Shown here: in pieces, positions 1 to 34,189 of the stretch
How the letters are laid out: every line of letters begins with the position of its first letter
Numbering within the stretch: the first letter of the stretch is position 1
From: Zoogloea ramigera
Lineage (GTDB): Bacteria > Pseudomonadota > Gammaproteobacteria > Burkholderiales > Rhodocyclaceae
Reading direction: 5' to 3'
Length of the DNA: 34,189 nt
Assembly (NCBI RefSeq): GCF_006539865.1
Contig: NZ_BJNV01000056.1
Location: 1-34,189 of the forward strand
Notes under the pieces: model-generated
What the model was told of the DNA's origin: nothing
Database searches by the model: none
Seen by the model: the letters and a program-made list of their open reading frames with translations, nothing else
Program-made: the position numbers and the translations under genes

Positions 1-80
1 ATTATCGGTAGCCCTGTCCCGTAAAGCCGGAGCCCCCCCGCGCGGATGAGCGGGGCATCGACAACGATGAAGGGGGTGGG

Positions 81-305
81 TCAGTGCGGCCCTACCGGCG
101 GGGGCAGCCCGGCCCGCTCCCGCGCCAGGACTGAGCGCACAGGCCTGCGGTCGGGCGCATTGGCCCGGTGCAACAGCCAGCGCTCGCCCAGTATCTGCAG
201 GGCTCGCTGGCGCTTGGCCTCATAGCCGGCGACGCCCGCGGCGAGGCTTGGGATCTCTTCCGCCACACCGGCCTCCGGCCGGGTGTCACGATGCCAGAGC
301 AACAT
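81..305 (-). CDS. Small hypothetical protein (74 aa) opposite the fli operon
   Basis: I do not recognise this protein and assign no function. The start at 305 is chosen because GGAGG lies 8 nt upstream of the ATG, the clearest ribosome binding site in the left part of the window. The product is soluble and basic toward the C-terminus, with a central amphipathic stretch (AKRQRALQILGERWLLHRA) that should be helical, then an Arg/Pro-rich tail. It has no signal peptide or membrane segment. It points away from fliO, in the place where fliN would often sit, so it separates this fliOPQR cluster from any upstream fliLMN. The same frame stays open a long way upstream through GC-rich sequence, but that extension lies antisense to fliO and fliP and is very rich in Arg, Gly and His, so I treat it as chance. 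Confidence 0.6.
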   Translation of the reverse strand: MLLWHRDTRPEAGVAEEIPSLAAGVAGYEAKRQRALQILGERWLLHRANAPDRRPVRSVLARERAGLPPPVGPH

Positions 306-585
306 GATCGCACCTCCAATGATCAGTTTCCGCGACGCCCCGGAGCCGGCGCACGCCAGGCAGCCCCCGGGCCTTCCCTGCAAACACCCGCCATGACGCG
401 CGGCTCCGCGAGCCATCGGCAGATGCTGACAGCTTGGAGTATAGGCGCCCGCCGCAGTTCGGCCGCCCCGGGTGAAATCACGAAAAAGTACGGTTTTGCC
501 CGCCTTATCGGGCCATCCGAACAATGACCGGCTCGGTATGCTGGGCAAGCTCCCACCAAAGTTGAACCAGCCCCGCTCAAAACCC
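306..585. other. Intergenic region between the 74-aa gene and fliO
   Basis: This 280-bp stretch separates two divergent genes and should hold promoters for both. I see no convincing sigma-54 (GG-N10-GC) or sigma-28 (TAAAGTTT-N11-GCCGATAA) element and no repeat. An upstream extension of fliO to an ATG at 472 is possible on frame alone, but the resulting N-terminus lacks a signal sequence. Confidence 0.4.
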
Positions 586-999
586 ATGCGCTTCAACCTC
601 ATCACCGCCAGCATACTTGTCGCCACCCGCGCCGCCGCCGCGGCGGACGGCAGCCTCGATGCGGCCGGCAGCCTCGTGCAGATGCTCCTGGGGCTGGCCG
701 TGGTGATCGGCCTCCTGTATGCCAGCCTGCACGTGCTCAAGCGCCTGGGGGCCGGCACGGGCAATGCCGCCGGGCTGATCAAGGTTCGCGGCGCCACCGC
801 CGTCGGCCCCCGCGAAAGGGTAGTGCTAGTGGACGTGGCGGGCAAGGTGCTCGTGCTGGGCGTCACGCCCGGGCGCATCACCCCCCTGCACACCCTCGAC
901 GCCGCCGACCTGCCCGGCGCGCCGGACGACACCCCGCACCCCGCCGGCAAAGACTTCCAGAGCTGGCTCAAGCAGACCCTCGAACGGCGCTCCCGATGA
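586..999 (+). CDS. fliO: Flagellar biosynthesis protein FliO
   Basis: FliO is a small membrane protein that helps assemble the FliP ring of the flagellar type III export gate. The 137-aa product starts with an Ala-rich, signal-like N-terminus ([20 protein letters not shown]). A membrane segment follows (about residues 35-53, [19 protein letters not shown]), then the cytoplasmic FliO domain with the conserved pattern '[20 protein letters not shown]'. The ATG at 586 is preferred because it gives the expected N-terminus directly; no strong Shine-Dalgarno is visible. The stop overlaps the fliP start by 4 bp (ATGA, 996-999), so the genes are translationally coupled. FliO is poorly conserved, and position before fliP is a main support. 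Confidence 0.88.
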
Positions 1000-1754
1000 A
1001 ATCCCGTCTCCTCCGCGCCTCGCGCCTCGCCATCCGCTGGGCACCTCTGTGCCTGCTGGCACCGCTGCCGGTGCTGGCCCAGGCCCTGCCGGCGCTCACC
1101 AGCACGCCCGCGGCGGGTGGCGGCACCCAGTACAGCCTGTCGATGCAGACCCTGCTGCTGATGACCTCGCTGTCCTTCATCCCCGCGATGGTGCTGATGA
1201 CCACCAGCTTCACGCGCATCATCATCGTCATGTCGCTGCTGCGCCACGCCCTCGGCACCCAGACCTCGCCCCCCAACCAGGTTCTGGTCGGGCTGTCCCT
1301 GTTCCTCACCTTCTTCATCATGTCGCCGGTGGCCGACCGGGTTTACACCGAAGCCTGGCAGCCGCTCTCCGAGAACCGCATCAACTTCGACGAAGCCGTG
1401 GCGCGGGCCACCGTGCCGGTGAAGGCCTTCATGCTCAAGCAGGTCCGCGAGCCCGACCTCAACCTCTTCTCCAAGCTCGCCAAAACCCCGCGGGTCGACA
1501 AGGCCGAAGACCTGCCGATGCGCGTGCTGCTGCCGGCCTTTGTCACCTCCGAGCTGAAGACCGCCTTCCAGATCGGCTTCATCATCTTCATCCCCTTCCT
1601 CATCATCGACATGGTCGTCGCCTCGGTGCTGATGTCGATGGGCATGATGATGATGAGCCCGGCCATCGTCTCGCTCCCCTTCAAGATCATGCTGTTCGTG
1701 CTCGTGGATGGCTGGAACCTGCTGATCGCCTCCCTCGTGCAAAGCTTCGGCTGA
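996..1754 (+). CDS. fliP: Flagellar export gate protein FliP
   Basis: FliP is the core of the pentameric FliP5-FliQ4-FliR1 pore through which rod, hook and filament subunits are secreted. The 252-aa product has a cleavable signal peptide (about residues 1-29, ending ...PVLAQA). The family segments follow: [20 protein letters not shown] (first core membrane helix), [24 protein letters not shown], a periplasmic section with [26 protein letters not shown], and a C-terminal membrane pair around [25 protein letters not shown]. Length and all landmarks match full-length FliP. It overlaps fliO by 4 bp and is followed 8 bp later by fliQ. Confidence 0.98.
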
Positions 1755-1762
1755 CCCTCGCC

Positions 1763-2032
1763 ATGACCCCCACCACCGTCATCGACCTCGGCCGTCAGGC
1801 GCTGGAGCTCACGCTCCTGGTGTCGGCCCCGCTCTTCATCGCCGCGCTGGTCACCGGCCTCATCATCTCGATCTTCCAGGCCGCCACCCAGATCAACGAG
1901 CAGACCCTCTCCTTCGTCCCCAAGCTGATCGCCACCTTCATCACCCTGGTGCTCGCCGGGCCGTGGATGATCACGATGTTGACCGAATTCATCCGGCGCC
2001 TCTTCGAGAGCATCCCGTCGATGATCGGCTAG
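1763..2032 (+). CDS. fliQ: Flagellar export gate protein FliQ
   Basis: FliQ is the small two-helix subunit that wraps around the FliP/FliR core of the flagellar export gate. The 89-aa product has the family's usual length and contains both hydrophobic helices (about residues 13-37, LELTLLVSAPLFIAALVTG; and 55-77, LIATFITLVLAGPWMI). The connecting sequence FQAATQINEQTLSFVPK is the family signature. The ATG at 1763 begins MTPTTVIDLGRQAL, the normal FliQ N-terminus; a longer upstream reading in this frame is antisense-like, low-complexity sequence inside fliP. It lies 8 bp after fliP and 10 bp before fliR. Confidence 0.97.
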   Translation: MTPTTVIDLGRQALELTLLVSAPLFIAALVTGLIISIFQAATQINEQTLSFVPKLIATFITLVLAGPWMITMLTEFIRRLFESIPSMIG

Positions 2033-2042
2033 GTTTCAGCCC

Positions 2043-2825
2043 GTGCTCTCCGTCACCTCCGCCCAGCTCGAAGGCTGGCTGGCCCTGCTGGCCTTTCCGA
2101 TGGCGCGCATCCTCGGCTTCGTCGGCGCCGCGCCGGTGTTCGGCAACAACGCCGTGCCGCGCCGCATCAAGCTGATGGTCGGGCTGGCCATCACGCTGGG
2201 CCTGCTGCCGGTGGTGCCATCAGCCCCGCCGGAGGCCATCGACTCCTGGGCGGGCATCCTGATCCTCTTCCAGCAGACGCTGATCGGCATCGCCATGGGC
2301 CTGGTGCTGCGGGTGGTGTTTGCCGCCCTCGACCTGATGGGCGAGATCATCAGCCTGCAGATGGGCCTCTCCTTCGCCACCTTCTTCGACCCCGTCGCCG
2401 GCGGGCAGACGGCGGTGGTCGGCGAGTTCCTGACCCTCCTCGCGACCCTCGTCTTCCTCAGCCTCAACGGGCACCTGCTGATGATCGACGCCCTCGCCCG
2501 CAGCTTCGAATGGCTGCCGGTCAGCGCCACCCTGCCCCACAAGGGTGGCTGGCTGATCCTCGCCCGCTTCGGCGCGAGCATCTTCGCCAGCGGCCTGCTG
2601 ATGGCGCTGCCCATCGTCACCGCGCTGCTCATCACCAACATCGCCCTCGGTGTGCTCACCCGCGCCGCGCCACAGCTCAACCTCTTCGCGATCGGCTTCC
2701 CGATCACTCTCACGGTCGGCTTCGGCGTGCTGCTGCTGGCTCTCAGCCATCTGGCGCCGCTGCTCCAGTACTTCTACGACGCCGGCTTCACCACGCTGGC
2801 CGACCTGCTGCGCGCCCTGCGCTGA
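2043..2825 (+). CDS. fliR: Flagellar export gate protein FliR
   Basis: FliR is the single-copy subunit closing the FliP/Q/R export pore. The 260-aa product, probably started at GTG 2043 (VLSVTSAQLEGW), has about six membrane segments. It also has typical FliR motifs: RILGFVGAAPVFGNNAVPRRIKLMVG near the N-terminus, EIISLQMGLSFATFFDP in the middle and QLNLFAIGFPITLTVGF near the C-terminus. Length agrees with the family. No strong Shine-Dalgarno is present, consistent with coupling to fliQ, whose stop is 10 bp upstream. No flhB follows; the next gene is a histidine kinase only 19 bp downstream, so the signalling genes may be co-transcribed with the export genes. Confidence 0.97.
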   Translation: MLSVTSAQLEGWLALLAFPMARILGFVGAAPVFGNNAVPRRIKLMVGLAITLGLLPVVPSAPPEAIDSWAGILILFQQTLIGIAMGLVLRVVFAALDLMGEIISLQMGLSFATFFDPVAGGQTAVVGEFLTLLATLVFLSLNGHLLMIDALARSFEWLPVSATLPHKGGWLILARFGASIFASGLLMALPIVTALLITNIALGVLTRAAPQLNLFAIGFPITLTVGFGVLLLALSHLAPLLQYFYDAGFTTLADLLRALR

Positions 2826-2844
2826 GCCCACGCCCGGAGCCCGC

Positions 2845-4692
2845 TTGCTCGAATCCGCCCCCACCAGCCTCCTCACCGGCGCCACCCTGATGCTGGCGCT
2901 GGCCGCCCTCGCGTTTGCCACACGGGCACGCCGCCATGGCAAGGACCAAGCCCGCCGGCTCGACGAGCTGCTGCAGGCCGAGACCGCCCGCCGCCAGGCC
3001 GCCGAACACGCCCTCGACGAAGCCCACGCGCGCTTCGCCGGGCTGTTCGAACTGCTGCCGGAGCTCCTCGTGCTGAGCACCCGGGACGAGGGGCGGCTGA
3101 TCGACATGAACCACAACTGGACGCCGCTCCTCGGTTACCGCCGCGACGAGAGCCTGGGCCGCAGCGGCGACGACTTCGGCCTGTGGGGCGGCCCCGACGA
3201 CGCCCGCGAGATCCGCGCCGAGCTGCGGGTCGGCGGCACCGTCAGCAAGCGCCCGGTCACCCTGCGCCGGCGCGACGGCTCGGCGGTCGAAACCCTGCTC
3301 AGCGCCCGGCCGCTGCAGATCGGCGCCCGCAGCTACGTGATCACCGCCTACCGCGACATCACCGCCGAGCTCGCCGCCATCCGCAGGCTCACTGAGAGCG
3401 AAGCCCGCTTCGCGGCGATCTTCAACTCGGCCCCCTGCGCCCTCTCGCTCACACGCATGAGCGACCGCGGCCACGTGGACGCCAACCCGGCCTGGGAGCA
3501 GCTGTTCGGCCTCGACCGCCACGCGGTGCGCGACCAGAGCGCCATCCAGCTCGGCCTGTGGGTGGATCTCGACGAACAGCGCGCCGTCTATGCCCGCATC
3601 GCCAGCAACGAGCATGTCACCCAGCGCGAAGTCCGGCTGAACCTTCCCGGGCGCCAGGGCATCGCAACCTGCCTGATCTCCGGGCGCCTGCTCAACGTGG
3701 ATGGCGAGGAGTGCGCCCTCTGGTCGGTGGTGGACATCACCGAGCTGCGCCGCATCCAGGCCGACATCGAAGACCTCAACCGGACCCTCGAGCAGCGCGT
3801 CGCCGCACGCACCACCGAGCTCAGCTCCGCCCTCGACACCCTGCGCCAGACCCAGGAAGAGCTCATCCGAAGCGACAAGATGGCGGCCCTCGGCTCGCTG
3901 GTGGCCGGCGTCGCCCACGAGCTCAACACCCCCATCGGCAACAGCGTCACCATCGCCACCACCCTCGCCGCCAATGCCGTCGAGATCGGCGCACAACACG
4001 CCGCGGGCCGCCTGCGTCGCCGCGACTTCGACGAGCACCTCGAAGTCACCCGCGAAGCCACCGGCCTCCTGGTGCGCAGCCTCAGCCGTGCCGAGGAGCT
4101 CGTGCGCAGCTTCAAGCAGGTGGCCATGGACCAGACCAGCGAGCAGCGGCGGCGCTTCGAGCTCGGCGGCTTCCTGCATGAAATGGCGATCACCCTCAGC
4201 CCGATGGTCAGAAACAGCCCCTACGTGCTCGAGATCGCCCCGCTCGAAGCCCTGGAGATGGACAGCTACCCCGGCGCCCTCGGGCAGATCTTCACCAACC
4301 TGCTCAGCAACGCCCTCCTCCACGCCTTCGACGGTCGCCGCCACGGCAACATCCGGGTTACGCCCCGGCACACCGCGCCGGGCTGGGTCGAGATCCGCTT
4401 CGACGACGACGGCAACGGCATTCCGGCGGCCAACCTGCCACGCATCTTCGACCCCTTCTTCACGACCCGGCTCGGCAAGGGCGGCAGCGGCCTCGGCCTG
4501 CACATCGTGTACAACCTCGCCACGCGAATCCTCGGCGGGCGGGTGGAGGTCGACAGCGCCCCGGGCCGCGGCAGCAGCTTCGTGCTCACCCTGCCTTGCA
4601 CGGCGCCGGCCGGCGCAACGGAAAACGCGCTCCGGCCCGAGGCAGACACGCCGCGCACGCTCAATTTTGAGGATGTCGGGCCGATAATCTGA
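2845..4692 (+). CDS. PAS-domain sensor histidine kinase
   Basis: This is a two-component kinase that autophosphorylates a histidine and would signal to a response regulator, probably the one encoded next. With the TTG start at 2845 (GGAG five bases upstream) it is 615 aa: one N-terminal membrane helix (about residues 8-27), a short coiled coil, two PAS domains (about 45-165 and 180-300, each ending in a YRDITAE/VVDITEL-type motif), a long coiled coil, then the kinase core. H358 sits in the H-box VAHELNTPIGNS. N box: QIFTNLLSNALLHAF; G1: DDDGNGIP; F box: IFDPFFTT; G2: GGSGLGL. The HELNTPIG form is found in a soluble/PAS-linked kinase subgroup. The start is uncertain: the first downstream ATG would remove half of the membrane helix. 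The ligand is unknown. Confidence 0.9.
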   Translation: MLESAPTSLLTGATLMLALAALAFATRARRHGKDQARRLDELLQAETARRQAAEHALDEAHARFAGLFELLPELLVLSTRDEGRLIDMNHNWTPLLGYRRDESLGRSGDDFGLWGGPDDAREIRAELRVGGTVSKRPVTLRRRDGSAVETLLSARPLQIGARSYVITAYRDITAELAAIRRLTESEARFAAIFNSAPCALSLTRMSDRGHVDANPAWEQLFGLDRHAVRDQSAIQLGLWVDLDEQRAVYARIASNEHVTQREVRLNLPGRQGIATCLISGRLLNVDGEECALWSVVDITELRRIQADIEDLNRTLEQRVAARTTELSSALDTLRQTQEELIRSDKMAALGSLVAGVAHELNTPIGNSVTIATTLAANAVEIGAQHAAGRLRRRDFDEHLEVTREATGLLVRSLSRAEELVRSFKQVAMDQTSEQRRRFELGGFLHEMAITLSPMVRNSPYVLEIAPLEALEMDSYPGALGQIFTNLLSNALLHAFDGRRHGNIRVTPRHTAPGWVEIRFDDDGNGIPAANLPRIFDPFFTTRLGKGGSGLGLHIVYNLATRILGGRVEVDSAPGRGSSFVLTLPCTAPAGATENALRPEADTPRTLNFEDVGPII

Positions 4693-4741
4693 AACACGCC
4701 CAGCCGGCGCAGCGGCCCATGCCAGTCAATCCGGAGCCACC

Positions 4742-5782
4742 ATGGCCATAGCCATCGTCGATGACACGCCCCTCAACCTGACCCTCATCCAGGCCCTCGT
4801 CCGCAAGCTGACGCCGCCCGAGACCGAGATCGTCACCTTCTCCCAGCCCCTCGAAGGGCTGCAGTGGTGCGCCAGCAACGAGCCCGACCTGCTCATCGTC
4901 GACTACATGATGCCCGACATCAACGGCATCGATTTCATCCGCACCCTGCGCAAGCTCTACCCGGCCGACAGCGTCCCGATCCTGATGGTCACCGCCGCCC
5001 ACGAAAAAGAGGTGCGCTACGAGTGCCTCCGCGCCGGCGCCAACGACTTTCTCACCAAGCCCATCGACCGCAACGAGTTCGACCCCCGCGTGCGCACCAT
5101 GCTCAGCCTGCGGGAGAGCCACAAACGCCTCTGCCGCTGGAACGACGACCTGCGCGAGGCCGTCATCCGCAAGACCGCCGAGATCATCGCCCGGGAACAG
5201 GAGACCGTGATGCGCCTCGCCCGCGCCGCCGAATTCCGCGACCTGGAGACCGGCGCCCACATCCTGCGCATGGCCCACTACTCGCAACTCATCGCCCGCC
5301 GCCTCGGCCTCGACGACGAGCTGTGCGAGCGCATCCTGATCGCCGCCCCGATGCACGACATCGGCAAGGTCGGCACGCCTGATCACATCCTGCTCAAGCC
5401 GGCCCGCCTCGACGACGACGAGCTCGAGATCATGCGCCGCCACGCGCGCATCGGCCACGACATCCTGACTGGCTCGGACTCACCGATGATCCAGATGGCC
5501 GCCGAGATCGCCCTCAGCCACCACGAAAAATACGACGGCAGCGGCTACCCCGACGGCCTGGCCGGCGACGCCATCCCCCTCGTCGGGCGGATCGTCGCGG
5601 TGGCGGATGTCTTCGACGCCCTCACCTCGCCCCGCCCCTACAAAGCCGCCTGGGAGCTCGAGCGCGCCGCCGCCTTCCTGCGTGAAGGCAAGGGCGCCCA
5701 CTTCGACCCCGCCTGCGTGGACGCCTTCTTCGACCAGTGGGACGCCGTTCTCGAAATTCGCCAGCGCTTCCAAGACGAATGA
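4742..5782 (+). CDS. Response regulator with HD-GYP domain (probable c-di-GMP phosphodiesterase)
   Basis: The 346-aa product joins a receiver domain (about residues 1-120) to an HD-GYP domain (about 150-346), the RpfG architecture. HD-GYP domains hydrolyse cyclic-di-GMP and so favour motility over surface attachment. In the receiver, the acidic pair is D7/D8, the phosphoacceptor D54 (LIVDYMMPDING), the conserved Thr is in VTAAH and the Lys is K106 (TKPID). In the output domain, H205-D206 with K209 form HDIGK; HHEKYDGSGYP (260-270) carries the GYP signature intact, so the enzyme should be active. GGAG lies just upstream of the ATG. It sits 49 bp after the histidine kinase and overlaps the following hybrid kinase by 4 bp, which argues for one signalling operon. 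Confidence 0.95.
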   Translation: MAIAIVDDTPLNLTLIQALVRKLTPPETEIVTFSQPLEGLQWCASNEPDLLIVDYMMPDINGIDFIRTLRKLYPADSVPILMVTAAHEKEVRYECLRAGANDFLTKPIDRNEFDPRVRTMLSLRESHKRLCRWNDDLREAVIRKTAEIIAREQETVMRLARAAEFRDLETGAHILRMAHYSQLIARRLGLDDELCERILIAAPMHDIGKVGTPDHILLKPARLDDDELEIMRRHARIGHDILTGSDSPMIQMAAEIALSHHEKYDGSGYPDGLAGDAIPLVGRIVAVADVFDALTSPRPYKAAWELERAAAFLREGKGAHFDPACVDAFFDQWDAVLEIRQRFQDE

Positions 5783-8700
5783 ACGACTACCTGCACCGCC
5801 TCGCCTCCCGCGTCGGCTTTCGCACCCTCGGCCAGCAGCTAGCGCTGCTCTTCGCCCTGCTGCTGACCCTGTCGGTCGGGGGCTACGCCGTCTATGTCGG
5901 GCTCGAACAGGCCGACTTCATCGAACAGCTGGAGCACCGCCACGCGGACGAGCTCACCACCGCCCTCGCCGCGGCCCTCGAGCCCCACGTCGCCCGGGGC
6001 GAGGCCACCGAGATCGGCGCTCACCTGCTCCTCCTCGAAGACTACCCGCACGTCCGGCAGGCCACCGTCACCGATCGGCAGGGTGTCCCCCTCGCCAGCG
6101 TCCGCATGACCGGCAGCGGCACCCCCCGGGTCGAGCCCCTCGACCGCCAACCGCTCGTCCCGCCTGCCACCGGCAGAGCCGTCGCCAGCGGGCCGCACAT
6201 CGTCGCCTGGGCCAGCATCGGCAACAACGCCCCGCTGGGCTGGCTGCGTCTCGAGCTCGCCCCCGCCTCCGGCGAAAACCTGGCCCACATCCTGAGCGAC
6301 AGCCTGCTCGCCGGTATCCTCACCCTGCTCGGCGGCACCCTGGCGATCCGCTACTTCCTGCGCGCCCCCCTGCGCAGCCTGCAGCAGGCCACGGCCTTCG
6401 CCGAAGGGCTGGAGGCCAGCCACGGCAACACCCTGCAGGCCCCAGGCGTCGTCGCCGAAGTACGCCAGCTGGTGGACGCCCTCAACTGGACCTCGATCCG
6501 CCTCTTCGACGGCCAGTCGGCCCTCGCCGCCAGCGAGTCGCGCAACCGCGCCATCACCGAGGCGTCCCTCGACTGCATCATCTCCACCGACACCGAGGGC
6601 AAGGTGCTCGAGTTCAACCCCGCCGCCGAACGCAGCTTCGGCATCTCGCGGGCCGACGCCCTGCACCAGCCCATCGCCGACCTGATCTTCCCCAAGCGCC
6701 TCCGCGAAACCCAGCTCCAGGCCGTGCGCGAGCTGCTCCAGACCCCTTCCCAGGACACCCTCTACCGGCGCCTCGAAGCCATCGCCCGCCATCGGGACGG
6801 GCGCGAGTTCCCCATCGAGGTCGCCCTCGGGGCCAGCGGGGCCGGCGCCAACCGGATGATCACCGCCTACCTGCGCGACATCAGCGACCGCAAGCACTCC
6901 GAAGCGCTGATGCGCGAGGCCAAGGAAGTCGCCGAGGCCACCAGCCGTTCGAAGAGCGACTTCCTCGCCAACATGAGCCACGAGATCCGCACGCCGATGA
7001 ACGCCATCCTCGGCATGACCGACCTCGCCCTCGACACCCCGCTGGATGACGAGCAGCGCGAATACCTCATCCTCGTCAAGAGCTCGGCCAACGGCCTGCT
7101 CAACATCATCAACGACATCCTCGACTTCTCGAAGATCGAGGCCGGCAAGCTCGACTTCGAGCAGATCGACTTCAGCCTGCGGGACTGCGTCGCGCTGGCG
7201 GTGCGCACCCTGCAGCAACGGGCCACCGAGAAGCACCTCAAGCTCAGCGTCGAGGTCGCCCCCGACGTGGCCGACAGCCTGATCGGCGACCCCCATCGGC
7301 TGCGCCAGGTGCTGATCAACCTCATCTCCAACGGCATCAAGTTCACCCCCGCCGGCGAGGTCACGGTGGTCGTCGAAACCGACGCCCAGGCCGGCGACGG
7401 CAACCAGATCACGCTGGTCTTCCGGGTGCACGACACCGGCGTCGGCATCCCCCCCGAAAAGCAGGCCCTCATCTTCGACGCCTTCTCCCAGGCCGACACC
7501 TCCACCACCCGGCGCTACGGCGGCACGGGGCTGGGTCTCACCATCAGCGCGCAGCTGGTGCAGGCCATGGGGGGCAAGATCGGCGTGGTGAGCACGCCGG
7601 GCGAAGGCAGCATCTTCCACTTCACAGCGCGTTTCGAGCTGGGCCAATGCGCCCCGGCGGTGGACGAAAAGGCCCACCTCGAGGGCCTGCCGGTGCTGGT
7701 GGCGGTGGACAACCCCGCCGAGCGGGCCAGGCTGGTCGAACTCCTCGGCCAGTGGCGGATGCACGCCCTCCCCGCCCCCGACGCGGTCACCGCGCTCCTC
7801 GAACTCGAGCGCGCCGCCGAGCTCGGCCACCCCTGCCGCGTCGCGCTGATCAGCACCCAGCTGCCCGACACCGAAGGTTTCCAGCTGGCCGAGGCGATCC
7901 GCGGCGCCAAGGCCGCGCCGCCCTGCATCATCATGCTGGCCGGCGAAGGGCGGCGCGGTGACGGCGCACGCTGCCGCGAGCTGGGCATCGCCGCCTACCT
8001 GCCGATGCCCGCGCTGCCCTCCGATCAGCAGCCCATGCCAGCCCTCGCCTCCGACCTGCTCGACGCGATCCTGCTGTCGGTGGACCCGCTCGACGACAAG
8101 GCCGATGCCCGGCCCCTCATCACCCGCCACCGCCTGCGCGAACAGCGCCGCCAGCTGCGCGTGCTGCTGGCCGAAGACAACCCCGTCAATCGCACCCTCG
8201 CGCTACGCCTGCTCGGCAAGCTCGGTCACCAGGTGGAGGTGGCCAACAACGGCGAGGAAGCGCTCGGCCTGCACGCCCGCGGCAAGTTCGACATCATCCT
8301 GATGGACGTCCAGATGCCGGTGATGGGCGGCTTCGAGGCCACCGCCCGGATCCGCGCCCGCGAAGCCGCCGGCTGCCCCCACACCCCCATCGTCGCGATG
8401 ACCGCCCACGCCATGAAAGGCGACCGCGAGCGCTGCCTCGAAGCGGGAATGGACGGTTACCTGTCGAAGCCGGTGCACGCCCCCGACCTCGTCGAGGCCC
8501 TGCTCCGCCACACCGACAACACCGACCCGGCCCCACCGCGGGCCGTCCAGCCGATGGCCGACGACGACCCGGTCTTCGAGCGCGACAAGGCCCTCTTCAA
8601 CCTGGGCAACGACACCGACCTGCTGGAGCAGCTGATCGTCATGTACGCCGAGGACGAGCCGCGCCTGGTGCAGGACATCGACGCTGCGCTGGCCGCCGGC

Positions 8701-8901
8701 GACCCGGAGGCCCTCTCCAACGCCGCCCACGCCCTGAAGGGCGCGGTCTCCAACTTCTGCGCCCCCCGCGCCCGCGCCAGCGCCGAGCAGCTGGAACACC
8801 TGGGCCGGGACAAACGGCTCGGCGAAGCTCCCGCCGCCCTGGCCGCGCTTCACCAGGAGCTCGCCGCCCTCCGCCGGGCCTTCGGGCTGGAGGGCGCTTA
8901 G
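5779..8901 (+). CDS. BarA-like hybrid sensor kinase with two REC domains and Hpt
   Basis: This 1040-aa multi-step phosphorelay kinase starts at ATG 5779, overlapping the previous stop (ATGA). Domains in order: membrane helix (about 20-42), a periplasmic section of about 130 residues, a second membrane helix (about 175-195), HAMP-like linker, PAS (about 250-375), HisKA with H401 (NMSHEIRTPMN), HATPase with N box (RQVLINLISNGIKFT), G1 (DTGVGIP), F (IFDAFSQAD) and G2 (GGTGLGL). REC1 (about 637-750) follows, then REC2 (about 792-912) with phosphoacceptor D843 (ILMDVQMPVMGG) and an Hpt domain with H984 (AHALKGAVSNF). REC1 lacks the acceptor Asp (S692 stands there), so phosphate should pass H401 to D843 to H984. 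The final target regulator is not identified; the neighbouring HD-GYP regulator is a candidate. Confidence 0.95.
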   Translation: MNDYLHRLASRVGFRTLGQQLALLFALLLTLSVGGYAVYVGLEQADFIEQLEHRHADELTTALAAALEPHVARGEATEIGAHLLLLEDYPHVRQATVTDRQGVPLASVRMTGSGTPRVEPLDRQPLVPPATGRAVASGPHIVAWASIGNNAPLGWLRLELAPASGENLAHILSDSLLAGILTLLGGTLAIRYFLRAPLRSLQQATAFAEGLEASHGNTLQAPGVVAEVRQLVDALNWTSIRLFDGQSALAASESRNRAITEASLDCIISTDTEGKVLEFNPAAERSFGISRADALHQPIADLIFPKRLRETQLQAVRELLQTPSQDTLYRRLEAIARHRDGREFPIEVALGASGAGANRMITAYLRDISDRKHSEALMREAKEVAEATSRSKSDFLANMSHEIRTPMNAILGMTDLALDTPLDDEQREYLILVKSSANGLLNIINDILDFSKIEAGKLDFEQIDFSLRDCVALAVRTLQQRATEKHLKLSVEVAPDVADSLIGDPHRLRQVLINLISNGIKFTPAGEVTVVVETDAQAGDGNQITLVFRVHDTGVGIPPEKQALIFDAFSQADTSTTRRYGGTGLGLTISAQLVQAMGGKIGVVSTPGEGSIFHFTARFELGQCAPAVDEKAHLEGLPVLVAVDNPAERARLVELLGQWRMHALPAPDAVTALLELERAAELGHPCRVALISTQLPDTEGFQLAEAIRGAKAAPPCIIMLAGEGRRGDGARCRELGIAAYLPMPALPSDQQPMPALASDLLDAILLSVDPLDDKADARPLITRHRLREQRRQLRVLLAEDNPVNRTLALRLLGKLGHQVEVANNGEEALGLHARGKFDIILMDVQMPVMGGFEATARIRAREAAGCPHTPIVAMTAHAMKGDRERCLEAGMDGYLSKPVHAPDLVEALLRHTDNTDPAPPRAVQPMADDDPVFERDKALFNLGNDTDLLEQLIVMYAEDEPRLVQDIDAALAAGDPEALSNAAHALKGAVSNFCAPRARASAEQLEHLGRDKRLGEAPAALAALHQELAALRRAFGLEGA

Positions 8902-8910
8902 AACGCGGGA

Positions 8911-8935
8911 AGTGGGGACTGGGGACTGGGGAGAA
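8911..8935. repeat. Short tandem G-rich repeat
   Basis: Two adjacent copies of the 8-bp unit GGGGACTG followed by GGGG lie between the convergent hybrid-kinase and gloA genes. It is a simple-sequence tract with no hairpin or T-run, so I do not call it a terminator. Confidence 0.5.
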
Positions 8936-8941
8936 AGAGAC

Positions 8942-9337
8942 TCAGTCCTTGCGGCCCTTGCTCTGGATCAGCTCGATCTTGTAGCCGTCCGGGTCTTCCA
9001 CGAAGGCTATCACCGTCGAGCCGTGCTTCATCGGGCCCGCCTCGCGGGTCACCTTGCCGCCGCGGGCCTTGATCGCCTCGCAGGCCGCGTAGGCATCTGG
9101 CACCTCGAGGGCGATATGGCCGTAGCCGTTGCCAAGCTCGTACGATTCGACGCCCCAGTTGTGGGTGAGCTCGATCACCGCCCCCTCCGCCTCATCCTGA
9201 AAGCCCACGAAGGCCAGCGTGAACTTGCCCTCCGGGTAATCATGGCGGCGCAGGAGACGCATTCCGAGCACCTCGGTGTAGAAGGCGATGGAGCGGTCGA
9301 GATCGCCGACCCGCAGCATGGTGTGAAGAAGACGCAT
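8942..9337 (-). CDS. gloA: Lactoylglutathione lyase (glyoxalase I)
   Basis: GloA converts the hemithioacetal of methylglyoxal and glutathione to S-lactoylglutathione, the first step of cytosolic methylglyoxal detoxification. The 131-aa product is the usual length of the short, Ni/Co-type bacterial enzyme and shows all four metal ligands: H5 (MRLLH), E56 ([11 protein letters not shown]), H74 (GYGHIALEV) and E122 ([10 protein letters not shown]). The signatures [18 protein letters not shown] and [12 protein letters not shown] are intact. GAGG lies about 9 nt before the ATG. It is the last gene of the reverse-strand block, 15 bp after the YgjP-like gene. Confidence 0.97.
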
Positions 9338-9352
9338 GGAAGTTTCCTCGAT

Positions 9353-10075
9353 TCAGATGGAAGGAAGATGGGCCGCCGCCTGGCGCAAGGCCTTGCGGGC
9401 GGCCAGATGGTCCGGGTAAAGGGATTCCACCACGGCCCAGAAGCGCGGCGAATGGTTCATCTCGACCAGGTGCGCCACCTCGTGGGCCACAACGTAGTCG
9501 ATCAGCCCCAGCGGCAGATGCACCAGCCGCCAGTGCAGCCGGATGCCGCTGCGGCTGCTGCAACTGCCCCAGCGGGTGCGGGCATTCGACAGCCCCACTG
9601 CCGGCGTCGGCCGGCCGAGGCGCAGGCAGAACTCCTCGACACGGTGGGTGAATAGCTCGAGGCTGCGCTGCTGCAGGCCACGCAGCAGCAGCTGGCGCGC
9701 ATCGGCGCCGCCCCGCAGGGCCAGCTCGAGCACCTTGTCGGGGCCTTGTTCGTGCCACAACACCCGGTTGTTGCCGCGCCCTAGCCGCAGCTGCCAGGCC
9801 TCGCCGAGGAAGGGGATGGACGCCCCCTCCACCGGCTCGAAGGCCGCCGCGGGCGGTGCCGACGGGCGAGCCTGAAGTTTCTCGACAACCCAGTCCGCGT
9901 GGCTGCGGATGAAGGCTTCCGCCTCGCGCAGCCCCACCCGGAGCGGCACTCCAACGGTGAGGCCGCGGTGGTCGATGCGCAGGCCCAGGGTCTTGCGGGC
10001 GCCGCGCCGCAGGGTATAGGCGATGCGCTGCCCGCCGAGGATGATCTCGCGGAGCTCGACAGCCGCCGCGCTCAC
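9353..10075 (-). CDS. YgjP/DUF45-family zinc metalloprotein
   Basis: The 240-aa product belongs to the YgjP (DUF45, M48-like) family, soluble metalloproteins of uncertain role. The E. coli member is annotated as a UTP pyrophosphatase, and SprT-like protease activity has been suggested for relatives. The zinc motif is HEVAH at 198-202 with a further histidine H208 (VEMNHSPRFW). The preceding family signature TRWGSCSSRSGIRLHWRL is complete. The start is GTG 10075, overlapping the plsC stop by 4 bp (GTGA), so the two are translationally coupled. Fold family is sure; the biochemical activity is not deducible from the sequence. Confidence 0.92.
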   Translation of the reverse strand: MSAAAVELREIILGGQRIAYTLRRGARKTLGLRIDHRGLTVGVPLRVGLREAEAFIRSHADWVVEKLQARPSAPPAAAFEPVEGASIPFLGEAWQLRLGRGNNRVLWHEQGPDKVLELALRGGADARQLLLRGLQQRSLELFTHRVEEFCLRLGRPTPAVGLSNARTRWGSCSSRSGIRLHWRLVHLPLGLIDYVVAHEVAHLVEMNHSPRFWAVVESLYPDHLAARKALRQAAAHLPSI

Positions 10076-10824
10076 GCCGCCGACGTCTCCCTGGGGTGGT
10101 GGCGGTGCTTGTAGTGATGGGGGAAGAGGCGGTGCATCTCGCCCTCGACCCAGGCCTCGGCGCGACGGTTGATCTCGTCGGGGGGCAGGCCCTGGGTATC
10201 GATCGCCGGGCCTATGCTCACCACCACCTCGCCCGGGCGCTTGAGGAAGGCGTTGCGGGCCCAGAATTCGCCGGCGTTATGGGCCACCGGCACCACCGGC
10301 GCGCCGCTTTTGGCCGCCAGCACGGCGCCGCCGGCCTTGTAGCGCTTGCGGCTGCCCGGGGCCACCCGGGTGCCCTCGGGGAAGATCGTGACCCAGAAAC
10401 CATGGCCGAGCCGGTCGATGCCCTGCTCCACCACCTGGGCCAGGGCGTCCTTGCCGGCGGCGCGGTCGATGGCGATCATCGGCATCTGGGCGATGCCCCA
10501 GCCGAAGAAGGGCAGCTTGTGGATCTCGCGCTTCATCACGAAGACCATCGGCGGAAAGATGTCCTGCAGCATGATGGTCTCCCACGCCGACATGTGCTTG
10601 GACATGACGATCGCCGGGCCGGCCGGGATGTTTTCGGCGCCCACCAGGCGGTAGGGGATGCCCAGCACGTGCTTGACGACCCACGCCATCAGGTGCGGCC
10701 AGCCGCGGATGATGCGGTGCCGCGTCTTCGGCCCGAAGGGAAAGGTGGCCATGGCGATCAGCGCGTAAAGCGGCGTGAGCACGGCCAGGGCCAGCATGAA
10801 AAGCAGATTGCGGATCAGGACCAC
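10072..10824 (-). CDS. plsC: 1-acyl-sn-glycerol-3-phosphate acyltransferase
   Basis: PlsC acylates lysophosphatidic acid at sn-2 to give phosphatidic acid at the inner membrane. The 250-aa product starts at GTG 10824, just past the gmhB stop; a longer reading in this frame runs antisense-like through gmhB. An N-terminal membrane helix (about residues 2-28) precedes the acyltransferase motifs: SKHMSAWET (H77, with Glu at the usual Asp place of HX4D) and FPEGTR (148-153). The glycerophosphate-binding motif II is FFGWGIAQMPMIAIDR and motif IV is APVVPVAHN. The H-x4-E variant appears common in betaproteobacterial PlsC copies, so I expect it to be active. It could be one of several acyltransferase paralogues in the genome. 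Confidence 0.93.
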   Translation of the reverse strand: MVLIRNLLFMLALAVLTPLYALIAMATFPFGPKTRHRIIRGWPHLMAWVVKHVLGIPYRLVGAENIPAGPAIVMSKHMSAWETIMLQDIFPPMVFVMKREIHKLPFFGWGIAQMPMIAIDRAAGKDALAQVVEQGIDRLGHGFWVTIFPEGTRVAPGSRKRYKAGGAVLAAKSGAPVVPVAHNAGEFWARNAFLKRPGEVVVSIGPAIDTQGLPPDEINRRAEAWVEGEMHRLFPHHYKHRHHPRETSAA

Positions 10825-10835
10825 GGGAAGAAACC

Positions 10836-11369
10836 TCAGGCGGAGAGCTGGGCGGCCACGGCAGCCAGATCGGGGAAGACGAGAGTGCCCGCCGGCAGCG
10901 CCGGGTCGGCCTGGGTCTTGGCGCCCTTGCCGGTGAGCACCAGGTAGGGCTGGCAGCCCACCGCGACGCCAGCCTGCAGGTCGCGCAGGCTGTCGCCCAC
11001 CACCGGCACGCACTTCATGTCTACGTTGAAGCGCTCGGCGATCTGCAGGAACATGCCCGGCTTGGGTTTGCGGCAATCGCAGGTGGAGTCGGCCGGGTGG
11101 GGGCAGAAGAAGATGGCGTCGAGCCGCCCGCCCGCCTGGGCGATGGCCTTGGTCATCTTCTCGTTGATGGCGTTGAGGGTATCCATGTCGAACAGCCCGC
11201 GCCCGACCCCCGACTGGTTGGAGGCGACCACCACCCGCCAGCCGGATTCATTGAGCCGGGCGATGGCCTCGAGGGAGCCGGGGATCGGCTTCCATTCGTC
11301 CGGCGACTTGATGAACTGGTCGGAGTCGACGTTGATGACGCCGTCCCGGTCGAGCACGATGAGCTTCAT
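10836..11369 (-). CDS. gmhB: D-glycero-beta-D-manno-heptose-1,7-bisphosphate 7-phosphatase
   Basis: GmhB removes the C7 phosphate of heptose bisphosphate in ADP-heptose synthesis for the LPS inner core. The 177-aa HAD protein shows the catalytic pair D7/D9 (LDRDGVINVD), motif II (VVASNQSGVGRG), the family's zinc loop CPHPADSTCDCRKPKPG, and motif IV (VGDSLRDLQAG). The ATG at 11369 (MKLIVLDRDG) is chosen over one seven codons upstream because the HAD motif should begin at about residue 5. It sits between glyS (24 bp) and plsC (11 bp) in an order frequent in betaproteobacteria. Confidence 0.96.
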   Translation of the reverse strand: MKLIVLDRDGVINVDSDQFIKSPDEWKPIPGSLEAIARLNESGWRVVVASNQSGVGRGLFDMDTLNAINEKMTKAIAQAGGRLDAIFFCPHPADSTCDCRKPKPGMFLQIAERFNVDMKCVPVVGDSLRDLQAGVAVGCQPYLVLTGKGAKTQADPALPAGTLVFPDLAAVAAQLSA

Positions 11370-11393
11370 GAAATACCCTCTCGAGGCCAAGGC

Positions 11394-13478
11394 TCAGGCC
11401 GACAGGCGGGAGATGTCCGCCACCTGGTTCATCAGGCCAGCCAGCTGGCCGAGCAGGGCCAGGCGGTTCTGGCGCACCAGCGGCTCCTCGGCCATCACCA
11501 TCACCTCGTCGAAGAAGCGGTCCACCGCGGCCCGCAGGCCGGCCAGCACGCGCAGGGCGTCGGTGTAGTCCTCGTTCTGGAAGTGCGAGCGGGCCAGCGG
11601 GGCGACCTCGACGATGGCGTGGAACAGCGCCTTCTCGGCATCCTCGGCGAGCAGCGCCACGTCGGGCTCGCCGGGGGTGACATCGGCCTTCTTGAGGATG
11701 TTGACGATGCGCTTGTTGGCCGCTGCCAGGGCGGCAGCCTCGGGCAGCTGCTGGAAGGCCACCACGGCCTGCAGCTTGGGCACCACCAGGTCGATGCGGG
11801 TGGGCTTGAGGGCCAGCACCGCGTCCACCACGTCCTGGGCATGGCCGGCTTCGCGCAGCTGGTTGCGCAGGCGCTCGAGCATGAAGTCGAACAGCGGGCC
11901 CGGCAGCTCGCTGCCGAGCAGGCCCGGCGCATAGCTGGCCGCCGACTCGTCGATCAGCGCGACGAGGTCGAGGGGCAGCGGGCTTTCCATGAGGATGCGC
12001 AGCACGCCGAGGGCGGCCCGGCGCAGGCCGAAGGGGTCGCGGTCGCCGGTGGGCAACTGGCCAATGCCGAAGAAGCCGACCAGGGAGTCGAGCTTGTCGG
12101 CCAGCGCCAGCGCGCGGCCGATGTTGGTGTCGGGGAGCGCGTCACCGGCGAAGCGCGGGCGGTAGTGCTGCTCGATGGCCTCGGCGACCACCGGCAGCGC
12201 GCCTTCGGCAAGCGCGTAGTAGCGGCCCATGGTGCCCTGCAGCTCAGGGAACTCGCCGACCATGTCGGTGAGCAGGTCGGCCTTGGAGAGCAGCGCGGCG
12301 CGGTTGGCGAGGTTCTCGTCGGCGCCCAGAAGGGCAGCGACCTTGCGGGCCACGATGGACATGCGCTGGACGCGATCGCCCAGGGAGCCGAGCTTGTTGT
12401 GATAGACCACCGAGCCGAGCTTGACGACCCGCGGGGTGAGGCCGGCCTTGATGTCCTGCTCGAAGAAGAAGCGCGCATCCGACAGGCGCGGGCGCACCAC
12501 GCGCTGGTTGCCGGTGACGATGTTGGAGGGGTCTTCCATCTGCATGTTGGAGACGATCAGGAAGCGGTTGAGCAGCTTGCCCTCGGCGTCGAACAGCGGG
12601 AAGTACTTCTGGTTGGCGCGCATCGTGAGGATCAGGCATTCCTGCGGCACGGCCAGGAACTCGGCCTCGAACTCGCCCACGTACACGGTGGGGTGCTCGA
12701 CCAGCGCAGTAACCTCGTCGAGCAGGTCGGCGTATTCGCCCAGGGTGGCGCCCTGGCGGCCGGCCTCGGTGACGAGCTGCTTCTCGATGTCGGCGCGGCG
12801 CTCGGCGAAATCGGGGATCACCTTGCCCTCGGCCAGCAGCGTGGGCTCGTAGGCGTCGGCGCTGGCGATGTCGATGTCGCCGCGGCTCATGAAGCGGTGG
12901 CCGCGGGTGGTACGGCCGGACTGGATGTCGAGCACGCTGCCGGGCACGACGCTGGTGCCGTGGAGCATCGTGAGCTTGTGGGCCGGGCGCACGAAGGTGG
13001 CGTCGCCGTCACCCCAGCGCATCACCTTGGGGATGGGCAGCGCCTTGAGGGCGTCCTGCACGATGCCGGCGAGCACCTCGGCGAGCTTGGCGCCGGCCAC
13101 CGTGCTGGTGTGGAACAGGGCCTCGGCCTTGCCGTCGAGGCGGCGCTCGAAGCCGGCCACCGCCGTCAGCGGGATGCCCTTGGCTTCGAGCTTCTTGGTG
13201 AGGGCTGCGGTCGGCTGGCCACTGGCGTCGAGGGCCACGGAGACCGGCATGATCTTCTCGGTGACTTCCCGGGCGGCGGCCTCGGGCAACACGCCGGCCA
13301 GGGTCACGGCCAGGCGGCGCGGGGTGGCGAACCAGCGGAAGGCGCCGTCGGCCGCGGCCAGACCGCGCGTACGCAGGCCGGCGGCGATGCCGTCGGCAAA
13401 GGCCTGGCCGAGCTTCGGCAGGGCCTTGGGCGGGAGTTCTTCGGTGAGCAGTTCTACGAGCAGGGTCGCGCCGGTCAT
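11394..13478 (-). CDS. glyS: Glycine--tRNA ligase beta subunit
   Basis: GlyS is the tRNA-binding and editing-like subunit of the bacterial alpha2beta2 glycyl-tRNA synthetase. The product is 694 aa, close to the E. coli length. It begins with the family signature [25 protein letters not shown], contains [34 protein letters not shown]-type core sequence, and ends in the DALR-like anticodon-binding region ([25 protein letters not shown]). A GTG one codon earlier is an alternative start. The ATG overlaps the glyQ stop by one base (TGATG), giving coupled, balanced synthesis of both subunits. Confidence 0.99.
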
Positions 13479-14386
13479 CACGCGGCCTCCTTCTTGAGCA
13501 TCGGGAAGCCGAGGGCTTCGCGGGAGTTGTAATAGGCCTGGGCCACTTCACGGGCCAGCGCACGGACGCGGCCGATGTAGGCGGCGCGCTCGGTCACCGA
13601 GATCGCGCCGCGGGCGTCGAGCAGGTTGAAGGTGTGGGAGCACTTCATGACCATCTCGAAGGCCGGCAGCACCAGCGGCACCGCCATCAGGCGCTTGGCC
13701 TCGCCCTCGTATTCGGTGAACAGGCGGAACAGCCAGTCGACGTTGGAGTGCTCGAAGTTGTAGGTGGATTGCTCGACTTCGTTCTGGTGATAGACGTTGC
13801 CGTAGGTGACCGGCGTGCCGTCCGGGCCGATCGACCACACTAGGTCGTAGACGTTTTCGACGCCCTGCAGGTACATCGCCAGGCGCTCGAGGCCGTAGGT
13901 GATTTCGCCGAGCACCGGCTTGCACGACAGCGAGCCAACTTCCTGGAAGTAGGTGAACTGGGTGACCTCCATGCCGTCCAGCCACACCTCCCAGCCCAGG
14001 CCCCAGGCCCCGAGGGTGGGGGATTCCCAGTCGTCCTCGACGAAGCGAATGTCGTGGGCGCAGGGGTCGATGCCCAGCGCGCGCAGGCTGTCGATGTAGA
14101 GCTCCTGGATGTTGCCCGGCGAGGGCTTGAGCACCACCTGGTACTGGTAGTAGTGCTGCAGGCGGTTGGGGTTGTTGCCGTAGCGGCCGTCCTTGGGGCG
14201 GCGCGACGGCTGGACGTAGGCGGCGTTCCAGTGCTCGGGGCCGATGGCGCGCAGGAAGGTGGCGGTGTGGAAGGTGCCGGCGCCGACCTCGATGTCGTAG
14301 GGCTGGAGCAGCGTGCAGCCGTGCTCGGCCCAGAAGTTCGAGAGGCGCAGGATGATCTGCTGGAAAGTCGGTTTTTGGACGGACAT
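13478..14386 (-). CDS. glyQ: Glycine--tRNA ligase alpha subunit
   Basis: GlyQ is the catalytic class II subunit that activates glycine and charges tRNA-Gly together with GlyS. The 302-aa product has the standard length and starts [19 protein letters not shown], with GGAG 6-9 nt upstream. The strongly conserved blocks are present: [45 protein letters not shown] and [16 protein letters not shown]-type motif 3 ([16 protein letters not shown]). It is the first gene of the reverse-strand operon glyQ-glyS-gmhB-plsC-ygjP-gloA; its promoter must lie in 14387-14681. Confidence 0.99.
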
Positions 14387-14681
14387 GGATGCTCCGCGGC
14401 GCGGGCCGCGCTGTTTGGGCAAAGGCGTGATTTTACTGCGTTTGGACGGGCTAGGAACGCCCGAGCGCAAGTGCGGCGCGGGAAACATCTCCGCATCGGC
14501 GCGGGCCGGTGTTTGCAGTCCCGAAACACGTGGCCGCTCAAGAAACGGACAGCGGAGGCCGTAAAAACACTGTCAAAGTTTGTTAACACCCAAAAAAAAC
14601 AGCCCCTACCCGAAAACATCGCAGTTTTCATCCAGCCCCCATGCCGGGAGGCCGCGGGGAGCGTCGAGGAGAATTCGCACC
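14387..14681. promoter_or_regulatory. Divergent promoter region between glyQ and the chemoreceptor
   Basis: This 295-bp region separates divergent genes and is clearly more AT-rich than its surroundings from about 14555 to 14635, including a run of eight A residues (14592-14599) and TTGTTAAC nearby. A CAAAGTTT at 14574-14581 resembles the -35 half of a sigma-28 flagellar promoter, but no GCCGATAA follows at the right distance. I therefore call only a promoter-bearing region. GAGGAG sits about 9 nt before the chemoreceptor ATG. Confidence 0.4.
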
Positions 14682-16307
14682 ATGAAGTTAAGCAACCTGG
14701 CCGTCGCCGCACGCATGCGCCTGCTCATCGGGATGATGCTGTTCGGCCTGATCGCCCTGTGCGCTGTCAGCCTCGGCAGCCTGCGCACCACCATGATGGA
14801 GGACCGCAAGGTGCAGACGAAGCACCAGGTGGAAAGCGGCGCCAGCATCCTCAAGCACTTCCACGCCCTGGCCCAGGCCGGCAGCCTGCCCGAGGCGGAT
14901 GCCAAAAAGGCCGCCACCGAGGCCCTGCGCGCCGTCCGCTACGACGGCAACAACTACCTGTTCATCGTCACCACCACCAACCACTATGTACTGCTTCCCC
15001 CAAAGCCGGAGATGGAAGGGCGCGACGCCAGCGGCCTGAAGGACACCAACGGCAAGCACATCATCCAGGAGATCGTGAAGGCGGGTGCAGCCGGTGGTGG
15101 CTACATCGATTACTGGTTCCCCAAGGCGGGGGCCACCGAGGCGCTGCCAAAGGTTTCCTACGCCATGGGCTTTGCACCCTGGGGCTGGATCATCGGCACC
15201 GGCATCTACGTGGACGACGTGGACCGGGAATTCCGCGCGATCGCGCTGACCCTGGGCGGCATCTCGCTGCTGCTGCTGGCCCTGATGGGCCTGTTCGGCT
15301 GGCGCATCAGCGTGAGCGTGACCGGCCAGCTCGGCGGCGAGCCCCAGAAGGCCACCGCGGTGATGCGCCAGGCGGCCGACGGCGACCTCACCACCGAGGT
15401 CGGCGAGACCCGCGAGGGCAGCATGCTCAACGCCCTCGCGACGATGATGCGCGCCCTGCGCCGGATGGTCGGCGAGATCAACGACGGCGCCAACCAACTG
15501 GTGGGCAACGCCGACCACATCGCCCGGGTCTCCAGCCAGGTGGCCGAGGCCGCCGAGCGCCAGTCGGATGCCACCGCGGCGATGGCGGCGGCGATGGAAG
15601 AACTGACCGTCAGCTCCAGCCACATCTCGAGCAGCGCCCGCGAAACCGAGCGCAACGCCCAGGACTCGATGCGCCTCGCCGCCGACGGCAGCACCCGGGT
15701 GGGCGAAGCCGTCGGCGCCATCCGCAAGATGTCGGAAACGGTGATCGGCGCCTCCGAGCGCATCCGCGCCCTCGAGACGCGGATCGGCGAAGTGTCGTCG
15801 ATCGCCAACGTGATCAAGGAAATCGCCGGGCAGACCAACCTGCTGGCCCTCAACGCCGCCATCGAGGCCGCCCGCGCCGGCGAGCAGGGCCGCGGCTTCG
15901 CGGTGGTGGCGGACGAGGTGCGCAAGCTGGCCGAACGCACCTCATCGGCCACCACCGAGATCGAACAGATGATCACCGGCATTCAGGGCGACACCGGTAA
16001 CGCGGTGAGCGCGATGAACGCCGCCCTGCCCGAAGTGGAACAGGGCATCGCGCTGGCCAGCCTCGCTTCCGACGCCCTCGGCGCCATCGAGCGTGGCGCC
16101 CGGGAGGCCCTCACCCGCGTCCACGAGATCGCCGACGCGACCCACGAGCAGAGCGCGGCCAGCACCTCGATCGCCCAGCGGGTGGAGGAAATCTCCCACA
16201 TGGTCGACAACACCACTGCCAGCATCCGGGGCGCGGCCGAGGCGGCGGTAAATCTGGAGCGGATCGCCGGCGGGCTGAAGGAACAGGTTGCCCGCTTCCG
16301 GGTTTGA
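14682..16307 (+). CDS. Methyl-accepting chemotaxis protein with single cache domain
   Basis: This 541-aa receptor should report a periplasmic ligand to CheA/CheW and so bias the flagella. Order: membrane helix 1 (about 12-32), a single-cache (sCache_2-like) periplasmic sensor (about 50-180) with the typical [29 protein letters not shown]-type core and a [14 protein letters not shown] ending, membrane helix 2 (about 185-205), HAMP, then the long cytoplasmic coiled coil. The hairpin tip is [26 protein letters not shown]-type sequence (about 379-405), diagnostic of the family. There is no CheR-tethering pentapeptide at the C-terminus (it ends EQVARFRV). Ligands of related receptors are often small organic acids, but that is inference. 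Confidence 0.96.
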
Positions 16308-16345
16308 ACCGCGCCTGAAGCAGCGCCCGCCAGGGCGGCCTTAGC

Positions 16346-16373
16346 GGCCCTGGCTCAGCGGCCCTGGCTGAGC
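16346..16373. repeat. 14-bp tandem duplication across the ATPase stop codon
   Basis: Two adjacent 14-bp units (16346-16359 and 16360-16373) differ at one base. The stop codon of the reverse-strand ATPase gene lies in the first. Because 14 is not a multiple of three, the duplication shifts frame and probably changed the last residues of the protein. Confidence 0.6.
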
Positions 16374-19027
16374 CGCTTCTCGAGCCCCACCACCAGCGCC
16401 GTGGCCAGCGCCGCCGTGCCGATCTCCAGCCAGGCAGCCAGGCTGATCGGGGCTGAAGCAAAGACCCGATTCATCACGGGCAGGTAGGTGAACAAGGCCT
16501 GCAGCAGCACCATCGCGCCGATCCCGCCCCAGAACCACGGGTTCGACCACCAGCCGCAGCGCCAGAACGGCCCGCGCAGGTTGCGGCAGTTGAAGAGATA
16601 GGCGATCTCGCCGGCGACGAACACATTGACCGCCACCGTGCGCGCCTCCTCGAGGGACGCACCCAGCCCCCGCCAGCGCAGGAACAACCCGAAGGCCGCC
16701 ACCAGCAGCAGCAAACCCACCAGCACGATGCGGCGGATCAGCACCCCGTCGAGGATGGGCGTGCCGGGCGCCCGCGGCGGGCGCGCCATCACGTCGCGCT
16801 GGATCGGCTCGAAGGCCAGCGCCAGGCCCAGCAGCACCGCGGTGGTCATGTTGATCCACAGGATCTGCAAGGGCGTGATCGGCAGTGTAACCCCTGCCAG
16901 CACCGCGAAGAGGATCACCAGCCCCTCGCCGAAGTTGGTGGGCAGGGTCCAGATGATGAACTTCACCAGGTTGTCGTAAACGCCCCGCCCCTCTTCGATG
17001 GCGGCCTCGATGGTGGCGAAGTTGTCGTCGGTGAGGACCATCGCCGCGGCATCCTTGGCCACCTCGGTGCCGCCGGCGCCCATCGCGACGCCGATGTTGG
17101 CGGCCTTCAGCGCCGGGGCGTCGTTCACCCCGTCGCCAGTCATCGCCACCACTTCGCCGTTGGCCTGCAGGGCCTGGACAAGGCGCAGCTTCTGCTCCGG
17201 CTCGACCCGGGCGAACACGTCCACCTCCCGCACCGCCGCGCAAAGCCCCGCGTCGTCGAGGGCGGCCAGCTGACGGCCGGTGAGCACCTTGTCGCCCTCG
17301 GCGGCGATGCCCAGCTCGCGGGCAATCGCCAGCGCCGTGTCGGCGTGGTCGCCGGTGATCATCTTGACGCCGACGCCCGCCCCGGCGCAGCTGGCGATGG
17401 CCCGCAGCGCCGCCTGGCGCGGCGGGTCGAGCATGGCCTGGAGGCCCAGGAAGCACAGGCCTCCGGCGAGCTGCGCGGCGTCGAGCGGCCCGCCTTCCAC
17501 CTCGACCTGCGCGAAGGCCAGCACGCGCAGGCCATCCCGCGCCATCGCCCGGCCGACGCTGACGACGGCGTCGGTATCGGCCGGCACCGCGCTGCCATCG
17601 CCATCGAGCATGTGTGTGCAGCGGGACAGGATGACCTCCGGCGCGCCCTTCAGCAGCACCACGTGGCGGCCATCCAGCTGGTTGAGGCAGGCCATGTACT
17701 GGCGCGCCGAGTCGAAGGCGATCTCGTCGAGGCGCGGCGCGGCCTTGCGCAGCGCGTGCTCGTCGAGCCCGGCCTTGCGGGCAGCCACCAGCAGCGCGGC
17801 CTCGGTCGGGTCGCCGGTGATGCCCCACACGCCGTCCTGCTCGGCGAGGCCGGCATCGTTGCACAGCACGCCGGCCACCAGCAGCTCGCGCAGCGGGCCG
17901 GCGGCGTGGGCCGGTGCGCCGTCCCGCGTCACCACGCCCTCGGGCGCGTAGCCGTCGCCGCTCACGGCGAAGCGCTGGCCGCCGGCGAGCAGCGCGCGGA
18001 CGGTCATCTGGTTTTCGGTGAGGGTGCCGGTCTTGTCGGAGCAGATCACCGTGGTGCTGCCCAGGGTTTCGACGGCCGGCAGGCGGCGGATGATGGCCCG
18101 GCGCCGGGCCATGCGCGCCACGCCGATGGCGAGGGTCACGGTGATCGCCGCCGGCAGGCCTTCGGGGATCGCCCCGACCGCCAGCGCCACCGCGGCCATC
18201 AGCATGTCGACGAGCGGCTCGCCACGCAGGCTGCCGACGACGAAGCCGACCACCGCCAGGCCCAGGATGAGCACCAGCAGGTAGTTGGAGAAACGCGCCA
18301 TCGCCCGGGTCAGCGGCGTGGCGAGGGATTCGGTGGCATCGAGCAGGTCGGCGATGCGGCCGGTCTCGGTGGCGCGGCCGGTGGCCACCACCAGCCCACC
18401 GCCCTGCCCGCCCACCACCAGGGTGCCGGCGAAGGCCAGGTTCGCGCGCTCGGCGAGCCCGCTGTCGGAGGCGACCACGCCCGTGTGCTTGGCGACCGAG
18501 GTGGATTCGCCGGTCAACGCGGCTTCGGTGAGCTGCAGCGCGCGGGCGTCGAAGAGACGCAGGTCGGCCGGCACCTTGTCGCCCGCGGCCAGGCGCACCA
18601 CGTCGCCGGGCACCAGCGTGACGGCGTCGATGCGCCGCTGCTGGCCGCCGCGCAACACGGTGACGTCGCTGGCCACGCTGCGGGCGAGCGCCGCCAGGGC
18701 GTCTTCGGCGCGGCCTTCCTGGATGAAACCGATGAGGGCGTTGACCATCACCACGCCGAAGATCACCCCCGCGTCGGCCCATTCGCCAAGGAAGGCAGCG
18801 ACGGCGCCGCTGACGATCAGGATGTAGATGAGCGGCTGATGGAACTGCAGCGCGAAGCGCAGCAGCGGCCCGCGGCCAGCGCGGGCCTCGATGCGGTTGG
18901 GACCGTGGGTGGCCAGCCGGGCCGCGGCGACCTCTTCGGCGAGACCGTCGTGGGGGCTGGACTCGAACGCCTCGAAGGCCTCTTCATGGGGCCGGGCGTG
19001 CCAGTCGGTCTGCGGTGGACTTGGCAT
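16355..19027 (-). CDS. P2-type cation-transporting ATPase
   Basis: The 890-aa product is a full-length P-type ATPase of the Ca2+/Na+ (P2) type: actuator motif LTGESTSVAKH, membrane helix 4 with AIPEGLPAAIT, phosphorylated D331 in CSDKTGTLTENQMT, nucleotide-binding domain with KGAPEVIL, hinge motifs MITGDHADTA and MTGDGVNDAPALKAANIGVAMG, and six C-terminal helices. Against SERCA, the helix-4 Glu and helix-5 Asn/Glu (TNFGEGL) are kept, but the helix-6 Asp is Ala (WINMTTA instead of WVNLVTD). The transported ion is therefore uncertain and I give no symbol; related CtpF-like pumps carry the same change. It is convergent with the chemoreceptor and 80 bp downstream of trpB2. Confidence 0.93.
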   Translation of the reverse strand: MPSPPQTDWHARPHEEAFEAFESSPHDGLAEEVAAARLATHGPNRIEARAGRGPLLRFALQFHQPLIYILIVSGAVAAFLGEWADAGVIFGVVMVNALIGFIQEGRAEDALAALARSVASDVTVLRGGQQRRIDAVTLVPGDVVRLAAGDKVPADLRLFDARALQLTEAALTGESTSVAKHTGVVASDSGLAERANLAFAGTLVVGGQGGGLVVATGRATETGRIADLLDATESLATPLTRAMARFSNYLLVLILGLAVVGFVVGSLRGEPLVDMLMAAVALAVGAIPEGLPAAITVTLAIGVARMARRRAIIRRLPAVETLGSTTVICSDKTGTLTENQMTVRALLAGGQRFAVSGDGYAPEGVVTRDGAPAHAAGPLRELLVAGVLCNDAGLAEQDGVWGITGDPTEAALLVAARKAGLDEHALRKAAPRLDEIAFDSARQYMACLNQLDGRHVVLLKGAPEVILSRCTHMLDGDGSAVPADTDAVVSVGRAMARDGLRVLAFAQVEVEGGPLDAAQLAGGLCFLGLQAMLDPPRQAALRAIASCAGAGVGVKMITGDHADTALAIARELGIAAEGDKVLTGRQLAALDDAGLCAAVREVDVFARVEPEQKLRLVQALQANGEVVAMTGDGVNDAPALKAANIGVAMGAGGTEVAKDAAAMVLTDDNFATIEAAIEEGRGVYDNLVKFIIWTLPTNFGEGLVILFAVLAGVTLPITPLQILWINMTTAVLLGLALAFEPIQRDVMARPPRAPGTPILDGVLIRRIVLVGLLLLVAAFGLFLRWRGLGASLEEARTVAVNVFVAGEIAYLFNCRNLRGPFWRCGWWSNPWFWGGIGAMVLLQALFTYLPVMNRVFASAPISLAAWLEIGTAALATALVVGLEKRLSQGR

Positions 19028-19107
19028 GATTCAAGATGGACCACGAACATCTACCGGCGTTCCGCGGCGCCGGCCGCCGGAGCGGCCGACCCCACGCCCA
19101 GGGGTGC

Positions 19108-20481
19108 TCAGGCCTCGACCTTGGGCAGCATCGACAAGGCCATCGCCAGTTCCTTCTCGTCGTACTCCTGGTCCACCAGCTTGCCGGACATGTAGTTGGT
19201 GTAGGAGGCCATGTCGAAGTGGCCGTGGCCCGACAGGCAGAACAGGATGGTCTCGCTCTTGCCCTCGGCCTTGCAGCGCAGGGCCTCGTCGATGGCGCCG
19301 CGGATGGCGTGGGTGCACTCCGGCGCGGCCACGATGCCCTCGGCGCGGGCGAACATCACGCCGGCGGCGAAGCAGTCGGTCTGGTGCACGCTGCGGGCCT
19401 CGATCAGGCCGAGCTCCTTGGCGTGGCTGACCAGCGGCGCCATGCCGTGGTAGCGCAGGCCGCCGGCGTGGAGGCCCGGCGGGGTGAAGTCGCTGCCCAG
19501 GGTGTGCATCTTGACCAGCGGCGTCAGGTGGGCGGTGTCGCCAAAATCATAGGCGTACTTGCCGCGGCTGAGGGACGGGCAGGCCGACGGCTCGATGGCG
19601 AGGATGCGGCGCTTCTTGGCGTTGGGGCCGCCACGCAGGCCCAGGCCGATGAAGGGGAAGGCGATGCCGGCGAAGTTGGAGCCGCCACCCACGCAGCTGA
19701 TCACCACGTCCGGGTCGTCGCCGGCCATCTCCATCTGCAGGATGGCCTCTTCGCCGATGATGGTCTGGTGCAGCAGCACGTGGTTGAGCACCGAGCCGAG
19801 GGCGTACTTGGTGTCGTCTTGCTGGGCGGCCACCTCGACCGCCTCGGAGATCGCAATGCCCAGCGAGCCGATGTGATCGGGGTACTTGGCCAGCACGGCG
19901 CGGCCGTATTCGGTCTCAGGCGAGGGCGACGGGATGCAGCGGGCGCCCCAGGTTTCCATCAGGGCGCGGCGGTAGGGCTTCTGGTCGTAGGAGACACGCA
20001 CCTGGAAGACCGTCACGTCGAGCCCGTACAGCCCGCCGGCGTAGGCCAGCGACGAGCCCCACTGGCCGGCGCCGGTCTCGGTGGTGAGGCGCTTGACGCC
20101 CTCCTGGGCGTTGTACCAGGCCTGGGGCACCGCGGAGTTGGGCTTGTGGCTGCCGGCCGGCGAAACGCCTTCGTACTTGTAGTAGATCTTGGCCGGCGTG
20201 CCGAGCAGCTTCTCGAGGCGGCGGGCGCGGAACAGCGGGCTCGGGCGCCACTGGCACAGCACCTCGCGGACGGGCTCGGGGATGTCGATGTAGCGCTCGG
20301 TGGACATCTCCTGGGCGATGATCGCGTTGGGGAAGAGCGGCGCCAGATCCGACGGCCCGAGGGGCTGCAGCGTGCCCGGATGCAGCGGCGGTGGCAGCGG
20401 CACCGGCAGGTCGGCGGCGATGTTGTACCAGGCCTTGGGCATGCGGGATTCGTCGAGCAGATACTTGATCTGGTCGCTCAT
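19108..20481 (-). CDS. trpB2: TrpB-like PLP-dependent enzyme (TrpB2)
   Basis: The 457-aa product is of the TrpB2 class, longer than the canonical tryptophan synthase beta chain and usually encoded away from trpA. It contains the PLP lysine K113 in GSHKPNSA (canonical TrpB has a GSHKxN context), the catalytic-site region [16 protein letters not shown], and the phosphate-binding loop [10 protein letters not shown]. TrpB2 proteins can convert indole and serine to tryptophan and may salvage indole; serine-deaminase-like activity is also known. AAGGAG lies about 7 nt before the ATG. No trp gene is nearby, consistent with the stand-alone class. Confidence 0.95.
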
Positions 20482-20532
20482 GGTGTTTCTCCTTGTCTTG
20501 ACTTTTTGGTCGGCGATGGAAAACAGCAGGGA

Positions 20533-20934
20533 TCAGGCGGCGGCCAGGTCGTCGAGGGTGAGCCCCCAGCGCTGCATCAGGTAGCGCAGCAGGGGCTCCT
20601 CGCCCTCGCTCACGGTGCCGTCGGCCTTGGCAATGATGAGCATCGCGGACAGGGCGACCTTCTGTAGCGCCCGGTCGGTGATGTCGTCGGCCAGGCGCGC
20701 CAGGCGCGCCTCCTCGAGCAGGAAGACCCGCTCCTGCTCGGCTTCAGTGATCACGTCACGGCAGCAGTCGAGCAGCACCTGGATCAGCGTCTCCCGGTCG
20801 ACGCCCACCATTGCGGCGGTATCGTGGTGGTTGATCCAGTCGATTTCCCGGTTGTCCAGCCGGCCGTCGGCGAGCATGGCCATGGCGATCAGGCGGGCGA
20901 TCGCCGCCGGGCTGTTGGTGGGGTAAGAGCGCAT
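20533..20934 (-). CDS. TerB-like (tellurite-resistance/DjlA type) small protein
   Basis: The 133-aa all-helical product resembles the TerB fold. Two acidic helix-loop repeats, MAMLADGRLDNREIDWI and LIIAKADGTVSEGEEPLL, match the paired D-G-x-(x)-xxE metal-binding motif typical of TerB-like domains, which may bind divalent cations at the membrane. It has no signal peptide or membrane segment. No other ter genes are present, so a tellurite role is not implied. It is 51 bp upstream of trpB2 on the same strand and may share its transcript. Confidence 0.75.
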   Translation of the reverse strand: MRSYPTNSPAAIARLIAMAMLADGRLDNREIDWINHHDTAAMVGVDRETLIQVLLDCCRDVITEAEQERVFLLEEARLARLADDITDRALQKVALSAMLIIAKADGTVSEGEEPLLRYLMQRWGLTLDDLAAA

Positions 20935-21021
20935 GGGCGTGAAACCTGTTCGAAGATGAGCAAGCCGAGATGATACGCCGGCCCCCGCCGAAATGCCCCG
21001 CCCGGGGCCGCAGAAAGCGCC

Positions 21022-22515
21022 TCAGCCGCGGCGCCGGAGCGCCGCCAGGCCCAGCACCGCCAGCGCGGCCGCCACCGCCGGCCAGTTGCCCCAGCGGGCG
21101 TAGGGCGTGAGGCCCTGGTAGCCGCGCACCGCCACATGCAGGGCACCCGCCTCGAAGGCCGGCAGCACCGCCTCGACGCGGCCGTCCGGCATCACCAGCG
21201 CGGTCATGCCGGTGTTGGTGGCGCGCAGCATCGGGCGGCCGGTCTCGAGTGCCCGCAGGCGGGCGATCTGGAGGTGCTGGGGTTGCGCCAGCGAGTTGCC
21301 GTACCAGGCCAGGTTGGAGAGGTTGAGCATCAGCGTGGCCTCGGGCAGGCTGCGGATCAGCTCCTCGCCGAAGACGTCTTCGTAGCAGATGTTCACCGCC
21401 ACCTTCTGGCCGGCCAGCGCCATCGGCGGCTGCCGAGCCGGGCCACGGGTCTGGTCGGCCATGGGGATATTCGCCAGGGCGTAGAACCAGCCGAACAAGG
21501 GCGGCGAATATTCGCCGAAGGGCACCAGGTGCTGCTTGGCGTAGTACGCCGTGGGCGAGTTGCCGAGGCTCACCGCAGCGTTAAAGATGTGGCCGTCGGC
21601 GTCGCGGGTGAAGGTGCCGAGCACCACGTCGCCGCCGTGCTGCGCGGCGCTGCGGGCAAGCGCATCCCGGTAGTCCGGCGGCAGGTGGTCGATCAGGAGC
21701 GGGATGGTGGTCTCGGGCAGCACGACGAGCTGGGCCGGGTTGCTCCTCAGCATCGAGAGGTTCACCTCCAGCCAGTGCTGCAGCATCTCGGGCCGCCACT
21801 TGAGGCTCTGTTCGATGTTCGGCTGGAGCAGCGCAACGCGCAGCGGCTCGCCCACCGGGGCGGTCCAGGCGACCTGGCGCAGCCCGGCGCCGCCGGCAAG
21901 GAGCAGCAGCGCCAGTAGCGCCGGTCGCCAGTTGCGCGTGCCCATTGCCGCCACCGCCAGCGCCGCCACCGCGGCCAGCAGCCCGCCCACTCCGAACACC
22001 CCGAACACCGGCGCGAACCCTGCCAGCGGGCTGGGCGGGCTCTGGCTGTAGCCGCTGGCCAGCCACGGAAAACCGGTGAAGGCCCAGCCGCGCACCCACT
22101 CGCCCACCAGCCAGGCCGCGGCAAAGAGCAACGCATCACGCCCCGCCCTGCCCTGGCGCAGCGCACCGAAGAGCGCCCCCGAGAGACCCGCGAAAGCACC
22201 CATGAACGCGCAGAAGAGCAGGATCGCCAGCGCCGCCAGGGGCATCGGCATCCCGCCAAAACGGTTGAGGGCCACGTACAGCCACGAAACCCCGGCCAGC
22301 ATCGCCCCGAGCCCCCAGGCGAAGCCGATGCCGAAGCCTGCCCCCGCGCGCCGGCGCAGGCTGGCCGAGCACAGCGCCTCTGGCGCGCCCGGCCCGAGCA
22401 GCCAGAACAGAGCGCCGAGCGCCAGGGCGGCGACGGGGAACAGCTCGAAAGGTGCGTAGGCCAGCACCGACGCGCCCCCCGCCAGGAAGGCGACGCCCTG
22501 TTTGCGCCAACCCAT
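21022..22515 (-). CDS. lnt: Apolipoprotein N-acyltransferase
   Basis: Lnt adds the third acyl chain to the N-terminal cysteine of lipoproteins in the inner membrane, a prerequisite for Lol sorting. The 497-aa product has about six N-terminal membrane helices (to about residue 215) with the GFAWGLGAMLAGVSWLYV and FTGFPWLASGYSQ motifs. A nitrilase-type periplasmic domain follows with the catalytic triad E268 (VLPETTIP), K327 (YAKQHLVPFGEY) and C377 (NICYEDVFGEE), then a final membrane helix. Its ATG overlaps the corC stop by one base. The pairing with corC, ybeY, phoH and miaB is a conserved proteobacterial cluster. Confidence 0.99.
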   Translation of the reverse strand: MGWRKQGVAFLAGGASVLAYAPFELFPVAALALGALFWLLGPGAPEALCSASLRRRAGAGFGIGFAWGLGAMLAGVSWLYVALNRFGGMPMPLAALAILLFCAFMGAFAGLSGALFGALRQGRAGRDALLFAAAWLVGEWVRGWAFTGFPWLASGYSQSPPSPLAGFAPVFGVFGVGGLLAAVAALAVAAMGTRNWRPALLALLLLAGGAGLRQVAWTAPVGEPLRVALLQPNIEQSLKWRPEMLQHWLEVNLSMLRSNPAQLVVLPETTIPLLIDHLPPDYRDALARSAAQHGGDVVLGTFTRDADGHIFNAAVSLGNSPTAYYAKQHLVPFGEYSPPLFGWFYALANIPMADQTRGPARQPPMALAGQKVAVNICYEDVFGEELIRSLPEATLMLNLSNLAWYGNSLAQPQHLQIARLRALETGRPMLRATNTGMTALVMPDGRVEAVLPAFEAGALHVAVRGYQGLTPYARWGNWPAVAAALAVLGLAALRRRG

Positions 22516-23357
22516 CAGCCGCCGACCGGCTCGGCCTCGGGGAGGCGCTCGACGAGCAGGGAATACACGCGCCGGCTGTCGGCGCGCAGCACCTGGAAGC
22601 GCAACCCGGCGAGCTCGACGATCTCGTTGCGCTTGGGCAGGCGGCCCAGCCGGCGAATCAGCAGGCCGCCCACGGTGTCGTATTCGGAATCGCTGAAGTC
22701 GGTGGCGAAGGCAGCGTTGAAGTCTTCGATCTCGGTGCCGGCCTTGACCCGGTAGCGCCCGGCCTGGTCGAGGATGATGTTGTCGGCAGCCTCGTCGAAG
22801 TCGTATTCGTCCTCGATGTCGCCGACGATCTGCTCGAGCACGTCCTCGATGGTCACCAGCCCCGCCACGCCGCCGTATTCGTCGACGACGATGGCCATGT
22901 GGTTGCGGCTGACACGGAAATCCCGCAGCAGCACGTTGAGGCGCTTGGATTCGGGCACGAACACCGCGGGGCGCAGCATCTCGCGCAGGTTGAAGGCTTC
23001 GCCGGCGAAGACCCGCAGCAGGTCTTTGGCGAGCAGGATGCCGATCACGTCGTCCTTGCTCTCGCCGATCACCGGGAAGCGGGAGTGCGCGGCGGTGATG
23101 ACGAAGCGGGTGATCTCCTCGACGGAGTCTTCGATGCTCACCACGTCGATCTGCGCGCGGGGAATCATCACGTCCCGCACCTGCATGTCGGACACCTGGA
23201 GGGCGCCCTCGATGATCGCCAGCGCGTCCGCGTCGAAGAGGTTGCGGTCGTGGGCGGAATGGAGGAGGCTGAGCAGCTCCTCACGGTCTTCCGGCTCCCG
23301 GCTCAGCAGGGCGGACAGACGTTCGAGCAGGGACGGCTTGCTACTGGAGGGTTCCAT
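22515..23357 (-). CDS. corC: CorC/HlyC family CBS-domain protein
   Basis: This family is linked to magnesium/cobalt efflux tolerance. The short form here (280 aa from ATG 23357) lacks the DUF21 membrane domain and contains two CBS domains (about 60-180: MQVRDVMIPRAQIDVVS... and NHMAIVVDEYGGVAGLVTIEDVLEQIVGDIEDEYD) plus the C-terminal CorC_HlyC (transporter-associated) domain with EYDTVGGLLIRRLGRLPKRNE. An ATG nine codons upstream (23384) lies inside a large inverted repeat, so the inner ATG is preferred; neither start has a strong Shine-Dalgarno. It is coupled to lnt downstream. Confidence 0.95.
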   Translation of the reverse strand: MEPSSSKPSLLERLSALLSREPEDREELLSLLHSAHDRNLFDADALAIIEGALQVSDMQVRDVMIPRAQIDVVSIEDSVEEITRFVITAAHSRFPVIGESKDDVIGILLAKDLLRVFAGEAFNLREMLRPAVFVPESKRLNVLLRDFRVSRNHMAIVVDEYGGVAGLVTIEDVLEQIVGDIEDEYDFDEAADNIILDQAGRYRVKAGTEIEDFNAAFATDFSDSEYDTVGGLLIRRLGRLPKRNEIVELAGLRFQVLRADSRRVYSLLVERLPEAEPVGG

Positions 23358-23370
23358 AAAGGGGGTGGAT

Positions 23371-23434
23371 GAGAAATGGGCCATGGGCGATGGCGCCCCC
23401 TTGCGGAAGCCTCATCGCCCATGGCGCATTGCTC
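23371..23434. repeat. Long near-perfect inverted repeat between ybeY and corC
   Basis: Left arm 23371-23392 and right arm 23413-23434 are complementary at 20 of 22 positions, around a 20-nt loop. Each arm contains the palindromic core CCATGG and the octamer GGGCGATG or its complement. It lies between the ybeY stop (23446) and the corC start, and in RNA would form a stem of about 22 bp. There is no T-run on either strand, so it may be an attenuating or mRNA-stabilising hairpin, or a REP-like repeat, rather than a simple terminator. Confidence 0.8.
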
Positions 23435-23445
23435 ACCCCACCATG

Positions 23446-23928
23446 TCAGCGTTCTCCCGCGTACGGGTCGGGGTAGCCCAGCTTGGCGAGGATCTCGCGC
23501 TCCCGGGCTTCCATTTCTTCGGCTTCGGCGTCGACTTCATGGTCGAAGCCCTGCAAATGCAGCATACCATGCACGGATAAATGGGCGTAATGGGCGTCCA
23601 GGGCCTTGCCCTGCTCCGCCGCTTCACGCTCGACCACCTGCCGGCACAGCACCAGGTCGCCCATCAGGGGCAGGCCTTCGGGCAGGGGCATGTCTTCGCC
23701 TTCATCGTAGGCGAAGGTGAGCACGTTGGTGGCGTAATCCTTGCCACGGTAGTCGCGGTTGAGCTCGCGCCCCTCGGCCTCGTCCACCAGGCGCACCGTG
23801 ATGCGCGCCGCGCCCGGCTCGGCGGCCCGCAGCCAGCGCCGAAAATCAGCCCGGCAAGGTACGCCCTCGCGGTTACAGGCGTATTGCACCGACAGGTCGA
23901 GGCGGCGGGGGAGCTTGATTTCGGTCAT
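23446..23928 (-). CDS. ybeY: Endoribonuclease YbeY
   Basis: YbeY is a zinc-dependent endoribonuclease involved in 16S rRNA 3' maturation and 70S quality control. The 160-aa product carries the metal motif [11 protein letters not shown] with H120, H124 and H130 as ligands, and the family signature [17 protein letters not shown]. Length is normal. Its start overlaps the phoH stop by 4 bp (ATGA), so the two are coupled, as in many Gram-negative genomes. Confidence 0.98.
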
Positions 23929-24887
23929 TGCTGGGTTTGCTGCTGCTGGTTGCGCTGGGAGTGGGTTTCGTAGGCGGCGACGATGCGCGCCACCAGCGGG
24001 TGACGCACCACATCCTCCTTGAGGAAGTGGGTGAAGGCCACGCCGCGCACGTCGGCGAGCACCTGCACCGCCTCGCCGAGGCCGCTCTTCTGGCCGCGGG
24101 GCAGGTCGACCTGGGTGAGGTCGCCGGTGATCACCGCCCGCGAGCCGATGCCGATGCGGGTGAGGAACATCTTCATCTGCTCCGGCGAGGTGTTCTGCGC
24201 CTCGTCGAGGATGATGAAGGCCCGCGACAAGGTGCGCCCGCGCATGAATGCCAACGGGGCGATCTCGATGCAGCCGCGCTCGAAGAGCTTGGTGACCCGG
24301 TCGAAACCCATCAGGTCGTAGAGCGCGTCGTAGAGCGGGCGCAGATACGGGTCGACCTTCTGGGCCAGATCGCCGGGCAAAAAGCCCAGGCGCTCGCCCG
24401 CCTCGACCGCCGGACGGGTGAGCACGATGCGCTCGACGTGCTCCCGCTCGAAGGCGTCGACGGCGCTGGCCACCGCCAGATAGGTTTTACCGGTGCCAGC
24501 CGGCCCCACGCCGAAGGTGATGTCGTGGGCCTGGATCTGCCGCAGGTAATCCACCTGACGCGGCGTGCGGCCGTGGAGCTCGGCCTTGCGGGTGAGCAGC
24601 ACCGGCGCCGCCGAGCTGGCGTCCGACAGGTTGGACAGCTCGATGAGGCCGAGCTGGATGTCGTCCACCGACAAGGCCGCGTCGGATTTATCGTAGAAAT
24701 GGCGCAGGGCCCGCGCCGTGGCGTGGCCGTGGGCCGGCTCGCCATGCACCGTGAAACGCTCGCCCCGGCGGGAGATCGTCACGTCGAAGGCGGTCTCGAT
24801 CTGGCGGATGTTTTCGTCGATCGCGCCGCACAGGTTGGCGAGGCGCAGGTTGTCGACGGGATGCAAGGTGATTTCTATCGGTTTCAT
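23925..24887 (-). CDS. ybeZ: PhoH-like ATPase (YbeZ)
   Basis: PhoH/YbeZ is a cytosolic P-loop ATPase with a putative RNA-helicase role and physical and genomic links to YbeY. From ATG 24887 the product is 320 aa. The N-terminal portion (about 1-110) is KH-like; the PhoH domain follows with Walker A GPAGTGKT (128-135), [19 protein letters not shown], Walker [10 protein letters not shown], and the sensor-like [19 protein letters not shown]. The Gln-rich tail ([10 protein letters not shown]) is low-complexity. An ATG three codons upstream (24896) is an equally open alternative start. Confidence 0.97.
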
Positions 24888-24948
24888 CGGCCACATGCTG
24901 CCAGAGCGGCAGCCGTCGGGGAAGTCGGAGGGGGCATTCGGCCAGCGG

Positions 24949-26283
24949 TCAGCCTTGGGTGACGATCTCGCCGCGCAGCGAATGGGGCAGCGCGGAGACG
25001 ATGGTCACGTCGACAAAATGGCCGATAAGGCGCGGGTTGCCGGCAAAGTTGACCACCCGGTTGTTGTCGGTGCGGCCGGCCAGCTCATTCGGGTCTTTCC
25101 TGGACGGGCCTTCGACCAGGATGCGCTGCACGCTGCCAACCATGCCCTCGCTGATCAATGCCGCCTGGGCCTCGATGCGCTTCTGCAGGCGTGCCAGGCG
25201 GGCCAGCTTGACGTCCTGGGGCGTGTCGTCGGGCAGGTCGGCCGCCGGCGTGCCGGGGCGCGAGCTGTACACAAAGCTGAACGACGCGTCGAAGCCGAGG
25301 TCTTCGATCAGCTTCATCGTGGCCTCGAAATCGGCCTCGGTCTCGCCCGGGAAGCCGATGATGAAGTCGGACGACAGGGAGATGTCGGGCCGCGCCGCAC
25401 GCAGCTTGCGCACCAGCGACTTGTACTCGAGGATCGTGTAGCCGCGCTTCATCGCCGCCAGCACCCGGTCGGAGCCGGACTGCACCGGCAGGTGCAGGTG
25501 CGACACCAGCTTGGGCAGGCGGGCGTAGGCGTCCACCACGCGCTGGGTCATCTCGCGGGGGTGCGACGTGGTGTAGCGGATGCGCTCAATGCCGGGGATG
25601 TCATGCACGCACTCGAGCAGGAAGGCAAAGTCGGCCATCTCGCCGCCGTCGCCATCCACCGGCGCGCGCCAGGCGTTCACGTTCTGGCCCAGCAGCGTGA
25701 CCTCCTTGACGCCCTGCGCGGCCAGCCCCGCCACCTCGGCCAGCACGTCGGCCAGCGGGCGGTAGATCTCGTCGCCACGGGTGTAGGGCACGATGCAGAA
25801 GGTGCAGTACTTGGAGCAGCCCTCCATGATCGACACGAAGGCGCTCGCGCCTTCAACACGGGCCGGCGGCAGGTTGTCGAACTTCTCGATCTCGGGGAAG
25901 GAGATGTCCACCTGCGAGCGCCCCGACGCCTTGCGCTCGGCGATCAGGCTGGGCAGGCGGTGCAAGGTTTGCGGCCCGAAGACCAGGTCGACATACGGCG
26001 CCCGCGCCACGATGGCCTCGCCCTCCTGGCTCGCCACGCAGCCGCCAACGCCGATGATGAGGTTGGGGTTCTTCTGCTTGAGGTGCTTCACCCGGCCCAG
26101 GTCGTGGAAGACCTTCTCCTGCGCCTTCTCGCGCACCGAGCAGGTGTTGAACAGGATCACGTCCGCTTCTTCGGGGTTGTCGGTTTTCTCGAGCCCGTCG
26201 GCAGCACCGAGCACATCCGCCATCTTGTCCGAGTCGTACTCGTTCATCTGGCAACCGAAGGTGCGGATATAAAGCTTTTTCAT
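24949..26283 (-). CDS. miaB: tRNA-2-methylthio-N6-dimethylallyladenosine synthase
   Basis: MiaB is a radical-SAM enzyme that methylthiolates i6A37 of tRNAs reading UNN codons. The 444-aa product has the N-terminal MTTase domain with cluster ligands C11 ([12 protein letters not shown]), C48 ([10 protein letters not shown]) and C82 ([10 protein letters not shown]). The radical-SAM motif CSKYCTFC follows (C156, C160, C163), then a C-terminal TRAM domain ([11 protein letters not shown]). It heads the miaB-phoH-ybeY-corC-lnt operon. The upstream 54 bp to the tRNA gene are AT-rich (TCTATTATAGC at 26315-26325) and probably contain its promoter and/or that of the divergently oriented tRNA. Confidence 0.99.
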
Positions 26284-26337
26284 TTGGTTTTGTGTTGACC
26301 AGTCGAAGTTAGATGTCTATTATAGCGGGCTTCGGTC

Positions 26338-26414
26338 GGTGATGTAGCTCAGATGGTTAGAGCGATGGATTCATAACCCATAGGTCGGCGGTTCGACTCC
26401 GCCCATCACCACCA
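26338..26414 (+). tRNA. tRNA-Met (anticodon CAT)
   Basis: The 77-nt cloverleaf is complete. The acceptor stem GGTGATG (26338-26344) pairs with CATCACC (26404-26410), followed by discriminator A and an encoded CCA. The D arm is GCTC...GAGC, the anticodon loop TTCATAA gives CAT, and the T arm contains GTTCGACTC. It has no special initiator features (the first pair is G-C), so it is an elongator Met tRNA; tRNA-Ile2 (CAT, later lysidine-modified) is less likely but cannot be fully excluded. The anticodon stem has an A-C mismatch next to the loop. The gene's 3' end borders a mobile element and is its likely attachment site. Confidence 0.96.
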
Positions 26415-26430
26415 ACAGATTCAAGCACTT

Positions 26431-26458
26431 AGGCCAATCCTCCGGGGTTGGCCTTTTT
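26431..26458 (+). terminator. Intrinsic terminator of the tRNA-Met gene
   Basis: A 7-bp stem AGGCCAA (26431-26437) / TTGGCCT (26448-26454), with a 10-nt loop, is followed by five T residues. It starts 17 nt after the tRNA CCA end. If attachment is at the tRNA 3' end, this terminator belongs to the element side and replaces the original one. Confidence 0.85.
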
Positions 26459-26471
26459 GCGTTTGGGGTTC

Positions 26472-26491
26472 GTGTAGCCACGGTGTAGCCA
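26472..26491. repeat. Direct repeat GTGTAGCCA, possible integrase arm sites
   Basis: GTGTAGCCA occurs at 26472-26480 and 26483-26491, one helical turn (11 bp) apart and about 60 bp inside the element. Short direct repeats spaced this way near a tRNA attachment site are typical of arm-type binding sites of tyrosine recombinases. A related CTGTAGCC lies near the right edge (33960-33967). Function is inferred from position only. Confidence 0.4.
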
Positions 26492-26608
26492 GATCGGGAC
26501 GATCCACGGTGCCGACAACGGGGCGCAGCAATCCTTGCCGCGCCATGCGTGGTCAGGAGTGGCAACCGACAGCAAGCGGATTCGCGGGGGTGGGCTACCG
26601 TCCAGGCC

Positions 26609-26821
26609 ATGACCACGCCCAATCCTTCAGCCCCCGATGCCCTCGCGCGCCTCCCCGAGGTGTCCCGCATCGTCCAGCGTTCACCCCGCCAGATTCGGCG
26701 GGATGTTGCGGCCTGCCTTTTCCCTGCTCCGCTGAAGATCGGCGCGCGGGCCATCGCCTGGCGCCGGTCGGACATCGCCGCTTGGATCGCATCCAGGCCG
26801 GCGGCGCGGATCAACGGCTAA
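26609..26821 (+). CDS. AlpA-family transcriptional regulator
   Basis: The 70-aa product has the short winged-helix/MerR-like fold of AlpA-type regulators: a helix-turn-helix in LPEVSRIVQRSPRQIRRDVAA, then FPAPLKIGARAIAWRRSDIAAWIASR, where the 'FP-P-KIG-RA-AWR-SDI-AWI' pattern is the AlpA signature. In P4-like and CP4-57-like elements AlpA activates integrase or excision genes. The ATG at 26609 gives the standard length; the frame is open about 20 codons further but that part is unlike the family. No clear Shine-Dalgarno is present. It is the element gene closest to the attachment site. Confidence 0.85.
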   Translation: MTTPNPSAPDALARLPEVSRIVQRSPRQIRRDVAACLFPAPLKIGARAIAWRRSDIAAWIASRPAARING

Positions 26822-26841
26822 ACCACACCAGGAACACGACC

Positions 26842-27324
26842 ATGGACGAAACCTATTACCCGCGAGCCACCCGGGAGCGCGCCGACAAAATCCCCGACGA
26901 CTTCTTCGACGACAACCCGGAGGTGATCCAGTGCCGCGAGGTTCTCGCCGCGGCCGAAGAGGCACACGAGAAAGTCATCGGGGCGTATCAGGCGGCGATC
27001 GGGACGCTCCAGGCCCTCGAAGCGAGGATTGCCGCTCTCGGCGCTCAAGTGGTCGAAGCACAAGGCGCGCTGAAAGCGCTTGCCGCGCAATGCCCTCAGG
27101 AGGGAGACATGGAGTTCACCGCGGCGGTTGAGGCGCGCGCATCCATCCAGCGCCTGACGTGGCAGCACCAAGCCGCTAACGATGCCATGCCAGCGGCGCA
27201 CGACGCGATGGCCATCGCGCGCCGCCCGGTTGAGGTGGCCTCAATGCGGACGGACAACGCGAGCGTCAAGCTTCGGGAGCTTCTCAAGCGCTTGAAGCTG
27301 GAGCACGCCCAACGCTCGTATTGA
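26842..27324 (+). CDS. Hypothetical coiled-coil protein (160 aa)
   Basis: I do not recognise the family. The ATG at 26842 follows the AlpA-like stop by 20 bp, with AGGAAC 8 nt upstream. The sequence starts with an acidic segment (DDFFDDNPEVIQCREVLAAAEEAH), followed by a long heptad-rich region (about residues 30-85, AIGTLQALEARIAALGAQVVEAQGALKALA) predicted to form a coiled coil. A second helical stretch follows and the C-terminus is Lys/Arg-rich (KLRELLKRLKLEHAQRSY). No membrane segment or enzymatic motif is seen. Codon use resembles the neighbouring element genes. A structural or DNA-associated role is possible but unproven. Confidence 0.75.
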   Translation: MDETYYPRATRERADKIPDDFFDDNPEVIQCREVLAAAEEAHEKVIGAYQAAIGTLQALEARIAALGAQVVEAQGALKALAAQCPQEGDMEFTAAVEARASIQRLTWQHQAANDAMPAAHDAMAIARRPVEVASMRTDNASVKLRELLKRLKLEHAQRSY

Positions 27325-27403
27325 CAACGCGGGCGCCCCGGCCGGCTCGCTGCCTGCCAGGGATGCGCCGCAGCTCGAACCGCGAACCACTCAGGACGCC
27401 ACC

Positions 27404-27853
27404 ATGACCGCCCCCACCTTGACCCCGCACTTTCTCCCCAACACGGACCCGCGCTTCAGTGTCCTGCGTATCGAGGAGGATGCCGAGACCTTCCAGGTCC
27501 GGACCATCCGCGAAGAGCCCGTCATCGGCTGGCGGATCATGGACGACCCCGCGCCCGATACCGCGAACCTCTTCGCGCCCGAGACCTTCGTGATGCCGCT
27601 TCACGCCTCCCTCGGGGGCGACTTGGAGCGCCGGGCTACCAGGACCGTGCATCGCTCGGACGGGCGCGTGCAGCTCGACAGCTACTTCTTTCTGCGCCAT
27701 CCGAATGGGCGGATTGAAAGTCTGTACGAAGGCGACGGCGGCGGCGAAGAGTTCGACGGGTTCAAGGCGTTGCTCCGCACCCTCGACCTGCAAGACCTTG
27801 CGGCCGATGCGGTCCGCCTCCTCGACCCGATGGAGTGGGAAGCCATCCGGTAA
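27404..27853 (+). CDS. Hypothetical protein (149 aa)
   Basis: I do not recognise this protein. It is soluble and acidic, with mixed alpha/beta character: SVLRIEEDAETFQVRTIREEPVIGWRI, FVMPLHASLGGD, QLDSYFFLRHPNGRIESLYEGDGGGEEF (beta-rich), and a helical, Leu-rich C-terminus ending DPMEWEAIR. It has no signal peptide, membrane segment or known catalytic motif. It lies 79 bp after the coiled-coil gene on the same strand. The ordered amphipathic pattern and absence of repeats argue that it is a real gene rather than a shadow of GC-rich sequence. Confidence 0.75.
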   Translation: MTAPTLTPHFLPNTDPRFSVLRIEEDAETFQVRTIREEPVIGWRIMDDPAPDTANLFAPETFVMPLHASLGGDLERRATRTVHRSDGRVQLDSYFFLRHPNGRIESLYEGDGGGEEFDGFKALLRTLDLQDLAADAVRLLDPMEWEAIR

Positions 27854-27916
27854 CCGGCGCCGGCTGCCGGGCAGTGGCAGCCTCAGCACTCGAGATCCAC
27901 CAGGCCGGGGGCAACA

Positions 27917-28267
27917 TTGGGGGTAACACGCGACAAGCGCGACAAGCGCGACGCCATTGACGGGCGCATCCTTGCGCACCTTGAAACGCTGGGCGAGGGT
28001 GAGGGCAAGGGGGTGAGGGCTAGCCAGCTGGTGGAAGCCCTCGGTGTTCCATGGCAGGCCGTCGCCAAGTCATTACGGCGCCTGGCCACCAGCCGCCGCG
28101 TGCTCGTGACCGAAGTGGAGCACCAGGGCCCCAGGTATCGGGTGCGTCGAGTGCGCTACTACCGGCGAAACCTCGGCATGGTCGCCGCCCTGCCCGAATG
28201 GCTGGCACCGCGGGTGCACGCGGTCCAATCGGCGCGGCTGGTAAAGGGCCGGGCGGGCGAAGGGTAG
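27917..28267 (+). CDS. Winged-helix-like DNA-binding protein (116 aa)
   Basis: The sequence GRILAHLETLGEGEGKGVRASQLVEALGVPWQAVAKSLRRLATSRRVLVTEVEHQGPRYRVRRVRYY fits a winged helix: helix 1, helix 2 (ASQLVEAL), recognition helix (PWQAVAKSLRRLATS) and a beta wing. It is therefore probably a regulator of this element. The TTG at 27917 (GGGGG upstream) is the proposed start. The N-terminus is charged and partly made by two tandem CGCGACAAG units (residues RDKRDKRD). The Arg-rich C-terminus may add non-specific DNA contacts. No exact family is recognised; the start is uncertain. Confidence 0.7.
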   Translation: MGVTRDKRDKRDAIDGRILAHLETLGEGEGKGVRASQLVEALGVPWQAVAKSLRRLATSRRVLVTEVEHQGPRYRVRRVRYYRRNLGMVAALPEWLAPRVHAVQSARLVKGRAGEG

Positions 28268-28365
28268 CAAGCTTCGACGCCGGGCCGTCCTTCCCCCAGC
28301 CAGCCGGGCAGCGCCCACCCGGGCGAGGGGTGGCCCCGCGCCTTTCGCGCCCCGCCTTCTTCCGC

Positions 28366-28394
28366 TTGACGCTCGCCGCAGCATAGGGCCTAAT
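28366..28394 (+). promoter_or_regulatory. Candidate sigma-70 promoter for the attenuator/54-aa/252-aa unit
   Basis: TTGACG (28366-28371, 5/6 to consensus) is followed after 17 bp by CCTAAT (28389-28394, 4/6). Transcription would begin near 28400, about 30 nt before the hairpin switch at 28431. This is a by-eye match only. Confidence 0.4.
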
Positions 28395-28414
28395 CTCGAC
28401 TCAGCGCCGATTTG

Positions 28415-28455
28415 AAACACAGCTTGCAGGCGCTTTACAAATGTTGCTAAAGCGG
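28415..28455 (+). repeat. Direct repeat copy 1 (starts the attenuator)
   Basis: The segment from 28415 to 28455 reappears from 28515 to 28555, exactly 100 bp later, with scattered differences. Both copies share GCAGG, then ACAAATG, then TGCTAAAGCG. Both place an ATG (28441 and 28541) followed by codons for MLLKR about 12 nt after a GCAGG Shine-Dalgarno-like sequence, so each could open a leader peptide. Confidence 0.75.
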
Positions 28456-28496
28456 ATCCACAAAACCCGCTTTGGCTCATGCCCGGCGGGTTTTTT
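28431..28496 (+). promoter_or_regulatory. Candidate transcription attenuator (mutually exclusive hairpins plus terminator)
   Basis: Four segments can pair alternatively. Segment 1 CGCTTT (28431-28436) pairs with segment 2 AAAGCG (28449-28454). Segment 2 AAAGCGG (28449-28455) can instead pair with segment 3 CCGCTTT (28467-28473). Segment 3 AACCCGC (28464-28470) can instead pair with segment 4 GCGGGTT (28486-28492), followed by a T-run to 28496. The 1:2 fold allows the 3:4 intrinsic terminator; the 2:3 fold blocks it. This is the layout of a classical attenuator. The start codon of a possible leader peptide (ATG 28441) falls in the loop of hairpin 1:2. The signal sensed is unknown. Confidence 0.6.
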
Positions 28497-28514
28497 GTTG
28501 GGCGTCGCCGAGTT

Positions 28515-28560
28515 AAGACAACTTGCAGGGCGACTCACAAATGCTGCTAAAGCGTCGCCG
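28515..28560 (+). repeat. Direct repeat copy 2 with its own alternative stem
   Basis: This second copy has diverged from copy 1 in the stem-forming bases but keeps folding ability. GGCGAC (28529-28534) can pair with GTCGCC at 28554-28559 downstream or with GTCGCC at 28504-28509 upstream. It lacks a following terminator. The ATG at 28541 is in frame with the 252-aa gene, with no stop between, so an N-terminally extended product cannot be excluded. Confidence 0.6.
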
Positions 28561-28616
28561 CCTCTTCGCCCCCGCGAGGCCGGTCACGCCTCACTTCAGG
28601 GGGCAGGAGTCGCAAC

Positions 28617-28781
28617 ATGGTCACCACCGACCCGGCCGCACAGTCTGGCCGTCCGCAAAGCGCCGAAGCACTCGGCAAATTCGTCCCCCGCCTCCCCGCC
28701 GTCCGCTCGCCGCACCCGGCCCCGCGCAAGGCTTCGCCCCTCGACCTCCCCATCCGGCCCAGCTGGGCGGGCTGGCGCTGA
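28617..28781 (+). CDS. Small Pro/Arg-rich peptide (54 aa)
   Basis: An ATG at 28617 preceded by GGCAGGAG (AGGAG 6 nt upstream) opens a 54-codon frame ending 32 bp before the 252-aa gene. The peptide (MVTTDPAAQSGRPQSAEALG... to ...IRPSWAGWR) has no hydrophobic segment and is rich in Pro, Ala and Arg, with two Trp near its end. It looks intrinsically disordered. The strong ribosome binding site and its position right after the attenuator argue for a translated gene. I do not recognise it. Confidence 0.55.
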   Translation: MVTTDPAAQSGRPQSAEALGKFVPRLPAVRSPHPAPRKASPLDLPIRPSWAGWR

Positions 28782-28813
28782 GTCGCCGACACCATCGACA
28801 GAGGAACGACATC

Positions 28814-29572
28814 ATGAGTATCCGCATCGTGTTTCAGATGGTTGTCATCAAGAAAAGCGCCGTTCGCAAGCACTACCCCGACGGCGAAGCGGGCTTTCGC
28901 ACCGCCTACCCCTTTGCCGCGGAAGACCGCTACCTGTTCGGCCTCGGCAGCATGTCCGGCGGCGAGCTTGAAGAGATCCTGCAGGAACTCACCGCCGCGG
29001 GTTTGGACCTGCCCGAGTGTGCAGCCATCGCCGATTGTCACCAGGGCGCAATCGAGGAGCACCCCGACATCCGCTTCGAGCGGGTATCGAATGAGCCTTT
29101 CGCCCAGTGGAGCGCACGGCTGGCCTGCGACGACCCGGACGAAATGGCGGCCGAGGGCGCCCCGATTGTGCAATGGCTGATGGAAAAGGGGTGGGCACTC
29201 AGCTTGCCCGACGACCCACGGGAGCCCCCGAAGAAGGCGCCCGCCAGGGCCAAAGTGACACGAGTACCGCACGACGGGCGGCTGATCTTCGGGGGCAAGG
29301 GTTCTTTGACACCCTTCAGGCCGAAGCCGACCGCCTCACCCGCGACGCAATCGCCTCAGCCGGACGAGGCGCTCGACATCCTGGCGCCCGGGCAGGAGGA
29401 TCCCGAGCCGGCGATGAAGGGGGCACGAATCTCGCTGGAAACGTCGATGGCCAAATGGTCGCAGGAGGCGTTCGACGAGGAGATGGCCGCTCGCGCGGCG
29501 CGGCGCCAGAGTACGGACAGCCCCGAGACGGTGCAGGACTCCACTACTCGAAAGCCCAGCGGCCAAGCCTAG
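28814..29572 (+). CDS. Hypothetical protein (252 aa) with ordered N-half and disordered tail
   Basis: I do not recognise this family. The ATG at 28814 is preceded by GAGGAAC (GAGG about 9 nt upstream), so I prefer it over in-frame ATGs at 28541 or 28523, whose extra sequence is low-complexity and overlaps the 54-aa gene. Residues 1-145 look folded and alpha/beta (HYPDGEAGFRTAYPFAAEDRYLFGLGSMSGGELEEILQEL, CAAIADCHQGAIEEHPDIRFERV, APIVQWLMEKGWALSLPDD). Residues 146-252 are a Lys/Pro/Ala-rich, probably disordered tail with a short amphipathic helix (ISLETSMAKWSQEAFDEEMAARAARR). It is the largest forward gene of the element and a candidate cargo or effector gene, with no motif that reveals its role. 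Confidence 0.75.
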   Translation: MSIRIVFQMVVIKKSAVRKHYPDGEAGFRTAYPFAAEDRYLFGLGSMSGGELEEILQELTAAGLDLPECAAIADCHQGAIEEHPDIRFERVSNEPFAQWSARLACDDPDEMAAEGAPIVQWLMEKGWALSLPDDPREPPKKAPARAKVTRVPHDGRLIFGGKGSLTPFRPKPTASPATQSPQPDEALDILAPGQEDPEPAMKGARISLETSMAKWSQEAFDEEMAARAARRQSTDSPETVQDSTTRKPSGQA

Positions 29573-29587
29573 CCGGCCGCTCACCTG

Positions 29588-29648
29588 GGGCGGCATCGCG
29601 CCGCCCGCCGTCGAAACAGATCAGGCCGCCGGGCACCCTCGCCCGGCG
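29588..29648. terminator. Two G/C-rich hairpins between convergent genes
   Basis: The stem GGGCGGC/GCCGCCC (29588-29594 / 29600-29606) and the 8-bp stem CGCCGGGC/GCCCGGCG (29627-29634 / 29641-29648) lie between the ends of the convergent 252-aa and 113-aa genes. Neither is followed by a T-run, so termination may be weak or Rho-assisted. Confidence 0.4.
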
Positions 29649-29658
29649 CACTGACACC

Positions 29659-30000
29659 TCAAACCGTCGCGCCCACTTTCTTCAACCTGGCGGACAGGTC
29701 GGCCACCGCGGCACGTGCCGCCGGCAGGGCTGCAATCAGATCCTCTTCCCGTGCTTCCGACATCTCGATGATATGGCGCCCGCCGCCGGCCTGCTTCCGG
29801 GCCCGTACCGCGGCGTAGATGCTCACCAGGTTGCGGCTTGACGGCTCGCGCCCCTCGCCCCGGAGCCAGGCCTGCATTTTCGGATCGGCTGCCATCCGGC
29901 CGGCGTTGTGGGCAATGGCCTGACGTTCGAGGCATTCGAGCACCGCGAAGGCGGAGCGGGCGGATTCGAGATCCAGGCGGGTGGTGTTCATCGTGTTCAT
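29659..30000 (-). CDS. Hypothetical helical protein (113 aa)
   Basis: The reverse-strand ATG at 30000 has GAGG about 9 nt upstream. The product is almost entirely helical: a central LERQAIAHNAGRMAADPKMQAWLRGEGREPSSRNLVSIYAAVRARKQ stretch and a C-terminal segment of alternating acidic and Ala residues (MSEAREEDLIAALPAARAAVADLSARLKK) suggesting a coiled coil. No known domain is recognised. It lies beyond the iteron region, in the same direction as the primase operon but separated from it by a terminator. A role in copy or replication control is conceivable from position only. Confidence 0.7.
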   Translation of the reverse strand: MNTMNTTRLDLESARSAFAVLECLERQAIAHNAGRMAADPKMQAWLRGEGREPSSRNLVSIYAAVRARKQAGGGRHIIEMSEAREEDLIAALPAARAAVADLSARLKKVGATV

Positions 30001-30013
30001 GGTGGTGTCCTCG

Positions 30014-30633
30014 TAGGTGGTGGGTAATGCGTGAGGCAGAGACTACCGCGGCAGAAAACCACCACGTAAGAGAGCGAAACTCACCTTTACTCAGGTTTAG
30101 GGAGGTTTAGGGAGGCGGCAGATCGCCGGTGACACCTGGGCCGGCGGGATCGTGGCCGACACCCGGGCAGGTGAGCGGCGCTCCCTTTTGGCAGAAAAAT
30201 ATTTTCACGGGGGCGGGGTGCGGCGATGTTTGCCGACGGGGGATCGGCGCCCCGCCGGAGTGGTGGGGCAGGTAGGGCGAGGGTAGGCGAGAATCGGAAT
30301 TGCCCTACCTGCCCGAAAGCCAAGCCCAGCAAGGGTTTCCGAATGTAGGTAGGTCTAGGTAGGGCTATTTTTAGAAGAAGAAGAAGAAAAGAAGAATCAA
30401 GTAATAAGGTTTACAGCCCCATAGGGATTCCCGCCAACTCCTGGGAGATTTATTTGTTCCGAAAACTGCCCTACCTGCCCTACCAAATCGCCGAAACCCG
30501 CGCCGGCACTGGGTTTCACGGGTAGGGCAGCCCCTTTTTCTCCCCTACCTGTGCCCTACTTCTGCCCTACCGGCGCCACGGCGGAACCGTCGGCAGACCT
30601 ACCACGCGACGCCACCCACAACGCCACCGCCTG
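30014..30633. other. Candidate replication origin with GCCCTACC iterons
   Basis: This gene-free region holds seven exact copies of GCCCTACC or its complement. Forward copies are at 30302-30309, 30468-30475, 30477-30484 and 30564-30571; reverse copies at 30271-30278, 30359-30366 and 30521-30528. Near-copies are at 30542-30549 and 30553-30560. Several extend to CTGCCCTACCTG. Between them are a purine tract (about 30373-30395, mostly GAA repeats) and short AT-rich stretches (30385-30412, 30447-30459), unusual in this GC-rich window. Satellite helicase-primases such as P4 alpha bind iterons near their own gene, so this is a plausible origin for the adjacent enzyme. A regulatory binding cluster is the alternative. 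From 30014 to 30240 I see only G/C-rich sequence with no gene. Confidence 0.6.
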
Positions 30634-30669
30634 AAAACGACAAGGGCGAACCTTCACGGCTCGCCCTTG
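30634..30669 (-). terminator. Intrinsic terminator of the primase operon
   Basis: Arms 30641-30652 and 30658-30669 form a 12-bp stem with one A-C mismatch and a 5-nt loop. On the reverse transcript, the stem is followed by TTTT (30634-30637). It begins 21 bp after the primase stop and insulates the iteron region from the operon's transcription. Confidence 0.8.
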
Positions 30670-30690
30670 CGTCACCAAGTTACCCGCGGG

Positions 30691-33201
30691 TCAGTCGAAT
30701 GCGCGCGGGTCGAATTCTCCCTTTCGCAACAGGCTGGCAGTGTGGAGCACGATCGGGGGCGTCAACCATTGGTCGGTTCCCCTCGCCTTCCCGGCCGGCT
30801 TGCCGAGGAGCGCCCGGAGCGCCCGCCCGCACTCCTTCGCCTGGGCGTTGGTGGGCGCCTTGATGCCCAACGCCTGCAGCACCTCGCTTGCCGCCAGCCG
30901 TCGCCAGTTGATGCGCGGGACGTCGAAATCCAGCGCGTTGGCCAGCATGTCGTGCACGGCGCTCTTCACCACGTGGCCGGCGTTCCAGTGGTCGAGCTGT
31001 TGCTCTTCCTCCCGCTCCAGCCACCAGCGTTCACCGGCTTCGTAGTAGGTCGCCAGCTGTGCCCATACTTGCTGCATGTCCAGGCTGTGACGGTAGTCGA
31101 CCGCCGTGACCGGCAGCACCCACCATCGCAGATTGCCCGTTTCGTCCTGCAAGAACTCTTCCGGGTTGACCGAGGCAGCAAACACCGTCCGGCGCTGAAA
31201 CTCGGAATCCGTCCGGGCGTAGGGTAGGCGCAGCTTGTCCACCGGGTTGGACAGGAAGGCCTTCAGGCGGGCGATGTCGGCCTTCCGCATCGTGGCGTCC
31301 ACCTCGCCGAGCTCGGTGATCCAGTGCGAGACCGCCGTTTTCACACTGTCCCGGTTGTCCGGTTCGAGAAGCGCGCCCGACAGGATGTAGTCCTGCCGCA
31401 GGCTCTCCGGTAGCAGGCGCATGAACCATGGCGACTTGCCGAGGCTCTGCGCCCCCTGCAGGGTCAGCACGCCCTTGGAGTAGAAGCCCGACGGCTTCAG
31501 GGCTGCAGCCACGGCGCTGATGAGCCACTTGCGCAGCACCAAGTTACGCAGGGGTGCCGGGAAGGTGTCTCGAACCGTCAGCGTGTCTTGCAGGCCGGCC
31601 AGGCGGTCTTGCCCGTCCCACGGCTTCGACTTGATGAAGTCGGCTACCACGTTGCGCGAGTGGTCGTAGGAGATGCTGACGGCCAGGGCTGCCGCACGGT
31701 CAGAGGGCATGTCGTTGATAGACGCCAGGGAGCACATGAATTCCAACGCGGCGTTGTCCGCCTGGTCGGCACAGGTCGCCAGGCCCGGCACATGCACGAC
31801 GGTTTTTTTCCGAATCTCGTCGTAATGCGCCTGGATGCCGTAGCCCTGCATCATCATCCGCATGTTGTCGATGGTCGGCTTGACGAGCATTCCCGTTTTG
31901 GTCTGCTTGGTGTGCGGGAACTGCTCCGGGTTGAGGGCGGGCACGGCGAGGCGAAACGGAATAAACCCGGTCAGGTCCACGTCTGCCGGGCGTTGCGCGA
32001 CCTCGGACGGTGGGGCGAGCATCTTCACTGCCTCGCTCTTGGCGAGAGGGACGCCCTCCAACGTCTTCCAGCGGGCTTGCACCAGGGTGGCCAGGGTGTC
32101 CCGGTCGGCGCTGGTCATGTCGGCGGCGCGGATCTCGACCGCCAGCGCACCCTGTAGCGTGGCCTTGTCTGCGGCGTGAATGCGAGCCTTCCAGTCTGCG
32201 GAAGCGGCCGCCCCGGCCACTGCCACCGCCTGCGCCCGCCGAGCCTTCCACACATCGCCCAGCCAGGCCTTCAGAGTGCCGATGGTGGACGGGCCGTGAG
32301 CCCCGACGCGCTGCTCCGACGCCTTCCGCCAGATCGGCTCCACGCAGCCCTCGGTGTAGTTGGTCGACCGCTGGGACCACTCGATCACGATCTCCCGGGC
32401 GTCGTCTTCCTCCTCGGTGTCGTGGAACTGGTGGTGCGCGGCGAAGATCGCATCCCGCCAGCTGTCCCGGTCGTCGCAGTAGTTGGCCGGCAGCTGGTCG
32501 AGCATCCAGCGCAAATCCTCAAGGCCCACGTCGTCGTGACGGGGCTTCACCGCGTCGAAGGCATCGTCGGGGTCGGCGAAGGAAGCGCCCGTGGCAGTCG
32601 TGGTGCCGGAAAGCTCAGGCATGAAGCCGCGGATCACCAGAATCCGATCAAGGTCCACCCGCACCCACTCGGCCACCTCATCCCGGTCAATCACCGGCAG
32701 CTGCCAGCGCTCAATGTCCAGAATGTCACCATCCGGCCAGGTGTAGGCCCGCAGGGTGTCCGGGTGGATGCCGTGGGTGACGAACTGCTGGCCGATGCCC
32801 AGCACCTCGACCCGATGTTTCAACCCGTCGGCGGTCTTGTACCCGGGGCTGGTGATCTTCGTGCCGGGTGTCTTCGCCGCGTAGAGCAGCAGCCGTTTCG
32901 GCGCCTCGCCGACCCGCTTGGGGGCATCCCCGAAGCGGGCCCGAAACGCCGCCTCCACCTCGTCGGCCACAGCTGACCAGTAGATGTCCAGGTCGACCGC
33001 CACCAGATCGTCCGTCCGAATGCCGACGTTCAGGGCGCCCTTGTCGCCGTTCGCCCAGAAGCCGATCTGGTCTTCGTGCAAGGGCATGGCCTGCCAACCT
33101 TTGACGACCGGGCTCTTACCGTTGACAGGAATCGGCTGGAAGCCGGCGGCGAAGAGGCGCGGGCCGGCATCGCGGAAGGTGAAGGCTTTGGGGGCGGTCA
33201 T
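30691..33201 (-). CDS. Bifunctional primase-polymerase / VapE-type helicase
   Basis: This 836-aa replication enzyme would prime and unwind the element's DNA. Residues about 5-180 form a Prim-Pol (AEP-type) domain: KSPVVKGWQ, the metal-binding D70/D72 (VAVDLDIY), and KHRVEVLGIGQQFVTHGIHP. About 230-325 resembles a PriCT-2 helical domain (LRWMLDQLPANYCDDRDSWRDAIFAAHHQF). About 470-760 is a virulence-associated-E-like SF3-type ATPase: Walker A GAQSLGKS with K589, Walker B HWITELGE (E630/E633), and motif FAASVNPEEFLQDETGNLRWWVLPV. The ATG at 33201 overlaps the upstream gene by 4 bp (ATGA). The longer open frame upstream is Arg-rich shadow sequence. All key residues are present, so it should be active. 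Confidence 0.93.
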   Translation of the reverse strand: MTAPKAFTFRDAGPRLFAAGFQPIPVNGKSPVVKGWQAMPLHEDQIGFWANGDKGALNVGIRTDDLVAVDLDIYWSAVADEVEAAFRARFGDAPKRVGEAPKRLLLYAAKTPGTKITSPGYKTADGLKHRVEVLGIGQQFVTHGIHPDTLRAYTWPDGDILDIERWQLPVIDRDEVAEWVRVDLDRILVIRGFMPELSGTTTATGASFADPDDAFDAVKPRHDDVGLEDLRWMLDQLPANYCDDRDSWRDAIFAAHHQFHDTEEEDDAREIVIEWSQRSTNYTEGCVEPIWRKASEQRVGAHGPSTIGTLKAWLGDVWKARRAQAVAVAGAAASADWKARIHAADKATLQGALAVEIRAADMTSADRDTLATLVQARWKTLEGVPLAKSEAVKMLAPPSEVAQRPADVDLTGFIPFRLAVPALNPEQFPHTKQTKTGMLVKPTIDNMRMMMQGYGIQAHYDEIRKKTVVHVPGLATCADQADNAALEFMCSLASINDMPSDRAAALAVSISYDHSRNVVADFIKSKPWDGQDRLAGLQDTLTVRDTFPAPLRNLVLRKWLISAVAAALKPSGFYSKGVLTLQGAQSLGKSPWFMRLLPESLRQDYILSGALLEPDNRDSVKTAVSHWITELGEVDATMRKADIARLKAFLSNPVDKLRLPYARTDSEFQRRTVFAASVNPEEFLQDETGNLRWWVLPVTAVDYRHSLDMQQVWAQLATYYEAGERWWLEREEEQQLDHWNAGHVVKSAVHDMLANALDFDVPRINWRRLAASEVLQALGIKAPTNAQAKECGRALRALLGKPAGKARGTDQWLTPPIVLHTASLLRKGEFDPRAFD

Positions 33202-33644
33202 GCGGCACCTCGCACTTTCCGGGCTTCGGACAGCCAGGCGGCCAGCTCGGGGCGCCCGGTGTCCGCGTCGAGTGCCAGGGAGTAGGCGGCATAGCGCACG
33301 CTCTCGAACCGATTGGCGGCGTCCTGCAGGCTGGTGACGACGGGCCACCCACCTTGTCGGAGGCGATACACATAGGCGGCCTCCCGCATCGAACGGGCCA
33401 GGCGGTCGAAGTCGCGGGGCGTGATGCCGGCTTGCAGTGGGGTGCCGACGGCTTCGGCCCATGCGGCAGCCTCGATCAGCTCCAGGAGCAACTGCCCGGC
33501 GCAGCTCTTCACCGGCGGCAGCCAGCGGGCACCGGACGCTCGAGCACGTGCTAGACTGGTTTCGAAGTGAGCGGACTTCACCACATTCGGCGCCCGGCAG
33601 ACTGGCAGGTCTGGCCGGGCGTCTTCACGTTCGCGGGGCATCAT
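33198..33644 (-). CDS. Hypothetical protein, possible Ash-family (148 aa)
   Basis: The gene lies between an HTH gene and the primase with overlaps at both ends (33641-33644 and 33198-33201), so it is in the replication operon. The stretch APNVVKSAHFETSLARARASG (residues 19-39) resembles the prophage Ash-family motif seen upstream of P4-type primases, as I recall it. The rest, LLLELIEAAAWAEAVGTPLQAGITPRDFDRLARSMREAAYVYRLRQGG and onward, is helical and unrecognised. The first 40 codons overlap strong hairpins that may instead be a structured leader RNA. It is thus possible that translation starts further in, or that this N-terminus is a by-product of the RNA signal. Confidence 0.65.
   Translation of the reverse strand: MMPREREDARPDLPVCRAPNVVKSAHFETSLARARASGARWLPPVKSCAGQLLLELIEAAAWAEAVGTPLQAGITPRDFDRLARSMREAAYVYRLRQGGWPVVTSLQDAANRFESVRYAAYSLALDADTGRPELAAWLSEARKVRGAA
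33541..33621 (-). ncRNA. Candidate structured leader/antisense RNA (P4 CI / C4-like)
   Basis: Three inverted repeats lie in succession. The first stem is CGCCCGG-CAGAC / GTCTG-CCGGGCG (33591-33602 with 33609-33621; 12 bp, one bulge, 6-nt loop). The second is GAAGT/ACTTC (33564-33568 with 33575-33579), with a GAGCGG loop as read on the forward strand. The third is the palindrome AGCACGTGCT (33543-33552). They sit at the head of the primase part of the operon. P4 controls its alpha operon by the CI RNA processed from exactly this leader position, and P1/P7 use the related C4 RNA. Assignment rests on position and fold, not on a covariance-model match. Confidence 0.35.
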
Positions 33645-33883
33645 TGGGCACCCCCTTCGGTCAGGGCTTCAATGGCGGAGGCGTCCCACAGCAAGCGACC
33701 ATTCGGCAGCTTGGTAGGGCGGAGCCCGAGGTAATGGCCGTTCAGGCACAAGGCACGGCGCAGGGTTTGCGGGCGGACGCGCAGACGGTCGGCGGCCTCG
33801 GTGGTGTCGAGCTTGCGGGGGCGAGCGTGAAGGGCCGGCGAGGCAACAGCGGCGTGATGCGCGGGGGCGAGGGAGTGAGACAT
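33641..33883 (-). CDS. Excisionase-like helix-turn-helix protein (80 aa)
   Basis: From ATG 33883 (GGAG about 9 nt upstream, inside the palindrome GGAGCGCTCC) the product is 80 aa. After a flexible Ala/His-rich N-terminus comes LDTTEAADRLRVRPQTLRRALCLNGHYLGLRPTKLPNGRLLWDASAIEAL, a MerR/excisionase-type HTH with the typical final 'R-L-W-ASAIEAL' segment. Such proteins act as excisionases or repressors of early operons. The stop overlaps the start of the next gene by three bases. A 17-codon upstream extension is open but unlike the family. Confidence 0.8.
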   Translation of the reverse strand: MSHSLAPAHHAAVASPALHARPRKLDTTEAADRLRVRPQTLRRALCLNGHYLGLRPTKLPNGRLLWDASAIEALTEGGAQ

Positions 33884-34060
33884 GCGGAGCGCTCCAGAAT
33901 GAGCGGTCCGGCTGGCGGGCAGGATCTGCGGCAACGACAGGCGGACCGGGGGCTAGTCCGCTGTAGCCGCACCTTCGGCAGCTGAAGTCGTCTTTAGCGC
34001 CTGGATTGCTACCGGTGCAGCGTGAAGACACCGAGACTCACAAGCCAGGAGGCGAACAGG
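33884..34060. promoter_or_regulatory. Divergent region between the HTH gene and the 42-aa ORF
   Basis: This 177-bp region must contain the promoter of the reverse replication operon and possibly one for the forward ORF at 34061. It starts with the palindrome GGAGCGCTCC (33886-33895) covering the HTH gene's ribosome binding site, and contains CTGTAGCC at 33960-33967, which resembles the GTGTAGCCA repeats near the tRNA. I find no convincing -35/-10 pair. Confidence 0.35.
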
Positions 34061-34189
34061 ATGCCCGGGGTAACCTTCGACGGTCCTGTTTCTCACTGCA
34101 GGCCGGAACCCATGCCGCGCACCCCTCGCGTAGCGCATGAACCCGACGGCGGGGCATGGTTGCACCCCGATTGCCAAATCCTACGCTAG
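34061..34189 (+). CDS. Small ORF (42 aa) at the right edge
   Basis: ATG 34061 is preceded by a full AGGAGG with 8-nt spacing, the strongest ribosome binding site in the element, and the frame ends at a TAG that forms the last three bases of the window. The peptide (MPGVTFDGPVSHCRPEPMPR... to ...WLHPDCQILR) has two Cys and three His in SHC and HPDC contexts but no hydrophobic segment. I do not recognise it. The opposite strand is also open here for 74 codons but lacks a good start. Confidence 0.5.
   Translation: MPGVTFDGPVSHCRPEPMPRTPRVAHEPDGGAWLHPDCQILR

Follow-up and report, generated by a model that had tools for sequence, protein, structure and literature searches.

A repeat array behind a VapE-type primase-helicase gene as candidate replication origin of a small integrative island of Zoogloea ramigera

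In PICIs, the replication origin is reported to lie directly 3' of rep, with two iteron sets placed round an AT-rich region, and a rep-ori segment was found to maintain a plasmid (PMC6092414). The C-terminal domain of SaPI Rep is described as acting on iterons downstream of its own gene (PMC7581432), and head-to-head helicases are reported at SaPI origins (PMC9894130). The origin proposed for pRN1 and phage BIP-1 is a stem-loop located 3' of the gene, and the phage relatives are reported to carry PriCT_2 (PMC4234260); the RepA of PLE is a different initiator (PMC7145576).

We analyzed by computation a window of 34,189 nucleotides (the whole stretch of DNA under study) from Z. ramigera, in which a repeat array lies directly behind a primase-helicase gene. 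An earlier note on this DNA had read the array as a candidate autonomous origin, and our analysis supports that reading. We consider it very likely that a small integrative island has its replication origin in this array, with the primase-helicase whose gene immediately precedes it as partner, and the island is thereby a candidate for autonomous replication. This kind of origin is already known and the window is a further case; less expected, small plasmids and a complete tailed phage were found to share the layout, and a subset of the arrays contains a second element that does not depend on the word. The features of the island outside the array are as follows.

26338-26414, + strand: tRNA-Met, integration target.
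26366-26483, + strand: attachment-site copy, 86% over 119 columns to C101:9501-9619, which lies beside the integrase gene on another contig (C101) of the same genome.
26549-26821, + strand: AlpA-like regulator/excisionase near the attachment end.
29659-30000, - strand: 113-aa ORF beyond the array as seen from the helicase gene; a same-length ORF is at the matching place in the sister island L006 (6980-7321).
30691-33201, - strand: Prim-Pol / PriCT_2 / VapE-type primase-helicase, candidate initiator by domain matches and structure model.
33198-33644, - strand: small ORF that directly precedes the helicase gene and whose stop overlaps the start of that gene.
33641-33934, - strand: HTH_17-type small protein (weak match, under the Pfam cut-off).

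The Prim-Pol/VapE-like character that had been ascribed to the neighbouring gene was confirmed by the presence of PF09250, PF08707 and PF05272 in one protein, which had no Pfam matches beyond Prim-Pol, PriCT_2 and VapE. The helicase is homologous to a PriRep solved with dsDNA: its best structural match was 7pds, PriRep1 with dsDNA (E 1.1e-20, 18-19% identity in the fold match), which was also the sole match in a PDB sequence search (E 1.4e-15). A structure model of the 407-residue C-terminal part (mean pLDDT 84.9) placed helices at 319-327, 342-348 and 356-370 followed by two strands, and residues ~318-390 of the modelled part were read as a predicted winged helix.

The island sits at the tRNA-Met gene, and an integrase gene (C101:9791-11095) adjoins the attachment copy on C101. 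The window and C101 very probably abut in one ~10-kb island, because their ends match positions 2789 and 2793 of L006, an island of Zoogloea sp. STD2_161 whose VapE is 94% identical to that of the window. Given this probable join, the integrase, attachment site and AlpA-type regulator are all present. The L006 island is flanked by perfect direct repeats of 91 bp that are spaced 12 kb apart. The two sister islands occupy different tRNA genes, tRNA-Met in the window (26338-26414) and tRNA-Thr in L006 (12383-12458), and their flanking island ends are ~80% alike. Two integrases of the window's genome, L051 (C96:11563-12867) and L052 (C101:9791-11095), are 81% and 76% identical to that of the sister island; the C101 integrase is very probably part of the window's island and the C96 integrase part of another element. 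Beside the integrase gene of both sister islands, TGGCTACA occurs 3-4 times within 400 bp (L052 ~9701-10100; L006 ~534-983), and these copies are perhaps integrase arm sites. For defence genes in the island, PADLOC returned weak matches only.

Seven exact copies of GGTAGGGC had been claimed at 30271-30571 in both orientations, and all were found in place (30271+, 30302-, 30358+, 30468-, 30477-, 30521+ and 30564-). The near-copies likewise mentioned by the earlier note correspond to one-mismatch copies at 30262, 30348, 30542, 30553 and 30596, and a two-mismatch copy is at 30282. Since near copies flank the exact set, the cluster extends over ~30262-30603. The extended form CTGCCCTACCTG was located at 30466-30477, and the GAA tract (~30373-30397) and AT-rich stretch described among the repeats are present. 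As for the terminator placed beside the array, there is a strong hairpin at that point, which a simple terminator scan did not list. The array and its parts are given below; those listed first have no strand.

30271-30571: repeat array as originally delimited, candidate initiator binding sites; seven exact GGTAGGGC, kept in L006.
30262-30365: repeat set 1, on the side away from the helicase gene; GGTAGG words at 30271+, 30282+, 30304-, 30348+ and 30358+, near copy at 30262+.
30366-30467: repeat-free AT-richer centre with GAA tract, candidate melting site; AT 0.50-0.66 in 50-bp windows.
30468-30603: repeat set 2, on the side nearer the helicase gene; words at 30470-, 30479-, 30521+, 30544-, 30554- (GTAGGG), 30566- and 30598-.
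30637-30672, - strand: candidate terminator (z -6.29), a hairpin immediately 3' of the helicase gene with a short T run (TTTT) after it.

The array begins ~90 bp 3' of the primase-helicase gene, and the order after the helicase stop is hairpin, word set, repeat-free AT-richer ~100 bp with the GAA tract, and word set. Among the gene-proximal GGTAGG/GTAGGG words (offsets 87-215 from the stop codon), 6 of 7 run in one direction, and 4 of the 5 gene-distal words (offsets 326-413) run in the opposite direction, the exceptions being 30521+ and 30304-. The centre is AT-richer than its flanks, not extremely so, with an AT content of up to 0.66 (50-bp windows starting at 30350 and 30375) compared to 0.28-0.42 on the flanks.

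That the repeats form a chance or low-complexity cluster, or belong to a functionless dispersed genomic repeat, can be dismissed for practical purposes. The ten-base form GGTAGGGCAG does occur 39 times in the 4.6-Mb genome, only four of these in the array. By contrast, the window holds 11 exact copies of GGTAGGGC, 7 of them within the 301 bp of the array, where dinucleotide shuffles of the 34 kb gave a mean of 0.70 and a largest count of 3; the earlier argument that chance is excluded thus held. Likewise, the three sites of the 18-base form outside the window's contig are isolated and carry two mismatches each, the cluster is conserved in the sister island, and its position recurs in relatives. 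The cluster is unique in the genome; the word itself is not.

Absence of the repeats from close homologues had been named beforehand as a result that would count against an origin. Instead, the array was found to be kept in L006, which has 10 GGTAGG words compared to 11 in the window, nearly all in the same places and with few individual words changed. The L006 island, surveyed from att to att, has no second array (in any other window no 8-mer exceeds 4 copies). Within the 34-kb window, the array is the richest 400-bp interval for copies of one 8-mer (7 copies; best elsewhere 4; step 50), and no interval of the C101 part exceeds 3. These counts bear on the alternative that the array serves copy-number control or incompatibility, as the crr of P4 does, and is a second initiator-binding region, with the true origin elsewhere in the island. 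In P4, crr lies just behind the alpha gene and ori elsewhere, and initiator binding alone would yield the covariation of word and protein described below. With no other 400-bp interval above the counts just given, and with two repeat sets round an AT-richer centre being the reported layout of PICI origins, we regard this alternative as improbable and retain the array as the origin.

It had been proposed to search related islands for the same word next to VapE/Prim-Pol genes. By this approach the same word was found in the sister L006, while part of the more distant relatives carried another word at the same spot. Using thresholds that were chosen after a first look at the data, at least 5 copies of one 8-mer were detected in the first 400 bp 3' of VapE in 21 of 54 loci, a set that contains the window and its sister, compared to 0 of 166 control ORF ends. 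The controls were ORFs of 250 codons or more, counted from stop to stop in any frame of the same loci, and not annotated genes. The same count was reached in 15 of 98 later viral-contig loci; fewer than 5 exact copies of one 8-mer were found in this interval in 33 of the 54 and 83 of the 98. In 13 of 28 long loci, the richest 400-bp 8-mer window had its centre within ~300 bp downstream of the VapE stop, and a 14th showed this in part. Dropped before the 54-locus count were loci with less than 400 bp downstream (L039, L040, L043, L048) and near-duplicates (L012, L029, L036, L055). The 98 later loci were drawn from 170 by leaving out duplicates, loci with short downstream sequence and loci of the first set, and some close relatives remain among them. 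The array words found 3' of VapE were as follows.

L038, L042: GGTAGGAC.
L041: GGTTAGGA.
L044: GGTGGGGA.
L007, L012: GTAGGGCA.
L013: GGTGGACC.
L019, L023: GGTGACAT.
L021: TTGGTCAC.
L027: ACTGTCAG.
Plasmid pPSEST02 (9.9 kb, circular): GGTGGGAT (GGTGGGA x9).
Plasmids pSCU-121-2 (9.1 kb) and pR17.0904_9.3k: AGGTGTCA, beginning ~300 bp after the stop.
Roseomonas p1318-3: GGGACAC.
Phage Alexa: GGTTGCAC, from ~280 bp after the stop.
Phage 2638A: AAGGGACG.

Phage Alexa carries genes for terminase, portal, capsid and tail, and thus the layout is not confined to satellites. No array was found behind the gene in 8 of 11 phage records (Mica, ep3, Persinger, FoX1, Mano, PPpW-3, SFCi1 and KA2-1), and phage phiWae15 has a weak one; in 3 of 8 plasmid records (L057, L059, L060) the array was absent or weak. 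Plasmid L056 also carries RepM, and thus the VapE module is not its only replicon. A search with the PF05272 family model gave matches in 11 of 369 genomes of the class. Two of these loci were too short downstream (L074, L075), one has a stop inside the match (L076), and L079, L081 and L082 come from genomes already in the first set. Of the 9 loci with enough downstream sequence, L076 included, the window and L072 have strong arrays, L078 a weak one (4 copies) and the other six 2-3 copies. At L072 (G457), a locus that came from the family-model search and not from similarity to the window, GTAGGAAC occurs 12 times right behind the VapE gene. The proposition that arrays are universal behind VapE was rejected, as many phage, plasmid and viral-contig loci are without a clear one.

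Two side observations concern these records. The circular plasmid pPSEST02 (L053) carries, within its 9.9 kb, a recombinase, AlpA, VapE, the array and a terminase small subunit, and looks like a satellite living as a plasmid. More distant arrays, ~1.7-5.2 kb after the VapE stop, are present in L009, L028/L029 and L030 (AGGTGGAT x10, AGTGTACC x5, CTCAGTCA x7), and are either displaced origins or something else.

We compared the similarity of the repeat words with that of three parts of each VapE protein: N-part, helicase core and C-terminal segment. The words of the first 24 loci were picked by judgement; for L022 the array used lies past the first 400 bp. By Mantel tests that take no account of kinship among loci, correlation (rho) with the word in this set was highest for the C-terminal segment (0.377, p 0.0005), compared to 0.312 for the N-part and 0.231 for the core. 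The partial correlation of the C-terminal segment given the core was 0.348 (p 0.0005), that of the core given the C-terminal segment -0.175, and the N-part kept a partial correlation of 0.217 (p 0.001). For 25 later loci, the correlation with the word was again highest for the C-terminal segment (0.367; partial given core 0.260, p 0.003; core given C-terminal segment -0.041), and the values for the N-part were 0.076 and, as partial, 0.043 (p 0.27). Nearest neighbours did not separate the two segments in these 25 loci (similar word in 16 by core and 15 by C-terminal segment). In 40 combined dereplicated loci, the nearest relative had a similar word in 22 cases by C-terminal segment, 12 by core and 9 by N-part. 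The relation was sharpest in seven viral-contig loci (L016, L017, L019-L023) with helicase cores alike at 0.86-0.96: the word of the nearest relative was identical or closely similar in 7 of 7 when chosen by C-terminal segment, 2 by N-part and 1 by core, and the GGTGACAT loci parted from the TGGTCA-type loci by their C-terminal segment. As the word tracks the C-terminal winged helix and not the helicase core, the winged helix probably reads the repeats and is the candidate recognition domain. Our literature search, which covered few subscription papers, found no report of such a link across VapE proteins. Helicases that resemble one another closely but differ in word and C-terminal segment offer a direct route to origin-recognition rules, and these rules bear on which satellites, plasmids and phages can share a cell.

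The covariation also bears on whether the repeats are instead operator sites of an island regulator (AlpA-like or HTH_17-like) for the genes on either side, with no origin involved. The island does encode two candidate DNA-binding regulators, and repeats in both orientations suit regulators too. However, no sigma-70-type promoter-like site was found in 29600-30800, arrays are found again behind VapE in records with otherwise different neighbours, and the word varies together with the VapE C-terminal segment. We therefore give operator sites little credence next to an origin.

A second element, distinct from the repeat word, was detected within the arrays. In the window it is represented by two copies.

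30491-30515, + strand: AAACCCGC-type element, palindromic GAAACCC...GGGTTTC; matrix score 16.2, next best 9.9.
30326-30345, - strand: weaker GAAACCC copy within the opposite half of the array, with AAACCC at 30333-30338; offset +352 from the stop codon.

The 7-mers common to 29 arrays included AAACCCG (13 of 29) and the overlapping AACCCGC (11 of 29), the only G+C-rich words in the top ten, compared to a sharing maximum of 7-9 in ten runs of shuffled arrays. A matrix built from seven copies of five loci, excluding window and sister, had its best match in the whole 34-kb window at 30491-30515, inside the array. Of the 98 later loci, which are not all independent, 20 had their best match within the 400 bp behind VapE, compared to ~7 expected by length; scores of at least 12 were found within these 400 bp in 8 loci and in the rest of the locus in 16. 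Both pPSEST02 and the window have one copy per half-array, 4-11 bp from a repeat. The form AAACCCGC[AG]TGG...GGCTT, independent of the word, is also present in the arrays of L053, L042, L041, L044 and L199, several of which have one per half-origin. As a general origin signal AAACCC was partly rejected, because a terminator-like hairpin near the gene end holds the match in L016, L019, L020, L023, L062, L068, L070, L209 and L217, and because high matrix scores were also found outside the 400 bp behind VapE in the later loci. A hairpin as working part of the window's element was likewise rejected, the single-strand fold being within chance (z -0.02). We can only guess that the AAACCCGC-type element is a primer start or host-factor site; no report of it was found in the same literature search.

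Taken together, the origin reading rests on an array that far exceeds chance, is kept in L006, stands alone in the window, the C101 part and the sister element, and recurs behind VapE, and further on the small circular plasmids that carry the module, the word that follows the C-terminal segment, the 7pds match and the precedent of PICI and SaPI origins. In the mechanism we propose, the island would excise from tRNA-Met by means of its integrase and AlpA, and the helicase would bind the repeats through its C-terminal winged helix. As the repeats are mainly opposite on the two sides of the centre, two helicase rings would load facing each other; they might then melt the AT-richer centre, and the host polymerase would start from primers made by the Prim-Pol domain.

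A broader proposal, to which we assign even chances, is that VapE-type origins are one modular class common to satellites, small plasmids and tailed phages. In such a class the C-terminal winged helix and word would change together, the helicase core and primase part would stay or swap, and the word could be forecast from the helix; the word-independent AAACCCGC[AG]TGG...GGCTT, often in both half-origins, would be a common part (primer start or host-factor site) of a subset. If this proposal is true, the printed claim that the layout is in no known bacterial replicon other than PICIs needs revision. In either case the window provides a defined, testable replicon for a betaproteobacterial island and extends the PICI-type origin to a group and to kinds of element outside the published descriptions, as far as the portions cited here go.

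Of known systems, the Gram-negative PICI EcCICFT073 (PMC6092414) is similar to the window in having a fused primase-helicase followed by an origin with two repeat sets round an AT-rich region, and AlpA and integrase in the element; the comparison is by layout and not by iteron words. The PICI-type rep-ori features are present in the window as a fused primase and helicase/initiator with repeat sets immediately 3' that flank an AT-richer centre. The window differs in its host, Zoogloea (Betaproteobacteria), in the lack of a terS or capsid match among the 9 window proteins searched, and in transcription that is not all one way as described for EcCICFT073: the ORFs of the AlpA end (26549-29572, +), the reality of some small ORFs being uncertain, run towards those of the helicase gene (29659-33934, -).

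Similar to SaPI Rep-ori and SCCmec Cch2 (PMC7581432; 7pds and 7ola matches), the repeats lie directly 3' of the helicase's own gene, with a C-terminal domain that in the window would read them. Unlike SaPI Rep and Cch2, the window protein has an N-terminal Prim-Pol and PriCT_2, and its identity to 7pds is the low value given above. With pRN1 ORF904 and phage BIP-1 the window shares Prim-Pol, helicase, winged helix and an origin 3' of the gene; a stem-loop is proposed there (PMC4234260), whereas the window has repeats, and the fold of its palindrome is within chance.

A P4-type origin was considered and dropped, since the domains differ from those of P4: unlike P4 alpha, the window protein matches the three families named above and no others. 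P4 is similar in being a satellite with a primase-helicase and adjoining repeats, and its word is presumably different from that of the window, which the earlier note could not match to it; this is unsurprising because words differ across the family. P4 is not the closest system for comparison, because the layout of the window is that of PICI and SaPI origins (PMC6092414, PMC7581432).
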